A program made the position numbers and the translations under genes. Of a stretch of 64,000 nt of DNA, positions 1 through 64,000 are shown piece by piece. This DNA comes from Ignavibacteria bacterium (lineage in GTDB: Bacteria; Bacteroidota; Ignavibacteria; Kapaibacteriales; Kapaibacteriaceae). The stretch covers positions 288,778-352,777 of the forward strand of contig JACPPD010000003.1 in the NCBI GenBank assembly GCA_016191145.1. Reading direction: 5' to 3'. Numbering within the stretch: position 1 is the stretch's first letter; each line of letters opens with the position of its first letter. Under the pieces are notes generated by a model. That model saw nothing but the letters and a program-made list of their open reading frames with translations. It was not told the DNA's origin and made no database searches.

Positions 1-732
1 CCGTGTATTGTCTGCGCAAACGGTCACGTCCTGCCACCAGATCTAATTGCCATTGCTCACGAACACAATGTGGCAATCCTCACAACTCCGTTCGATACAT
101 CGAAAACCATCTATGCCATTGGAGAATTTCTCGACGATCAGTTCTCGCAACAAGTCACGGTTCATGGTTCGTTTGTCGACGTCTATGGCGTAGGCATGCT
201 GTTCGTAGGTAAGAGCGGTATCGGCAAAAGCGAGATTACGCTGGATTTAATTGAGCGAGGACACAGGCTTGTTGCAGACGACATTGTTGTACTCTCAAAG
301 AAACGTGAATCAATTCTGATGGGTACTGGGACTACGCTGGTACGGCACTTCATGGAGATACGAGGACTTGGTGTAATCGACATCAGGCAGATGTTTGGTG
401 TTCGGTCAATACGATTTCAAAAACGTCTCGAAATCATTGTTGAATTAGAAGTATTTGAACAAAATCGAGAATACACACGGACTGGCCTCGATGAGTCTCT
501 CACTCCCATCATGGCTGTGGACATTCCTACGGTAAACCTTCCAATTTTCCCGGGTAAGAACGTTACCGTTATCTCCGAAACAATTGCATTGAATTACTTG
601 CTCAAGACCTATGGTTACAATGCTTCTCAGGAGTTATCTGAGCGACTGGACGAAGAAATTATTAAGCGATCAAAACACATAGGGTCTTATGAACAACGCC
701 ATGTTACTTATTTCCAGGGTGATGATGAATAA
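1..732 (+). CDS. hprK: HPr kinase/phosphorylase (5' end outside window)
   Basis: Bifunctional HPr(Ser) kinase/phosphorylase, which phosphorylates the PTS carrier HPr in the cytoplasm. The reading frame is open from base 1, so the N-terminal domain is cut by the window edge; the GTG at 70 in the ORF track is an internal Val, not a start. The C-terminal kinase domain has the P-loop GKSGIGKSE and the family signature EIRGLGVIDIR, followed by the basic SIRFQKRLEI stretch. The stop overlaps the next gene's ATGs (722/725), so the two are probably co-transcribed. In lineages lacking PTS sugar transporters this enzyme usually serves regulation; that role here is inference. Family assignment is secure. 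Confidence 0.95.
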   Translation, partial: PCIVCANGHVLPPDLIAIAHEHNVAILTTPFDTSKTIYAIGEFLDDQFSQQVTVHGSFVDVYGVGMLFVGKSGIGKSEITLDLIERGHRLVADDIVVLSKKRESILMGTGTTLVRHFMEIRGLGVIDIRQMFGVRSIRFQKRLEIIVELEVFEQNREYTRTGLDESLTPIMAVDIPTVNLPIFPGKNVTVISETIALNYLLKTYGYNASQELSERLDEEIIKRSKHIGSYEQRHVTYFQGDDE

Positions 733-2503
733 TTTTAGTAAATGTACACGGGTTGTTTGTTCGGCTGCATTGTTGTGTTGTTTACTAGTATTGTCTGCAT
801 GTAGCAGCCACGAATCTCAGCAAGTTGAAGACGCGAAGCCAGTGTTCGGCGAATGGGTGGTTGTTCATGAGTTGTCAGATCCCGAAGGACTCAATCCGGT
901 TGTTACCAACGACGCATCGGCCAGTGCAATTTTTAACAATGTCTTTGAACGGCTGCTTGATCAGGACTTTGAAACACTCGAGCTAATACCCGTCCTGGCC
1001 GAGGCACGACCAACGATTTCAGACGACCATCTGTCGTATACCTTTACCCTGAGAAAAGGAATTACGTTTAGCGACGGGCATCCGATGACCACTGCCGATG
1101 TGGTTTTTTCGTTTAAGGCGGTTAAGAATCCTCTAATCGTTGATGGTGCTGCGTTGAGAAACTACTTTCTCGATATGAAAGACATTACTGCAACTGACGA
1201 TAGGACGTTCACGGTAACAATGTCGCAGCCATACTTTCTGGCCGAGTATCAGCTTGGCAGCTATTGGATTATGCCCAAACATATTTTGGATCCTAAGGGG
1301 CTTACAGACAAGTACACAGTTGAGGAAACGAACGACGTTGTTCGCGCACAGCGTAATCCTGCCTTGAAAGAATTCGCTGAGTGGTTTAACACTGCTACTG
1401 TTAAACTCGACCCCAAGGTAAACATCGGGTCTGGTCCGTATGTGTATGAATCATGGTTCACGGGTGAATCTGTTATCCTCCGTAAGAACAACGAATGGTG
1501 GAGGCAGGGAACGGACAAATGGCATCCGGCATATCCAGGTAAAATAATTTATAAAGTTGTTAACGACAGAAACACCGCCGTTGTCTCGGTAAAAAACCAG
1601 GAAATTGATTTCATGGAATTTGTTCCGCCGCCCAAATACACCGAAGAAGTCGACACTACCGCACTGAAGCATCTGGCCAAGAAACCATTTAAAACTCAGG
1701 TTTATTCATACATTGGCTGGAATACACAGCGCTTCGTGCTTGCAGATAAGCGTGTTAGAAAGGCTCTCTCATATTTGGTCGATCGCAATGCATTGATGAA
1801 ACAGGTGCTCAGAGGGCTTGCCGAACCGATGAATTCGCCGGTATACATTGGAACTAAGGAGTATGACTCTACCATTCCGCCTATACCATACGACCCTGCA
1901 CGCGCACGCCAGCTACTTTCCGAAGCAGGATGGACAGATTCCAATGCCGACGGGTATTTGGACAAGATGGAGAATGGTAAACGCGTCGATTTGAGGTTTA
2001 AATTTTTATTGAATGCAGGGAATGAAGCACGGGAGCAAATTGCGCTGATTCTTGCAGATGAGTTTAAGCGTGTGGGGATCAGGGCAGAACTGCAAAAACT
2101 TGAGTGGTCTGTGTTTCTTGAAAATCTTAGGACGAGAAATTTCGATGCATATATTGGATCGTGGGTAAACGATCCTATTCCGACTGATCCGTATCAGCTA
2201 TGGCACTCATCGCAGGCAACTAATCACGGCTCTAACTATACAAACTTTAAGAATGAACGTGCCGACAAGCTAATGGAATTAAATCGCCTGGAGTTCGACG
2301 AAGCTAAACGAATTGAGTATATGAAGGAATTCCAGCGAATTGTTGTCGATGAACAACCCTATACATTTTTATGGATGCCATACTATCCGGCGGTGTATAA
2401 CAAGCGACTTAACAATGTACTGTTCTCGTATGTCCGTCCCGGATATAATCCAACACAATGGTGGGTTTCAAAGTCGCAGTGGAGGCTTGCAGCGGCCCCA
2501 TGA
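722..2503 (+). CDS. ABC transporter peptide-binding lipoprotein (SBP family 5)
   Basis: Extracellular solute-binding protein of the dipeptide/oligopeptide (DppA/OppA, SBP_bac_5) family. I chose ATG 722 (MMNNFSK) rather than the track start 689 because it directly precedes a lipoprotein signal peptide with lipobox LSAC at about residue 29; the upstream 11 codons lie inside hprK. The mature protein has the family pattern of an early DPEGLNPVVTNDASAS segment, then YTFTLRKGITFSDG and TADVVFSFKAV. At 593 aa it is of normal length. It overlaps hprK by about 10 bp and the next gene by 4 bp (ATGA). No permease or ATPase of a peptide importer is nearby, so partners must be elsewhere, or it acts as a stand-alone binding protein. 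Confidence 0.9.
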   Translation: MMNNFSKCTRVVCSAALLCCLLVLSACSSHESQQVEDAKPVFGEWVVVHELSDPEGLNPVVTNDASASAIFNNVFERLLDQDFETLELIPVLAEARPTISDDHLSYTFTLRKGITFSDGHPMTTADVVFSFKAVKNPLIVDGAALRNYFLDMKDITATDDRTFTVTMSQPYFLAEYQLGSYWIMPKHILDPKGLTDKYTVEETNDVVRAQRNPALKEFAEWFNTATVKLDPKVNIGSGPYVYESWFTGESVILRKNNEWWRQGTDKWHPAYPGKIIYKVVNDRNTAVVSVKNQEIDFMEFVPPPKYTEEVDTTALKHLAKKPFKTQVYSYIGWNTQRFVLADKRVRKALSYLVDRNALMKQVLRGLAEPMNSPVYIGTKEYDSTIPPIPYDPARARQLLSEAGWTDSNADGYLDKMENGKRVDLRFKFLLNAGNEAREQIALILADEFKRVGIRAELQKLEWSVFLENLRTRNFDAYIGSWVNDPIPTDPYQLWHSSQATNHGSNYTNFKNERADKLMELNRLEFDEAKRIEYMKEFQRIVVDEQPYTFLWMPYYPAVYNKRLNNVLFSYVRPGYNPTQWWVSKSQWRLAAAP

Positions 2504-3147
2504 AGCGACATGAACTGCGCGAAATTATAGCCGGAGGAGAATCATCTACAGTCGAGTTCAAACGTAAATTCACCTCTGCAGAAAAATTTGCCAGAGAAAT
2601 CATTGCGTTTGCCAATACTGTTGGAGGATATCTCATTATTGGCATCGATGACGACGGATCTATTGTCGGCATCGAAAGCGAAAAAGAGGAAGTGGAACTT
2701 GTTCGTATCGCTCAGCAGATGATTACGCCAGACCTGCCCCTTGATGTTGAAATAGTCGAGATTGAGTTCAAAGATGTCGTTGTTGTCCACGTCCCCAATA
2801 GTACCCAGAAACCGCATAGATTGACAAGCGCCGATCCCAAGGAGCGACCACACCAGCGAAAAGCGTTTATCAGGCAGGGTGAAAGCAGTGTGACGGCTTC
2901 GAGGGAAATGGTGCGGATTTTAGAAGGTATGAGCCCAGCGTCAGCACCGTTTACGCTGTCCATCGGCGACCGCGAACAGCGCTTGTTTACGTATCTGGAA
3001 CGGTACGGCCAGGCAAGCGTGAATGATTTTGCCCGCCTCGTAAACATTTCGCGTCGAAGAGCATCTCAGATCTTAGTCAAACTCGTACGCGCAGGTGTGC
3101 TGCACATCCACACTGCAAATGGGCACGATTTCTTCACTCTTGTTTGA
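2500..3147 (+). CDS. AlbA_2 (Schlafen-like) DNA-binding regulator
   Basis: Putative transcriptional regulator with an N-terminal AlbA_2 domain: the SSTVEFKRKFTSAEK and ANTVGGYLIIGIDDDGSIVG patterns at residues about 10-60 are typical. The C-terminus (about 150-215, RLFTYLERYGQASVNDFA then SRRRASQILVKLVRAG) reads as a winged helix-turn-helix. I prefer ATG 2500 (MKRHELREI) over the track start because it forms an ATGA overlap with the upstream stop and starts right at the domain. It lies at the end of the hprK operon and converges on the CAP-domain gene with 45 bp between. Regulatory targets cannot be read from the sequence. Confidence 0.8.
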   Translation: MKRHELREIIAGGESSTVEFKRKFTSAEKFAREIIAFANTVGGYLIIGIDDDGSIVGIESEKEEVELVRIAQQMITPDLPLDVEIVEIEFKDVVVVHVPNSTQKPHRLTSADPKERPHQRKAFIRQGESSVTASREMVRILEGMSPASAPFTLSIGDREQRLFTYLERYGQASVNDFARLVNISRRRASQILVKLVRAGVLHIHTANGHDFFTLV

Positions 3148-3192
3148 GTGTTAATCATCCGGGCCGACGTCAATAATCATCATTTGCGAAAG

Positions 3193-4989
3193 CTATTGCT
3201 GCTTAACAAAGAGAGTGTTGTAAATACTATTCGTTGTTGATATTCTCAGATTATACAATCCTGACGGAAGAACCGAAAAAACATCGGAACTCAGGTAATA
3301 TTCCTGATTATTCAAGATTGTATTAAATCTCTGCATGAGTTGGCCTGCTGCAGAAATTATCATTATCTCTGCTTCGCCGCTTGTGGGTGACTCCACAACA
3401 GCACCCGAACCATCGGTGATCGGATTGGGATAAATGTGCAACAGAGTTCCGCGTAACGGACCCTCTGCTACACTTGTTATGGTAGGCGTTACCTGAGCCA
3501 CAGCGCTCCAGATGCTGTTGCCGCATTCGTTAGCCGATCGGACAGCCCAGAAGAAACCTACCCCCGAAGGAATTGAGGAAACAGGCAGATCGTAAGAATT
3601 ACCCACTATCAGCGAGTCTTCGAAGAAGGGCGAGTTCATATTTGCCTGCGTCGAAAAACGAATGTAATACGATGTTGCATCGTTTACCGAGTTCCACCTA
3701 AACGTCAGACTCTTATCGAAATCTGCACTCACTGCACCCTTGGGACCAACAAGAGTAGGTGAGGGTGGGTTTTTACCATCTGTTGTAAACGAAAACACAA
3801 CCGACCAAGCTCCGGCCCCTGCATCGTTGATTGCACGGACCCTCCAAAAATATTTGGTTCCGCATGCCGGAACGCTCGATGTAATGGTCGTGCCAGTAAG
3901 AGTATCCTTGAACACAAGTGCCTGAGGAGTGAACGAACCTAATGATGCAATCTGAACTTCGTACCGATTTGCGAATTGCACAGGCTGCCACTCAAACGTT
4001 ATTAGAGTTCGTATAATCCTCGTTGCATTGTTTATGGGAGTTCGGAGCACTACCGTTCCGGGGACCTGAGCCGATGGGATAAAATCGACTTTATAATTAT
4101 CTCCTTCAAAAGTAATATCTTTTACAATATTGCCATTGAGTACGCCTCCAGAGGCCGTTATGGTAACACTTCCACTCCCTGAGAATGGAATTGCATATCC
4201 GCCAGATGAAGAAGTAACGGCGTAGTACTGTCCCCTTGAAGGCATTACGCGAACGCCGGCTATCCCCTCGCCGGGATCGTATATGCCGTTGAAATTTTGA
4301 TCGCTGTAGCATACACCAACGATGTATCTGACGCTTCGTATTGAAAAGTCCTGAGTGATAACGTATGGACCAGTAGTACCCTGCTGCAAACCTCCGCCGC
4401 TGTATATAATGCCAAGTCCAACTTCAGTGTAAACATCTGTATCGAAGTTGAGAATGTTTCGCCTATGGCCTAATTCAATTTGATTTTGTTCACCCCAATC
4501 AACGATGAAGCCGGCATATCCATACCACACAGAATTCGAATAAGCCGATACGTTTTCTCCATACATACCCTGAGGATAGTAATTTTCGCGAGCAAACCGA
4601 TCGGATATTTGTGAGCCATCGGATCCTACGTGTCCCTGAAAATTATTTGCAATCATGTCTGCAGTATGCTTTTCTGATGCAAGAAGCAATGAAGGATGAA
4701 ATGCCAACGGTGGACGCGAAGGATATGCTGTAAAAGCCTGCTTTGTTGCCTGCCTGTCTATTTGCCAATAGGTATAAGCCTGTTGTACTTCAGGATCGTC
4801 GGTATCTATCACTTGTATACCTGCCGCGGCAGGATTTGCGCGAGCATTGTTCATCAGTTCAAGCATGTATTGTTCATCATCCGAAGGATCTCCGTGCGAG
4901 TACTGCTCCGTCGGCTGAGTGTGAGCCGGAATAGCAGCACACACCAAAATGAATGCGAGAAATGGAAGGGGGCTTCTCAACGTTTTCAT
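3193..4989 (-). CDS. Secreted CAP/SCP-domain protein with FN3 repeats and T9SS sorting domain
   Basis: Predicted T9SS cargo. Signal peptide ends near AIPAHTQ. Residues about 38-215 form a CAP (SCP-like) domain: LMNNARANPAAAG, HTADMIANN, and the GHRRNILN motif. Next is an SdrD-like/carboxypeptidase-regulatory segment (about 225-300: SDQNFNGIYDPGEGIAGV), then two fibronectin type III-like domains (about 310-505, each with a YEVQIAS/YYIRFST-like strand and a KYFWRVRA/GFFWAVRS pattern). The C-terminus carries a type A sorting domain beginning LLHIYPNPITDG. Length of 598 aa is complete. CAP proteins have varied roles (binding, proteolysis) and the substrate is unknown. It lies upstream of an SDR gene on the opposite side of a 39-bp gap and converges on the AlbA_2 gene. 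Confidence 0.88.
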   Translation of the reverse strand: MKTLRSPLPFLAFILVCAAIPAHTQPTEQYSHGDPSDDEQYMLELMNNARANPAAAGIQVIDTDDPEVQQAYTYWQIDRQATKQAFTAYPSRPPLAFHPSLLLASEKHTADMIANNFQGHVGSDGSQISDRFARENYYPQGMYGENVSAYSNSVWYGYAGFIVDWGEQNQIELGHRRNILNFDTDVYTEVGLGIIYSGGGLQQGTTGPYVITQDFSIRSVRYIVGVCYSDQNFNGIYDPGEGIAGVRVMPSRGQYYAVTSSSGGYAIPFSGSGSVTITASGGVLNGNIVKDITFEGDNYKVDFIPSAQVPGTVVLRTPINNATRIIRTLITFEWQPVQFANRYEVQIASLGSFTPQALVFKDTLTGTTITSSVPACGTKYFWRVRAINDAGAGAWSVVFSFTTDGKNPPSPTLVGPKGAVSADFDKSLTFRWNSVNDATSYYIRFSTQANMNSPFFEDSLIVGNSYDLPVSSIPSGVGFFWAVRSANECGNSIWSAVAQVTPTITSVAEGPLRGTLLHIYPNPITDGSGAVVESPTSGEAEIMIISAAGQLMQRFNTILNNQEYYLSSDVFSVLPSGLYNLRISTTNSIYNTLFVKQQ

Positions 4990-5028
4990 TGTCGACCTGC
5001 GGAAAATATCAGGACATAAATCTACGGA

Positions 5029-5751
5029 TTACAGGTCTCCGTTCTGAGGCCTCATGATAATTTCTTCGATATGAGTCCGCGGATTGTCAAGGTTCGAAAC
5101 AAGAAATGCTACCACATCTGCAACGTCATCGGCAAGCATCATTTTAGAGCCCAATTCGTCGATTTCCTGCAAATCCCACATCTCCGTTGATGTTGCTCCA
5201 AGAATAATGTCGGTGACCTTTATACCATGGTCTCTGACTTCGTTACGCAGCACTCGGTTCATTGCCAGTAAACCTGCTTTAGACGATCCGTAGCCTCCGT
5301 TACCTTCATAAGCTGTGATTGCGGCAATAGAATTGATGGTAATAATCATCCCATTGTTGTGCTCGATCATCGAAGGAAGCACGGTCTTCGCGGAAAGAAA
5401 GCCCCCTGTCAAATTTATTTTCTGCATATCAACAAACTCGCCTTCACTCATGTCAACGAGGCTTTTCCAAATCCCCAGACCAGCGCTGTTTATAAGAACA
5501 TTAACTGGACCGAACACTTTCTCAGCGATGGCATGACTTCGCGCGAGGCTTGCGGCGTCGGCAACATCACATACTAATGTTTGTGATGTTTGCTTTGGCA
5601 ATAATCTTTCCACCTGCTTTAACGAGGCTTCGTTGCGGGCTGAGAGGGTTAGGTTGCACGTCGAACTCAATGCCTTGGCAATTGATAAACCGATTCCTCG
5701 CGAGGCGCCCGTTATCCAAATATGTTTGCGTATTGTATCCGGCTCAGGCAT
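5029..5751 (-). CDS. Short-chain dehydrogenase/reductase
   Basis: NAD(P)-dependent SDR of classical type, 240 aa. The N-terminal Rossmann motif WITGASRGIGLS (TGxxxGIG) binds the cofactor, NSAG supports the fold, and the active site has Ser in TINSIA and YGSSK (YxxxK). The FabG-like pattern and the GVKVTDI-type segment are generic for the class, so the substrate is not assignable. The start lies 3 bp after the stop of the GlmU-like gene (5755), implying co-transcription with it and pyrG upstream. Confidence 0.85.
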   Translation of the reverse strand: MPEPDTIRKHIWITGASRGIGLSIAKALSSTCNLTLSARNEASLKQVERLLPKQTSQTLVCDVADAASLARSHAIAEKVFGPVNVLINSAGLGIWKSLVDMSEGEFVDMQKINLTGGFLSAKTVLPSMIEHNNGMIITINSIAAITAYEGNGGYGSSKAGLLAMNRVLRNEVRDHGIKVTDIILGATSTEMWDLQEIDELGSKMMLADDVADVVAFLVSNLDNPRTHIEEIIMRPQNGDL

Positions 5752-5754
5752 CGG

Positions 5755-6918
5755 TTACCGCAAATCTGATTGATTGATGAGTAAAAGCAATTCTTCCGCC
5801 GTCTGCGAAAGTTCTGCGTCTCGCTTTCCCATCACTAAACGTGCAACTTCGATTGCTTTCTTGAATTCATACGCAGTTGTAGCCTTATCGTCTGCCCATG
5901 AATAGGAACGGATAAGCTTATCCGGGAACTCCGATAAAACGACGTTACAAAATATACCGCACACCGTTCCGGTAGAGAACTTAGTACCTATGGCAGATTT
6001 TGAATGGTCACCCATTAGTAAACCAATCATGATTCTCTGCGTGTCTTCTTCGCCCCATGGTAATTGGATTCGGATATGTCCGTATGTGTTCTTCAAATCC
6101 GATGTAATGGTTCCAGCGCCGAGGTTTACCCAATGCCCAAGGTAGGAATGGCCAAGAAACCCATCGTGCTGTTTGTTTGAATACCCTTGAATGATGCTGT
6201 GTTCGATTTCTCCTGCAACCTTGCATACGGGTCCAATCACGGACTCAGTTATCGAAGCATGTGCCTTAACGAGAGTGTTTCTTCCAATTACCGAAGGTCC
6301 GGTTATTACGGAATGGGGTCCAATTTGTGCGCCCGACATGATGATTACCTGTCCGCCGGATTCGTCAATTACACACGTATCGTGGATACTCGATCCCGTA
6401 AAATCATCTTCATCAACTAAATTAGCATCCCACGAAACTGCATCGCCAATGTGGTCTAACGCATGCCACAGCCGCGAAATGATGTGCCCCGTCACATCAA
6501 TCGTTCTGCAAGTATTCACATCAATCGTGTCAAGATACTGTGCTGCTTCCGATGGTGAGGCAGGGGGCTTGGGCAGGAAAGCCCCCACGGGATGACCGGA
6601 GCAGAAGAATGCAATCGGGTCGGTAGAGTGCATGCACGTATCTACGACTTGCTGCATCACTGTTGGCGACATGAGCACATTCGCAGTCATAATCAATGTT
6701 GGTTCCAAAACAAACGATGGCGTCTGCTGATTCCGTTCAACATATTCGCGCACATGGAGGTCGCGATGCGATGCAACCGTCACCACGCAATCGGGCACGC
6801 TCTTCGTCCACCGCTCCACAATCGTGAAGGCACCGCACCGCAGTTCCCATGAGCAGTGTGTTATCGAAAAGGGATACAGCCCTTCAACTCCTTCGTGTTC
6901 AATGAGAAGTACCTGCAT
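5755..6918 (-). CDS. GlmU-like bimodular protein (degenerate nucleotidyltransferase plus left-handed beta-helix)
   Basis: Homologue of the Bacteroidota GlmU family protein, 387 aa. The N-terminal half (LYPFSITHCSWELRCGAFTI) resembles a sugar-nucleotidyltransferase but lacks the canonical LAAGxGTRM pyrophosphorylase loop. The C-terminal half (about 190-350) is a hexapeptide left-handed beta-helix with acyltransferase-type features, including NLGAGTITSDLKNTYG, similar to the acetyl-CoA/UDP-sugar region of GlmU. It is therefore likely an acyltransferase or a sugar-binding homologue rather than a full GlmU. It lies between pyrG (4 bp upstream) and the SDR (3 bp downstream). The catalytic competence of the N-terminal half is uncertain. 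Confidence 0.8.
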   Translation of the reverse strand: MQVLLIEHEGVEGLYPFSITHCSWELRCGAFTIVERWTKSVPDCVVTVASHRDLHVREYVERNQQTPSFVLEPTLIMTANVLMSPTVMQQVVDTCMHSTDPIAFFCSGHPVGAFLPKPPASPSEAAQYLDTIDVNTCRTIDVTGHIISRLWHALDHIGDAVSWDANLVDEDDFTGSSIHDTCVIDESGGQVIIMSGAQIGPHSVITGPSVIGRNTLVKAHASITESVIGPVCKVAGEIEHSIIQGYSNKQHDGFLGHSYLGHWVNLGAGTITSDLKNTYGHIRIQLPWGEEDTQRIMIGLLMGDHSKSAIGTKFSTGTVCGIFCNVVLSEFPDKLIRSYSWADDKATTAYEFKKAIEVARLVMGKRDAELSQTAEELLLLINQSDLR

Positions 6919-6922
6919 GGCA

Positions 6923-8530
6923 TTACTCTTTGAGTGCCCGTTTCAGTGAGGCTTTTACAAATGCAGTGAACAGCGGATGACCCGTAACAGCACGAGATTT
7001 GAGCTCCGGATGAAATTGCACGCCAACAAACCATGGATGTTTTGCCAACTCGATGATTTCAACAAGGTGGCCATCGGGCGACACTCCGCTGCACTTTAGA
7101 CCGTGCGATTCCAGCAGTTCGCGAAAATCGTTGTTGAATTCGTACCTATGCCGATGCCGCTCCGAGATATGCTCGTATTTGTACGCTGCAAACGCTTTCG
7201 ATCCCGCTTCCAGACTGCAGGGATAGGCGCCGAGCCTCATCGTCCCACCCTTATCTACAACGCCCTGCTGATCGTGCATAAGATCAATAACGTTAAATTT
7301 GCCTTTTTTAAATTCCGATGAATTCGCTTCAGCAATTCCGGCAACATTCCTTGCAAATTCGATAACGGCACACTGCATGCCCAGACAAATGCCAAAGAAG
7401 GGGATTCCGTTTTCTCGCACATACTGTATTGCGTTGATCTTCCCCTCCACGCCGCGGGAGCCAAACCCTGGCGCTACCAGGATTCCATGCAGATCGGCAA
7501 GCTGCTCCGCGGCGGTTTCCTGAGTGATTGCCTCAGAATCAATCCAGCGTACAACAACCTTGGTGTTGTTAACAGCGCCGGCATGGATGAACGCTTCGGT
7601 GATGCTCTTATAACTATCCTTGTATCTGACGTACTTACCCACCAGCCCTATGGTGATGTGGTATTTGGGCGACTTGATTCTGTGAACGAATCGCGCCCAT
7701 GTTTCAAGGTCTATCTGCGAGCGTTTAAGACCCAGCTTTTCACAGACTATGTCGTCCAAACCCCGCCGTGCAAACATCATCGGCACTTCATAGATTGATT
7801 CGGCATCGAGAGCTTCGATGACGGAGCGTTCCTCGACGTTGCAAAAAAGAGCAATTTTTTGTCTGATGTCCTTATCGATTTTTTGCTCTGCCCGGCACAG
7901 AAGTATGTCGGGCATTATTCCGTGCTCCATGAGTGTCTTAACAGAGTGCTGACTCGGCTTCGTCTTGAGTTCGCCTGCACTGCGGATAAACGGCACGTAC
8001 GTTAAATGAACGTTCAGGACGTTGTTCTTTCCGAGTTCCAGACCCAACTGGCGCGAAGCTTCCAGGAAGGGCAGGGACTCGATATCGCCTACGGTACCGC
8101 CGATTTCAATGATCACCACATCGTACACGCCGTGAAATGCCTGCATGCGAGCTTTAATCTCATCGGTGATGTGTGGGATTACCTGAACGGTCTTACCAAG
8201 GTATTCGCCGCGGCGTTCTCTTGTGATTACATCATAGTACACCTGTCCTGCCGTTGCAGTGTTTTTTCGGCTCATACTCTCATCGAGATAGCGCTCGTAG
8301 TGGCCGAGGTCCAGATCCGTTTCTGCACCGTCATCGGTAACATACACCTCTCCATGCTGGAAGGGATTCATGGTTCCCGGATCGACGTTGATGTAAGGAT
8401 CGAACTTGAGAATTGTAACAGCAAACCCGCGCTGCTTTAACAGCAAACCAATGGAGGCTGAGGCAATACCTTTTCCAAGTGATGAAAGAACTCCGCCCGT
8501 AATGAAAATGTACTTCGACGTCTTTGGCAC
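6923..8530 (-). CDS. pyrG: CTP synthase
   Basis: Glutamine-dependent CTP synthase, converting UTP to CTP. N-terminal synthase domain begins [15 protein letters not shown] with the P-loop-like region, followed by [13 protein letters not shown]. The C-terminal class I glutamine amidotransferase has the nucleophile Cys in GICLGMQC and the His/Glu in [10 protein letters not shown] prefer GTG 8530 (VPKTSKYIF), giving 535 aa, the usual family length, with GAGG a few bases upstream. The ORF-track start at 8629 is a TTG and adds 33 non-homologous residues. First gene of the pyrG / GlmU-like / SDR cluster and divergent from the sugar-binding lipoprotein gene. Confidence 0.93.
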
Positions 8531-8653
8531 ACGGCCCTCAGTGTTATGAAGTGTTGGATTTTTTCGGTACTCGGATGTGTACCAATTCAGGACGGGATCG
8601 AAACTACGGATGTCGGAGCGAAGCAACAACTGAAACGTTGCTAACTTGCCGAT

Positions 8654-9904
8654 ATGGTGCGTGCGGGAAGGTCATTTTTCAGTCTGGTTAGCCCCCTAAC
8701 AGGCTTAACAGTCCTTGCTCTGTTTACCTCTGCATGTTCACGGCAGGACAGCGGTGAGCCACGGGAGACTGTTATTCGATTTTGGCATTTCTGGAGTGAA
8801 CCTTCACAAAAGTTAGTGTTGCAGGAGATTGTTAGCGAGTTTGAGAGCACTACGGGCACGCGAGTAGAGCTTACGGAGTTATCGTGGAATGATGGTAAGG
8901 CAAAACTTCAGGCAGCATTCAACTCTGGTGCGCCTCCAGATGTTGTAGAGCTTGGCTCTGACTGGGTTGCACAGTTTTCGTCGGCGGGAGTGCTGATGGC
9001 TCTGCCGCTCGACAGTACGTTTACATCAGGATTTATTCCGTTCAGCCAGCCTCCTGCAATGTGGAATGGAAGGGTATTTGCATATCCATGGACTGTTGAC
9101 ACACGCGTGTTGTGGGTGAACACGGACTTAGTTGCAGCATCGGGTTGGAAGCAGCCCATCACCACTCTGAATGATCTGCTTGCAGCAAGTGAAAAAGTAC
9201 ACAGTAGTGGTTCGTTTGGATTTGGCGCCAATGGCGCAGACGTTCACAGATTGTACAAGAAAATTCTGCCGTTTATGTGGACGTTGGGAGGTGATGTTCT
9301 CGATGAAAACGGCCGGCCGCATTTAAACAGCGAAGCCAACATCAAAGCTCTTACTCTGTACGCAGACCTTGCACGAACAGGTTTTATTGAGACGCAGCGT
9401 CAGCTCGACGCCGCATACCTCAACGGCAAGGTCGCATTTTGGATATCGGGGTCCTGGTTAATACCAAGAGTTAGATCTCTTGCAAAATTTCGTTCAGAAG
9501 CTCATCTATTACCGGGATTTAATTCACATCCGGGAATCTCGTTTGCAGGCGGAGAGTACCTAGCCGTGAGCCGTGCAACACGCAACCAGCAGCGTGCACG
9601 AGAATTAGTAAAATTTCTTACCGAATCCGAACAGGCCATGAAGCTGTGTTCTGCCATTCCAGAAGCTGGATTCCCATCTGCACGCATAGCCTACCAGCAT
9701 GAATCGCTTATCAGCGATTCATTAAAAGCAGTCTTTGCAAGGCAGTTGGACAATGCACGAATGACGCCTGTTCATGCACGCTGGCTCGATCTGGAATTGA
9801 TTATCGAAAATGCAACGGTACGCGTGCTACTGGGCGAAGAAACGCCTCAGGAATCGCTGGAAAAAGCTCAGTTAGAAGCGCTGTTGTCTGTTACTGAGCA
9901 ATAA
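8654..9904 (+). CDS. Sugar ABC transporter substrate-binding lipoprotein (SBP family 1)
   Basis: Extracellular carbohydrate-binding protein of the MalE/UgpB class (SBP_bac_1), 416 aa. Lipoprotein signal peptide ends in the lipobox TSAC (LFTSACSRQ). Family features: [11 protein letters not shown] near the N-terminus, then a [13 protein letters not shown] strand, [12 protein letters not shown], and VAFWISGSW in the second lobe. Divergent from pyrG over a 123-bp gap. The 3' end overlaps a broken T9SS fragment on the other strand by 14 bp. The importer permease of matching class lies 28 kb away (36693); no ATPase or second permease is in the window. Confidence 0.9.
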
Positions 9905-10169
9905 GCCTGTGAACTACTCGCTCATTTTTATCGGTAGTTAATATCACAAGGTACATGCCTGACGGAATGTTGTTCAATGTGAACGCAATCTGGCCGTCGC
10001 CTGTGCCGCGGCGGACGTTTGATGCTAAGTCTGCAGGTTTTGTGCCCGACAAATCAAACAGAGAAAGATTGAGCATTCGGCTCGCGGCCAACTTGTATGC
10101 AATGGTAGCCCCTCCGTCGGCTGTTGGGTTGGGATACACGCGACTGTAGCTTAAAGGTCCTTCCGACGT
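9891..10169 (-). pseudogene. T9SS type A sorting domain fragment (3' part of a broken cargo gene)
   Basis: About 90 codons encoding a T9SS C-terminal domain: SRVYPNPTADGGATIAY, then LSLFDLSGT and IPSGMYLVILTTD, ending RLIAQ. It has no signal peptide or body of its own. The GTG at 10139 in the track is internal. The frame is open upstream only to a TGA at 10170-10172, and the same frame then continues into the repeat ORF 10170-10652. I read the two as one ancestral cargo gene split by a nonsense codon (inference). The last 14 bp overlap the convergent sugar-binding gene. Confidence 0.65.
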
Positions 10170-10652
10170 TCAGGTCTCTTGCAATGCTGGCTGATGAACT
10201 GATGATGCATCGGCTGGATTCTTTTCCTTACGATACACGAGGACAATTTTACTGCTGTGAATGAGATCGGGGAATCTGAGCATGTGTTTATTGAATCGCT
10301 CGGTAGAGTCTATCCTCCTAAAATAGATGTTCATATCATTTAGTTGTTTTAGAATGGTGTTGGCTGACTCCAAGGCTATAAGAGTAGAATTCATAATGGA
10401 ATCAAAATAGAGGGTTTTAAACATTGAGCGGATGGAATCCAAACGTACATCCGTAGAATTCAAAACGGAATCAAAATTGAGAATCCTAAACATTGAGCGG
10501 ATGGAATCCAAACGTACATCAGTAGAGTTCATAACGGAGTCGATATTGAGTGTCTTAAAGATTGAATCGATGTGTCTGTTGTTCACCGACGTGCCGATGT
10601 TCAGGCTTTGCAAAACTGAGTCTATGTTCACCACCTGCAGTACGGAGTCCAT
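10170..10652 (-). pseudogene. NIDS-repeat protein remnant, in frame with the downstream T9SS domain
   Basis: 160-codon ORF of unknown family. It consists of a short repeated module of the form N-[IMF]-D-S-[VI]-x3-L (NMDSVLQVV, NIDSVLQSL) and two near-identical 23-residue units (VMNSTDVRLDSIRSMFRILNFDS-like, 69 bp each). The tail ends HQPALQET before TGA 10170. The repeat pattern extends 25 codons upstream of the ATG at 10652 (NIDSILHRL) without another ATG, and no signal peptide is visible, so the 5' end also appears lost. Same frame as the T9SS fragment beyond the TGA. Likely a decayed surface protein; no function assigned. Confidence 0.55.
10421..10558 (-). repeat. 69-bp in-gene tandem repeat
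   Basis: Two adjacent 69-bp copies, starting at 10421 and 10490 (both ACATTGAGCGGATGGAATCC), encode the 23-residue repeat of the NIDS-repeat remnant. A degenerate third copy is recognisable at about 10387-10420. The unit is a multiple of three, so expansion or contraction keeps the frame. Confidence 0.75.
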
Positions 10653-10744
10653 GTTCAGCCGATGAAGTATAGAATCAATGTTAATCTCATCGGTTCTCTC
10701 AAAATTTACACTGCCATTGGATTTGCGTTAACGGTGAAAAAATT

Positions 10745-11368
10745 TCAGCTTTCCGTTATCATGTTCAATCCTGACTTCCATCTCAATGATGTCGCGTAAG
10801 TGGGCTTGATGGAATCCGGCAGAGTATTCATGAATTCCATATTAGGCTGATACCACATCACAACATCATCGTCAGGCATTTGGCTTGCAACAGGAATCAG
10901 CATGTTTGCATCGATTGTCCGTGCAGACGTTGAACCGATTACACGCCCCCTACCAGTCGAAGATGTAAACATTACGGGAAGCGGTCGGGGACGGTCCAAA
11001 AACACATCTTCCTGTGGGCGGTTGTTGCGATAGAAACAGAGCTTGACGCGTTGCTGCTTTGAATCGTCCGGACATGATGTTAAGCTGTCGGATTCAAACA
11101 GGCCGAAATAAATTGCTGCCAGCGATTGCTGGCGTATCGAAAGAGATGATTCCACTGCGTCATCACATCGGAGTGCAAAGAACAAAATCTGGTCTGTCGC
11201 TTCTTTGATGGTTGCGAATTGTATATGCCGAGAATTTTCATCGTCGCCGACGCGTTCACTTGCAGATTCAACGGTACCTGGCTTGTTCTCATCGATGTTT
11301 GACGGAAAGATGACGCCAGAAGACAAAACAACGCTCGTGCCTACCTCAGATTTATCCCGAAGTATCAT
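10745..11368 (-). pseudogene. Membrane-anchored protein downstream of an ECF sigma factor, 5' truncated
   Basis: 207-codon ORF with unrecognised soluble domain. Reading upstream of its ATG 11368 the frame stays open for ten more codons giving LAALAVAVGVTSMIL, a good transmembrane helix, then meets a TAG. Beyond that TAG the same frame gives GSPIILIP. The preceding gene is a truncated ECF sigma factor, so this is probably the transmembrane plus periplasmic part of the sigma factor's partner (anti-sigma-like or accessory protein) that has lost its N-terminus. The partner role is inferred from position only; no anti-sigma zinc motif is present in what remains. Confidence 0.45.
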
Positions 11369-11657
11369 CGAGGTAACACCTACAGCAACTGCCAGCGCTG
11401 CCAGCTACGGTATGAGAATAATTGGTGACCCATCGTCTTCGCTTAACAATTCTGCTTGCAATGGTAAACAGGTACGACGCAAATGCCTGGTGATCCCTGA
11501 GTTTTTCAAAACGTTCAAAAGCTACGAGAACACATTCAGGCACAACGTTCTCAGCATCGTGTTTTGTGCGCACCATCGACCTTACGAATCGCCACAATGC
11601 GTCTTGATGCGGTTCCAACAGAATTAGAAATTGTTCTGACAAACTGTCCGGATGCAT
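11352..11657 (-). pseudogene. Truncated ECF RNA polymerase sigma factor (region 2 only)
   Basis: The first ~75 residues match sigma-70 region 2 of ECF factors: ALWRFVRSMVRTKHDAENVV, then FERFEKLRDHQAFASYLFTI and a basic KRRRW. After that the frame runs into a non-homologous 25-residue tail. Region 4, needed for -35 recognition, is absent, and 101 aa is about half of normal length. The tail overlaps the next remnant out of frame, consistent with a deletion or frameshift joining the two. The canonical AEDVVQE core is altered to AENVVPE. A GCAACC word (11680-11685, minus strand) sits upstream and resembles autoregulated ECF -35 elements. Confidence 0.6.
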
Positions 11658-11727
11658 TGTAGAGTTTGGTTAACAAACAGGTTGCACAACTCGGCGTAGG
11701 TGTCTGTACTACCAGAAAAGTTTCATC

Positions 11728-12918
11728 TTAATCCTGATAATGGATTTTGATGCTATCTGAAGCATTCCGCGCAAGCTCTCTGAGCCTGACAACTGCATCA
11801 CGATATGCGTCGGCTCCATGCACTTGCTCGGATGCAAGGGCAACACCCATTCTGCGGTATTTGTGTGCCGATGGTTTACCGAAGATTCGAATCTCGACAT
11901 TCGGACTACTGAGAGCCTCTTCGAATCCTGTGAAGTCTGGTTCAACAGCGCTTGCAGCATCGGCCAGAATAACTGCCGATGCTCCTGCTTTTAGTAAGGA
12001 TATTTCCGGAATCGGATAGCCGAGAACTGCGCGAGCATGAAGTTCAAATTGATTGAGATTAGTGCATCCGCTGAGTGTAACCATGCCGGTGTCGTGCGGG
12101 CGCGGAGAGAGTTCGCTGAAATACACATCATCTCGAGTCAGGAAGAACTCCACGCCCCAAATCCCTGCACCCGTCAGCGAGTCAGTAACTGCCCTGCCCA
12201 TTCCCTGCGCTTTTTTGAGTAATGAAGGGGGCATATCATGCGGCATCCACGACTCCTGATAATCACCGCGCTCCTGACGGTGGCCAACGGGAGGACAGAA
12301 CAGAGTGGGACCGTTCATCTGAGTGACGGTGAGCAACGTAATCTCTGATTCGAACGGTATGAATTCCTCAACGATCATTTCTCGAACATCGCCGCGCGAG
12401 CCTTCCATTGCATATTCCCAGGCATGCTGAACGTCGGCTGCTGTATGCACTATGCTTTGCCCCTTCCCGCTCGAAGACATTAGCGGCTTTACAACACATG
12501 GGATTCCAATTTGCTGGACGGCGTCTATAAAGTCCTGTCTGGTTTGAGCATACATGTAGCGAGCCGTCCTCAGTTTGAGGTCCGAAGCTGCGAGCTCTCG
12601 AATTGCCTTTCTGTTCATCGTCATGTTTACTGCTCTTGCACTTGGAACCACATGAATTCCTCTGTGCTCATAATCAAACAATCGTTCAGTTCTTATCGCT
12701 TCGATTTCCGGTACAATGATGTCCGGTTCTATTTCCTGTACTACGGCATCGAGCGAAGGCCCATCGAGCATCGAAATCACACGCGAATCGTCGGCGACCT
12801 GCATCGCAGGCGCATTGCGGTAGGAGTCGACGGCAACTATATGGTGACCGTACCGCTTAACTGCAATTACGAATTCTTTGCCAAGTTCTCCACTACCAAG
12901 GAGTAAGATTTTCTTCAT
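11728..12918 (-). CDS. purT: Formate-dependent phosphoribosylglycinamide formyltransferase
   Basis: PurT, an ATP-grasp ligase making formyl-GAR from GAR, formate and ATP in purine synthesis. 396 aa, full length. The N-terminus [14 protein letters not shown] forms the preATP-grasp fold, EAIRTERL matches the PurT-specific substrate loop, [15 protein letters not shown] is the ATP-grasp glycine-rich loop, and [14 protein letters not shown] is a family signature near the active site. It begins 45 bp after the end of priA on the same strand, so the two may be co-transcribed. Confidence 0.93.
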
Positions 12919-12963
12919 TGATCAATATATTTAGTGAACGATAAATTGTTCAGTTCGGAATAA

Positions 12964-15468
12964 TCAAAGTGTGCCGGATGCATCTACGTCGACTGATACC
13001 CGCACTGCCGACGAAGCATACGATTCGAAATATGCCGAAATAACAGCATTCAAAACAGAGCGGCACGCCGATCCAGAGGGATCGACTGCCTTGGGATTCT
13101 TAATCACGATAACTCGTCGGAATCGGTTTCGTATTCTTTGGATAGGGGGCAGTTGAGGCGGGTAGCAAACGAGAGCGGGATGGTTAGTCGGTAAAAGTTT
13201 TGAAACTACTGTAGCAGCATGTTCTACGCGCTCCTGGTTTGAGCCGCTGAAATGTATTACAATGAATCGGGAATAGGGAGGATACAGCAGCTCTCTTCTC
13301 AATACGAGTTCATGTTCGCGCCATTCCTTCTGCGAATTATTTATGACTGACTGAATGACGGGATGCTCCGGAGAGGAAGTCTGGATGATTACACGCCCCG
13401 GATGCGATGCAGCCCTGCCGGCACGACCCGAAACCTGAATCAGCAATTGGGATGTTCGCTCATGTGCTCTGAAATCATTTTGGTACAGAGACTGATCGGC
13501 ATTCACAACACCAACGAGCGTGACTCTTGGAATATCCAGACCCTTGGAAACCATCTGTGTGCCAATGAGAACGTCGACCCTGCCTTCAATGAATCGGGTA
13601 AGAATGCTGCGATGTGCCCCTCGTCTGCGAGTGGTATCGGTGTCCATACGCTCAACAGCAACCTTAACTCCCGGAAGCGCCGTACCAAGCGCCTTGTTAA
13701 CGTCTTCCTCAATGCGTTGAGTGCCAATTCCACTTTCAGTTAAATCAACACCACCGCACGTTATACAAACAGTTCGGGCTCGTTCGGTGTGTCCGCAGTA
13801 GTGGCACTTAAGCATGCCTGTTGCCTTGTGCCACGTTAACGATACATCGCAGTTTGGACACTCTGGAACTGTACCACAGTCCTGACACTGCATTTGAACT
13901 GCATAGCCCCGCCGGTTGAGAAAAAGAATTGTGCCTTCTTTTTTACCAATGCGATCGATTATGGCATCGAGCAGTTGCCCGGAGATAGTACCGAAAGCGT
14001 TTCCGGTCCGGCGTTCCTCCCGCATATCTACCAGCTCAATCTGTGGAAGGGTTGCCCCATCAATGCGTTGCGATAGAGTGAGATTTATAAAGCTTTTTAT
14101 TTCGACGTTATAAATACTCTCAAGCGAAGGTGTTGCCGATCCCAGGACAACCGGACACTGTTCCAATTGTGCACGCATGATTGCTGCGTCTCTTCCATTA
14201 TATCTCGGCGACGGATCCTGCTGCTTGTATGAAAGTTCATGTTCTTCATCAACAATTATTACACCCACGTTCTCCAAAGGTGCAAATATTGAAGACCGTG
14301 CTCCGATAACAATTGCCAGTTCACCTTGGCGAATGCGGCGCCACGTGTTCACTCGTTCGCTCACGGCCATGCCCGAGTGAAGCACTGCAATCTTGTCGCC
14401 AAAAACAGCTCTGAACCGATCCTGCAATTGAGGTGTGAGAGATATTTCTGGAACAAGCATTAAACATGTTCTGTTTTTATTGAGCACAGCATTCATTATG
14501 CGCTGATAGATTACCGTTTTTCCCGAGCCGGTGATTCCCTCAAGAACATATGGAGAGAACGTGCCTAGTCCTTCGGTGATGGAAGCAACTGCTTTGTGCT
14601 GTTCATCGGTAAGGTCAATATCCCGCTCATCAATTGTTTGCAATGGGAATTCAACAGCATTATCCTGCGGTTGTGGATGTACAGTGGTTTCCACTGCAAG
14701 CCCCTTATCAATCAGAGCATCTATTACAGCAACACTCACACCCAACTCTTTATGCAAGTGCTGCACTTGAACGGGTCCTTCCTTGCGATGATAGGCAAGG
14801 TAGAGCTGGCCCAGCACAAGGCTTTGTTTTGGGGCGCGGGCATCGAGTGCATCGAGAGTTTGTCTAATCAAATCTTCGTTTGTTGCAAGAGCCTCGGCAA
14901 CCGACACAGCGCGAACTAAACGAACGGTGCGATCGCGTTCGATTTCTGTCTGAACAGTGATATAACCGAGACGCTGAAGCGCATCGATCTGATACGAGAT
15001 AGTCGTACTATTTAGTTGTTTTTGCAAGTAGTCTATGGTAACGTCTTCGGGATGACTATCGAGCACTCGCAGCAGCTCAGCCCTCTTCGGCGCTTTCTTT
15101 GCCATCTCTTCGAGTTCAGTCGTATCGACAGATTTCACCAGAGTTATGCGCACCACACTCGAAGGAGCCAGTCCTGTGGGTAAGGCTGCATCGATTACTT
15201 CGCCCCACGAGCACAGGTAGTACTCACCGATCCTGCGAGTGAGTTCGAGAATGGTTTGCGGAAACGCAGGCACATCGTCGAGGACTTCCTGAATTTCTTT
15301 AGCGCCTTGGTATTTTTCAGCATTAACACCCACAATCGTTCCCGTTACGATGCGACGTCCCAATGGCACCAACACCCGAGAACCAACCTTAATTTCTTGT
15401 GTTGAGAGATATGTTAGGGGGCTTGAACGCGGAATCGGAAGAGCGACACGGTAGTATGCAGTCTGCAT
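12964..15468 (-). CDS. priA: Primosomal protein N' (replication restart helicase)
   Basis: PriA, a 3'-5' DNA helicase that reloads the replisome at stalled forks. I start it at ATG 15468 (MQTAYYRVALPIPRS), 834 aa; the track start adds 72 residues without family resemblance that overlap the htrA upstream region. N-terminal 3'-DNA-binding domain includes VGSRVLVPLGRRIVTG. Helicase motifs: GITGSGKT (Walker A), VDEEHE (DEEH box), LGSATPSLES. The zinc-binding insertion has paired cysteines (CQDCG, CPNCD, CHYCG, CITCG). Divergent from htrA over 77 bp. Confidence 0.95.
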   Translation of the reverse strand: MQTAYYRVALPIPRSSPLTYLSTQEIKVGSRVLVPLGRRIVTGTIVGVNAEKYQGAKEIQEVLDDVPAFPQTILELTRRIGEYYLCSWGEVIDAALPTGLAPSSVVRITLVKSVDTTELEEMAKKAPKRAELLRVLDSHPEDVTIDYLQKQLNSTTISYQIDALQRLGYITVQTEIERDRTVRLVRAVSVAEALATNEDLIRQTLDALDARAPKQSLVLGQLYLAYHRKEGPVQVQHLHKELGVSVAVIDALIDKGLAVETTVHPQPQDNAVEFPLQTIDERDIDLTDEQHKAVASITEGLGTFSPYVLEGITGSGKTVIYQRIMNAVLNKNRTCLMLVPEISLTPQLQDRFRAVFGDKIAVLHSGMAVSERVNTWRRIRQGELAIVIGARSSIFAPLENVGVIIVDEEHELSYKQQDPSPRYNGRDAAIMRAQLEQCPVVLGSATPSLESIYNVEIKSFINLTLSQRIDGATLPQIELVDMREERRTGNAFGTISGQLLDAIIDRIGKKEGTILFLNRRGYAVQMQCQDCGTVPECPNCDVSLTWHKATGMLKCHYCGHTERARTVCITCGGVDLTESGIGTQRIEEDVNKALGTALPGVKVAVERMDTDTTRRRGAHRSILTRFIEGRVDVLIGTQMVSKGLDIPRVTLVGVVNADQSLYQNDFRAHERTSQLLIQVSGRAGRAASHPGRVIIQTSSPEHPVIQSVINNSQKEWREHELVLRRELLYPPYSRFIVIHFSGSNQERVEHAATVVSKLLPTNHPALVCYPPQLPPIQRIRNRFRRVIVIKNPKAVDPSGSACRSVLNAVISAYFESYASSAVRVSVDVDASGTL

Positions 15469-15545
15469 TATCGAACAAATGTATGAGGCTCGGTAACGTT
15501 CACACGATTCGCAATAATTTTCAAGAAGAATCGACCTGCCAAACC

Positions 15546-16718
15546 ATGCTGACCAGAACGATAAAAAATGTTGTTTCAGCCATTGCGATGGCTTTGTTGT
15601 CGCACCCACTTGCATTACCGGAATTACGCGCGATGCCAGGTACATCTGTCTCTGACGACATCTCGCAGGGACGGCAGAACGCAATAACGCGGGCTGTTGC
15701 TAAATGCTCTTCCGCCGTTGTTGGTATCAACGTTACTGAGATTAGAGAGCAAGTGTATCGAGACCCATTTGCTGATGATCCATTTTTTCAGCAATTCCTG
15801 CGCCGGCGGGAATACGTTCAACGGTACAAGGTTCACGGTGTAGGATCCGGTTTCATTATTTCGAAGGATGGTTTTGTCCTTACCAACGATCACGTTGCCG
15901 GCAAGGCTTCGAAAGTTGTAATCACCATGACGGACGGAAAGAAATTCGACGCGAAGGTTGTTGGTAGTGATGCCGTTTCTGATGTTGCACTGTTGAAAAT
16001 TGATGGGGCAAACCTTCCCTACCTGGAGCTGGCTAATAGCGAAGACGTTATTGTGGGCGAATGGACTATTGCATTCGGAAACCCCTTTGGATTATTCGAC
16101 TACAATGCAAAACCAACGGTAACAGTTGGAGTTGTAAGCAATACTGGCGTTAACTTTACCCAACCTGACTACAGCGGCGAAGAGCGTGTATATAAAGGCA
16201 TGATTCAGACAGATGCAGCCATTTCATCGGGCAACAGTGGAGGTCCGCTGGTGAATGCCGTTGGCGAAGTAATCGGTATTAACACCGTCATTTATTCAAC
16301 AGCACAGAGTGCAAGCGGAGCAGGATCCATTGGAATTGGTTTTGCAATTCCAATTAATCGCGTCAATAGCATTGTAAAGCGGCTGAAAGAAGATGGTAAA
16401 ATCGATCGGAATTTTTGGACGGGAATGCGCCTGCAGGAAATCACCCAGGAAATAGCTGAGTACTATGATCTCAAACAAGCGGAAGGTATACTGGTGACGC
16501 GCATTGCAGGCAATAGCCCGGCAGACAAAGCAGGACTAGAGCCGGGTGATATCATCATTGCAATCAATGGTGAACAGGTTGTCAATAACAACGACCTTAA
16601 TCTTGCAATCCTCGATGGCGTTGTTGGACAAAAAATTACCATGACCATACTGAGAAATAAGGAAACGATGAAGCTGACGATGACGCTTGAGAAAGCTCCG
16701 GGGGGAATGCGTGACTAA
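15546..16718 (+). CDS. Trypsin-like serine protease with PDZ domain (DegQ/HtrA family)
   Basis: Periplasmic protease/chaperone for misfolded envelope proteins. I start at ATG 15546 ([10 protein letters not shown]), which opens a signal peptide; the track start lies inside the priA 5' region. Catalytic triad: His in LTNDHV, Asp in VSDVALLKI, Ser in [11 protein letters not shown]. One PDZ domain follows (about 300-385: [23 protein letters not shown]). At 390 aa with a single PDZ it is nearer DegS or a short DegQ than two-PDZ DegP. The first ~35 mature residues include an HtrA-like [12 protein letters not shown] linker. It is co-transcribed with lptB, whose GTG overlaps its last codons. Confidence 0.9.
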
Positions 16719-17460
16719 CGCAAATATCGGATCGGTTCTCCGTGCAGATAAGCTGAAAAAGATTTACGGGAAACGTACCGTCGTTCACGATAGTTCCCTA
16801 CAGGTTCGGCAGGGCGAAGTGGTAGGTTTATTGGGACCCAACGGAGCAGGAAAGACCACAACGTTCTACATGATTGTCGGCTTGGTTGCGCCGGAATCGG
16901 GAAGGGTCTTTCTCAACGAAACAGAAATCACTTCGAAACCAATGTATCGAAGGGCTCGCGCCGGACTTGCCTACCTCCCTCAGGAACCCAGCATCTTCAG
17001 AGGCATGAGCGTTGAAAACAATATCCTTGCCGTTCTCCAACTCAAAAAAATGTCTGGTGCGGACCGACGAAGCCGCCTTGAAGGATTGCTGGAGGAATTC
17101 GGTATCGCTCATGTTAGAAAAAGCAAGGGCTATATGCTGTCGGGCGGTGAGCGACGTCGCTGCGAAATTGCCAGGGCATTGGCATCGGATCCCAAATTTA
17201 TCTTACTCGACGAACCGTTTGCCGGGATCGACCCATTGGCAGTTGAAGAAATCATGAAGATTGTTCGGCATTTAAAAGACAAGGGCATTGGAGTATTAAT
17301 CACAGATCACAACGTCCACGAAACGCTTTCCATCACCGACAGGGCATACATCCTGATTGATGGAAGTATCTACGTCAGCGGCACTGCCGAAGAAGTGTCT
17401 AATAATCCTGGTGTTAGAAAGAACTACCTTGGCGAGAATTTCACCCTTGCCAGGTATTAA
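16711..17460 (+). CDS. lptB: LPS export ABC transporter ATP-binding protein
   Basis: LptB, the cytoplasmic ATPase that powers LPS transport with LptFG. Walker [12 protein letters not shown]-loop LPQEPSIF, signature [15 protein letters not shown], Walker [15 protein letters not shown]-loop ITDHNV; the ERRRCEIAR and [11 protein letters not shown] patterns are LptB-specific. I prefer GTG 16711, which overlaps the htrA stop and has GGGGGG just upstream; the track start at 16687 lies inside htrA. Length 249 aa. No lptA, lptC or lptFG nearby. Followed by the 29-bp tandem repeat. Confidence 0.92.
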
Positions 17461-17474
17461 GCAAGCAACAAGAA

Positions 17475-17583
17475 CATGCCGGGAGGCATATGCTGCCGGG
17501 TAACATGCCGGGAGGCATATGCTGCCGGGTAACATGCCGGGAGGAATATGCTGCCGGGTAACATGCCGGGAGGAATATATCAG
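17475..17583. repeat. 29-bp intergenic tandem repeat, array A (about 3.8 copies)
   Basis: Head-to-tail copies starting at 17475, 17504, 17533 and 17562 (last partial). The unit reads CATGCCGGGAGGCATATG followed by CTGCCGGGTAA. Copies 1-2 are identical; copy 3 and the partial fourth change GGCATATG to GGAATAT(G). The array lies 14 bp after the lptB stop in a convergent intergenic region. Its reverse complement differs by only two bases from the unit of the array at 61917-62057. There are no spacers, so it is not CRISPR. Confidence 0.9.
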
Positions 17584-17701
17584 GGAACCTCATTCATGTT
17601 TTATTCGGCGACGTAAGAGGTTGATAGGTAGTGACCTTAACTTTTGCAAATGATATTTTTTCTATCTAACTTGGATGTTACGTACTTCTGTTACGTAAAG
17701 G

Positions 17702-17752
17702 TGGGCTTGGGGCAACATGAGAGTTTGTGCCAAGCCCATTGCTTTTATTTTA
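17702..17752 (+). terminator. Rho-independent terminator after lptB
   Basis: A 9-bp perfect stem TGGGCTTGG / CCAAGCCCA (17702-17710 with 17730-17738) is followed on the + strand by TTGCTTTTATTTTA. It would end + strand transcripts reading out of htrA-lptB through the repeat array. A second small inverted repeat (TTACGTA...TACGTAA, about 17679-17698) lies just upstream. Confidence 0.6.
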
Positions 17753-19940
17753 CTTCAAATTGTATCACCACACTCCGTGCCGGACTTAGGTTGGCGACAG
17801 CTTCGGTATAGTAGTAATCAAAAACATTGCGTCCAACCAGACCTATGCGTATCGTCTGGCTGTACCAGTTCCTGATTGTCCAAAACAACCTGAGATCAAC
17901 AACGTGCGCTGCAACACGAGCACCTGCATCGGGGATAAAGAGCACAAGCCTGTTGTCGATGTTTTGAACTCGACTCTGAAAACGATATTCTGCCTGAAAT
18001 TCAAGCGATTCGAATGGAGTCCACGAACCTAGTGTGTACCACAGAATATTGTTGCGATACTTAAGCGTTTCGTTCAAAATCAAATCCTTTGGCAGCATGG
18101 CAGTGATGCCAGAGGCAATTGCAATATCTTTTGAGACCATTGCCCGCGCGGTTAGCTCCATTCCAAAAATTCGTGCTCGAGTAACATTCGTAAACTGAAT
18201 AGGAACGTTGGGATCGTCAAAGGCAAACGTGGGTTCGATAAGATCGTAAAGTTCGTTATCAAAAACTGCAGCATCCAGTTCAATTGGTATTAACCATTCG
18301 GTTGTTGAATAGCGCATGCCAAGCTCTGCCGACCATGAGGTTTCCGGCTTGATGTTCGGATTGGGCTTAACATCGAACGGACCATACTTGATGTTAGCAT
18401 ATCGCTCAGCGATTGTTGCGGCTCGAAAGCCCCTTCCCACCGATGCCCTAATGTGTAACGCGTCGAGTAACTTCCACGACATACCGAGCTTCGGTGAAAA
18501 TTCCAGTTGAGCAGGCAATGAATATGTTTCTTCACGATCGGCACGCAGACCAGCAGTGATTATCATTGAATTGTCGAACGTGTATTCACCCTGTGTAAAT
18601 GCACTGAACAACGTCTGTAGTTGATTCCCATACACATCGGCACGCACGGCGTTGATTTTTCCAGAGATGCCACTTGTTGCAGTAAACACTTCGGAAAATG
18701 AATGCGTAATGTGACCATCGACATTCCATGCATACGCAATAGACTGATTTGAATCGAGAGCCGCGTTATCAACGCGATTTTCAAAACGCGTTCTATACAT
18801 ACCTGGCCTGATGGTCAGCGATGTCTTTGAATCTATTAATTGCATCCACTCTCCAAATACTGCGATTTTCTGAGTCCACAGACGCTCGTTCAAGTCCTGC
18901 GCTGGCGGCGGACGTGTTGCATTGCGCAGATCCTTCCAATAGATAAAATTTTCAACATTTGATTCCGAAAACAGCGTGGCAACAGTAAGCTTAGCTTTAT
19001 CCACGGGCTTCCATTGCACCTTGCCCCAGCCGAAACCGCGAAGTGAACGATCGAACTGACGGTAGCTTTCATCCGATCGGATGCCTCCGCTCAGGTTGAT
19101 GCTAAATTTATCTATGGTTTGCGTCGCCCGCAGGTCCGCTCCCCACTGCGTTGGAACGGTAGTGCGGTATTTCCACTCGCCGTAACGAGGTTCAGTGTAT
19201 GCTCCGCCATAAACTCTGGCGTTGATGTGCATACCCTCCTTAGGCGATTCTGTAAACATGCTTACTACTCCTCCCAAAGCACCAGTGCCATACAGAGCCG
19301 ATCCGGCGCCCTTGATAACTTCGATTCGTTCTACATCTGCAACGGGCATCACTTCAAACTTGACGTCGCCATTATCGCCAGAAAGCACGGGGAAGCCGTC
19401 CAGCAGCACCATTGTTCTGGAACCGACGCCGAACGCAAAGCCGCTTGTACCCCGAACACTGATTTGATCGCGCACTACATTGACTCCGCTTACATACCTC
19501 AGAGCTTCGTCGAGTCTTGTAACGTTCCTCTGCGTAAGCTCACGTTGATTTACGGTCGACACAGATATCGGAACGTCCTGCACATTTTGGACTGTCTTAT
19601 TTGCCGATACAATTATTTCACCTGTTTTGATACTTGTTTGTAACATGGTAAGAACAACTTCAATAGAGCCATCATCCTTGATGAATGCCGTTACCGAAGT
19701 TGGCTCGTACCCGATCAAAGTCGCCTTAATAGATATTTTTCCTATGGGCACATACCGGAGAACAAAGCGTCCCGATGAGTTGGTGATTGCTCCGAGCTGC
19801 GTGCCTTCGATACCAATAGACACCCCTGCGAGTGGCGATCCGTCCTCTCTGTCTGTTACAAAACCGTTTATCGTTCCCACCTGTGCAAGTGCATTGGTGC
19901 ATGTAATGATGAGAACGCAAAATGTCGGAATGAAATTCAT
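17745..19940 (-). CDS. TonB-dependent receptor with N-terminal carboxypeptidase-regulatory-like domain
   Basis: Outer-membrane active-transport receptor, 731 aa. Signal peptide ends at NALAQ. Residues about 24-100 form a CarboxypepD_reg-like domain (INGFVTDREDGSPLAGVSI). The plug (about 115-225) has ISVSTVNQRELTQRNVTRL, RTMVLLDGFPVLSG, VERIEVIKGAGSALYGTGA. The rest is a beta-barrel. It resembles BtuB/FepA-type receptors, but the ligand cannot be read. It overlaps by 4 bp the lipoprotein gene upstream (19937-20443), which is probably its surface partner. The C-terminus ends QFEVK, not the usual terminal aromatic residue. Confidence 0.9.
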   Translation of the reverse strand: MNFIPTFCVLIITCTNALAQVGTINGFVTDREDGSPLAGVSIGIEGTQLGAITNSSGRFVLRYVPIGKISIKATLIGYEPTSVTAFIKDDGSIEVVLTMLQTSIKTGEIIVSANKTVQNVQDVPISVSTVNQRELTQRNVTRLDEALRYVSGVNVVRDQISVRGTSGFAFGVGSRTMVLLDGFPVLSGDNGDVKFEVMPVADVERIEVIKGAGSALYGTGALGGVVSMFTESPKEGMHINARVYGGAYTEPRYGEWKYRTTVPTQWGADLRATQTIDKFSINLSGGIRSDESYRQFDRSLRGFGWGKVQWKPVDKAKLTVATLFSESNVENFIYWKDLRNATRPPPAQDLNERLWTQKIAVFGEWMQLIDSKTSLTIRPGMYRTRFENRVDNAALDSNQSIAYAWNVDGHITHSFSEVFTATSGISGKINAVRADVYGNQLQTLFSAFTQGEYTFDNSMIITAGLRADREETYSLPAQLEFSPKLGMSWKLLDALHIRASVGRGFRAATIAERYANIKYGPFDVKPNPNIKPETSWSAELGMRYSTTEWLIPIELDAAVFDNELYDLIEPTFAFDDPNVPIQFTNVTRARIFGMELTARAMVSKDIAIASGITAMLPKDLILNETLKYRNNILWYTLGSWTPFESLEFQAEYRFQSRVQNIDNRLVLFIPDAGARVAAHVVDLRLFWTIRNWYSQTIRIGLVGRNVFDYYYTEAVANLSPARSVVIQFEVK

Positions 19941-20443
19941 GGTAGCGGCTGAGGGGGAAGGTTATCGAAGTCTACGAGAAAGTCTATGTTGACCACTGAG
20001 CCTACATTAACAACAACTTGTCCCGGCGATGAAGGATCGCCTTTCTCAGAATACACTGCAAGCATTTTCCAATCTGCAAGAAAATTGGGTCCATCACGCA
20101 TTGCCACAACAACATAGTTGAATGTTCTGGGTGGCATAGGAATTCGAAATCGATATTCTGTGGATTCAACACTGTCGGGTAGAGTCTCGCTAATAACTAC
20201 CTGACTGTTTTGAAATGATTTCAAAATATCATCGGTGTTAAGGGGCTGGTTTTCGAACGCAATCACAAGAACCTGATAAACTGTGGTATCTGGCCATGCG
20301 TCAACCCCTCCTTTGTATGTTATCGTACCCTCGAGGTATGAATCGGGCGGCAGGTCGCCCGGATCTAATCCATTGCAGGCTGCAGCGAATGCTATGACCA
20401 CGAATGAACATGTTATCATTGTGACGATCGGAACGTACTTCAT
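19937..20443 (-). CDS. Small secreted lipoprotein paired with TonB receptor
   Basis: 168-aa protein of unrecognised family. Lipoprotein signal peptide with Cys in AAACNGLDPG at about residue 23. The mature part is beta-rich (YLEGTITYKGGVDAW, VYQVLVIAFENQ, EYRFRIPMPPRTFNYVVVA), suggesting an immunoglobulin-like fold. The stop overlaps the start of the TonB receptor by 4 bp, so the pair forms one transcription unit and possibly one outer-membrane uptake complex (inference). Start codons of this gene and nnr are only 37 bp apart, in divergent orientation. Confidence 0.7.
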   Translation of the reverse strand: MKYVPIVTMITCSFVVIAFAAACNGLDPGDLPPDSYLEGTITYKGGVDAWPDTTVYQVLVIAFENQPLNTDDILKSFQNSQVVISETLPDSVESTEYRFRIPMPPRTFNYVVVAMRDGPNFLADWKMLAVYSEKGDPSSPGQVVVNVGSVVNIDFLVDFDNLPPQPLP

Positions 20444-20480
20444 CAGCGTTCAGACAACCATTGAATAGAAGTTGGAAACT

Positions 20481-21974
20481 ATGCTAAGGATTCTATCTCC
20501 GCAAGACGTCAAAGATATCGACACTGCATGTGTTGACTCGGCAGGCATTCCCATTGCCACGCTTATGGAGAATGCTGCTACGAGCATATCTGAGATTGTT
20601 CTTGTGCGATATCCCGAACAGAGGCGAATACTGGTGCTATGCGGCAACGGTAATAACGGGGGTGATGGCTTTGCTGTTGCCAGAATGCTGAGCGAACTGC
20701 ATACAGTAACGGTTGCTGCCGACGTGGATGAGGAAAAAATGTCGGATGCAACACGTGCGAATTTTCTGCGGATAAAAAATTCGTTACCTATGCTATCACT
20801 ACGGGAAGCACAGTCTGTTGTTAACAATGTTGATGTTGTTATTGACGCAGTGTTTGGCGTTGGCTTCAGAGGTAGTTTAAAAAGTACCGAAGTTGATTGG
20901 TTCTCCGAAATTCGAGCCCCTTTCAAAATTGCTATTGATGTTCCGTCGGGGCTGGATGCGCTTACTGGGAGCGCCGACGAATTTACGTTTTGTGCAGACC
21001 TGACAATATCCATGGAAGGGTTGAAGCTAGGCATGGTGTGCGATAGGGGACGCCGAGTGAGTGGCGAAGTCTGCATTGCTACAATCGGTGCACCACTTGA
21101 TATTCTTGAAATGCATACCACTGCATTTGCCCTGGAGCAATCTGATGTCAGACAAATACTTCCTGAGCGGCAGAGGCAGACATCGAAATTCGACTACGGC
21201 CATGTACTGGTAATTGCCGGATCGGCTTCCATGCGAGGAGCCGCAGCGCTAACATCGCACGCTGCCTTGCGAGCGGGCGCGGGCTTGGTGGAATTGGTGA
21301 CGCCATCGATTCATCCACTGATTCCAAGGGAAGTCATTGCAACAGAGGCTCCGGCGACAAGCGAGGGCACGTTTTCTTTGCAGGCACTGGACATCCTTCG
21401 GGCAAAAATTCAGCGGGCAACTGCAATCGCCGTCGGACCAGGAATTGGAGACAATCGTGAGTCACTTGAACTATTGGTCGACGTATTGAACGGTGTTAAT
21501 GAACGAGTTCCGATTGTAATTGATGCTGACGGCTTGAGAATAGTAAATAAAATTACGACGACGCTGAAGCATTGTGTGCTTACTCCTCATCATCGTGAAT
21601 TTGAATATGTTGTTGAGAGAAAGGGCAGACTGTCCGGCTCTACATGTTTGGAACGCATCACAGCAAGCAGGGACCTTGCACAACAACGAAAGTGTATAGT
21701 ACATCTCAAGAGTCATCCATCAATTACAACCGATGGCGCCAAAACATACCTAACATTAGGAGGCAATCCAGGAATGGCCACTGCGGGCAGTGGCGATGTG
21801 CTTACTGGAATCATAGCGGGATTGTGTGCACAGCACGTTCCGCTACTACAGGCAGCCGCTTTGGGGGCGTATATACATGCGGCGGCGGGAGACGCCGCAA
21901 TCAGGAACAGAGCGCCCGAGAGCATTATTGCGGGCGACATAGTCGAGTCTATTGGCGATGTTATTCCATCCTAA
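20481..21974 (+). CDS. nnrD/nnrE: Bifunctional NAD(P)H-hydrate epimerase / ADP-dependent NAD(P)H-hydrate dehydratase
   Basis: Metabolite-repair enzyme of about 497 aa that restores damaged NAD(P)HX. N-terminal YjeF_N epimerase domain (about 1-215) with VLCGNGNNGGDGFAVAR and the conserved VIDAVFGVGF and IDVPSGL patterns. C-terminal carbohydrate-kinase-like dehydratase domain (about 225-495) with GSASMRGAAALTS, AVGPGIGDN, VIDADGL, LTPHHREFE and the signature ATAGSGDVLTGIIAG. The track start 20472 is a TTG; ATG 20481 is preferred. It lies 12 bp before vanZ. Confidence 0.93.
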   Translation: MLRILSPQDVKDIDTACVDSAGIPIATLMENAATSISEIVLVRYPEQRRILVLCGNGNNGGDGFAVARMLSELHTVTVAADVDEEKMSDATRANFLRIKNSLPMLSLREAQSVVNNVDVVIDAVFGVGFRGSLKSTEVDWFSEIRAPFKIAIDVPSGLDALTGSADEFTFCADLTISMEGLKLGMVCDRGRRVSGEVCIATIGAPLDILEMHTTAFALEQSDVRQILPERQRQTSKFDYGHVLVIAGSASMRGAAALTSHAALRAGAGLVELVTPSIHPLIPREVIATEAPATSEGTFSLQALDILRAKIQRATAIAVGPGIGDNRESLELLVDVLNGVNERVPIVIDADGLRIVNKITTTLKHCVLTPHHREFEYVVERKGRLSGSTCLERITASRDLAQQRKCIVHLKSHPSITTDGAKTYLTLGGNPGMATAGSGDVLTGIIAGLCAQHVPLLQAAALGAYIHAAAGDAAIRNRAPESIIAGDIVESIGDVIPS

Positions 21975-21986
21975 CAAGTTTTTATT

Positions 21987-22373
21987 GTGACACTGAGAAT
22001 TATACTGACGGCACAGTTTATTGCCTTATCTGCACTCATCTATTGGCTTTCAGATATTCCTAACCTGGTGCCTCCGTATCTGGGATTTGACTTAAGCGAT
22101 AAGGTTATCCATGCCCTTGCATTTTTCACATACGGCATTAGTTCACAATTAGCTGTGCTAGGCTGGATGCCCAATGCTGTTACGGGATTGAGAGTGACAG
22201 TATCAACATCAATTGCAGTGATGTATGCCGCCACTGATGAAGCCCATCAGTTAATGGTACCTGGAAGAACTGGAGCCTTAGATGATTTTGTAGCCGACTG
22301 CATTGGCATTGCATTAAGTCTGCTATTGCGTTCAATTCTCGGGAAAATCATACTCCGGTTCCATCGGGGCTGA
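21987..22373 (+). CDS. VanZ family membrane protein
   Basis: 128-aa integral membrane protein with the VanZ-like pattern: SDIPNLVPP, FDLSDKVIHALAFFTYG, and YAATDEAHQLMVPGRTGALDDFVADCIGI. Four transmembrane helices are apparent. GTG start 12 bp downstream of nnr. The function of stand-alone VanZ-like proteins is not settled; the family is named for teicoplanin resistance, but most members have other roles. Its 3' end overlaps the convergent dacB gene by 42 bp. Confidence 0.85.
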   Translation: MTLRIILTAQFIALSALIYWLSDIPNLVPPYLGFDLSDKVIHALAFFTYGISSQLAVLGWMPNAVTGLRVTVSTSIAVMYAATDEAHQLMVPGRTGALDDFVADCIGIALSLLLRSILGKIILRFHRG

Positions 22374-24002
22374 GTCGGCCTCAACTTCCTGAAACGTAAT
22401 TGGTACTGGTTGAGTCCTCGATGAATCGTAAGAATAGTTAGCAAGTACGGTGATTGCGATGTTCTCGGCAGCTTTATATGATCTAACGTTCGCACCGTTC
22501 GAGATGAAGGAAAATGCAAGCTGCTCACCGTCGAGCGTTGTAACATATCCCGAAATGGAGCTTGTGTTTCTCAACGTGCCTGTTTTACCATGAGCATTGT
22601 TTGCCGCGAATGTGCCAAGCATTCTGCGTCGCAGGGTTCCATCCACGCCGGCAATGCTTAGAGTTGATTTGAAAACATCGCCGTAACCAGAATTGGCAAC
22701 CTGGTTCAAGAGACTAACCTGTGTGAGAGCGCAAACTTTATTTCGGCGCGATAATCCGCTTCCATCGTTTAACAGGCTTCCATTTCGTTCTACCCGTAAT
22801 GAATCGAGAGTGGCAAGCACTTTGTTCCTTGCACGGTCTGCAGTATTTGTCTGTCCGCCATACAGGCCCCCTACAATTTTAAAGACGTGTTCGGCAAGAT
22901 AATTGTCGCTGCGTTTATTAACAATACTGACAATATCTGTTAGGGGGCGTCTGAACGTTGCGATCACTCGTGACGAAGCTGGAGCCACCTTGGTGAACAC
23001 CGTATCGGAAACAGAAATTCCACCAGAGCGCATTCGGTTGGAAAGTGCGCCTGCGGCAACGAGGGCAGGGGAGTACATGCCAACGTATAGTGTAACGGTT
23101 CTGTTTCTTCCGGGAGAACCTTTGTATTGGAGTAGTTGAAAGCCATTTGGCTGTACTACTGAGACTACCGATACCCTTGGCGCGCGTACCTTTCTGGCAC
23201 GTTTGCGCCGTTTCCGTTGTCTGGGCTCAGGGTCGGGGGGAGCATCACCGTAGCGTTGTTTTTTTCTCACCGGTGCAGGATTCGTCTTTCCCCTCACTTT
23301 TGTTTGGATTGGTTCCACCCTCAAAGCGTCTGATGCTGGAATAGTTTGAGCCGAAATAATTCCCTTAGAAGATGCCGATACAACAACTGCAATTGTATTC
23401 TTATGAAGACCAAGCGCAGTTATAGGTCCAAGTTTCTCAACGTCTTCACTATCGCCGCTGTATAGGGCTCGATCTGTAACGTTGTCGAAAAATGAGCCAT
23501 CGCCATACACATGTCCGGCCACGGCTCGAATGCCTGCCCGAAATAAAACATCTGCCAGATATTCAATATCGTTAATAGTCATCAGGGCGTCTCCGTGGCC
23601 TACAAGATAGAGATCGCCATGAAGTAGACCCGCAGAGTCAATCTTGCCCGTTGCCCGAACCTCTGTATCGATTGTGCCATCTCGACCCAGTGCATGAAAC
23701 GCGGCCGCAGTAGTAAACAGCTTCGTGGTAGATGCTGGCGTCAGGCATTGGTCTGCGTTTCTTTCGTACAGTAATTTGTTGCGTGTTACCGACCACACAG
23801 CGCAGCTCACCTTAGACTTACGGTACACATTTGTGTCGAAGATCTTATCGAGTCTCTGACCCAGGTTTATTACCGCAACAGTAGAGTCGTATTGCGAAAG
23901 GAAGGGCGCTGCTGGCCGACGCGTAAGGGTGGTGTCTTGTCCCTGAACAAACGTCAGAACTACACACGAAATAATGACGACGCATGTCGTCAGCCGACTC
24001 AT
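22332..24002 (-). CDS. dacB: D-alanyl-D-alanine carboxypeptidase/endopeptidase, PBP4 family (S13), copy 1
   Basis: Periplasmic class C penicillin-binding protein that trims or cleaves peptidoglycan cross-links. 556 aa with signal peptide (TFVQGQ). Active-site motifs: STTK (TPASTTKLFTT, ~S91-K94), SDN (KRSDNYLAEHV), KTG (HGKTGTLRNTS). Unlike usual PBP4, residues about 238-276 hold a Pro/Arg/Lys-rich insert (PVRKKQRYGDAPP then RQRKRRKRARKVRAPR). Last gene of the phoH-cdaA-pcm-miaA-dacB cluster, starting 27 bp after miaA. The stop lies inside the convergent vanZ. Confidence 0.9.
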   Translation of the reverse strand: MSRLTTCVVIISCVVLTFVQGQDTTLTRRPAAPFLSQYDSTVAVINLGQRLDKIFDTNVYRKSKVSCAVWSVTRNKLLYERNADQCLTPASTTKLFTTAAAFHALGRDGTIDTEVRATGKIDSAGLLHGDLYLVGHGDALMTINDIEYLADVLFRAGIRAVAGHVYGDGSFFDNVTDRALYSGDSEDVEKLGPITALGLHKNTIAVVVSASSKGIISAQTIPASDALRVEPIQTKVRGKTNPAPVRKKQRYGDAPPDPEPRQRKRRKRARKVRAPRVSVVSVVQPNGFQLLQYKGSPGRNRTVTLYVGMYSPALVAAGALSNRMRSGGISVSDTVFTKVAPASSRVIATFRRPLTDIVSIVNKRSDNYLAEHVFKIVGGLYGGQTNTADRARNKVLATLDSLRVERNGSLLNDGSGLSRRNKVCALTQVSLLNQVANSGYGDVFKSTLSIAGVDGTLRRRMLGTFAANNAHGKTGTLRNTSSISGYVTTLDGEQLAFSFISNGANVRSYKAAENIAITVLANYSYDSSRTQPVPITFQEVEADSAPMEPEYDFPEN

Positions 24003-24029
24003 CTAAAACTCTCCTCCAAAACTGCTTAT

Positions 24030-24971
24030 CTAAACTACGAATGATCGAGCAAGTGCATTGCTCTTGAGGTATGCGATGATTTCGGTGACGTTGGGACTTT
24101 CGAACCTCTGGTACCGAAGATCGCTTCGAAACCATGTGCGCTGTCGTTTTGCGTACCGACGTGTTGATAGCTTCATCTTTTCCAGCGCCTCAGACTCGGT
24201 GATAGATTTATTTATGAACGAAATCGCTTCGCGATATCCAACAGATTGCAGCGACTGAGCGCTCTGCGGGACACCCATATCGAGAACTCGCATCGTTTCT
24301 TCAACCAAGCCATTGTTCCACATGTATTCGCAGCGCTGGGCGATCAGTTGATTAAGCACTCCGACGGGTTGAGACACATTAATAAACAGTGGAATCACTT
24401 CAGCAGAATCGCGGTGCACATCCCAGGTTGCGGAGAAGAGCTTGCCAGTAGTACGAATAAATTCAAGGGCGCGCATAATCCTACGTGGATTTTTATCGGA
24501 GTACTTTTCTGCAGCACGCGGATCGCGTTCAGCAAGTTCGGCATATAGGAAATCACGGCCTTCATTATGCAATATATTTAGTAACTCAAATCTCATTTCC
24601 GAATTTGGCTCCGCTGTTTCATGCGAGAATCCATCGATGGCGGCCGATATATACAATCCAGAGCCACCAACGAACACGGGGAGCTTATCGGGAGGAATTG
24701 ACTTTAAGGCATTCCTTGCGTCACTAGCGTAAAGAGCTGCGCTGTAGGATTCCGAAGGGTCAAGCATGTCGATGCAGTGATGCCGGCACACCCTCTGTTG
24801 CTCCTGGGTAGGCTTTGAGGTTCCAACGTCGAGGTGTTTATAAATCTGCCGTGCATCTGCAGAAATAATTTCGATCGGTATGTAGTCAGCGAGTTCGATG
24901 CTAAGTGCCGTCTTACCGGATGCAGTGGCTCCGGCAAGGACGAGTACAGGACGAAACTGATCATTGTTCAT
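24030..24971 (-). CDS. miaA: tRNA dimethylallyltransferase
   Basis: MiaA transfers a dimethylallyl group to N6 of A37 in tRNAs reading UNN codons. 313 aa from ATG 24971 (MNNDQFRPVLVLAG), which overlaps the pcm stop by 11 bp; the track start adds seven unrelated residues. P-loop GATASGKTALS, then IISADARQIYKHLDVGTSKP, the tRNA-recognition YAALYASDAR-like region, and GGSGLYISAAIDGF. The C-terminal KLSTRRYAKRQRTWFR is the usual family signature. Confidence 0.95.
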   Translation of the reverse strand: MNNDQFRPVLVLAGATASGKTALSIELADYIPIEIISADARQIYKHLDVGTSKPTQEQQRVCRHHCIDMLDPSESYSAALYASDARNALKSIPPDKLPVFVGGSGLYISAAIDGFSHETAEPNSEMRFELLNILHNEGRDFLYAELAERDPRAAEKYSDKNPRRIMRALEFIRTTGKLFSATWDVHRDSAEVIPLFINVSQPVGVLNQLIAQRCEYMWNNGLVEETMRVLDMGVPQSAQSLQSVGYREAISFINKSITESEALEKMKLSTRRYAKRQRTWFRSDLRYQRFESPNVTEIIAYLKSNALARSFVV

Positions 24972-25629
24972 CGGTCCACCCTTCGACGCCAATCAACGGA
25001 ACGAACTTGAACGGTCCGAGATCTTCAACTCTCCAGTTTTCTTCTGCTGTTCTCGTAACCCTGTACAGGGTTTGTTCGCTTTGAGTACCAACGGGGACAA
25101 CCATTCGTCCTCCAATTGCTAATTGCCGTGCAAGAGGTTCAGGAACATCTGGAGCACCAGCCGTAACGATGATTCCATCGTACGGAGCCCCCTCCCGCCA
25201 GCCAATAGTGCCATCACCAATGCGGCACGCCACATTGTAGCCGAATTTTGTGAGGATGGTCCGCGCCTGATGCGACAAGCGCGGCAACCGCTCGATACTG
25301 ACGACCGTGCAGCCGATTGCCGACAATACCGCAGATTGATACCCGCTGCCTGTTCCCACTTCCAAAACACGCATACCCTGGGTAGGCAACAAGGCCTGCG
25401 TCATGAATGCAACTGTGTATGGCTGTGAAATCGTTTGTCTGTCATCGATAGGAAGCGCTGTGTCTTCGTACGAACGAGCACGAATTGCCTGCGGCACAAA
25501 CCGTTCTCTTGGGACCGTATCGATGGCTTTGAGTACGAGTTTGTCTGTTATTCCCTTTGACCGTAAGTGATCGACAAGTTTATGACGCATTTCATCAAAG
25601 GGGCTAACAAAGCGTTTGCCAGACGGCAT
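24961..25629 (-). CDS. pcm: Protein-L-isoaspartate O-methyltransferase
   Basis: Repairs isoaspartyl damage in proteins using SAM. 222 aa, complete. PCMT signature: RERFVPQAIRARSYED, DTALPIDDRQTISQPYTVAFMTQ, then SAM-binding VLEVGTGSGYQSAVLS, and YDGIIVTAGAPDVPE, with GGRMVVPVG near the end. Lies 20 bp downstream of cdaA and overlaps miaA. Confidence 0.95.
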   Translation of the reverse strand: MPSGKRFVSPFDEMRHKLVDHLRSKGITDKLVLKAIDTVPRERFVPQAIRARSYEDTALPIDDRQTISQPYTVAFMTQALLPTQGMRVLEVGTGSGYQSAVLSAIGCTVVSIERLPRLSHQARTILTKFGYNVACRIGDGTIGWREGAPYDGIIVTAGAPDVPEPLARQLAIGGRMVVPVGTQSEQTLYRVTRTAEENWRVEDLGPFKFVPLIGVEGWTDEQ

Positions 25630-25648
25630 TAAATTCCTTTACTAAATA

Positions 25649-26428
25649 CTAAACTGTTGAGATCATTGTAATGCGTTCTTGCAGCAAGTCTTTCAACCTT
25701 CGCTGTTCAACGTCGAGTTCTATTTCACCCTGATAGCAGATGCTGATGTCGCCAGTCTCTTCGGAAACAATGAGTACTACAGCAACAGCTTGCTCGGTAA
25801 TACCAAGCCCTGCTCTGTGGCGTGTTCCAAGATTCCGATTGGACACTCTCTGCTCGTTGCTGAGGGGCAATACACATCGGGCGGCAACAACAGTACGTCC
25901 GTCGATGACAACAGCTCCGTCGTGCAGCGGCGAACGTGGATTGAAAATGGAAAGAAGCAACTCCGATGAAACTGCTGCTTGTAATTCAACTCCAGTTTCA
26001 ATGGTAACTCTGATGTGTTCAGACCTGGAGAAGACAATTAATGCCCCAATATGCTTGGCAGCCATTTCGCCGACTGCTTCGAGCACGTCGTCGATTGTTT
26101 CTGCATTGCTCGAACGAACGAACAGTCGGAATAATCTCGATTGAGTTAACAGCAGCAATACTCTGCGAAGTTCCGGCTGGAAGAGTACAACAAATGCAAT
26201 GAGGCCGATATCAGCGATACGGCGTATCACCCAGTTAAGCGTTTTAAGGTTGGCTGCCTCTGTTACAAATCCAAGCCCGACGAGAAGCAATAGCAGTATT
26301 AGGACCTGAACAGCTACGGTGTCTCGCAGCGTTCTGTAAAACACATAGAACAACGCCGAGATAATTACTACATCGGCAACATCGACGATGGTAACCGACA
26401 AAAAGCCAATTCTAAAAAGTTCAATCAT
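25649..26428 (-). CDS. cdaA: Diadenylate cyclase CdaA (DAC domain)
   Basis: Membrane diadenylate cyclase that makes c-di-AMP from two ATP. 259 aa: three N-terminal transmembrane helices (about 10-85), then a DisA_N/DAC domain with LHDGAVVIDG (DGA motif) and GTRHRAGLGIT (RHR motif), the two catalytic signatures. No CdaR-like regulator follows. The start overlaps the phoH stop by 4 bp and pcm follows, placing c-di-AMP production in a transcription unit with repair, tRNA-modification and peptidoglycan genes. Confidence 0.93.
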   Translation of the reverse strand: MIELFRIGFLSVTIVDVADVVIISALFYVFYRTLRDTVAVQVLILLLLLVGLGFVTEAANLKTLNWVIRRIADIGLIAFVVLFQPELRRVLLLLTQSRLFRLFVRSSNAETIDDVLEAVGEMAAKHIGALIVFSRSEHIRVTIETGVELQAAVSSELLLSIFNPRSPLHDGAVVIDGRTVVAARCVLPLSNEQRVSNRNLGTRHRAGLGITEQAVAVVLIVSEETGDISICYQGEIELDVEQRRLKDLLQERITMISTV

Positions 26429-27435
26429 GCAGATTCACGACCGTTTGGGCCCGAGTCGCCGGCTTCTTCGCGCTGTATTCCCTGGCGTTCGTAGGCGGCA
26501 ATGATATCAGCAACTAACCGGTGGCGTACTACGTCGGCCTTGCCGAACTCGATGAAATCTATTCCATCAATATTGTTAAAAAGTGTTGTTACGTCGAGCA
26601 AACCCGAATCCGATCTTCGCTGAAGATCTACCTGTGTTACATCTCCCGTGACGATTGCCTTGCTGTTTTGGCCCAATCGTGTGAGAAACATTTTCATCTG
26701 CATCTTAGATGAGTTCTGCGCTTCGTCGAGAATGATAAACGAATTGTTTAGCGTGCGGCCGCGCATGTATGCCAGAGGAACAATTTCTACAATTCGCCTT
26801 TCAAGCATTGCTTTCAATTTATCGGCGCTTACCATATCGGCAAGTGCATCAAGTAGGGGGCGGAGGTAGGGGTCTACTTTCTCAGCGATGTCGCCCGGCA
26901 GAAAGCCGAGAGATTCGCCAGCTTCAACGGCAGGTCTGGAAAGAATTATCCGCGACACTTCGTTGGCGCGTAATGCAGACACAGCCATGGCAACGGCAAG
27001 AAACGTTTTACCGGTGCCAGCAGGACCAATGCAAAAGACGAGATCATTCTTTTGAACACTTCGATAGTAAGCCATCTGATTAGGTGTTCGTGCGCGTATC
27101 ACTTCGCGCTTTCCCCAGAGGATAACGGAGTCGAGGTCGTCTGGACCCATGGTAGGTTGAGCGCCTGTTCTGCCCCCTTCCACAAGATCAATGATCATCG
27201 AAACATCCGTCATGGTCAGCCGACCCGTGCGTTGAAGCGTAAAGATCAGTTCCTGAATGATGGTTTCAATTTTTTTTACTTCGATCGGTTCACCGCGTAG
27301 GACAACCGTATCACCTCGAACCGTGATAACGGTGTCGAATTTATTTTCGATCAGTTGTAGGTGCGACTCTTGAATCCCAAAGAGTTCAACCAGATCGACA
27401 TCAGATATCTTGATTTTCTTTTCAACGATGTGCAT
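26425..27435 (-). CDS. phoH: PhoH-like ATPase
   Basis: Cytoplasmic PhoH/PhoL family ATPase, 336 aa, often linked to RNA metabolism. The short N-terminal KH-like segment (FDTVITVRGDTVVLRGEP) precedes the ATPase domain with CIGPAGTGKTFLAVAMAV (Walker A), VEAGESLGFLPGD, FIILDEAQNSS (Walker B) and TGDVTQVDL. The ATG at 27435 is only about 10 bp beyond the poly-T tail of the terminator of the upstream gene, so the mRNA leader would be very short or readthrough must occur. First gene of the phoH-cdaA-pcm-miaA-dacB unit. Confidence 0.93.
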   Translation of the reverse strand: MHIVEKKIKISDVDLVELFGIQESHLQLIENKFDTVITVRGDTVVLRGEPIEVKKIETIIQELIFTLQRTGRLTMTDVSMIIDLVEGGRTGAQPTMGPDDLDSVILWGKREVIRARTPNQMAYYRSVQKNDLVFCIGPAGTGKTFLAVAMAVSALRANEVSRIILSRPAVEAGESLGFLPGDIAEKVDPYLRPLLDALADMVSADKLKAMLERRIVEIVPLAYMRGRTLNNSFIILDEAQNSSKMQMKMFLTRLGQNSKAIVTGDVTQVDLQRRSDSGLLDVTTLFNNIDGIDFIEFGKADVVRHRLVADIIAAYERQGIQREEAGDSGPNGRESA

Positions 27436-27444
27436 GGTTCAAAC

Positions 27445-27478
27445 TAAAAAAGAAACGGCGACCATTGCTGGGCGCCGT
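27445..27478 (-). terminator. Rho-independent terminator of the LysM gene
   Basis: On the minus strand: ACGGCG, an 11-12 nt loop, CGCCGT, then TTTCTTTTTTAG. It is a clear intrinsic terminator about 60 bp downstream of the LysM gene stop and abutting the phoH start codon. Confidence 0.75.
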
Positions 27479-27535
27479 CGGTTTATGCCTCCATTTTTTT
27501 AGCGTCGTTACGCTGCATGCTTCCAAAAAGCCATC

Positions 27536-28357
27536 TTAGTTTCCACCAGTTTCAGAGGATTTCTGCTTAGCTGGCTGTTCAGTTGTTGGCGTCGTTGTTT
27601 CCATTTCAGTCTTTTTCTTCCTCCAGTACTTTCGTTCAGCCTTCATTTCATCGTCGGACTTCGGTCCTGCCGGTGGAATGTTCAGAACCCAGCCTGGTTG
27701 AATTACGTCGGGGTTCTTAATCTGATCGGTGTTAGCCTGCCAGATCTTTGGCCACTGAAAGGGATCGCCGTAAATCTCTGTTTTACCAGAAATATTCCAA
27801 AGGCAGTCCCGATTTTCGGCCCACGTCCCAACGGTATATCCTTTGATTTTCTTTTCGCGATAGAGACCCTTGATGTCCCGTCCAAGGGCAATCACTCTGT
27901 CGTAAAACTCCGGCAGAGCAGCAACGCGTTCACCGCGCATACCATTGAGTTGGGTTTCAAGCCCCATTACTTCGTCGTGTTTGTCTGCCAATTGATCATC
28001 GTTCAGACGTTGCATTTCGCGAACACGACCTTCCAGTGCACCCAACCGCTGACGGAAATTGTTAACATCAGCTTCGGTTGCATTGATCATGGCATAGATG
28101 TCGTCGTTGCACTTTTTCAGATCAGTGACGGAAGTAGCGAGATCTGATTCGGACTTCATGATATCTGCTTTGAGCCCGTCGAGCTTGGACTGAGTGGTGG
28201 CGGCATTCTCTTTATACAGAGCAATCCGTGCATCAGCTTCATCGCAGGTGAGTTCAGCATCAGGTTTTGATTCCGGTGGTGGTGGTACCCGGTCTTGTGC
28301 TAATGATGGAGCATAAATTCCACCAACGAACAGCGCGATAAGGATGAGATTTTTCAT
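27536..28357 (-). CDS. Secreted coiled-coil protein with C-terminal LysM domain
   Basis: 273 aa. Signal peptide (GGIYAPSLAQ). Residues about 40-145 form a coiled coil (LDGLKADIMKSESDLATSV...). A peptidoglycan-binding LysM domain follows at about 172-232 (YTVGTWAENRDCLWNIS, PFQWPKIWQANTDQI, IQPGWVLNIP). The C-terminus is Thr/Lys-rich. Start supported by RBS AAAGGA 8 nt upstream. The coiled coil shows local resemblance to that of the adjacent lipoprotein (28370-28720), so the two may form an envelope-linking complex; that is inference. Confidence 0.8.
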   Translation of the reverse strand: MKNLILIALFVGGIYAPSLAQDRVPPPPESKPDAELTCDEADARIALYKENAATTQSKLDGLKADIMKSESDLATSVTDLKKCNDDIYAMINATEADVNNFRQRLGALEGRVREMQRLNDDQLADKHDEVMGLETQLNGMRGERVAALPEFYDRVIALGRDIKGLYREKKIKGYTVGTWAENRDCLWNISGKTEIYGDPFQWPKIWQANTDQIKNPDVIQPGWVLNIPPAGPKSDDEMKAERKYWRKKKTEMETTTPTTEQPAKQKSSETGGN

Positions 28358-28369
28358 GTTGATGTTCCT

Positions 28370-28720
28370 TTAGCGTTTCTTTGGTGTTTGTGGTTCAGTC
28401 ATCGGCATTGCCGGGGCCGGCTGATTGGGGTTCCAGTCTGGCCAGACATTGGGCCACCGGTTCATTTTGTCCTGTACGAACGCTTTCTTTTCGGTGCAGC
28501 GTCGAACTTCTCCCTGACGCGAAGTAACCTCCGCCAAAATCTTAGTCTTATCGCCTTCAGCTTTCTTGATATCGGCGGTAAGCTGTTTATCCGACGTGCG
28601 CAACTGGTTGATCATGGCTTGTTGTTCTTCCTTGATCTTACAAGTGCACGACGTGAGCAGAAGAGCCGCACCGAATGCCGTTGCTAAGAGCAGATTGGCT
28701 CGATCCATTCTTAATGCCAT
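28370..28720 (-). CDS. Coiled-coil lipoprotein
   Basis: 116 aa, family not recognised. I start at ATG 28720 (MALRMDRAN) because a strong GGGAGG ribosome binding site lies 4-9 bases upstream; the track start is four codons further. Lipobox LLTSC at about residue 25. Mature part: coiled coil with KIKEEQQAMINQLRTSDKQL and LTADIKKAEGDKTKIL, ending in a Pro-rich tail (MPMTEPQTPKKR). It lies 12 bp upstream of the LysM gene, whose coiled coil has a similar pattern. Divergent from valS over 166 bp. Confidence 0.65.
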   Translation of the reverse strand: MALRMDRANLLLATAFGAALLLTSCTCKIKEEQQAMINQLRTSDKQLTADIKKAEGDKTKILAEVTSRQGEVRRCTEKKAFVQDKMNRWPNVWPDWNPNQPAPAMPMTEPQTPKKR

Positions 28721-28886
28721 ACGTCCTCCCAATGATTCAATGTGTGGATAGTCGCGGTGATGCGAACCCGGATACGACGTTCCTCATCTACTTCGTGTTC
28801 CAAGTCTTATACAAATATAGGGCAGTATCCTCAACTCAATCGAGTTCTTAAGTATTCATTATTAAGGTACCGTAACTTAGTGCGTC

Positions 28887-31562
28887 ATGATATTACCTTC
28901 GATCTACGATCCTACATCCTGTGAACATCAGTGGTACAGCCAATGGATGTCTATGCGAATCTACCATTCGCATCCATCGGAACGGCGCCCGTACAGCATT
29001 TTAATGCCCCCTCCCAATGTGACAGGAATACTTCATTTTGGACATGTGCTGAATCATACTCTTCAAGACCTTTACATACGCTGGCATCGGCTGAAGGGGG
29101 CTGAGGCATGTTGGTTCCCAGGCATCGACCACGCGGGAATTGCAACACAGACGAAGGTTGAGCAAGAACTCAGAGAAGAAGGTATAACGCGATACGATCT
29201 TGGAAGAGAGGAATTTTTAAATCGAGTTTGGGAGTGGAAAGAACGTTTCGGAGGAATCATCTTAAATCAGCTCCGAACACTTGGAGTAAGCTGCGACTGG
29301 GACCGCACATTATTTACAATGGATGAATCTGCATCAGAGACAGTGCGCGATGCATTTATCGAACTCTTTGAAGAAGGACTGATATACAAGGGCAAGAGAA
29401 TTATTAACTGGTCGCCCTTGGCGCAAAGCGCCCTTAGCGACGAAGAGGTGATCTTCAAAGAAGTACACGAACATCTTTATACTCTTCGATATAATCTTGT
29501 TGATGGTCCGGGCTGCCTTCTCGTTGCAACTGTGCGTCCGGAAACAATCTTTGCCGATGTTGCCGTTGCCGTAAATCCTTCCGACGAACGCTATCAGCAC
29601 CTTATCGGTAAATATGTAGGGGTGCCCCTTGGCGGACAGCATGTGCCAATCATCGCCGACGATTATGCCGACCCCGCCTTTGGTACCGGATGTGTAAAGG
29701 TTACTCCGGCGCACGACGCCAACGACTATGCAATTGGTATCCGGCATGGACTTGCCATGCCTTCCTGTATTAATGCCGACGCAACTCTAAATGCAATGGC
29801 GGGCGAATTTGAAGGAATGGACCGTTTTAAGGCACGTCGGGCTATTGTAAAGAAACTTAAAGAACAGGAGCTACTCCACCAGGAGGAACCCTATTCGCAT
29901 AATGTTGGATTCAGCGAACGGGGCAACGAGCCTATAGAACCTTATCTCAGTGACCAGTGGTTTGTTCAGATGCAGCCGCTTGCTGAGCCCGCGCTACAAG
30001 TAGTGCTGGACGGTCGTGTCCGGTTATATCCCGAACACTGGACGAAGACGTACGAACATTGGATGAGGAACATCCGAGATTGGTGTATTTCCAGGCAGCT
30101 TTGGTGGGGGCATCGTATACCTGTTTACTATGCGCCGGATGGCAGATTCGTTGCGGCAAAGAATGAAGATGATGCCCGACGTAAACTTATGCTCCCAGAA
30201 TCTGCGCCGATTGTACAGGATCCCGACGTACTCGATACATGGTTCTCGTCGTGGTTGTGGCCGATAACCACAATGCGTAACGATGAGAGAATTATGTCTT
30301 ATTACCTGCCGACTAATCTGCTTGTAACTGGCCCCGACATCATTTTTTTCTGGGTTGCTCGCATGATAATGGCCACTCTGAAATTTCGCGGAGAAATTCC
30401 ATTCAGAGATGTCTACTTCACGTCGATAATTCGCGATGGAAAGGGGCGTAAACTTTCCAAATCGCTGGGAAATTCTCCCGACCCTCTCGACATTATCGGA
30501 AAGTATGGCGCCGACGCCGTTCGGTTTACCATGATTTACCTTGCACCGATGGGGACAGATGTACGGCTCGACGTTGATGAGTCATCTCAAGACATCCCCG
30601 CCATGGAGATCGGAAGAAACTTTGCCAACAAGGTTTGGAATGCGTGCCGATTCCTCCAGATGAAAACAGCAGAGCTAAAACAATTTAGCATTGATAACGA
30701 TAAACGGGAAGCAAGCGAAGAATTTCGGAAGGATGCCGCTGACATTTGGATTGAGTCGAGGTATCATTCAACCGTGATGCAGGCAACGCAGGCGTTGGCA
30801 GCTTATAGGCTTACTGAGTATGCCAAAACTCTCTACGACTTTATCTGGCGAGATTTTTGCGATTGGTACGTAGAGATTATCAAGGTACAGTTTAATGATG
30901 CAACCGAAGAAGCTCAACGATCCTTATTACTCCGACATGCTTTTTCAATCATTGAAGGTATTTTAAAACTTCTTCATCCGGTAATGCCGTTCATTACCGA
31001 AGAGCTATGGCACGGTTTGTTCAATAAGGAACACAGCCAAAGCATTTCCACAGAGGCTGCACCGATTCCCAACGAATCTAAAATTGATAAAAAAACAGAG
31101 CAACAATTTGAAATTATTCAAAGTTTGGTAGAAGCTATCCGCAGGAAGAGAGCGGAAATGACGATTCCACCTGGTAAGCTGCTTCCCGTTACCGTTCGTG
31201 CTAATATGGATCTGGTACCTTTGCTGCAGTCGTTATCGCCAGCAACCGGATCCTTGGCAAGATGCAGTGATTTAGTGATTGGTACCGACGTTGAAAAACC
31301 GCCTGGATCGGTTGCCGATGTCGTGCGTGGAATTGAATACTACCTTGTTGTAGAAGGTTCAGTAGACCTTAGTAAGGAGCGCGAGAGGCTTGAAAAGGAA
31401 TTGCAGCGTCTGGCTAACGCAATTGGAGGAGTCGAGCGAAAACTCAGCAACGAAGGGTTTATCAGAGGCGCTAAGCCCGAAGTTGTGGAGACAGAAAAGA
31501 AGAAGCTTTCCGATTGGAAGGATGCTAAACAAAAGATAGAAAAGAATCTGAGTTCGTTATGA
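28887..31562 (+). CDS. valS: Valyl-tRNA synthetase
   Basis: Class Ia aminoacyl-tRNA synthetase charging tRNA-Val, 891 aa. HIGH-type motif in GILHFGHVLNHT with PPPNVTG upstream, editing CP1 domain, KMSKS-equivalent GRKLSKSLGNSPDP, DWCISRQLWWGHRIPV, and the C-terminal coiled-coil arm (VERKLSNEGFIRGAKPEVV). ATG 28887 begins MILPSIYDPTSCE. The stop overlaps the thiolase start by 4 bp (ATGA). Confidence 0.96.
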   Translation: MILPSIYDPTSCEHQWYSQWMSMRIYHSHPSERRPYSILMPPPNVTGILHFGHVLNHTLQDLYIRWHRLKGAEACWFPGIDHAGIATQTKVEQELREEGITRYDLGREEFLNRVWEWKERFGGIILNQLRTLGVSCDWDRTLFTMDESASETVRDAFIELFEEGLIYKGKRIINWSPLAQSALSDEEVIFKEVHEHLYTLRYNLVDGPGCLLVATVRPETIFADVAVAVNPSDERYQHLIGKYVGVPLGGQHVPIIADDYADPAFGTGCVKVTPAHDANDYAIGIRHGLAMPSCINADATLNAMAGEFEGMDRFKARRAIVKKLKEQELLHQEEPYSHNVGFSERGNEPIEPYLSDQWFVQMQPLAEPALQVVLDGRVRLYPEHWTKTYEHWMRNIRDWCISRQLWWGHRIPVYYAPDGRFVAAKNEDDARRKLMLPESAPIVQDPDVLDTWFSSWLWPITTMRNDERIMSYYLPTNLLVTGPDIIFFWVARMIMATLKFRGEIPFRDVYFTSIIRDGKGRKLSKSLGNSPDPLDIIGKYGADAVRFTMIYLAPMGTDVRLDVDESSQDIPAMEIGRNFANKVWNACRFLQMKTAELKQFSIDNDKREASEEFRKDAADIWIESRYHSTVMQATQALAAYRLTEYAKTLYDFIWRDFCDWYVEIIKVQFNDATEEAQRSLLLRHAFSIIEGILKLLHPVMPFITEELWHGLFNKEHSQSISTEAAPIPNESKIDKKTEQQFEIIQSLVEAIRRKRAEMTIPPGKLLPVTVRANMDLVPLLQSLSPATGSLARCSDLVIGTDVEKPPGSVADVVRGIEYYLVVEGSVDLSKERERLEKELQRLANAIGGVERKLSNEGFIRGAKPEVVETEKKKLSDWKDAKQKIEKNLSSL

Positions 31563-32767
31563 GTATAGTATCGATTGTGGAGCCGGTAAGAACGCCGGTT
31601 GGGAAATATGGCGGGGCGTTAAGCGCTGTGCGACCCGATGATTTGGCTGCCTTGGTGATTGCAGAAGTGATTGAGCGGACAGACATCGATCCAGCCCTAG
31701 TCGAAGATGTAATTTTAGGCTGTGCAAATCAGGCTGGTGAGGATAACAGAAATGTTGCACGAATGGCATTGTTAATAGCAGGGATGCCCTATACCGTTCC
31801 CGGATCAACAGTGAACCGTTTGTGTGCTTCTTCGCTCGATGCAGTGATGAGGGGCTGGCATGCAATAAATGCGGGCGAAGCTGATGCATTGATTGTTGGA
31901 GGTGTTGAAAGCATGTCCAGAGCCCCCTACAGCATTCCAAAAAATGTGTCGGGCAGCGCAATGTTTGGTAATCTTACGGCATACGATACTGCGCTTGGAT
32001 GGAGATACCCCAACAAGAAATTGGAGGCTCGCTTTCCGTTAGAATCGATGGGTGAGACAGCCGAAAATGTTGCCGAGCAGTGGAATATTTCGCGAAGCGA
32101 TCAGGATGACTTCGCGCTGCAGTCACATCAGCGAGCTGTTGCCGCACAGAGTGCAGGACATTTTGACGATGAACTCGTGGTTGTGCCCATAGAAAGTAAG
32201 AAGGGAACAGAAACTGTTAGTGTGGATGAAGGACCGCGGCGAGATTCCAGTAAAGAAAAATTATCGTCACTACTACCTGCTTTTCGAAAGGGCGGATCGG
32301 TGACTGCCGGTAATTCATCGTCGCTCAACGATGGAGCTGCAGCCATGCTGCTTGTTTCAGATTCATTCCTTGAACAGCATTCTGAACTCAAACAGCGGAC
32401 GTTTGCAAGAATTATCTCGACAAGTGTTGTAGGAGTAGATCCCAGAATTATGGGCATAGGCCCGGTTGGTGCAATACGCAAGGCTTGTGAGCGTGCAGGC
32501 ATCAGCGTTTCCGACCTCGACCTCATTGAAATAAATGAAGCGTTTGCATCACAGTCTCTAGCATGCATTCGGGAGTTGGGCCTGAGTGATTCTTACGTCA
32601 ACGTCAACGGTGGAGCGATTTCAATCGGCCACCCGTTGGGCATGAGCGGCGCACGCATCGTGTGTACGCTTGTTCGCGAGATGAAGCGACGCAATGTGAG
32701 GTATGGCGCTGCTGCATTGTGCATTGGTGTTGGCCAGGGTCTTGCGGTAGTTGTGGAAAATACCTAA
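31559..32767 (+). CDS. Acetyl-CoA acetyltransferase (thiolase)
   Basis: Thiolase family enzyme, 402 aa, condensing or cleaving acyl-CoA. Nucleophile Cys in VNRLCASSLDAV, GGVESMSRAPY, His in GGAISIGHPLGMSGAR, and second Cys in ALCIGVGQG. Whether biosynthetic or beta-oxidation is not resolvable; the PcaF/AtoB-like pattern is generic. Starts inside the valS stop (ATGA), an unusual but clear co-transcription. Confidence 0.92.
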   Translation: MSIVSIVEPVRTPVGKYGGALSAVRPDDLAALVIAEVIERTDIDPALVEDVILGCANQAGEDNRNVARMALLIAGMPYTVPGSTVNRLCASSLDAVMRGWHAINAGEADALIVGGVESMSRAPYSIPKNVSGSAMFGNLTAYDTALGWRYPNKKLEARFPLESMGETAENVAEQWNISRSDQDDFALQSHQRAVAAQSAGHFDDELVVVPIESKKGTETVSVDEGPRRDSSKEKLSSLLPAFRKGGSVTAGNSSSLNDGAAAMLLVSDSFLEQHSELKQRTFARIISTSVVGVDPRIMGIGPVGAIRKACERAGISVSDLDLIEINEAFASQSLACIRELGLSDSYVNVNGGAISIGHPLGMSGARIVCTLVREMKRRNVRYGAAALCIGVGQGLAVVVENT

Positions 32768-32849
32768 GTGTAAATGTTGGTAAGTCGTTAATTCTCTCGT
32801 AGTTGTACTCATTGTACCACAGAGCATAGTGTGAGAAATTTGCAACTGC

Positions 32850-34346
32850 GTGAGCAGTGACAATCATACACCGTTGGATGTTGCCACAGGCCTTGATAAT
32901 CTACTTACAGTCCTCCCATCGGAAGTCATTCTCTTAAACAGCCCAAGTGGGCAGATACATTTCGCCAGCCACGCTGCACCGTTGGTATTTGGGGAGGGCG
33001 AAAGACTCGGAGGTCAGAACTTTCTCGATAAAGTTCATGTAGACGATCGAAATCGCGTGCGCGATCTCTTCATGGAGGCCGCCACACGAGGAGCACATCC
33101 AAATCCGATAACCATCCGCATCAAACGGTATTTGCAAGATGATGCCTGGGTGGTTCTCTTCTGTGTTGCTGTGAAGGATGGGTCCGGTAGAGTGATTGAG
33201 TTGCACACTACGATTAGAGACATCACACAACAAATTGCTCTGAGGGACAAGATTATTGAATCGGATAAACTGTCCCATATGACGAATCTTCTTGCCAAGG
33301 TAGGGGGCTGGTATTACGATGTTGAAACTCAGTACCTACATTGGTCCGAGGAGATACGCCAACTGCACGAAGTCCCGTTTGAGTTTGAACCTACAATGGA
33401 AAATAGTACACAATTTTATGATGATCATGATATGGCAACTTTGCGGCAGCTTGCTATCGACGCAGTTGAAACCGGAGAGATGAAAGTTGCCGAAGTTCCC
33501 ATGACAACAGCTCAGAACAATAAAAAGTGGATTCGTGTAATTTTTCGCGCAGCTCACGAAGAAGGCATACCAAGACGTTTGTATGGTGCTACGCAGGATA
33601 TCACGGAAATAAAGAGCCGCGAACAGGAATTAGCTTCAGTTGTTATGGAGCTGACGGACCAGCGAGATCAGTTGGAAGAATTCAGTCATATTATGTCGCA
33701 TCAATTACGAGCGCCAATTACCAATCTATCACCATTGGTGTCGTTACTGGCTGAGGCAAGAGATGATAAGGAGCGGCAGGACGTCCAGGCAACTCTTCGG
33801 GATGCAGTCGAAGCGCTGCGCATGTTATTCGACGATGTGTCCACGGCTGTCCGCGTCAGGTATAAGGAAAAGGTTCTGGAAGAGCGGTTGAATGTTGCCG
33901 AAACGGCAAACCATGTGTTGGAGAGAATCTCATCAAGCTTGCGCGATGCCGGCGCCACGGTGAGAATTCATACCGAAGAATGTCCGTTCGTAGATTATCC
34001 TTCTGTGTATTTGCAGGCAATCCTTCAGCAGTTAATCACTAATGCAATTCGATTTGCACATTTGGGGCGCAAACTTGAAGTAGATATTTATTCAACGTTG
34101 GAACATGGCAGACAGGTGTTGATTGTTCGTGATAACGGGGCGGGAATTGATCTGGAAAGATTCGGGCAAAAGATGTTCAGGTTGAAAAGCACATTTCATA
34201 GGCATTCGTCTGGCAGGGGAGTTGGACTGTTTATGATCAGGACAATCGTTGAGGCTTTAGGAGGCGAGATCGAAGTCGACAGCCAACCGGATGTCGGCTC
34301 TATGTTCAGGATCATCCTTCACACAAACAGAATTGAACCACTATGA
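32850..34346 (+). CDS. PAS-domain sensor histidine kinase (soluble)
   Basis: Two-component sensor, 498 aa, without transmembrane helices. Two PAS regions: about 18-135 (ILLNSPSGQIHFASHAAPLVFGEGE) and about 150-270 (HWSEEIRQLHEVPFEFEPT), joined by a short coiled coil. HisKA dimerisation with phospho-accepting His in EFSHIMSHQLRAPITNL, then HATPase_c with LITNAIRFA (N box) and VRDNGAGIDLERFG (G1). The start is a GTG at 32850. It overlaps its response regulator by 4 bp. Cytosolic input signal unknown. Confidence 0.88.
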   Translation: MSSDNHTPLDVATGLDNLLTVLPSEVILLNSPSGQIHFASHAAPLVFGEGERLGGQNFLDKVHVDDRNRVRDLFMEAATRGAHPNPITIRIKRYLQDDAWVVLFCVAVKDGSGRVIELHTTIRDITQQIALRDKIIESDKLSHMTNLLAKVGGWYYDVETQYLHWSEEIRQLHEVPFEFEPTMENSTQFYDDHDMATLRQLAIDAVETGEMKVAEVPMTTAQNNKKWIRVIFRAAHEEGIPRRLYGATQDITEIKSREQELASVVMELTDQRDQLEEFSHIMSHQLRAPITNLSPLVSLLAEARDDKERQDVQATLRDAVEALRMLFDDVSTAVRVRYKEKVLEERLNVAETANHVLERISSSLRDAGATVRIHTEECPFVDYPSVYLQAILQQLITNAIRFAHLGRKLEVDIYSTLEHGRQVLIVRDNGAGIDLERFGQKMFRLKSTFHRHSSGRGVGLFMIRTIVEALGGEIEVDSQPDVGSMFRIILHTNRIEPL

Positions 34347-34750
34347 GCAACAGAATCTGTGTAGCCTTGGTAGACGACGACAGGATTTATCAGTTTACAA
34401 CTGAACGGTTGCTGCAGAGATTGGGCATTGATATTTCCTTTCTGTGGTTTAAGGACGGTGAAGAAGCTCTTGAATACATCGAAAAGCACAAGCTTGATGC
34501 AAATGCATTACCCGATATTCTCATTGTTGATATCAATATGCCCTTCATGGATGGATGGCAGTTCCTTGATGCGTTTAAGGAATTGAAACCGCTGTCCGCA
34601 AAACCCATTGATATTTATATGGTCAGCTCCTCGATCGACGATAGGGATATGCGCCGGGCGCGGTCGATTGCCGAAGTTCGGGACTACGTAGAAAAACCAA
34701 TTACAAGGGAGAAGTTGTTGGTTATACTGTCGGCGATTTCTCGCAACTGA
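34343..34750 (+). CDS. Single-domain response regulator
   Basis: 135-aa CheY-like receiver domain without output domain. Acidic pocket VALVDDDR, phosphorylatable Asp in ILIVDINMPFMDGW, Ser/Thr in VSSSID, and Lys in YVEKPIT. Partner of the preceding PAS kinase with 4-bp overlap. As a stand-alone receiver it may act by protein interaction or as a phosphorelay intermediate. Confidence 0.9.
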   Translation: MSNRICVALVDDDRIYQFTTERLLQRLGIDISFLWFKDGEEALEYIEKHKLDANALPDILIVDINMPFMDGWQFLDAFKELKPLSAKPIDIYMVSSSIDDRDMRRARSIAEVRDYVEKPITREKLLVILSAISRN

Positions 34751-34756
34751 TCGAGC

Positions 34757-34764
34757 TATATTTG
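34757..34764 (+). promoter_or_regulatory. Candidate -7 element TATATTTG before nuoF
   Basis: TATATTTG matches the Bacteroidota-type -7 consensus TAnnTTTG, which belongs to primary sigma promoters in that phylum. It ends only 4 bp before the nuoF ATG (34769), so transcription would begin about at the start codon, giving a leaderless mRNA. Inference; no -33 element was confirmed. Confidence 0.35.
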
Positions 34765-34768
34765 CGGT

Positions 34769-36097
34769 ATGTATACCGCCCCAAACCTTGTACTGCCGCG
34801 CGTAGAAAACCTCAGCAGTCTCGACGTATATCTCAAACATGGCGGCTTCGATGCTTACCGACGTGCCATTCACTTATCGACAGATGAAGTTATCGACGAA
34901 GTAAAGCGTTCAGGCCTTCGTGGCAGGGGCGGAGCATGCTTCCCGACCGGTCTCAAATGGAGCTTCATGCCCAAGAGCACCGACAAACCAAAGTATTTGG
35001 CAATCAATGGCGATGAGTCTGAACCAGGATCGTTCAAAGACAGACAGATTTTCGAGTACAATCCTCACCAACTTATCGAAGGTATTCTCATTGCCAGTTA
35101 TGCAATGGGTATTTCAAAATCCTTTATCTACATCAGAGGCGAATACCACAAATGGGTGCGCCTGATGGAAGATGCGTTGGCAGAGGCTTATGCCAAGGGC
35201 TACGTGGGATCAGGAATGAAGCAGACATTTGGGAACGACTATACAACCGATATCGTTGTTCACAAAGGAGCTGGCGCTTATATCTGCGGCGAAGAAACGT
35301 CGCTGATGAGTTCGCTGGAAGGCGATCGCGGATATCCGCGCTTCAAGCCTCCATTTCCCGCAAACAAAGGCCTGTGGGGAATGCCAACAACAATTAACAA
35401 CGTCGAAACCCTTGCTGCCATTCCACCCATCATGATGTTAGGGGGCGATGCCTACGCGCAAATTGGCGCAAAAGGACATTCGGGGACAATTCTTTATGGC
35501 GTTAGCGGACACATTAACAATCCCGCCGTGTTTGAATTGCCGACTGGTCTGCTGCTAACTGATCTTATTTATAATTATTGCAATGGTATTCCAAATAACA
35601 AACGGATCAAGGCTGTAATTCCGGGTGGTTCATCCATGCCGCCGCTCCGCGGCGATGAAATCGAAGGTGTACGCCTCGATGAGGAGTCCCTAAAAGTTTT
35701 AGGCACGCATATCGGAACGGCAGGTGTGATGGTTATGGATGAAGACACGGATATTGTTGCCGTTACGCTCAGAATTGCAAAATTTTATCATCACGAATCG
35801 TGCGGACAATGCACGCCCTGCCGCGAAGGATGCGGCTGGATGGAAAAGATCCTTCACCGAATCCAGGATGGTGATGCAACGTCGGGCGATATCGACTTGC
35901 TCTATGATGTGGCTTCGAATATCGAAGGTAATACCATTTGTGCCCTGGGCGATGCAGCGGCGTGGCCAGTAAAGGGATTTATCGAAAAGTTTAGAGATGA
36001 ATTTGAGGTCCTGTGCAAACCACAGCGCTCATTTGTTGCGCTGAACGTTGTGCATGGTAAACGATCGACGGCGTCAACACTCGTTCGTCAGGCGTGA
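34769..36097 (+). CDS. nuoF: NADH-quinone oxidoreductase subunit F (NADH-binding)
   Basis: Complex I (or related) flavoprotein that binds NADH, FMN and a 4Fe-4S cluster. 442 aa. FMN/NADH site GLRGRGGACFPTGLKW, GAGAYICGEETSLM, and the cluster motif ESCGQCTPCREG with a distal Cys in NTICALGDAAAW. No other nuo subunit is in the window, so it is an orphan locus; the rest of complex I or a formate/NiFe-hydrogenase diaphorase would be elsewhere. The last codons overlap nadD by 4 bp (GTGA). Confidence 0.94.
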   Translation: MYTAPNLVLPRVENLSSLDVYLKHGGFDAYRRAIHLSTDEVIDEVKRSGLRGRGGACFPTGLKWSFMPKSTDKPKYLAINGDESEPGSFKDRQIFEYNPHQLIEGILIASYAMGISKSFIYIRGEYHKWVRLMEDALAEAYAKGYVGSGMKQTFGNDYTTDIVVHKGAGAYICGEETSLMSSLEGDRGYPRFKPPFPANKGLWGMPTTINNVETLAAIPPIMMLGGDAYAQIGAKGHSGTILYGVSGHINNPAVFELPTGLLLTDLIYNYCNGIPNNKRIKAVIPGGSSMPPLRGDEIEGVRLDEESLKVLGTHIGTAGVMVMDEDTDIVAVTLRIAKFYHHESCGQCTPCREGCGWMEKILHRIQDGDATSGDIDLLYDVASNIEGNTICALGDAAAWPVKGFIEKFRDEFEVLCKPQRSFVALNVVHGKRSTASTLVRQA

Positions 36098-36696
36098 ACA
36101 TCGGATTGATCGGCGGATCGTTTAATCCGATCCACATTGCTCACCTGATCATTGCCGATCGGTTTGTCGATCAGATGCACCTGGATCAGTGCGTTTTTGT
36201 ACCTGTTAACAAGCCCCCTTTCAAAGCAGAAAGTACAATTCTTGCGCCTGCAACAGACAGGTTGGCCATGGTACGGCTGGCCACAGTCCAGCATGAAAAG
36301 TTTAGTGTGAGCGACGTAGAAATCAAACGGGGAGGGGTTTCATACACTATCGACACGATACGTCACTTTACTAAACACAATGTGGGAGCGGCTGTTTCAA
36401 TTCTCATTGGGAGCGACCAAGCAGTGGAGTTCGTGCGATGGCATCATTGGAGGGATATTTTGCGCGAATCGCAATTGTGCATTGTGCGAAGGCCGTTTTT
36501 GCTGACGCCCGAAATGGAAGAAAGAATTACAAACAAACTCACGATAGTTAATAAACCTCCTATATGGATTACTGCGCCGTTACTTGAGATCTCTTCAACC
36601 GACATTCGACATCGCGTCTGCGAAGGCAAAAGCATCAATTACCTTACTGTAAAAGCCATCCGCGATTACATTGCGGAACATAAATTGTACCATTGA
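36094..36696 (+). CDS. nadD: Nicotinate-nucleotide adenylyltransferase
   Basis: Makes deamido-NAD from NaMN and ATP. 200 aa with GTG start (NIGLIGGSFNPIHIAHL), the HxxH motif in FNPIHIAH, and the C-terminal ISSTDIRHRV (ISxTxxR). The start overlaps the nuoF stop and the stop overlaps the permease start by 4 bp. Confidence 0.95.
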   Translation: MNIGLIGGSFNPIHIAHLIIADRFVDQMHLDQCVFVPVNKPPFKAESTILAPATDRLAMVRLATVQHEKFSVSDVEIKRGGVSYTIDTIRHFTKHNVGAAVSILIGSDQAVEFVRWHHWRDILRESQLCIVRRPFLLTPEMEERITNKLTIVNKPPIWITAPLLEISSTDIRHRVCEGKSINYLTVKAIRDYIAEHKLYH

Positions 36697-37499
36697 GGTA
36701 TGTCGTCATCATATTACTGGTACTAGTAGCAGTGGGAATGGTATTTCCTATGGCGTGGATGTTTGTTGTATCGGTAAAAGAGAATGCAGAGCAGTATTCA
36801 TCATTAATTGAGTTGTTGTCGGCGCCGGTAACATTTCAGAATTATCTCGATGCATGGAAGAGCGACAACTTCCTGCGCTATTTTATGAATTCTGCACTTG
36901 TTGCATCGGCTGTTACTGCAGGCAACGTTCTTTTTTGCTTGTGGAGCGGGTATGCATTTGCGCGGGGGACTTTTAAAGGCAAGAAGGTTTTATTCGCAAC
37001 CATATTGTTTGTTCTAATTGTACCGCAGCAGGTAATCATGATTCCAATGTACAGGCTGATGGCCCAGCTCGGATGGATAAACACATATTGGTCGTTAATC
37101 ATTCCGTGGCTTGTTACACCATTTGGTGTATTTCTAGTAAAGCAATATTTAGAGAGCATGCCATCGGACATGGAAGATGCTGCGCGGATCGATGGAGCTG
37201 GCGAATGGTACATATTGTTCAGGATTGTAGCGCCCCTTTCAAAGCCTGTTCTGACGGTACTTGCCATTTATACCTTTCTTTCGAATTGGAATTCCTTCTT
37301 GTATCCTTTTCTTTTTACAAACGACGAAGCGCACCGTACGCTGCCCGTTGGATTGGCATTTTATCTGGGCAAGCAGTCTATTGATTGGGGACATCTTATG
37401 GCAGGCGCCAGTATTGCGGCGTTGCCTGTGATCCTGATCTTTGCGTTGTTTCAAAAAAGTATCATTCAGGGTTTAACGGCAGGAGCATTGAAAGAATAA
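36693..37499 (+). CDS. Carbohydrate ABC transporter permease (MalG family)
   Basis: 268-aa inner-membrane permease of the MalG/ThuG class. TTG start (MRYVVIILLVLVA) overlapping the nadD stop. About six transmembrane helices. EAA cytoplasmic loop MEDAARIDGAGEWYILFRI contacts the ATPase. There is no MalF or MalK beside it; the sugar-binding lipoprotein at 8654 is of the matching class but 28 kb distant. Confidence 0.88.
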   Translation: MRYVVIILLVLVAVGMVFPMAWMFVVSVKENAEQYSSLIELLSAPVTFQNYLDAWKSDNFLRYFMNSALVASAVTAGNVLFCLWSGYAFARGTFKGKKVLFATILFVLIVPQQVIMIPMYRLMAQLGWINTYWSLIIPWLVTPFGVFLVKQYLESMPSDMEDAARIDGAGEWYILFRIVAPLSKPVLTVLAIYTFLSNWNSFLYPFLFTNDEAHRTLPVGLAFYLGKQSIDWGHLMAGASIAALPVILIFALFQKSIIQGLTAGALKE

Positions 37500-37516
37500 C
37501 GTCGTATTATCGCACT

Positions 37517-38050
37517 ATGCAAACGTTTATTCAATCGCGGTCTTTATCAGCCACACTGATATTATCAATGAGTGGAACTCTTGCAATAGTTCTGTGTTCA
37601 CAGATACGAGTCGATCTTCCATTCACACCAGTACCGATTACCGGACAGACATTCGCTGTTGTGCTTTGGGGTTTACTGTTCGGTCCAAGAGCAGGCGTCG
37701 GTGCAGTTCTCATGTATTTGAGTGCCGGTGCGCTAGGCATGCCAGTGTTTGCTGGCTTTGCGTCGCTGCCTGCATTGTGGGGACCCACGGCGGGTTATCT
37801 TATTGGATTCATTCCTGCGGCGTGGCTCGCTGGAGTACTCAGGGACAGCGGATGGACGCAGACCTTCATCTGGTCAACGGTATCTGCATTTGCAGCAAGT
37901 GTACCCATTCTCATTTTAGGCACTGTTGTTTTAAGCGTCTTTGTAGGTATTGAAAACGCATTGATGATGGGAGTAATTCCATTTGTTGTTGGTGACCTTG
38001 TTAAGAGCGTGATTGCTGCAGGAATTGCAACGGCTGTTAAGAAGAAATAA
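37517..38050 (+). CDS. bioY: Biotin ECF transporter S component
   Basis: BioY, the substrate-capture membrane protein of the biotin ECF transporter. 177 aa from ATG 37517 (MQTFIQSRSLSATLI), preferred to the track start inside the permease. Six transmembrane helices; family features VDLPFTPVPITGQTFAVVL, GPRAGVGAVLMYLSAGALGMPVFAG, and GPTAGYLIGFIPAAWLAG. No EcfAT in the window. The stop overlaps the next ATG (TAATG). Confidence 0.93.
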   Translation: MQTFIQSRSLSATLILSMSGTLAIVLCSQIRVDLPFTPVPITGQTFAVVLWGLLFGPRAGVGAVLMYLSAGALGMPVFAGFASLPALWGPTAGYLIGFIPAAWLAGVLRDSGWTQTFIWSTVSAFAASVPILILGTVVLSVFVGIENALMMGVIPFVVGDLVKSVIAAGIATAVKKK

Positions 38051-38403
38051 TGGAACTCGACAAATACCAAATCCGACTCATGGCAACATTGATAGCCAAT
38101 GAGATAGAGAGCAGACACAATGCTGATTTGGCGCCGAAATGGGAGAATGGGATAATTGTTTTTATACCCAATAATCCATCGCTCAAGCAGCACGAACTCT
38201 CAATGGACAGGTTCATGCACAAGGTTGTGATGATGCGCGATAATCTTCGTGTACTCGAGCAACAGATTAACTCAAATGCATCGTTGACCAATGGGGAAAA
38301 GGTTCGACTGCAGGGATATATTACTCGTATTTATGGATCCCTAACGTCGTTTAACTTTATGTTTGCTAACGAAGAAGACAAATTTTCTGGTTCTCAAGAG
38401 TAA
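38050..38403 (+). CDS. Conserved hypothetical protein, helical
   Basis: 117-aa cytoplasmic protein of unrecognised family. No signal peptide or transmembrane helix. The N-terminal half begins MELDKYQIRLMATLIANEIE and contains a KWENGIIVFIPNNPSLKQHEL stretch; the C-terminal half is mostly helical with a possible coiled coil (MRDNLRVLEQQINSNA). TAATG overlap with bioY implies the same mRNA. Confidence 0.6.
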   Translation: MELDKYQIRLMATLIANEIESRHNADLAPKWENGIIVFIPNNPSLKQHELSMDRFMHKVVMMRDNLRVLEQQINSNASLTNGEKVRLQGYITRIYGSLTSFNFMFANEEDKFSGSQE

Positions 38404-38423
38404 CATCTAATACAGAGTAACTT

Positions 38424-39149
38424 TTGTTTTTTACCCTCCGCATTTTTCTATTTGCTCAGGCAATGATGTTTGTATCGTTTGCAGTGGCGTCGGCGCAGAC
38501 GATAGGAACAAGGCCGGGTCCAATGCAATATCCCGAGGCTCTTGCGCCATACAATTTTAAGACAGCATTGGAAATGGCATTTCTGAAAATGCCCGAAGCA
38601 GTGGTTGAAGAGTCCGATACATACAGATGGCCTGCGTGGGCACTTGATGTTTTTATGGGTTTGCCGGAAAATATTGTTGCAGAAGGAAAGATCACAACAC
38701 AGTTTATTAACTGGCATTTTCAGCTTGGGACTAAGTGGCAATGGTCGCCAGTCGAAAATGTTAGAACCTATGTGGGTGTGGACTACGCCTACTTTATGGG
38801 AGGCATTGGATCTGGCACCTTCGATAACTCCAACAGGTCATCGTTTGCTTATGTGAATGTCTCTGTAGGCTATCATTTTAATAAGATTACCTTAACACTT
38901 AAGGAAGAGTTGAATTATCTTTTGTCAAGGAAGGATAGGGCAGGCGACATAACCATCAGATCGTTTACCAATAAATTTAATGGAGTCACAACGTCGCTAT
39001 ACCTCGAGCAGGAGTTTTGGAAGGACCAGCAGTTTCTTATAGGCATTAGAGCTAATTATCTAAAATTTGTTTATCAAAATTGGCTTCTCTTCCCCGTCTC
39101 AGAAGTGTATTACTTTGTTCCAGAATTTGTTTTGGGGATTCGTTTATGA
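38424..39149 (+). CDS. Outer-membrane beta-barrel-like protein
   Basis: 241 aa of unrecognised family. TTG start and a signal peptide ending SFAVASAQ. The rest has amphipathic beta-strands (NVRTYVGVDYAYFMGG, SSFAYVNVSVGYHF, KITLTLKEELNYLL, FLIGIRANYLKFVY) typical of outer-membrane barrels, although the C-terminus ends GIRL rather than an aromatic residue. Overlaps the GDPD lipoprotein by 4 bp. Confidence 0.6.
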   Translation: MFFTLRIFLFAQAMMFVSFAVASAQTIGTRPGPMQYPEALAPYNFKTALEMAFLKMPEAVVEESDTYRWPAWALDVFMGLPENIVAEGKITTQFINWHFQLGTKWQWSPVENVRTYVGVDYAYFMGGIGSGTFDNSNRSSFAYVNVSVGYHFNKITLTLKEELNYLLSRKDRAGDITIRSFTNKFNGVTTSLYLEQEFWKDQQFLIGIRANYLKFVYQNWLLFPVSEVYYFVPEFVLGIRL

Positions 39150-39204
39150 AGTTGATATCACGTTCTGGAATTTGTATTGGAGATTCATTTATAAGGTTTA
39201 TATC
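39117..39204 (+). repeat. 45-bp imperfect tandem duplication across a gene junction
   Basis: Copy 1 (from TTCCAGAATTTG) and copy 2 (from TTCTGGAATTTG) are about 80% identical over 44 bases, offset by 45. The junction carries the stop of the barrel gene and the start ATG (39146) of the GDPD gene. The translated duplication in the latter frame is ICFGDSFMKLIS then ICIGDSFIRFIS. Confidence 0.75.
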
Positions 39205-40444
39205 ACTCCTCACTCCTTTAATTCTTATCTCGGCATGCACTGAAGGTACTCTGCTTGAAATTCCTGATTTTCGTCGTGGTGGATTTCTAGCACAGACAGA
39301 TGAATTGCCTGTATCGAAGTCGGCAAAATTGGAAGGTGTATGGGAGGTAATTAAGGGCACCGAAGTATTCGGAGATTCTATTGCCATCATGGTTTCGGGC
39401 GACAGGCTCACAGTCTATGCTCAACCAAGTGCGGGATACATAGTACTCGAGACTGGCGTTCTGGATTCTGTTGTTTTTCTTCAGGGTTATTGGAGGCAGC
39501 AGGTAAACTCTAACACGGGTCTCGTTAACTTATACCTTCCCAAATTAAAGGGTGGCGGGTGGGTTAGCATCGACGGTTCTGCCAGGCCAGATACTCTACT
39601 CATGGTAGGCACCTATGGTAATGGTGAAGCGAATCCCTCGAAGGACATCGTCTTGCGTTGGATTCGTCCGTTCTCTGTACGCGCAATGCAACCATACCTA
39701 GTTATTGCACACAGAGGAGGTGGACGTACTTCAGATAGAATTCCTTATTCTGAAAATACCGTCGAATTAATCCGAATTGCCGAAAGGTTTGGCTCCAACG
39801 CCATCGAAGTTGATGTGCGTCTGTCCCGCGATGGGATTCCATTCATTTATCACGATTCCAAACTCAATCCACGTCTTGTGCAGCGCGGCGCCTTGGTAGG
39901 TCCCGCTGAAAGCTACCCCATGAAGGCGTTGAAAGATTTCGTTACGTTGGTTCAGGGTGAATCGATACCAACTCTCGAGGAAGCATTGAAGACAGTAGTC
40001 TTTGAAACCAATCTTCGCGGCGTTTACCTTGATACAAAAACTGAAAATGTTGGACTAGTGAGCAAGATGATTCCATTGGTTCAGAAGGCTATTCAGGATG
40101 TTGCATTAGTAGAGAACCGGCCGCCCCTTACCATTGTAATTGGTATTCCCACACAGGTGGTCTATGATGAGTTTGTAAGAATTCCCAATCACAAACTTGT
40201 CCCTTCGTTGTGCGAGCTCTCACTAGACCAGGCAATTGCTATTAACTCATTAGTGTGGGCCCCACGGTGGACGCTGGGTACGCAGGATGCAGAGATACAA
40301 AGGGCACACAACCAGATGATGGCCGCAGTAACGTGGACCATGGATATTGATGAATTTATTAAGGAATACGTCAATAATTCTAGCTTTGATGGAATCTTAA
40401 CTAATTATCCGTCGTTAGTCCGATATTATCAACTCATGCGATGA
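39146..40444 (+). CDS. Glycerophosphodiester phosphodiesterase-family lipoprotein
   Basis: 432 aa. ATG 39146 forms an ATGA overlap with the preceding stop; the signal peptide has lipobox LISAC. After about 160 residues of unknown beta-rich sequence (EGVWEVIKGTEVF) comes a GDPD-type domain: VIAHRGGGRTSDR, NAIEVDVRLSRDGIPFIYHD, LDTKTEN and a C-terminal DGILTNYP. The catalytic HRG and EVD-x-D motifs are present. Likely a membrane-anchored phosphodiesterase for glycerophospholipid head groups. Overlaps the next gene by 4 bp. Confidence 0.82.
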   Translation: MKLISRSGICIGDSFIRFISLLTPLILISACTEGTLLEIPDFRRGGFLAQTDELPVSKSAKLEGVWEVIKGTEVFGDSIAIMVSGDRLTVYAQPSAGYIVLETGVLDSVVFLQGYWRQQVNSNTGLVNLYLPKLKGGGWVSIDGSARPDTLLMVGTYGNGEANPSKDIVLRWIRPFSVRAMQPYLVIAHRGGGRTSDRIPYSENTVELIRIAERFGSNAIEVDVRLSRDGIPFIYHDSKLNPRLVQRGALVGPAESYPMKALKDFVTLVQGESIPTLEEALKTVVFETNLRGVYLDTKTENVGLVSKMIPLVQKAIQDVALVENRPPLTIVIGIPTQVVYDEFVRIPNHKLVPSLCELSLDQAIAINSLVWAPRWTLGTQDAEIQRAHNQMMAAVTWTMDIDEFIKEYVNNSSFDGILTNYPSLVRYYQLMR

Positions 40445-41016
40445 TTAAATACTTATTGATAATATCGTCAGTTATTATTTGCTTCGGTGTAAACGTTAGC
40501 GCACGGAACACCGATACACTATATACATTCAATGCGACTATTGGCGGCGGATATTCACTTGACGTTTCGGAATTCGCAGCGCCTAAAACCGGGCTCGACA
40601 TTAACCGCAATCAATACAGTTTATTTGCACGTCTCATGTGGCAGCCCGAGCATTTATTGTCAGGGGGCATTGAAGGCGGCTATGCAGTGTTTTACAGCGT
40701 CGATGCCCAGGGCCGCGGTTCAGCCTACCGCAGCGCCATTCCAATCTATTTGGTGCTGTCAATGAAGGTTCTGGATGGATTGAGCGCCACTACGGGCTTT
40801 GGCATCGGAATCGAAAGCAGCACCGTGTTTGGGATCGGAGAGACCATCAACAGTTCTTCTGTATCATTCGCACTAATGGGTGCCGTACAATACATGAAGG
40901 CAATCGACGAAGATTTTTCACTCGGAGGCGAAGCACGCTATACAAGCATGGATTTGTACGACGATGAATTGGTATCGCTGTCGATCCTAATCAGGTACAA
41001 ACTGCTCGAGTATTGA
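40441..41016 (+). CDS. Outer-membrane beta-barrel-like protein
   Basis: 191 aa of unrecognised family. ATGA overlap with the GDPD gene. Signal peptide ends near VNVSA. Beta-strand pattern (TLYTFNATIGGGYSL, YSLFARLMWQ, SGGIEGGYAVFYSV, FSLGGEARYTSMDLY) suggests an outer-membrane barrel or porin-like fold. Last gene of the bioY-linked chain of + strand genes. Confidence 0.6.
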   Translation: MIKYLLIISSVIICFGVNVSARNTDTLYTFNATIGGGYSLDVSEFAAPKTGLDINRNQYSLFARLMWQPEHLLSGGIEGGYAVFYSVDAQGRGSAYRSAIPIYLVLSMKVLDGLSATTGFGIGIESSTVFGIGETINSSSVSFALMGAVQYMKAIDEDFSLGGEARYTSMDLYDDELVSLSILIRYKLLEY

Positions 41017-41090
41017 CAGTCGGCGGGATTCCCTGGTTACATCTCTATACTAGTTTCATTTGTTTGGTGATTAGTTAGGCGTAAATTCTG

Positions 41091-41546
41091 ATGAATATGC
41101 GCATCGTCAGAAATAGTATCCTGTTTTGTGTCCTTCAGCTTGCGATTTACACCGGCGTTTCGTCGCAAATGGTGTTTGTAAAGGACACCATCTGGAGGAC
41201 ACCCACCGACAAACTTGTGAGCAAGGTATTGTCCGAGGTAGTCACCGATGTTGGTCCGGGCAGTTCGCAAGGTTTACCGCTGAGTGTAACCTATGCCTCC
41301 AGATTCTACCCGCTCTCAAACAACAGGATTCTTCTGCTGTTTGATGTGAGGAATATGTTTGTGGAGTTCACGCCGACGTTTACCAATATCGATCACGGCA
41401 CCCGATTTACGGAAGTCAGACTGCCGGATCCGCCGGGCAACAGTTCGTATTTACAATGGGAACTCGACTATCGTGACACCAACACGATGTACGTCATTGC
41501 AGACGGCAGAGATTACTTTAATTACGATGTTTACCCGGAATCCTAA
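41091..41546 (+). pseudogene. N-terminal part of a T9SS cargo gene ending in an in-frame TAA
   Basis: 151 codons starting MNMRIVRNSILFC with a signal peptide (GVSSQ), then a beta-rich body (YASRFYPLSNNRILLLFDV, YLQWELDYRDTNTMYVIADG). It ends VYPES at TAA 41544-41546. The very next codons in the same frame (YTPDLGNTYIP) continue the protein to a T9SS domain, so this is the front half of a single gene. Confidence 0.75.
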
Positions 41547-42371
41547 TATACCCCCGATTTGGGCAACACCTATATCCCGATACCACACGGTATCCCAGTG
41601 GGAATGGGATTGTTTGAACCCGGGTTTGGGATAAGGCATGTAGTGCTTGGCGGCAATCAAAAATTAGGTTCGATTGAATTCATACATGCCATCACCGGTG
41701 AGGTTAAGCCGTGCGCATGGAGGAACAACTTAATTAGAAGTTTACTACCGGAGTTGGATTCAACAAAGCAAGAGATTGGATTTGCCTATAACTGGTACCA
41801 CGGTATGGGTGCAATGTATGGCATCGGTCTTCACCCGGGAGCCCCTCATTTGATCGCCATCGTCGTGCGTGCTGATACGTTAATTGATAGTGCATGGGTC
41901 AGGAGGAGAGGTCTGGCATTATCTACCTACACAGGTTCAACGTGGAATTGGATCGATCCCCCTTCTACCAGAGCGTACACACATCCGTATACATGGGTGC
42001 GTGTTGACCCGATAACAAATACAATTGTCTATACGGAGTACAATCGATCAATAAGTGCTGATGAAGTGATTTGTGTTTCTTTACCCAGGATTACTGATGT
42101 GCAGGAGAGCGACGTCGATGTAGGGAATCAGTTAACAATATATCCAAATCCTGTTAATGACTATATTATTATCAATTATCTCGCTAATAATAAACCGAAT
42201 AAGATTGAGATATACAGCAGCATTGGTGTGCTGGTGTATGAATATCACACTGACGTGGATGCCGCTCAGCAAACTCAGATTGATACCCATGCCTGGAGCA
42301 GCGGCATGTATGTGTTGCGCGTGACAGAACACTCAGGAGCGTATTACCGTTCCTTCATTGTGTCGCATTAA
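41547..42371 (+). pseudogene. C-terminal part of the split T9SS cargo with sorting domain
   Basis: In frame with the preceding fragment. The track start (41559, a TTG read as M) is internal. Body strands such as HVVLGGNQKLGSIEFI and a C-terminal T9SS domain: LTIYPNPVNDYIIINY, then KIEIYSSIGVLVYEY and SSGMYVLRVTEHSG. Without the front half it lacks a signal peptide. Together 426 residues would form a normal T9SS cargo. Likely a nonsense mutation or sequencing error; programmed readthrough is possible but unsupported. Confidence 0.75.
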
Positions 42372-42480
42372 ACCCTAAACATATTTAACAGACAACCGGG
42401 GGACCCACGATAGAATGGATTCGCTGAAGACTTCGTTGACACAAAGGGTTTCTTTCAACTCAGCCCGCCCCTGCGAGGTA

Positions 42481-42545
42481 CCCCTCTCCTCGCGGAGAGG
42501 GGATCAGGACGAAGACGGAAGCCCCCTCTCCGTGAGGAGAGGGGG
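42481..42545. repeat. Double-hairpin GC-rich repeat
   Basis: Two near-perfect hairpins: CCCCTCTCC-TCGC-GGAGAGGGG (42481-42502) and CCCCCTCTCC-GTGA-GGAGAGGGGG (42522-42545), the second followed by TTGGGGGTGAG. The two arms can also pair with each other. This resembles a mobile hairpin family seen across many environmental bacterial genomes, often intergenic. The remaining bases 42372-42480 and 42546-42712 show nothing I can assign. Confidence 0.7.
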
Positions 42546-42712
42546 TTGGGGGTGAGTTCCTGATTGCGATGTCTTCCAGTTACGCTGACGGCTCGGTAAT
42601 CTTTATAATAAATATTCCCGTGGGAATTTGCCTGGTAGTTTGGTAGGAGGGGTCCAGCGTAAAGTATAAGCTCTAGAGCGCTGAAGAAATACCGATATTT
42701 CGACGAATATTG

Positions 42713-42787
42713 CGGGACCGACGGGGCTCGAACCCGCGACCTCCGCCTTGACAGGGCGGCGCTCTAACCAAACTGAGCTACGATCCC
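42713..42787 (-). tRNA. tRNA-Asp (GTC)
   Basis: Minus strand, 75 nt. Acceptor GGGATCG pairs with CGGTCCC; the anticodon stem CCGCC/GGCGG frames the loop CTGTCAA with anticodon GTC; T-arm GCGGGTTCGAGCCCCG. Discriminator G is typical of Asp. CCA is not encoded. It lies 12 bp after tRNA-Ala, so the two may be co-transcribed. Confidence 0.95.
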
Positions 42788-42799
42788 GTTCGTTCGGAG

Positions 42800-42872
<73 letters not shown>

Positions 42873-42937
42873 GTCCAGTTTGAACGGACTACGAATATAC
42901 GGCTACTAGAGAATGCTAACAAAGAACGAAGAGAGTG

Positions 42938-44686
42938 TTAAAAGATAAACTGTAAGTCGCTCCAACGTCTGTATCTGCCGTTCTCCAATTGCTGCAATTC
43001 TTCATGCGATCCTTGCTCAACGATGGAGCCATGCTCGAATACGAAAATCCGATCACATTTTCTCACAGTGCTTAATCGATGTGCGATGACGACGGTGGTT
43101 CGGCCTTTCATCAGACGCTCGAGCGCCTCCTGAATGAGGGCTTCGCTTTCAGCATCAAGTGAGCTTGTAGCTTCGTCGAAAATGAGAATGGGAGGATTCT
43201 TCAGAAGTGCTCGTGCAATTGCAACACGCTGACGCTGTCCACCGCTGAGCTTTATTCCGCGCTCTCCAACGGTTGTCTTCATTCCGTCTGGAAAGCGCGT
43301 GATAAATTCCATGGCGTTTGCATGAACTGCCGCTGCTTCGATCTGTGCGTCGGTTGCATCAATTCTTCCATAACGAATGTTATCCTCTATGCTTCCTCCA
43401 AACAAAACAATGTCCTGAGGGACGATGCCTACACAATTGCGCACATCCGACAGACTAAGGCTATGTGCAGCAATACCGTCGTAGCTGATGATTCCAGAAG
43501 TTGGCTCATATAACCGCTGGATGAGTGAAGCGGCCGTACTCTTGCCTGCACCACTCTCGCCAACAAAGGCAATGCGTTCACCCGTCTGAATCGCCAACGA
43601 CAAATCGTGAATAACTTCTGCTTCGGGTCGCTCGGGATATGCAAACGAAACATTCTGAAATTGAATGGACGTGAGGACTACAGTGCCAGCTCTGTCTTCG
43701 GATTCCTCTGGCCGTGCTTCCATCAGTTCTCTGATTCTCACGGAAGCCCCAAGCGTTTTCTGCACCTGGCCGGTCAATTCGGCGAATGAACCCAAGGCAC
43801 CGCCGACAAACATGGCATACATGAGAAACGACAGCAACTTTCCCATTGTAACGGTTTCGCTTGCAACGAGACTTGCTCCATAGAGGATGACGGCAGCAAT
43901 GCCGCCAAAGATTGTAAATATTATGAAAGTAACGAATAGAGCTCTTATGCGGGCACCCTTGATGGCCAGCCGCACATTTTCTGCAATGGCAGAACGGTAG
44001 CGGCCGATTTCCAGAGATTCTCGCACATACGACTTGACGGCTGCTATTGACTGAAGCGTTTCCTCGACTATTGTTGAGGTTACGGCAAGTGCATCCTGCG
44101 TTTGCGTGCTAAGCTTTCTGATTTTTCTTCCCAACACATAGGCAATTGCAACGATGATAGGTGTTCCTATCAAGATCGGTATTGTAAGCGCCAGGCTTGT
44201 ACTAACGATGATGATGATTGATCCGACAAGAAAAATGCCTTGTCGAATCAACTGGAGAATGCTGAAGGAAAATGTTTCCTGAATCAAAGAGAGGTCGCTG
44301 GATATTCTCGATGTTAACTCGCCCACACGCCGTTGAGAAAGGAACGACATCGGTAAACGCACAAGTCTTGAGAATAAATCTGTCCTCAAACTTGCTATAA
44401 CATTTTCTGTGGTCTTCGCAGTGGTGACACTCACGAAATACCCTATAACAGCCTGTACAGCAAGCAATGCAAGAAATGTAAGCCCCACCCTTACCAGTTC
44501 TGCCGACGATGCTGATCGGATGATAGAGTCAACCAAATCTCCAGTCAGCGCCGGAAACAAAAGGCTTATTCCACTTCCTGGCAGCATAAAGGCAAGTGCA
44601 AAAATCATGCGTCCTAAATACGGACGATAATAACTCAGCAAAAAAATCAATGGTGATTGCGACCTGCCTGTATTCTGTGATCCCAT
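42938..44686 (-). CDS. ABC exporter, ATP-binding and permease (MsbA-like)
   Basis: Half-transporter of 582 aa. ATG 44686 (MGSQNTGRSQSP) begins 1 bp after the upstream SDR stop; the track start overlaps that gene. Six N-terminal transmembrane helices, then an ATPase with Walker A GESGAGKSTAAS, signature LSGGQRQRVAIAR, Walker B ILIFDEATSSLD and the His switch VIAHRLS. The family includes lipid A flippases (MsbA) and multidrug exporters; the substrate is unknown. Homodimer expected. Confidence 0.9.
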   Translation of the reverse strand: MGSQNTGRSQSPLIFLLSYYRPYLGRMIFALAFMLPGSGISLLFPALTGDLVDSIIRSASSAELVRVGLTFLALLAVQAVIGYFVSVTTAKTTENVIASLRTDLFSRLVRLPMSFLSQRRVGELTSRISSDLSLIQETFSFSILQLIRQGIFLVGSIIIIVSTSLALTIPILIGTPIIVAIAYVLGRKIRKLSTQTQDALAVTSTIVEETLQSIAAVKSYVRESLEIGRYRSAIAENVRLAIKGARIRALFVTFIIFTIFGGIAAVILYGASLVASETVTMGKLLSFLMYAMFVGGALGSFAELTGQVQKTLGASVRIRELMEARPEESEDRAGTVVLTSIQFQNVSFAYPERPEAEVIHDLSLAIQTGERIAFVGESGAGKSTAASLIQRLYEPTSGIISYDGIAAHSLSLSDVRNCVGIVPQDIVLFGGSIEDNIRYGRIDATDAQIEAAAVHANAMEFITRFPDGMKTTVGERGIKLSGGQRQRVAIARALLKNPPILIFDEATSSLDAESEALIQEALERLMKGRTTVVIAHRLSTVRKCDRIFVFEHGSIVEQGSHEELQQLENGRYRRWSDLQFIF

Positions 44687-44687
44687 A

Positions 44688-45320
44688 TCAAAAATTGAGT
44701 TCTCCAAACATGGGAATAATGGCACCCGTAAGTGTACATTGAGGACTGATTAGAAAAGCAATGATGCTCGCGACTTCTTCCGGAGTCGGCCATTTCCTAG
44801 CCTCTTCTTCACCCGCCCAATCGATGTTCTCTTTCGTCTTCAGAATACTCGGTAGAATTGAATTTGCACGAATGCCAAATGGTCGGCCTTCCTCGGCTGC
44901 CGACTGCGTAAGCGCTACCACGGCTGTCTTCGCGGCAGAATATGCAGCCTTGTTTGCAGCAGGATGCATAACAATTTGAGCACCCATGGTGACGATACTT
45001 CCACCATTATTCTTCTTGAGTACTGGTATAATAGCTTTCATTACATTAAATGTAGTTATAACATTCAAATTGAGCATGAATTGAAAATCCTGCAGTAATA
45101 TTTCTTCTATTAAGACGCCAGCCCGTATGCCTCCCACGAGTAGGGCAGCCGCGCTCAAGTCTGCAGGAAAGCTCCCTGCAATGCGATCTACATCATCGGG
45201 ATTGGTGAGGTCGCCATCATCGGTGCTTATGGGAATTGCGTTCCAGCCCCTTTCAGAAAGTTCTTTTTGTACAGCTTGTCCAAGATTACCGCTGGCGCCG
45301 GTGATGAGAACGGAAGACAT
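44688..45320 (-). CDS. Short-chain dehydrogenase/reductase
   Basis: 210-aa SDR. Cofactor motif VLITGASGNLGQAV (TGxxGxxG), active-site Tyr/Lys in AAYSAAKTAVVAL. The truncated tail after the catalytic centre (YxxxK at about 131) and the GAIIPMFGEL end are short for a classical SDR. Substrate unknown. Its start is 1 bp after the S8 peptidase stop, and its stop is 1 bp before the exporter's start. Confidence 0.82.
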   Translation of the reverse strand: MSSVLITGASGNLGQAVQKELSERGWNAIPISTDDGDLTNPDDVDRIAGSFPADLSAAALLVGGIRAGVLIEEILLQDFQFMLNLNVITTFNVMKAIIPVLKKNNGGSIVTMGAQIVMHPAANKAAYSAAKTAVVALTQSAAEEGRPFGIRANSILPSILKTKENIDWAGEEEARKWPTPEEVASIIAFLISPQCTLTGAIIPMFGELNF

Positions 45321-45321
45321 C

Positions 45322-47325
45322 TTAGAGCCTGATGAGTGAAACAGACTGTACAGAATGCATTGACTTTACCAAAACGATGTAGTGTCCGGGTAAATGCGGA
45401 GGAAGATGGATAACAATATTACCGTCCTGAGTCGTGCTCCATTGCGCACTACTTTGCACTGCCGAAGTTGTTCCTATCACGACAATCTCAAGGGGCTGAT
45501 CGTGAACTCCGGTGATAAAAACGTCGGTCCTCTGTGCCGGTGCAGGCGATGGTGAAACATGTAATTTGTTTGATGCAGAACTATTTTCAATATTCTCAGA
45601 AAGTTTATCAACCGATACAACGATTGAAGGCGACCGTACGCCACAAGGTATTATACTGCCCGACGAAGGAACTGCAAACCATGTTGAATCAGATGGATAG
45701 TATCGCGTCCCGGCTTCGTTGACTGCTGTAATGCGCGCATGAAGCGTATCGCCGATAAATTGGGAGGGGGCTATGGAAAACGCATTCCACAAGGTATCAG
45801 CTTGGGATGAGCTGATCGGCGAAACACCGTTTTCAAGGAATTGTAAGGTGACGGAGGTTTCAGAGTTGGAATAGATTGCAGTGAATACGTCCTGACCGTT
45901 TGCCGATTGAACAATTGTCGGCTGGCCAATGCCAGGTCCTTCAATCATACCAATCGTGCGCGCTGCAGCAACAACATCGGGTATACCCCTTCCCAATTTT
46001 TGACCAATGGAATCGGGTGCGCTTGCCGATGCGTACAATCCATCACGCAAAGTCCATGGCATTGCCTCCGGATACAACTGTTTGAGAAGCGCCATACAGC
46101 CAGCAATCTGCGGCGTCGACATCGAGGTTCCCGAAACATTGATGTAGTTGCCCGCAGCAGCTTGTGCATGCACACTTGCACCAAGTGCGGCAACATCGGG
46201 CTTGATTCTGCCGTCCGCAGTAGGCCCGACGGACGAGCCTGGCCAGTACGATCGATCGCGTAGCGAACCGCCAACACATATTGCACTGTCTGCGTCGGCT
46301 GGCGTAATCAACGAACTGTCTCTCGGTCCGCCATTACCCGACGGCGCTACAACAATTACACCTCGCTGTGCCGCGTGGTTGTACGCCTGCGAAACAAACG
46401 TCGTCCTTCCATCCAGCCATGAATATTGCATCTCTTCCTGATCATCATCAAATTTAAAATATCCCACAGACGCTGAAATGATATCGGCTCCATTGCGCTC
46501 AGCCCATTCTACTGCAGAATAAAAATTATCTTCCTCCGAGCGGCGCTCAAACCTCATGTCCTCGCTTTTGGCAAGCAGATAGGTCGAGAATGGAGCTATT
46601 CCAATGATGTGTCCCTGCTCCCATCCACCGATGATCGAAAGTACAAGGCTTCCATGACCACCCTGAGTTATCTCGTCCTCAGGTTCGTTTCCAACATTGT
46701 CATCGTCCATAATCACATCGTATCTGCCACGTATGTCGATATGAGCAAGACTCGACATGGCTTCGGGTAGGAAACCCTCATCAATGAGGCACACACTGAT
46801 ACCAGTTCCCGAAACACCACGCTCGATCATGGGCAAAGTATTAATGAGCGAATGCATGTCGGTGGATTCACCGCTATTTGGAGGTGAACAGTTTTCAGGT
46901 GCTGTCATTGGTCGGTAATCAACAATGGCAGTACGCACAACAGACTTTACATAGGGCAGTCTGGAGACTGCAGACGACTGAAGTGTATCAAGTTCTGCCA
47001 GCACACTATTGCGCCATGCGCTCGGAGCTCGTAATACCAGACCCATTCCCCGCAACGATGAGAGATATTCATTTAGGATTGGCTGATCGATAGGCTGCAG
47101 CACAGGAGACAAGCCCATGCGCTCCCGACGCCTCAAAGCATTCGGATGATACAACGTCAATGCGCTATCATACAATGGCATTCCGGGTACAAATGCTTCC
47201 TGCCCCTTATCACGAAATGTGATTCGATACATCTCTCGTTGGGCCAGAACAGCTTGCGTTGTTAGCATCGTAAACGCCAGTAAACAAATTCCACCAGTGA
47301 GGGTTCTGTAAATTTGTTGCTTCAT
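45322..47325 (-). CDS. Secreted subtilisin-like serine protease (S8)
   Basis: 667 aa from ATG 47325 (MKQQIYRTLTGGICLL), which opens the signal peptide (AVLAQ); the longer track start adds residues encoded within the divergent ygfZ region. N-terminal propeptide-like segment (TFRDKGQEAFVPGMPLYD). Catalytic triad: Asp in VCLIDEGFLPEA, His in GGHGSLVLSI, Ser in SGTSMSTPQIAG. The C-terminal ~75 residues (LHVSPSPAPAQRTDVF, HYIVLVKSMHS) look like a divergent T9SS sorting domain without the YPNP core. Probably an exported or cell-surface protease. Confidence 0.88.
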   Translation of the reverse strand: MKQQIYRTLTGGICLLAFTMLTTQAVLAQREMYRITFRDKGQEAFVPGMPLYDSALTLYHPNALRRRERMGLSPVLQPIDQPILNEYLSSLRGMGLVLRAPSAWRNSVLAELDTLQSSAVSRLPYVKSVVRTAIVDYRPMTAPENCSPPNSGESTDMHSLINTLPMIERGVSGTGISVCLIDEGFLPEAMSSLAHIDIRGRYDVIMDDDNVGNEPEDEITQGGHGSLVLSIIGGWEQGHIIGIAPFSTYLLAKSEDMRFERRSEEDNFYSAVEWAERNGADIISASVGYFKFDDDQEEMQYSWLDGRTTFVSQAYNHAAQRGVIVVAPSGNGGPRDSSLITPADADSAICVGGSLRDRSYWPGSSVGPTADGRIKPDVAALGASVHAQAAAGNYINVSGTSMSTPQIAGCMALLKQLYPEAMPWTLRDGLYASASAPDSIGQKLGRGIPDVVAAARTIGMIEGPGIGQPTIVQSANGQDVFTAIYSNSETSVTLQFLENGVSPISSSQADTLWNAFSIAPSQFIGDTLHARITAVNEAGTRYYPSDSTWFAVPSSGSIIPCGVRSPSIVVSVDKLSENIENSSASNKLHVSPSPAPAQRTDVFITGVHDQPLEIVVIGTTSAVQSSAQWSTTQDGNIVIHLPPHLPGHYIVLVKSMHSVQSVSLIRL
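47309..47316 (+). promoter_or_regulatory. Candidate -7 element TAAATTTG before ygfZ
   Basis: TAAATTTG matches TAnnTTTG exactly, 19 bp upstream of the ygfZ ATG (47336). It sits inside the first codons of the divergent S8 protease gene, because only 10 bp separate the two start codons. Inference from motif and position. Confidence 0.35.
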
Positions 47326-47335
47326 AAAAAAGATC

Positions 47336-48301
47336 ATGAAATCAGACGTAGCATGGATAGACCGATCTGGAACATCGTTTGTGACCGTAAGGGGAGACGA
47401 GCGCATCGACTTTCTGCATCGGATTACATCGAATGATCTCATGGGGTTAAAACCTGGAGAAGGTATACAAACGGTTTTGCTCACAGAAAAAGCACGAATA
47501 ATTGATGTACTGACTGTTCTTCAATACCACAACACATCTACGCTGATTTTTTCGAAAGGGGCTTCCAACGACGTTCTTGCCTGGCTACGAAAGTACGTCA
47601 TCATGGAAGATGTGCGGTTTGCCGATCGCACAGCCGAAACAAGAATGATAGAAGTTGCCGGACCGAGATCGGCACAGCTTCTCAATGATACTTTAAATGT
47701 TGATGTTGCCACCTTAAAACTGTACAGTTTCGAGGAATCGCACAACGTTACTATTGTGCGCATGCCATCGCTCTGGGAAGTATCGTATTACGTCATCTGT
47801 TTGGCAGATGCAGACAGCCCCACAGACACCAGCCTGTTCGATTCCTTCGTGAACTCACTGCAGAATAATTCTGATACTGTACCACAGCTTTCACCCGAGG
47901 CCGAGGAGGTGCTGAGGATTACTCAGGGGCTTGGTAAACGCGGTAACGAATGGACAGATGCATACAATCCGCTGGAAGCAGCGCTGTTGCACATTACGTC
48001 GTTTACTAAAGGATGCTATATTGGACAAGAAGTGATTGCCCGGCTCGATTCATACAATAAGGTTAAGCAGCGTCTGATGGGTTTGATTGGCGCTGAAGAA
48101 GTTTCTAAGGACGACATTATTTACCGCGAAGGTACCGCCATCGGAATTATTACAAGTTCCATCCGCGATGCTCAGTCTGGTAATATGTTAGCGCTTGGAT
48201 ATATCAGAGGTGAACATGCGCATCCCAACACATTGGTGAACGTCGTGCACGGCAATTCATCGGGTGTAATGCAAATACAATCTCTACCGATGGATCAGTA
48301 A
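47336..48301 (+). CDS. ygfZ: YgfZ/GcvT-family folate-binding protein
   Basis: Folate-dependent factor that assists repair or assembly of Fe-S clusters. 321 aa. N-terminal GcvT-like domain (VRGDERIDFLHRITSND) and the C-terminal diagnostic YgfZ signature KGCYIGQEVIARLDSYNKVKQ. The ATG lies 10 bp from the divergent S8 protease start. Its stop overlaps the next gene (TAATG). Confidence 0.9.
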   Translation: MKSDVAWIDRSGTSFVTVRGDERIDFLHRITSNDLMGLKPGEGIQTVLLTEKARIIDVLTVLQYHNTSTLIFSKGASNDVLAWLRKYVIMEDVRFADRTAETRMIEVAGPRSAQLLNDTLNVDVATLKLYSFEESHNVTIVRMPSLWEVSYYVICLADADSPTDTSLFDSFVNSLQNNSDTVPQLSPEAEEVLRITQGLGKRGNEWTDAYNPLEAALLHITSFTKGCYIGQEVIARLDSYNKVKQRLMGLIGAEEVSKDDIIYREGTAIGIITSSIRDAQSGNMLALGYIRGEHAHPNTLVNVVHGNSSGVMQIQSLPMDQ

Positions 48302-49038
48302 TGCCAACTGTCTTGATAACGGGTGGAGCCCGACGTATTGGTCGCAGTCTTGCGCTAAGATTTGCCGAACATGGTTACAGCGTTGGTTTTACATACCATT
48401 CGTCGCCTGAAAAGGCTGCATCAACGTTAAAGGACTTAACACAAATCGGAGTTATTGCAGAAATGCATCACTGCAATGTAACCGTAGAATCAGAATTGCA
48501 TCTGGCACTCGAAACACTGTCGAAACGTCTGGGCGTTCCCGATGTAATCGTAAGTAATGCTGGGATATTTCCGCCGCGACGTGCTATCGAAGATTTAACA
48601 CAGAGGGTATTGCACGAGACCTTCGATGTGAACACTGCTCCATTGCTGAATATTGCTAAATCGTACATGCAAATCAAACCAAAATCTGCAGATCATCCGG
48701 GGAAAATTGTCTCCATAAGTTCACTTGGTGCTCTCGAAATTTGGAAGGAGAGAATTGATTACAACGTCAGCAAAGCATCGTTAGTTGTCTTAGTTAAGGC
48801 ATTGGCACGAATGCTCGCTCCCTACATCGTCATCAACTCGGTAGCGCCTGGTGCCATTAAACTTGCCGATGAACCTTCGGAAGCGGAGAGGGAGCTCGTT
48901 GCGCTGCAGAAAATTCCCGTTGGGAGATATGGGACAGCCGATGATATCTTCGATGCCGTGTGGTTCTTTGCCACGTGTTCACCGTACATCACAGGACAGG
49001 TCGTTTCAGTTGATGGCGGTCTTTCCCTTACTCATTAA
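48301..49038 (+). CDS. SDR of pteridine-reductase/FolM type
   Basis: 245 aa. The N-terminal VLITGGARRIGRSLALRFAE is the ARRIG variant characteristic of pteridine reductases and dihydromonapterin reductase (FolM). Active-site Tyr/Lys in YNVSKASL, NSVAPGAI, and a C-terminal ITGQVVSVDGG. Adjacent to the folate-binding ygfZ with TAATG overlap, which supports a pterin/folate role (inference). Confidence 0.75.
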   Translation: MPTVLITGGARRIGRSLALRFAEHGYSVGFTYHSSPEKAASTLKDLTQIGVIAEMHHCNVTVESELHLALETLSKRLGVPDVIVSNAGIFPPRRAIEDLTQRVLHETFDVNTAPLLNIAKSYMQIKPKSADHPGKIVSISSLGALEIWKERIDYNVSKASLVVLVKALARMLAPYIVINSVAPGAIKLADEPSEAERELVALQKIPVGRYGTADDIFDAVWFFATCSPYITGQVVSVDGGLSLTH

Positions 49039-49074
49039 CAATTTTTTGCAATCAAATACCACTACACTTTGACT

Positions 49075-50940
49075 ATGAAAACCATTGTTCTTTTCTTCCT
49101 GTGTGCAATTGCTGCGCACGCAAGCGTGAACGTTCTGCCAATGTCGCCTAAGATTGCAGAACCGATTACTATCGAGTATGTCCCCGTCGATGCAGATGTA
49201 GCGTGGGCAACGAGTTCTAAAAACTTTCACGCTGTTTTCTTTGCTTTTAACCGCGATGCTGAAGCGCCCGTTGCCGTGGAAATACCACTGTCGAAATCGG
49301 ATAAGAGGTGGACTGGAAAGTTTACTCCTGCCTCCGACGTGGTATATGGACTGATCAAGGTTGGCGATGGTATTCGGTACGATATTAATGGTGAGATGTT
49401 CTGGAACGTCCTTATCCATGACGCAAAAGGTAAAATTCTCAGGGATGCTCATTTGAAGGCGGGGATTGCAGCATTCGGAATGCTGCCTCAGGAATGCCGA
49501 AGAAAGCAAGATCTTGAGGAGGCTGAGGCAGAAATGCTTGAGGAAGTGAAACTCTATCCAAACAATACTGCCGCCCAGGTAAATCTCGTTATGCTGCAGA
49601 AAAACAACAAGGAGATTGACGCAACAGAGGCGAATGCCCGACTCAAGGAAATTGCAGATGGCACTAAGACCTTTTCGAGTGTAGTCGAGGCTATTTCAAT
49701 CTCACAAGCTTACAAGCAGATTGGCAACACCGAAGAGGCGATGCGAGTAATGAGAGAAGCATCGTCGAAATTTCCAGGCAGCAAGATCGAAGAACAATCT
49801 AAGCTCGAGGAGCTTGCGAACGCTACAAACGTTACTGCCTACCTTCATGCTATCAATGTTCATCTTCTTGCATTTCCGAAAACGTTTGCTAAACAAAATT
49901 TACTTGATGCTGCGATACAATCCGCTGCACGAGGGGGCAACATGCGCGAGCTTGTTGCATTTCTCGACAATACTCCAGGTATTTCCGCAATTACAATCTA
50001 TCAGGCCGTGAATTACATTGGCGCTAATGATTCGCTGCGCAAGGATTCTTATAGATTGATTGATAAGGGGCTTGCAGCTACAAGTGATGTTTCTATTCGT
50101 CCGACGTACATAAGTTCTTCTGAATGGAATGAACAGCAGCGCATTAGTAAAAGTCTTTTGTACTTTGTAAAAGGAGCTATTCTTAGCGATGAGGGAAAGG
50201 ATGAAGAAGGATTGGCAGCTCTGAAAACTGCAGTTGAGTTGGGGGGAGACCAGACGGATAAATCTGTGTACGAGCAGTATGTAAAAACCTTGGTCAAGGT
50301 TGGACGCAAGAAGGAAGCCGCCAACATCGCTTCTGCAGCTATCTCTAAAGGCGCTGCAACACAAGGTGTATTCGACGCATTTAGAACCCTGATGCGGGAG
50401 CAGGGTATGGATTCGGCATCAGCAGAGGTGGAATTAGGAAAGTTGCGCGACCAATCGCGTAAACTGTTAGCCCGTGAGCTTACGCGCAGTATGCTTAATC
50501 AGCCAATGATTGACGGTGCCCTAACAACTCTCGACGGGCGCCCCCTTCGCATATCTGACTGGAAGGGCAAGGTTGTACTGATTGACTATTGGGCTACGTG
50601 GTGTGGTCCATGCAGAAAATCATTTCCCGCTATGCAAAAACTGTTTGAAATGTACAGAAACAATCCTGAAGTGACTTTTGCAATTGTGAATGTTTGGGAA
50701 CGCGGTGACGATAGAGTGAAGATAGTAAATGATTTTCTAAAAAATAATCCTTCCCTGACGTTTCCTGTATACCTCGATACGAACGACTCAGTTGTGTCGA
50801 AGTATGGTGTTACTGGTATTCCAACAAAATTCTTTCTTGGAAAAGACGGCCGCATTCAGTTTAAGGAAGTTGGATATCTCCCCGAAGAACAATTTTTGGA
50901 AGAATCAACCAACAGAATTGAGTTGTTGCTTGCTCAGTAA
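49075..50940 (+). CDS. TPR-containing thioredoxin-like (TlpA) protein
   Basis: 621 aa. The track start 49069 is a TTG; ATG 49075 (MKTIVLFFLCAIAAHAS) opens the signal peptide. The middle region (about 130-465) is helical, with TPR-like pairs (EEAMRVMREASSKFPGSK, EGLAALKTAVELGGDQT). The C-terminal thioredoxin-fold domain (about 480-620) has the redox pair in DYWATWCGPCRKSFP and the cis-Pro loop VTGIPTKFFLGKDG. Periplasmic thiol-disulfide role likely. Confidence 0.85.
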   Translation: MKTIVLFFLCAIAAHASVNVLPMSPKIAEPITIEYVPVDADVAWATSSKNFHAVFFAFNRDAEAPVAVEIPLSKSDKRWTGKFTPASDVVYGLIKVGDGIRYDINGEMFWNVLIHDAKGKILRDAHLKAGIAAFGMLPQECRRKQDLEEAEAEMLEEVKLYPNNTAAQVNLVMLQKNNKEIDATEANARLKEIADGTKTFSSVVEAISISQAYKQIGNTEEAMRVMREASSKFPGSKIEEQSKLEELANATNVTAYLHAINVHLLAFPKTFAKQNLLDAAIQSAARGGNMRELVAFLDNTPGISAITIYQAVNYIGANDSLRKDSYRLIDKGLAATSDVSIRPTYISSSEWNEQQRISKSLLYFVKGAILSDEGKDEEGLAALKTAVELGGDQTDKSVYEQYVKTLVKVGRKKEAANIASAAISKGAATQGVFDAFRTLMREQGMDSASAEVELGKLRDQSRKLLARELTRSMLNQPMIDGALTTLDGRPLRISDWKGKVVLIDYWATWCGPCRKSFPAMQKLFEMYRNNPEVTFAIVNVWERGDDRVKIVNDFLKNNPSLTFPVYLDTNDSVVSKYGVTGIPTKFFLGKDGRIQFKEVGYLPEEQFLEESTNRIELLLAQ

Positions 50941-50968
50941 CGCATTTGATGTTCGCAGAGAAGACAAT

Positions 50969-52156
50969 TCACTCAACAAATAAGCACCCGCTACTACCAG
51001 TCCAGGGTGCTGTGTTGTAACGCGCTCCCATCAGGTCACCTCGGCCCATTCGGACTAGCGACATTATTGGTTTCGGCTCGACTGCGTCTTCAAACCACAC
51101 CATAATGATTCGTACTTCCACCTTGTTGTTTCCGTATGGTGTGGGCACGCAATCGTCGTAAACAACTTTTTGCTGCAGAATCCAGTGTGGCCGCTCTTCA
51201 GCCTCAATAGCATCTATCGCTCTCGGCGTGGGATTGAGGTTAACACCCTTGCCGGCAAATGAATACAGCGGCTTAAGAACATAGTTTTCAAGATCAGGGG
51301 GAATGTTGGCAGTATCTGATAAAAAGTACGCTCTTGGAACAGAAACATGCTTTAGATAAGGAAGGAGAAACTTACTGATTCTGAAAAACCAGTTCGGATG
51401 TCCTGCCCATTCTACGTCAATATCGTCTGTCCACCTGAAGTTGAGCCTCACACCAGCCTCTTCAAGCTCGTCTACGATTGTCCGATTAAATATTCGCTTC
51501 AGCAGCGATTCTTTTCCGTTCTCTCTGAAAACAAGCTGTCTGCCTTGTTTATAAATATTGCGAATATTAACCGTCCGTAATCCAAGAAACTTTTCAAGTG
51601 CAATAAAATCTGGTCTGGTTTTTTGACTCTCAGGATCTAGCTCCACAAGGGCAACTTGTGTGGGATCTTGATCGGCAAAAATCGCATCTCGAAGTATTTG
51701 AAAATATTCAGTCTCCTCAATCTCGCCTAGAAATGGTGTCGCGCCAGAAAGTGCGAATTGTTTTTGATAACGGGAGACCAGGGCATACTGATATCCAAAG
51801 AGCGAAGGAAATCCCTGTAACTCAATTAACCGAGGAATAAACGTATTGTCTGAATTCCTGCATACCGCAAAGTCTGCAACGCAAAACAATGGTTTTGTAG
51901 TCTCGTGCGGAACCGTGTAATTCTCCTTAAGCGCTTCAATGGAAATCGCTAGGATATTGGGTTGGAGACATTCTAGCAGAATTTCTACTGCTGATGATTC
52001 GAGCGTTCGCCTGAAGTCGTGAGATACAACTATAGGTATTTCCGCAACTCTAAAATCAATCTTGGATCCAAGCCAGGAATTAAAACTATTGATAAAATCA
52101 CGGTATGAATTCTCAGTGACTTGGTTATTGATCTCTAATTGAATGTCGGTTCTCAT
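50969..52156 (-). CDS. ATP-grasp-like protein of unknown function
   Basis: 395 aa. ATG 52156 forms an ATGA overlap with the amidohydrolase stop. No annotated family is recognised with certainty. The C-terminal half has ATP-grasp-like elements: LENYVLKPLYSFAGKGVNL, HWILQQKVVYDD, NKVEVRIIMVW, and RMGRGDLMGARYNTAPW. The N-terminal half (CVADFAVCRNSDNTFIPRL) is unplaced. Probably an ATP-dependent ligase; substrate unknown. It lies in a three-gene minus unit with the amidohydrolase and ferredoxin. Confidence 0.5.
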   Translation of the reverse strand: MRTDIQLEINNQVTENSYRDFINSFNSWLGSKIDFRVAEIPIVVSHDFRRTLESSAVEILLECLQPNILAISIEALKENYTVPHETTKPLFCVADFAVCRNSDNTFIPRLIELQGFPSLFGYQYALVSRYQKQFALSGATPFLGEIEETEYFQILRDAIFADQDPTQVALVELDPESQKTRPDFIALEKFLGLRTVNIRNIYKQGRQLVFRENGKESLLKRIFNRTIVDELEEAGVRLNFRWTDDIDVEWAGHPNWFFRISKFLLPYLKHVSVPRAYFLSDTANIPPDLENYVLKPLYSFAGKGVNLNPTPRAIDAIEAEERPHWILQQKVVYDDCVPTPYGNNKVEVRIIMVWFEDAVEPKPIMSLVRMGRGDLMGARYNTAPWTGSSGCLFVE

Positions 52157-53610
52157 AGACAATACCGTAGATGTCCTGCAACGAATGTTGCCAGTATTTT
52201 TATTTCTGACAAGTTTTCGGGTTTACATGTTGTCGGATTAGTGTCGAGCACAACTAGATCTGCGTCGAAGCCAACTTCTACCGATCCTCTGCGATACCCT
52301 AGGTCGGCCGCCTGATGGCCCCATGAAGTAAAAGCTTGTAGAGACTGATTGACGGTAATGCATTCACGATCGTACCAGGAATGATTGGAACCGTGTGGTA
52401 TTCGTCTAACGAAGGCATCAATACCAAGCAACGGATCGGGCAGTTCAATAGGGAAGTCGCTTCCGGCAGTAATGCGGCATCCAGCATCAATGAAGGACTT
52501 CCACCGATAGGCGTTCTTCATCTGTGATGCATTTAGGCGCTGCTCTACCATTGCTGCATCGCTGATTGCGTGTGATGGCTGAACACTACACCATACGTTA
52601 AGCTTAGCTAGGCGCTCAACATCGGCTTCGGACACAATCTGCGCATGTTCCATTCTTAAAACAACGTCCTTACCATCTTGCAACGATCGGATAGCCTCAA
52701 ATGCGTCCAGAACTTCACGCGCTGCTCTATCACCAATGGCATGCACAGCGATACACGACCAGCCTGCATCTAACGCTATGCTAACTTTAGCAACTATTTG
52801 TTCGGAAGTGAGCAGCAGCGTACCCAGGCTGGATGGTTCATCGCGGTATGGTTCCAATAACGCTGCAGTTCCCGAACCAAGAGCACCGTCGGAATACACC
52901 TTAATTCCTGCAAGACGGTGGAACTCGCCCCCTGACGGAAGCAGCCCTTGATGTGACCATTCATCGTTTTGAGCGCTTACAAATGATTGAACGCGGATGG
53001 GAAGAGCGCCACGCTCGGCAAGATCTCGGAATGCCTCTATCCACTGGGGGCTGACGTCCATATCGTGAACTTCGGTGATGCCCTTCTGTAAGCAGTAGTT
53101 ACCAGCAAGAATAATGCGTTGTTGTAATTCAGTCAGCGATGGTTCAGGCATTGTTGCAAGCACACGTTGTGTTTCGGATTCACGCAGTATTCCTGTTGCA
53201 CTGTGCAGCTTAGCACGGCGCAGTGCTTCGGAGTTAACCCACGAAGAGTGTCCGTCTACACGCATCGCCACCACGGCAACATCGGCGAAGTACTCATCAA
53301 GAAGAGATTTGTCTGGAACCCTGTTCCCGTTCCAGTTGGTTTCATTCCAGCCCATTGCAAGAATCCAGCCTTCCCCGGATACAGGCGCATTGCGTAGCAA
53401 CTCAACGCACATTGCGGCACTGGATGCATTGTGCAGACTGAGGTTCAGCAAACGCGTCCCGAAGCCAACAACATGACAATGGCTGTCAACAAATCCGGGC
53501 AGAAGAACAGCACCTGGAAAATTGAACACCGAATTTTCTGTCCGAATCGTTACACCCAGGGTGTTTGGAAGGATGGCACGAATCCGGCCACGTTCAATGT
53601 GGACTTCCAT
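52153..53610 (-). CDS. Amidohydrolase (YtcJ/NfdA-like)
   Basis: 485-aa TIM-barrel metal hydrolase of the Amidohydro_3 group. Metal-binding LLPGFVDSHCHVVGFG, HDMDVSPQ, AVHAIGDRAAREVL, LRMEHAQIVSEADV, and GSDFPIELPDPL. N-terminal and C-terminal strands form the small beta-sandwich (IRAILPNTLGV; DADLVVLDTNP). Members hydrolyse diverse N-acyl or formamide substrates; specificity is unknown. Its start lies 7 bp after the ferredoxin stop. Confidence 0.88.
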   Translation of the reverse strand: MEVHIERGRIRAILPNTLGVTIRTENSVFNFPGAVLLPGFVDSHCHVVGFGTRLLNLSLHNASSAAMCVELLRNAPVSGEGWILAMGWNETNWNGNRVPDKSLLDEYFADVAVVAMRVDGHSSWVNSEALRRAKLHSATGILRESETQRVLATMPEPSLTELQQRIILAGNYCLQKGITEVHDMDVSPQWIEAFRDLAERGALPIRVQSFVSAQNDEWSHQGLLPSGGEFHRLAGIKVYSDGALGSGTAALLEPYRDEPSSLGTLLLTSEQIVAKVSIALDAGWSCIAVHAIGDRAAREVLDAFEAIRSLQDGKDVVLRMEHAQIVSEADVERLAKLNVWCSVQPSHAISDAAMVEQRLNASQMKNAYRWKSFIDAGCRITAGSDFPIELPDPLLGIDAFVRRIPHGSNHSWYDRECITVNQSLQAFTSWGHQAADLGYRRGSVEVGFDADLVVLDTNPTTCKPENLSEIKILATFVAGHLRYCL

Positions 53611-53616
53611 TCAGCT

Positions 53617-53964
53617 TCACGTGCGAAGACGGATTTGATCAATACTGTCGAGATAATCCTTCTTCTTGAGCAGCGATGCTTCATCTTCGACATTGTTGGG
53701 GTCGGGAAGGCAGCAATCTACCGGACACACAGCAGCACATTGAGGCTCGTCGTGAAAGCCTTTGCATTCAGTGCATTTGTCTGGAACGATGAAATAATAT
53801 TCTGCAGAGAAGAATTCACCTTTGAAACCACCGGGAGATGTGTTGTCTTCATACTTCGTCCCTGCCAGTTCCCATGGAGCTCCAGCCTCATAAATAGCAG
53901 TGTTGGGACATTCCGGTTCGCATGCCCCACAGTTAATACAATCCGATGTTATATAGATCGCCAT
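53617..53964 (-). CDS. 2x[4Fe-4S] ferredoxin (YfhL-like)
   Basis: 115-aa ferredoxin with two cluster motifs: [12 protein letters not shown] and, after an insertion, [22 protein letters not shown]. The second motif's spacing matches the YfhL/Alvin-type ferredoxins with an insertion near Cys. A C-terminal helix follows ([15 protein letters not shown]). First gene of the unit with the amidohydrolase and ATP-grasp-like gene; divergent from the TonB receptor over 95 bp. Electron partner unknown. Confidence 0.9.
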
Positions 53965-54059
53965 TCAAACCTTTTAATCAAGCCACAAAATTAGGCAATG
54001 CAACAACACAAGTCGAAGATCGTTTTTGGCCGCCATTACCTTATACGAATTCTATTTCC

Positions 54060-56330
54060 ATGCCCGCTAGGTCGATTTATTCCGTGATTGCAGGTGTATT
54101 TACATTTCTTGCATTATCAGTATCGGCTTTCGCTGCGCCTCCTGTTGAATCTTCAATAAGCGGTTTTGTTCAGGACTCTATCACAAAGGAAACCATCGTA
54201 GGTGCAACTGTTCGCATTAAGGGTTCTAAGCGAGGTTCGTACACCAACAAGAACGGATATTTCCACCTACCAAACCTTGCAGATTCCACCATAACTCTGA
54301 TTATCAGTGCTGTTGGTTATACACGAAAGGAACTTTTAGTAAACATCTCCAAGCGTGAAGCCGTTCAGATTCGCATTGAACTTCAAGCGACTTCGATTAC
54401 CAAGGATGTTGTAACCGTTGAGGCTGAAAGAGAAAATGAACAACGCAACATCTCGGTTTCGCGAGTAAATATTCCAATGCAGCAGATATCACAAATGCGC
54501 ATCGGCGGCGAGGCCGACATCTTTCGGGCTCTGCAAATGTTGCCTGGAGTTCTCACATCGTCGCAAATATCAAGCGGCTTATACATTCGCGGCGGATCTC
54601 CAGATCAGAACCTTGTTTTGCTCGACGGTATGACGGTATACAACCCAACGCATTTGTTCGGATTTATTTCGGCTTTCAACGTCGACGCTGTTAAAGATGT
54701 TGAGTTATTGAAAGGGGGCTTCCCGGCAGAATTTGGAGGCCGAATGTCTGCCGTGCTCAACATCACGCAGAAGGACGGTAACAGAGACCATATCGAGGGT
54801 TTGGTTGCGTTAGGTTTTATCTCGTCAAGAGCATCGCTGCAGGGACCTCTTGGTAATGGATCGTGGTTCATTGGAGCGCGTCGAACGTACCTCGACCTTT
54901 TGCTTGGCCTTCTTCCGGAAGATCCGAAAAATCCATTTCCATCATTCAATTTTTATGACGTCAATGCCAAGATTACTCAGAATTTTGGTGACAACGACAA
55001 GGTCTCCCTCAGTGGATTCCTCACAAGAGATGTGCTTGGGCTTGTACAACCGGGACTCAACTTTGAAGTTGGGATTGGAAATCGCGCAACTTCAATTCGT
55101 TGGCTACACAACTTTAAGAGTGACCTCTTCCTAACAACAACTGTCTCTGCATCTCGGTACGATAACGGCTTCGGCGGCAATAATTCCGGATTCATTTTTG
55201 CGATAAATAATTCTATCACGGATTATACTTTCAAGACAGGTCTTGAATGGTTTTTCAATGAGGATATTACCTTTCGATTTGGATACGAAGGTACGCTGTT
55301 CAATTTCACATACGATCAAAAAACAGGATCGGAAAATGATGCCACCGGTGGTACTGCAGCATCGAGAATTAACGTCTGGGATAACATCCACAGTGGTTAT
55401 GGGCAAATCAATGCAATGGTTACCGAGGACATCTCTGTTCAGGCTGGATTCAGGGTAAACTACTGGAATGAGAGTAGACTCACTACGTTCGATCCTCGGT
55501 TTGCAGTTCGCTTTCAGCTTTATGAAAATGTAGCCGTAAAGGCCTCATGGGGAATTTTTAACCAGTATCTGCGATTGGCTTCGGCTCCAGATTTTACCTT
55601 TTTCGATACATGGCTTCCCACAGATCAAACCGTTCCACCCGGTTCATCTAATCATTACATTCTGGCGCTCGAAACAACTCCTGCGGAAGGATTTAACGTC
55701 AATGTTGACGTGTATTATAAGACGCTAAAAAATATCAATGAACTTCGGCAAGGCCAATCTTTCAGCACCACTGTTGCGAACGTCTTCTACATTGGCAATG
55801 GTGAAGCCTACGGTTTGGAATTCTTCGTTCAAAAGAAAATTGGTCGCCTCTCAGGCTGGGTTGGGTATGGACTCGGTTGGGTGAATGCCACGTTCGACAG
55901 CATCAACTTTGGCCGTGAGTTCAGGCCAAAGTATGACAGGCGGAACGACGTCAAAATTAATACTCTCTTTGAACTCGATGAACGCTGGGATATCGGCGCT
56001 TCATTTGTTTTTCAGTCGGGACAGTCGTACACCGGAGCCACTTCTCAGCTTAGCGGCAGAATGCCGGGCTGGGAAGGGGGAATCATCATGGTTCAACCAT
56101 CGCAGCGATGGGGTCTGAGACTCCCCAATTCTCACCAGCTCAATCTTAACGTAAATTACAAAACGACGATTGGCGAGCTTCCTCTGAGAATTTTTCTTGA
56201 TATCTATAATGTGTATTCCCGAAGAGACATTTGGTTTAGGTATTACGACACTACGGAACCCATCCCTACCGTAACAGATATACGATTGTTACCAATCATT
56301 CCAACTATTTCTGCAGAACTGAAATTTTGA
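54060..56330 (+). CDS. TonB-dependent receptor with carboxypeptidase-regulatory-like domain
   Basis: 756 aa from ATG 54060 (MPARSIYSVIAG), preferred to the track start because it begins the signal peptide (AFAAP). CarboxypepD_reg-like domain at about 30-110 (SISGFVQDSITKETIVGATV), plug at about 120-235 (RALQMLPGVLTSSQISSG, LYIRGGSPDQNLVLLDGMTVYNP, FPAEFGGRMSAVLNI), then the barrel ending AELKF with a terminal Phe. The DUF4249 lipoprotein gene follows after 7 bp, a pairing common in Bacteroidota. Ligand unknown. Confidence 0.92.
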   Translation: MPARSIYSVIAGVFTFLALSVSAFAAPPVESSISGFVQDSITKETIVGATVRIKGSKRGSYTNKNGYFHLPNLADSTITLIISAVGYTRKELLVNISKREAVQIRIELQATSITKDVVTVEAERENEQRNISVSRVNIPMQQISQMRIGGEADIFRALQMLPGVLTSSQISSGLYIRGGSPDQNLVLLDGMTVYNPTHLFGFISAFNVDAVKDVELLKGGFPAEFGGRMSAVLNITQKDGNRDHIEGLVALGFISSRASLQGPLGNGSWFIGARRTYLDLLLGLLPEDPKNPFPSFNFYDVNAKITQNFGDNDKVSLSGFLTRDVLGLVQPGLNFEVGIGNRATSIRWLHNFKSDLFLTTTVSASRYDNGFGGNNSGFIFAINNSITDYTFKTGLEWFFNEDITFRFGYEGTLFNFTYDQKTGSENDATGGTAASRINVWDNIHSGYGQINAMVTEDISVQAGFRVNYWNESRLTTFDPRFAVRFQLYENVAVKASWGIFNQYLRLASAPDFTFFDTWLPTDQTVPPGSSNHYILALETTPAEGFNVNVDVYYKTLKNINELRQGQSFSTTVANVFYIGNGEAYGLEFFVQKKIGRLSGWVGYGLGWVNATFDSINFGREFRPKYDRRNDVKINTLFELDERWDIGASFVFQSGQSYTGATSQLSGRMPGWEGGIIMVQPSQRWGLRLPNSHQLNLNVNYKTTIGELPLRIFLDIYNVYSRRDIWFRYYDTTEPIPTVTDIRLLPIIPTISAELKF

Positions 56331-56337
56331 AGATCCT

Positions 56338-56409
56338 ATGAATCATGTAGCAACATATAGGTTTTCTTTTATAATGAACCATGTAGTGCCATATAGGATA
56401 GCATTTAGA
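56338..56409 (+). repeat. 36-bp imperfect tandem duplication at a gene start
   Basis: Two 36-bp copies, 56338-56373 and 56374-56409, about 75% identical: both begin ATGAA[T/C]CATGTAG and share CATATAGG. Each copy carries an in-frame ATG (MNHVATYRFSFI, MNHVVPYRIAFR), and a third ATG follows (MIGLLCF). Confidence 0.8.
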
Positions 56410-57276
56410 ATGATTGGTCTTCTGTGTTTCGTCATTCTACCATTTGTTCTGCCGTCCTGTGCCGACCCTGTACCATACGATTACACCGAAGAAATTTATA
56501 TCGAGGGATTTGCTATTGCCGGGCAGCCTTTAACAAAGGTGCGAGTGAATAGAACACTGCCCGTATCAGAGAGCTTTAGCTATGAGAAGGCTGCTATAAA
56601 AGATGCAGTGGTCATGGTGAAGGAGAATGGCGTCGACATTCCAATGACTTTTGTAAATGATACGCTCGGTGGCTTTTACGAAGCCCTCGACACAAATTTC
56701 CGCGTCGCCTATAATTCCACCTACGAGCTAACAGTTGTTGCTTTAGGAAGAACACTGCGAGCAACTGCAGCAACCCTTGCACCTTTCAAATGGGTAGTGC
56801 CACCGAAAGACACAATCGCCTATCCGGGAAAGGAAGGGGAAACAGATAACTTCGATTCGTTGAAGATATATTGGGAAGGACAGCAAGGAATTCCACTTTA
56901 TGTCCTTGGCATTGAATCAGTGGATACCTCCGGGTACGGCGTCTACCTAAACCCGCCTACAAATGAACCCAATGAGCGAATACAGAATGAAATGCATCCT
57001 GACAATTCACCGTTAAGAAACGAGGCAATACGTTATGGATTTGCCTTTGTATCCAACTCTCCAATTGTCTGGCGTGCCTTTCGGTGGTATGGTAAACAGC
57101 GAATACATGTATATGCTGGCGACAATGCTTTTCGAGAATGGTTTCAGGAGGTAGGGGGCGGATTCAGATCGCAATACGACTATCGCCTGAGTAACATTTC
57201 CGGTGGTCTCGGTGTTTGGGCTGGAGCTTCGGTGATTTATGGAGACCTATTTCTTAAGAAGGAACAAACTCGATAG
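56338..57276 (+). CDS. DUF4249 lipoprotein, TonB-receptor partner
   Basis: 312-aa outer-membrane lipoprotein of the DUF4249 family. Lipobox LPSC; typical patterns YTEEIYIEGFAIAGQPLTKVRVNRTLPVSE, AVVMVKENG and a C-terminal SNISGGLGVWAGAS. The start is ambiguous: three in-frame ATGs (56338, 56374, 56410) arise from a 36-bp duplication, and MIGLLCFVILPFVLPSC from 56410 is a sufficient lipoprotein signal peptide. Follows the TonB receptor by 7 bp. Its 3' end overlaps the convergent PBP4 by 30 bp. Confidence 0.85.
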   Translation: MNHVATYRFSFIMNHVVPYRIAFRMIGLLCFVILPFVLPSCADPVPYDYTEEIYIEGFAIAGQPLTKVRVNRTLPVSESFSYEKAAIKDAVVMVKENGVDIPMTFVNDTLGGFYEALDTNFRVAYNSTYELTVVALGRTLRATAATLAPFKWVVPPKDTIAYPGKEGETDNFDSLKIYWEGQQGIPLYVLGIESVDTSGYGVYLNPPTNEPNERIQNEMHPDNSPLRNEAIRYGFAFVSNSPIVWRAFRWYGKQRIHVYAGDNAFREWFQEVGGGFRSQYDYRLSNISGGLGVWAGASVIYGDLFLKKEQTR

Positions 57277-58794
57277 ACGCATGCAGATCAGGTCCTGCAG
57301 ATTCCTTGCCATCGACTGTGGGTTTACCACTCCATTTAACATAATTGCAAATGCACATTGTTCCCCGCTTCGCGTGTTGATGTAGCCGCTGAAAGTCGAC
57401 ACATTATTCATTGATCCGGTTTTTGCTCGTATTGAACGGCTGGCCTTAGTGTCGAGCAATCTCTTCTTCATGGTTCCGAATTCACCTGGTGCTGCCAATG
57501 AATGTTTGAAATCATTAGTATACATGCGGTCGCTCATTGTTGCTAACAGAGATGTAAGCTGATTCGGAGTGCATAGGTTCAGTCTCGACAGTCCTGACCC
57601 ATCTACAATGGTTTGACCAGCAGTGAGAATTCCTTGCTTTTGTAACCATTGAAGTACTGCCTCTGCTCCTTTGACGAAGCTTCCTTCACCCAGAGCATGT
57701 GCGCCAAGTGTCTTTAAGAGAATCTCAGCTCCGAGATTATGACTTTCGTGATTAATTACAGTAACAATCTCTCGTAATGGTTTACTCTTCAAGATGGAGA
57801 ATTTCTCAATATTATCGTAATTGATCAAGCCATTCCAATCATCAACGTCCACCATAGAACCCTTTACTCGAATTCCTCTGCGCACAAGAGCGTCCTTGCA
57901 GGCAGAAAGGAAGAACAACGTTGGATTATCGACGGCAATGTCGAGCTCAGTTGCAGAACCATAAGGTTTACATTCAATTGTCCCGGATAAGTCGATGATG
58001 TTTGTGCGAAGCTCACGATAAGGCTGAACATCCGTGTCGCCAGTTGAATCAACTGCTCGCAAAGCGTTGATAACCCTCACGTAATCTGTTTGTGGTGTAA
58101 TCTTGATCGAAGCGTCATCATAAACAGATTCGGGCGGCTCCACGGTTACATGAACTGAATTGTCGGATATATTGAGACCGCCCACAGGTGCCGCATACGA
58201 GTACGTTAAATCATCCCAGCCCCAACCAGGACCGTAGTCGACGTTGTCGAACACATCGTCATCGCCAATGATAGTTCCACGGATGCTCCTGATACCGAGT
58301 GAATCGATGATATCTACAAGCGTCTCCACTTCAGAACTCGTAGACGAGCTATACAGCGAACTCCACGAAGGATCTCCACTCCCCCTGATGATGATATTAC
58401 CCTCGAACTCGCCATTTGGCTGAATCACACCATCTAAATACAGAGTTGTGATGAATTGAAAATCCGCTCCCAGTGTCTCTAAGGCTGCTGCTGTAGTAAA
58501 TAACTTTTGTACTGATGCAGGCACGAAGGATTTATCGGCATCATGTTCATAGAGGACTCTCCTCTCATCGGTTGTAACGATTGAAATGCCAATTGATGTT
58601 TGTTTCCAATCAGGGACAGAAATCATGGCGTCAACGTCTTCTCGCAACTGCTTTAAAGCGTTCTTGTTATGGGCAGTGATTACTGAGTCGGACCTGTCCG
58701 CATCAGACCGACCCTTCTGCTCTGTTGGAATCTGAGCAAGAACTGAGCAGTTCAGAAAGAGACAGAAAACGAGTATGACTTGCCGATCACTCAT
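57247..58794 (-). CDS. dacB: D-alanyl-D-alanine carboxypeptidase/endopeptidase, PBP4 family (S13), copy 2
   Basis: 515 aa with signal peptide (NCSVLAQIP). Active-site motifs VPASVQKLFTT (SxxK), HESHNLGAEIL (SHN), AKTGSMNNVSTF (KTG). Similar to the 22332-24002 paralogue in length and order of motifs but without its Arg/Lys-rich insert. Starts 4 bp inside the RdgB-CMD stop, last gene of a four-gene overlapping operon. Confidence 0.9.
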   Translation of the reverse strand: MSDRQVILVFCLFLNCSVLAQIPTEQKGRSDADRSDSVITAHNKNALKQLREDVDAMISVPDWKQTSIGISIVTTDERRVLYEHDADKSFVPASVQKLFTTAAALETLGADFQFITTLYLDGVIQPNGEFEGNIIIRGSGDPSWSSLYSSSTSSEVETLVDIIDSLGIRSIRGTIIGDDDVFDNVDYGPGWGWDDLTYSYAAPVGGLNISDNSVHVTVEPPESVYDDASIKITPQTDYVRVINALRAVDSTGDTDVQPYRELRTNIIDLSGTIECKPYGSATELDIAVDNPTLFFLSACKDALVRRGIRVKGSMVDVDDWNGLINYDNIEKFSILKSKPLREIVTVINHESHNLGAEILLKTLGAHALGEGSFVKGAEAVLQWLQKQGILTAGQTIVDGSGLSRLNLCTPNQLTSLLATMSDRMYTNDFKHSLAAPGEFGTMKKRLLDTKASRSIRAKTGSMNNVSTFSGYINTRSGEQCAFAIMLNGVVNPQSMARNLQDLICMRLSSLFLLKK

Positions 58795-60014
58795 GTGTAC
58801 TTTTCAATTACCGAGCGAAGTTTGGAGCCGCATTGGTTGCCCGCCCATTCAGTTACATCATCGGCACATCGGTTTAGCATATCCGGCGTTGCCCCAACGC
58901 TTAGCGCGCCTCGAACGTGAGAAATCAACTGTTTCTCCCGCTCAAGGACGGCTAACACTGCAACGATGCACAGTTCGCGAGATACGATATCGAGTTCGGG
59001 CCTGGAAAGAGTTTTACCATATCCTTCTACTACCATCCATTGTGCAAGATCTGGTGTAATTCTATTTAACCTAGTCATCATCTTTTCAAACACTCCAGGA
59101 TAGACCAGTGCGGCGAGTCGCCTGCCTCTTTCCAAAAATCGTTCTGTATCAAAGGGGCTTTCTTGTCGCTGAGGATCATAGCCCATCAAACGTGCTTCTT
59201 CGTCGAGGACAGTCAGCGATTCCAGCGCTGCCGGATATCCCGCAAACAAATATGTTTGCAGAAGTGCTTCATAAAGAAGATTGATATCGGCAGCAGACCG
59301 TGTCAACAACCGCACTGCCATTCGTAAATGCTCGGATGAACCCATGGCTGCTGCAATAGACGCCATTACCAGTCCATCTCGGAGTGGAATGGGATCGGGC
59401 TCAAAAACCTCAGTGGAGTCGGTATTGAGTGCCGACAAGTATTTCGACATCCGTCTTACAGCTTGACTGCGATGACTATATGAGTCCTTTTCTTCGGGAG
59501 ACATTTCTGCAAACGACTGCTGATTGCCAGAGGGAGTAAATAGTGCGTCGTACCCAAATCCTCCATGCCCCCTTTCATAATTCGCAATAGATCCGTGTGC
59601 AGAGCCCTCTGTGATAATCGTTCGAACAGAGTCCGAATAACAAAGTGCACAACGAAATGCAGCCGGGGATGATGCTGTCCCAATGGAATTCAGTTGATAA
59701 ATAAGTTTACGACGGTTCTCAGTGTCGTTGGCATCGGGAGATGCATAACGCGAGGAGAAAATGCCAGGCATTCCCTGGAGTACTTCAACTTCCAGACCGC
59801 TGTCGTCGGCAATAGTGGGAAGGCCGGTAGCCTCATGCACAATGCGTGCCTTTATCAAGGCATTCTCTTCAAACGAACTACCGGTCTCGGCGATAGGGAA
59901 GGCGTCTTCCGTTTGATTGAATGCGATGAGATTGATGTCGAAATCAAGAGCTTGAAAGATCCTGTGCAGCTCGGAAACTTTATGCTGATTGTACGTGGCA
60001 ACGACAACTTTCAT
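58791..60014 (-). CDS. RdgB/HAM1 NTP pyrophosphatase fused to carboxymuconolactone decarboxylase-like domain
   Basis: 407 aa in a single frame. Residues 1-195 are a complete XTP/dITP diphosphatase: VVVATYNQHKVSEL, IADDSGLEVEVLQGMPG, HGGFGYDALF, SYSHRSQAVR. Residues about 245-405 form an alpha-helical CMD/AhpD-like domain: ALLQTYLFAGYPAALESL, RLAALVYPG, RELCIVAVLAVLEREKQLISHVRGAL. The HVRGAL motif is present but a CxxC redox pair is not, so it resembles PcaC rather than AhpD. The fusion is unusual for RdgB; overlaps both neighbours by 4 bp. Confidence 0.85.
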   Translation of the reverse strand: MKVVVATYNQHKVSELHRIFQALDFDINLIAFNQTEDAFPIAETGSSFEENALIKARIVHEATGLPTIADDSGLEVEVLQGMPGIFSSRYASPDANDTENRRKLIYQLNSIGTASSPAAFRCALCYSDSVRTIITEGSAHGSIANYERGHGGFGYDALFTPSGNQQSFAEMSPEEKDSYSHRSQAVRRMSKYLSALNTDSTEVFEPDPIPLRDGLVMASIAAAMGSSEHLRMAVRLLTRSAADINLLYEALLQTYLFAGYPAALESLTVLDEEARLMGYDPQRQESPFDTERFLERGRRLAALVYPGVFEKMMTRLNRITPDLAQWMVVEGYGKTLSRPELDIVSRELCIVAVLAVLEREKQLISHVRGALSVGATPDMLNRCADDVTEWAGNQCGSKLRSVIEKYT

Positions 60015-61087
60015 GCTTCAGTTTTTATGGATTTGATCACTTCGTCGAATGCATTAAAAAATACTTCAACGTCAGCCATCGATCTGTTACCACATGTTCC
60101 AATACGAAATATTTTTCCCTGAAGGCTTTCCTGTCCGCCCACTATTACAATACTATGTTTCTGAAGCAAGTCCCGAATTATTTCATCAGGGTGATCTGTT
60201 GCTGCGCAAACAAGGGCATTTGATGTTGCCTCGCCAAACAATGGAAAGCCCCTTTCAAGAAGACCCGACCGTATTGAGCCTGCAACAAGATTGTGACGCG
60301 ACCATACCTGCTCGATACCTTCCTGATTAATCATTTCGATGGCTTCGTGCAGTGCAGCCAGAAGCGTAACCGGAGGCGTCCAGGTAAACAGTCCTCGCTG
60401 CTGTTGATCAATTATGGTCTTGAGGTTCATGGTGTACGTGTGCGCATCGTGTGATTTTACACGCTCGACAGCGCGCATGGATAGGGCACAGCAGGCCACA
60501 CCCGGCGGACACATCAAGCCTTTCTGTATACCAGTAACGGCTACATCCACATCCCACTGAGTCATGCGAAATTCGTGAATGGCAATGCTCGATATGGCAT
60601 CTACACACAACAAAACCGACGGATTTATGCTTTGCACCCGTTCCGCAATTACGTGCAAGTCCTGCAATACTCCAGTTGATGTTTCGGAATGCACAATCCA
60701 GAGAGCCGAAACATCGTAAATATTATTAATAACGTCGGCGAGCTCATCCACATCAACAGACTTTCCCCATTCAACCAATACTTCCACCACATTGATCCCG
60801 TACATGCGCGCCACGGCAGCAATCCGTTCACCGAATCTACCGTTGTTTACAGCTACAATGGTGTCGCCTTTTTGATGCAGAGATGCTATACACGCTTCGA
60901 TACCCGTCATACCGCTCCCGCCAAGAACCGTAACCATACCATCGGTCATAAAGATGTCGGCGAGTCCGGACCAAATACGTTTGGATAAATCAATGAATTC
61001 AGATGAACGGTGATGCAATGGCTGACGGGACATTACTTCGGCAATGCGTTGAGGAATATTCACCGGACCGGGAGTGAACAAATTCAT
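60011..61087 (-). CDS. Class V aminotransferase (alanine-glyoxylate/serine-pyruvate type)
   Basis: 358 aa from ATG 61087 (MNLFTPGPVNIPQRI), which overlaps the methyltransferase stop. PLP enzyme with FTPGPVNIP, TVLGGSGMTGIEACIASL, LCVDAISSIA, and the Schiff-base Lys in GIQKGLMCPPG, ending at RIGTCGN. Family members transaminate Ala, Ser or glyoxylate; the true substrate is not certain. Part of the four-gene overlapping operon. Confidence 0.88.
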   Translation of the reverse strand: MNLFTPGPVNIPQRIAEVMSRQPLHHRSSEFIDLSKRIWSGLADIFMTDGMVTVLGGSGMTGIEACIASLHQKGDTIVAVNNGRFGERIAAVARMYGINVVEVLVEWGKSVDVDELADVINNIYDVSALWIVHSETSTGVLQDLHVIAERVQSINPSVLLCVDAISSIAIHEFRMTQWDVDVAVTGIQKGLMCPPGVACCALSMRAVERVKSHDAHTYTMNLKTIIDQQQRGLFTWTPPVTLLAALHEAIEMINQEGIEQVWSRHNLVAGSIRSGLLERGFPLFGEATSNALVCAATDHPDEIIRDLLQKHSIVIVGGQESLQGKIFRIGTCGNRSMADVEVFFNAFDEVIKSIKTEA

Positions 61088-61848
61088 GTGGGAATCCGAG
61101 CTTCGTAGCACAATATTCCCGCAGCAACTGCTGCATTAAGCGACTCAACGCCCGAACCTCCCGGAATCGATACGGTATGGGTACATAGTGCAAGCGCCTC
61201 CGGAGAAACGCCATGTGCCTCCGATCCTACAACTAAGGCAAGCTGCTTGCAATTTCGAATTGCAGACGGGTCCAATCCACCGGCAACGACTGCAGCAACA
61301 ATTGTTCTGCCTTTCAGTGATTGTAACGTTGACACCGTGTCGGCCTTCCTCACAACATTGATTTGAAAAGCAGTTCCTGCAGTAGCTCGCATTGTCTTCG
61401 GATTGTAAAGATCAGCAGTTTCCCGGCACAGTACAACATCGGAAAATCCAAACCACGCTGCCGTTCTGACGATGGTTCCAACATTTCCAGGATCGCTAAC
61501 TGCGTCGAGAACAAGTGTATGCTGTCCGATTTCTTTTTCTTGCAGGTAGGGGACAACTGCAAGTATTTGTTGTGGAGCCACGGTACTGGTCATCACCGAC
61601 ATGTCGCGCGGAGTGCATTCAAAAATCTCAACGCCCATTTCAAGCCATGCTGAACACAACGCTTGCGCTTCACTATTGGAACCTGCTTCAACGATTACAT
61701 ACTGCGGGATGACGTGATTATTTAACAGCTCGATGTTAAGGTGGAGGCCTTCTGCAACAAACAAGTGTCGTTCTTGCCGTACTTGGTGTTTGAGGAGTGT
61801 ACGTGTATCGTTTCGAAGGTTGAACGAAAGCTTTTTCAGTAGCTGCAT
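61084..61848 (-). CDS. TrmH/SpoU-family RNA 2'-O-ribose methyltransferase
   Basis: 254 aa. N-terminal substrate-binding domain (RHLFVAEGLHLNIELL) and a C-terminal SPOUT knot with motif 1 DAVSDPGNVGTIVRTAAW, motif 2 LVVGSEAHGVS, motif 3 IPGGSGVESLNAAVAAGI. The substrate (23S rRNA or tRNA) is not determinable. First gene of the operon; the 29-bp repeat array B lies about 70 bp upstream of its start. Confidence 0.9.
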   Translation of the reverse strand: MQLLKKLSFNLRNDTRTLLKHQVRQERHLFVAEGLHLNIELLNNHVIPQYVIVEAGSNSEAQALCSAWLEMGVEIFECTPRDMSVMTSTVAPQQILAVVPYLQEKEIGQHTLVLDAVSDPGNVGTIVRTAAWFGFSDVVLCRETADLYNPKTMRATAGTAFQINVVRKADTVSTLQSLKGRTIVAAVVAGGLDPSAIRNCKQLALVVGSEAHGVSPEALALCTHTVSIPGGSGVESLNAAVAAGILCYEARIPT

Positions 61849-61916
61849 CTCAACGCAAAGCTATGAAGAGCATGATTGTTGCTGAAAACACCAACGGCTC
61901 CAAACGATTGATCTTC

Positions 61917-62057
61917 CCCGGCAGCATATGTCTCCCGGCATGTTGCCCGGCAGCATATGTCTCCCGGCATGTTGCCCGGCAGCATATGTCTCCCGGTATG
62001 TTGCCCGGCAGCATATGTCTCCCGGCATGTTGCCCGGCAGCATATGTCTCCCGGCAT
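61917..62057. repeat. 29-bp intergenic tandem repeat, array B (about 4.9 copies)
   Basis: Copies start at 61917, 61946, 61975, 62004 and 62033 (last partial). Unit: CCCGGCAGCATATGTCTC plus CCGGCATGTTG. All copies are near-identical (one T in copy 3). The reverse complement is only two bases different from the unit at 17475-17583, so the arrays are the same family in opposite orientation. No spacers. Present between a methyltransferase gene and a TlpA gene. Confidence 0.9.
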
Positions 62058-62124
62058 CATTTAGCTAAGCGAAGTAAGTTATTGACAATACGTTTACTTG
62101 AAAAAGCCCGATCTGAAACAGCAA

Positions 62125-62148
62125 CGGCTCCCATATGGAAGGGAGCCG
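62125..62148 (-). terminator. Intrinsic-terminator-like hairpin after tlpA
   Basis: Perfect 8-bp stem CGGCTCCC / GGGAGCCG with an 8-nt loop, 25 bp beyond the tlpA stop (62173) on the minus strand, extendable by an outer GAAACA/TGTTTC pairing. The minus-strand tail TTGCTGTTTC is only weakly T-rich, so the assignment is moderate. Confidence 0.5.
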
Positions 62149-62172
62149 CCCGTGATTGTTTCAAATTTGGTA

Positions 62173-62724
62173 TTAAAGTACGCGTTTAATCGCAGTTTCG
62201 AACTGTACTTTCGACTGCATGCCCACGATTTTTTGTATAATCTTTCCGTTCTTATCGATGATGAAGGTGGTGGGAATCGAGGGGATTCTGCCGTAGGCCT
62301 CGGCTACTTTTTGCTGTCCATCGAACACGGTTACAAAGGGTATCGAGAATTTATCAACAAAGTTCTGAATCTGCGTCAGGGCATTATCGGCTTGGTCGAG
62401 GGCTACGCCAACGACAACAACATTTTTACCTGAATATTCCTTGCTGAGTGCAACGAGATCCGGCATTTCTCTGCGGCATGGACCGCACCATGTTGCCCAG
62501 AAATTCAGGAGTACTACCTTACCGCGGGTGTGTTCAGAAAATGAAACTATCTGTGAGCCATTTTTCCAGGTAAAATCCGCAGCAATGCCTTCACCTCGTT
62601 TGGAGATAGAAACTATAGAATAGACTGTGTTTGTACCAGGCAGTTGAGCACTGATTGTTGGGTAGACCATTGTTGCCAGTGCAACACCGATGACGGTAAA
62701 AACTGAAGATCCCTTTATTTGCAC
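62173..62724 (-). CDS. TlpA-family thioredoxin-like protein
   Basis: 183 aa. GTG start (MQIKGSSVFTVIG), N-terminal signal/anchor helix, then a thioredoxin fold with the redox motif LNFWATWCGPCRREMP and the cis-Pro loop IPSIPTTFIIDKNGK. Probably a periplasmic disulfide reductase. Lies 72 bp downstream of the leucyl aminopeptidase on the same strand. Confidence 0.88.
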   Translation of the reverse strand: MQIKGSSVFTVIGVALATMVYPTISAQLPGTNTVYSIVSISKRGEGIAADFTWKNGSQIVSFSEHTRGKVVLLNFWATWCGPCRREMPDLVALSKEYSGKNVVVVGVALDQADNALTQIQNFVDKFSIPFVTVFDGQQKVAEAYGRIPSIPTTFIIDKNGKIIQKIVGMQSKVQFETAIKRVL

Positions 62725-62796
62725 AACGATTTCAACTTCTGGTGGTAGTAAAAAAATTACCTGTCAAGACGCAGCATGCGAGTCGCATATTGCCCC

Positions 62797-64000
62797 TTAC
62801 CAATGTCTCAGAGAGTCGATGAGTAACCTAACACCAACTCCAGTGTTTCCCTTTGGCTGGTAGAAGCCTGGTTTCGATAGCATCGCTGTACCGGCAATAT
62901 CGAGATGCACCCACGGGTAACTGACAAAATGTTTTAGAAAGAGTGCTGCTGTAATTGAGCCGGCATTTCTGCCCCCGGAATTTTTGATATCGGCGTAGTC
63001 GCTCGATATCATTTCTTCGTATTCCTCATAGATCGGCATTTCGCAGACATATTCATTTGTTCGGTCGGCTGCGGCTTTCAGACGACCTTTCGTTGTCTCA
63101 TCGGTTCCAAACATGCCTGTGGTTACGTTACCCAGAGCTACCACACAGGCACCAGTGAGTGTTGCAAGATCAATCACAACCTCTGGATTATACCTAGCTG
63201 CATAACACAACGCATCAGCCAGCACTAACCGCCCTTCGGCATCGGTATTGTCTATCTCAGCCGTTTTACCATTCATAAACTTTAAGATGTCGCCAGGTAC
63301 CATCGCACTTCCGCTCGGCATGTTTTCGGTAGATGGAATGAGACCAATCAGATTTTTCTTTAAGCCAAGCTTTGCGGCTGCCACCATTGTTCCAATCACG
63401 GATGCGGCGCCGTGCATGTCGCCTTTCATGTCCGACATGTTGGCCGCAGGCTTAATGGATATTCCGCCGGTATCGAATGTTATTCCTTTGCCAACCAGGA
63501 CAATAGGCTTCTTAGATTTCGATCCGCCGTTGTATTGCATTACAATGAATACTGGAGGATTAACGCTGCCTTTGTTTACGCCCAGCAGGCCACCCATTCC
63601 AAGCTCCTCGATTTTCTTTTTGTCGAATACCGTTGTAGAGAACCCATTCTTCTTGCCAAGGTCAGATGCCCTCTTTGCAAGCGTCTGTGGATAGATCTCA
63701 TTGTTCGGCGCATTAGCAAGATCTCGGGCAACAATAACGCCGCTGACAATAGCCTGCGCATTTGTAGCGCCCTTGTTTACTGCGTTAGCCCTTGCCCTTT
63801 CACTATAGAATGTAAATTCTGTTACAAACGTCTTGATTTCATCAGAATTAGATTTGTATTTAACGAATCCATACTGACTAAGCATGGCGCCTTCAACTGT
63901 TGCTTGAGAAGTAGTATTGGTATCGATTCCGGGAATAGCCGGAACCTCGAAGGCTACGTGCTTGCAGCGCAGTGCCGCTGCGCTCTTTGTAGCGGAAGCA
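62797..64000 (-). CDS. pepA: Leucyl aminopeptidase (M17), 5' end outside window
   Basis: Cytoplasmic dinuclear-metal aminopeptidase. The frame stays open from ATG 63885 (an internal Met) to base 64000, so the N-terminus is beyond the window. Metal and active-site motifs: LVGKGITFDTGGISIKP, MSDMKGDMHGAA, and NTDAEGRLVLADAL, all conserved in M17. The C-terminal EYEEMISSDYADIKNSGGRNAG and WVHLDIAGTA also match. At least 400 residues visible. Confidence 0.95.
   Translation of the reverse strand, partial: ASATKSAAALRCKHVAFEVPAIPGIDTNTTSQATVEGAMLSQYGFVKYKSNSDEIKTFVTEFTFYSERARANAVNKGATNAQAIVSGVIVARDLANAPNNEIYPQTLAKRASDLGKKNGFSTTVFDKKKIEELGMGGLLGVNKGSVNPPVFIVMQYNGGSKSKKPIVLVGKGITFDTGGISIKPAANMSDMKGDMHGAASVIGTMVAAAKLGLKKNLIGLIPSTENMPSGSAMVPGDILKFMNGKTAEIDNTDAEGRLVLADALCYAARYNPEVVIDLATLTGACVVALGNVTTGMFGTDETTKGRLKAAADRTNEYVCEMPIYEEYEEMISSDYADIKNSGGRNAGSITAALFLKHFVSYPWVHLDIAGTAMLSKPGFYQPKGNTGVGVRLLIDSLRHW

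Follow-up and report, generated by a model that had tools for sequence, protein, structure and literature searches.

A dispersed family of 29-bp tandem repeats in an Ignavibacteria genome, probably a REP-like system associated with RAYT transposases

The window is the whole stretch of DNA that was analysed (64,000 nucleotides of contig JACPPD010000003.1, assembly GCA_016191145.1, from an Ignavibacteria bacterium whose genome is called G000). Positions are those of the window unless a contig (C) or another retrieved locus (L) is named. The tandem array under study, array B, lies between two genes read on the minus strand; a second array of the same family, array A, lies elsewhere in the window. 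G001, given below for comparison, is the closest relative and belongs to the same genus. The features are sorted by position.

17472 to 17575, plus strand: array A, TGCCGGG-AGGCATATGC-TGCCGGG-TAACA, same family as array B, 7 heptamers.
61084 to 61848, minus strand: SpoU/TrmH-type RNA methyltransferase gene (trmH), flanks array B.
61882 to 61901, no strand: CTGAAAACACCAACGGCTCC, one of two imperfect 20-bp direct copies, bordering on its trmH side the extra DNA that G001 lacks.
61917 to 62061, minus strand: array B, five 29-bp units TGCCGGG-AGACATATGC-TGCCGGG-CAACA (minus-strand reading).
62113 to 62132, no strand: CTGAAACAGCAACGGCTCCC, the second of these direct copies, towards tlpA; in G001 the stretch is single and the array absent.
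62126 to 62147, minus strand: hairpin GGCTCCC...GGGAGCC behind tlpA, terminator-like, also found in G001 and outside the repeat.
62173 to 62724, minus strand: TlpA/AhpC-TSA-type thioredoxin-like gene (tlpA), flanks array B.

Array B was delimited by TRF at 61917-62057 (period 29, 4.9 copies, 98% matches, no indels). Its units start at 61917, 61946, 61975, 62004 and 62033; the unit at 61975 has a single mismatch (CCCGGTA), and the final one is complete for its first 25 bases. Nine heptamers are exact and one is mutated (TACCGGG). The number of matches expected by chance is 0.00 (100 dinucleotide-preserving shuffles). The original prediction of about five copies with one T in the third is thus borne out. 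The gene coordinates agree with the placement that it gave, between minus-strand genes and near the trmH-like start: the array is 68 bp upstream of the trmH start codon and downstream of the tlpA-like gene. Array A was likewise correctly described as lying downstream of two convergent genes: at 17472-17570 it is between an LptB-like ABC gene (16687-17460, plus strand) and a TonB-receptor-like gene (17745-19940, minus strand). The window also contains a 69-bp tandem repeat (10383-10565, 2.7 copies) within a 160-aa minus-strand ORF, where it encodes 23-residue protein repeats.

Arrays A and B are two of the 41 arrays of this family in G000 (2.47 Mb, 19 contigs), a number counted from retrieved stretches, which may lack single-unit copies located on contigs C10-C19. 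The core of the family is the heptamer TGCCGGG (CCCGGCA on the plus strand at array B), repeated in alternating steps of 17 and 12 bp, so that the minus-strand unit reads TGCCGGG-N10-TGCCGGG-N5. The 41 arrays hold 264 heptamers, separated by steps of 17 bp (117 times), 12 bp (98 times) and a few others. Genome-wide, the heptamer pair occurs 219 times, versus 0 for the reversed control pattern. The 10-nt spacer is AG-NN-ATATGC, variable at positions 3 and 4 and nearly fixed at the others. GAACA and TAACA are the commonest linkers, the 5′ linker pattern being G-N-A-A-[C/G]. Units are arranged head to tail; inverted units are found in few arrays, mostly at array ends. A literature search on the heptamer gave nothing relevant, and no paper was found that pairs Kapabacteria with REP.

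Two 5-nt linkers taken from the same array are identical in 72% of pairs, versus 12% when they come from different arrays; 0 of 2000 permutations reached this difference. Arrays A and B differ in their linkers (TAACA versus CAACA) and also in their spacers. Homogenisation therefore acts within loci and not as concerted evolution across both: of the homogenisation proposed for the two loci, the part within each array holds and the part that joins A to B does not.

No clear preference of strand or position relative to genes was found across the arrays, as expected from the claim that array B is not merely a 3′-UTR element. Gene contexts are co-directional (19), divergent (10) or convergent (7), and TGCCGGG is on the same strand as the neighbouring gene in 32 cases and on the opposite one in 23. 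A single array falls within a called ORF (at least 150 aa), near the ORF start. A 3′-UTR, terminator or promoter element was rejected because of this lack of bias. A coding repeat was rejected because 29 is not a multiple of 3 and the lone ORF through array B is otherwise unsupported, and a CRISPR array because the 5- and 10-nt linkers recur and no cas gene lies near array A or B.

A second dispersed family of G000 includes the same heptamer. It is a perfect 26-bp palindrome, TGCCGGGTATC(AAGA or TCTT)GATACCCGGCA, found single or paired and often with complementary extensions outside (L032, L037, L041, L042, L043, L050, L053, L058, L061).

The 29-bp unit is an imperfect palindrome, TGCCGGG-AG-NNATATG-C-TGCCGGG, followed by the linker. 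One unit is predicted to fold as a single strand into a hairpin with CCGG/CCGG pairing, a G.G mismatch, AG/CT pairing and a 7-nt loop. The variable spacer positions sit in this loop, so the three main variants share the same predicted fold. The predicted hairpin of a single unit is weak (about -5.5 kcal/mol, z -1.4 to -2.5). The minus strand of array B as a whole is predicted to fold at -44.1 kcal/mol versus a shuffle mean of -26.0 (z -6.2); z is -2.6 for the opposite strand. Compared with REP elements, the repeats are numerous, dispersed and intergenic (41 arrays, 264 heptamers) and form a short palindrome that is imperfectly capable of a hairpin, weak as one unit and strong as an array. The GT[AG]G tetranucleotide found 5′ of the hairpin in canonical REPs is absent from the units, and the units of G000 do not show the alternating REP orientation of BIMEs. 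Since both the GTAG foot and the alternating orientation are lacking, the repeats are termed REP-like, not REPs or BIMEs.

Orthologous sites in G001 were located with fragments of the flanking genes. The gap between tlpA and trmH is about 94 bp in G001 versus 324 bp in G000. G001 is devoid of array B, and the extra DNA of G000 lies between the imperfect 20-bp copies, of which G001 has one. Either a gain in G000 or a deletion in G001 could account for this difference, no outgroup having aligned at this site. The L039 and L045_2228 sites are also empty in G001. Arrays are found in both species at 11 other loci, mostly with different copy numbers, and at several common loci the linker differs through the whole array between G000 and G001. 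These empty sites and differences in copy number and linker imply that sites are gained or lost and that arrays are resized and homogenised locally. They also favour the recent change that had been proposed for array B. At one G001 locus (L130), the orthologous counterpart of L043, a tandem repeat of unrelated sequence (about 22 bp, ATTCGTAAATACATCGGAATGA) occupies the place of the 29-bp array of G000.

A search for Y1_Tnp (PF01797) found four genes in G000. One of them (C3:10525-11118, that is L037:10525-11118, minus strand, 197 aa) lies between two arrays of the 29-bp family (10409-10502 and 11176-11288), so that C3:10409-11288 has the organisation of a REPtron, with a RAYT that has its own repeat at both flanks. 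The protein scores 88.4 bits on NCBIfam NF047646 (REP-associated tyrosine transposase; cut-off 80), and its sole PDB match is TnpA_REP (4er8). It is a Y1 HUH protein with the NHxH and Y---NP motifs of RAYTs (NHFH, YIHLNP, 61 aa from HuH to Y), distinct from IS200, and has FE where subclass 2.1 has FQ. This RAYT and its two arrays are absent from G001, whose assembly is 80% complete. Two other RAYTs of G000 (C2, near 86776 and 94283; L066 and L067) are paralogs with 80% identity, each with 12-bp tandem repeats ACGCCGGGAGAA on both sides.

RAYTs flanked on both sides by their own repeats were also found in G002, G006, G008, G015, G017, G018 and G019; the RAYT of G005 has a repeat at one side only. 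Each of the 13 RAYTs of the clade in the family is accompanied by a short repeat with a CCGG core, in most cases on both sides of the gene and otherwise on one. These repeats are tandem (29, 14, 12 or 11 bp, or 26-28 bp CTCCCGG...) or hairpins, e.g. TGCCGGGAAAGTATAGTACCCGGCA. At least 19 bp are common to the two flanks in 10 of the 12 testable RAYTs of this clade. The density of TGCCGGG is 6.57 per kb at the RAYTs of the clade versus 0.42 at 35 other Y1 genes. Seven of these 35 share at least 13 bp between flanks, but without TGCCGGG, as expected for IS200-type ends. In the tree, the RAYT clade is separate from IS200-type Y1 proteins (100/99 support). Several relatives of the RAYT score 71-79 on NF047646, just below the cut-off of 80. 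G001 (80% complete) and G002 both have 17/12 arrays, but neither yielded a RAYT with such arrays at its flanks.

Among RAYT relatives in other phyla, at least 15 bp are common to the near flanks in 48 of 66 cases; in each of two controls, one comparing far flanks and the other flanks taken from different loci, this held for 0 of 66. RAYT relatives of Patescibacteria and other phyla (L157-L235) have repeats or hairpins common to both flanks, mostly without GTAG; these look like a wide and little-described set of RAYT-repeat pairs.

The heptamer pair was searched in 60 relatives, some of which have it in abundance and others hardly at all. G001 has 17/12 arrays. G002, a congener, has the heptamer and the 17/12 phasing with a spacer, AAGCTAGCTT, that is a different palindrome. 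The step is 14 bp in G006 and 11 bp in G008, where the halves are inverted. From this comparison, the heptamer and, within the genus, the phasing persist, whereas the spacer sequence changes.

A RAYT located between two arrays and a site without array in the closest relative are the grounds for reading the family as a head-to-tail variant of REPs. The arrays are probably tandem, REP/BIME-like non-autonomous elements whose dispersal is due to a RAYT and whose size then changes locally through slippage or recombination. According to the published model, TnpA_REP acts on single-stranded DNA, where it recognises the REP, cleaves next to it and joins it again (PMC8266576). By analogy, the RAYT, a TnpA_REP-like HUH single-strand nuclease encoded elsewhere between two arrays, would act on the 29-bp repeats: it would recognise the heptamer or hairpin on single-stranded DNA, cut and rejoin the unit, which would move in single-stranded form, and thereby seed copies into intergenic DNA. 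Seeded arrays would then grow, shrink and be homogenised locally by slippage or unequal recombination. Direct tandem growth might result from the reuse of one unit as a target or from slippage after seeding. The weak hairpin of the single unit, the lack of a GTAG foot and the direct repeats found where BIMEs alternate are points against a RAYT-based dispersal. So are the 17/12 arrays of G001 and G002, for which no RAYT flanked by them was found, and the possibility that the empty site reflects a deletion in G001.

Variation of copy number between orthologous arrays and homogenisation of linkers within arrays would also be found in plain intergenic minisatellites (VNTRs), in which slippage, unequal crossing over and segmental duplication would act with no dedicated enzyme and the RAYT would be incidental. 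The ends of paralogous genes adjoin some arrays, a sign that segmental duplication may have spread them. Arrays at L035, L037:314 and L054, and those at L051:14382, L052 and L061, adjoin such ends a few hundred bases from contig ends; each set probably corresponds to segmental duplications carrying arrays, with assembly breaks there. This explanation is nevertheless unlikely, as it accounts neither for one invariant heptamer with 17/12 phasing in 41 places, nor for the recurrence of this heptamer with different spacings in other genera, nor for the many genomes in which RAYTs have repeats of their own at their flanks. The constant step and the invariant heptamer would suit arrays of protein-binding sites, TGCCGGG being the site and the link with RAYTs secondary; such a role in nucleoid structure or gene regulation has been suggested for tandem repeats of constant size in other bacteria (PMC8161180). 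It is very improbable here: there is no promoter or strand preference, step sizes are lineage-specific (11, 14, 29 bp), and sites are gained or lost between sister species.

The third alternative, equally improbable, makes the array the cargo of a longer miniature transposon with a module of about 90 bp. A similar module, ending near CTCAAACTGAGGCACTAC, is found on one side of 11 of the 41 arrays (L031, L032, L038, L039, L040, L043, L045, L046, L048, L051, L064) but is missing from the other thirty, array B among them. The clearest copy, L039, whose site is empty in G001, carries terminal inverted repeats (near GTAGTGTCTCAGTTTGA) as well as a direct repeat of 13 bp, which suggests a composite miniature element, and imperfect 20-bp direct copies bracket array B. 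Good terminal repeats are, however, found in two copies only, and direct repeats of at least 11 bp surround one of the 41 arrays. A miniature transposon carrying all arrays was rejected given this distribution of the module and a terminal-repeat motif found 12 times versus 4 in the reversed control, barely above it. A general target-site duplication was rejected too, direct repeats being found at L039 and, imperfectly, at array B only.

A further proposal is put forward tentatively: tandem direct repeats may serve as substrate for a RAYT clade that stands apart from the subclasses known to bear REPs. This clade may read geometry, the CCGG-core heptamer being invariant and its step fixed (17/12, 14, 12 or 11 bp) while the spacers change freely, with RAYT and step co-evolving. 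Such pairs might be frequent in Kapabacteria and candidate phyla, and might have escaped notice since searches sought GTAG hairpins.

REP elements are among the commonest bacterial repeats, and the mode of spreading by RAYTs is unsettled. The lineage studied here offers a natural series for testing the recognition specificity of RAYTs and the growth of arrays: it comprises several RAYT-repeat pairs (even in one genome), a heptamer kept across genera with changing step and spacer, and filled and empty sites in sister species. As in REP/BIME and TnpA_REP systems (REPtrons; PMC2817692, PMC8266576, PMC6006769), the repeats are short, dispersed, intergenic and (imperfectly) palindromic, they lie on both sides of the RAYT gene, and each RAYT has its own repeat; a mismatch within the stem is also found in E. 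coli REP. Unlike BIMEs, in which REP and inverted REP alternate, the arrays of G000 are direct and head to tail with 17/12 phasing; unlike REPs, they have no GT[AG]G foot, and their stem is very short. The constant-size tandem repeats of Bacillus (20-21 and 52 nt; PMC8161180) also form many non-coding, species-specific arrays per genome with a constant period and conserved short motifs, but differ in period and motif and have no reported association with a transposase. The present family suggests a possible origin for some unexplained constant-size tandem repeats in bacteria.

Canonical REPs are reported for RAYT subclasses 2.2, 2.4, 2.5, 2.7 and 2.8 and atypical structures for 2.6 and 3, with none for 2.1 and 2.3 (PMC6006769). 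Subclass 2.6 (group 5, Bacteroidetes; PMC6006769) has related hosts and atypical flanking structures without GTAG, copies of which occur elsewhere in the genome, but it has YIH[QN]NP and about 82 aa between motifs, versus YIHLNP and 61 aa in the RAYT of contig C3. Subclass 2.1 (Bertels group 1) is characterised by NH[YF]H, FQ, Y[IV]HLNP, about 60 aa from HuH to Y and a C-terminal extension (PMC6006769). By its motifs and their spacing (NH[YF]H, Y[IV]HLNP, 61 aa from HuH to Y), the C3 RAYT fits subclass 2.1 better than 2.6, although it has FE instead of FQ. Subclass 2.1 was reported without nearby REP-like sequences, whereas nearly all RAYTs studied here are flanked by repeats; if the C3 RAYT does belong to it, the 29-bp family would be a REP-like system in a subclass where none had been found.
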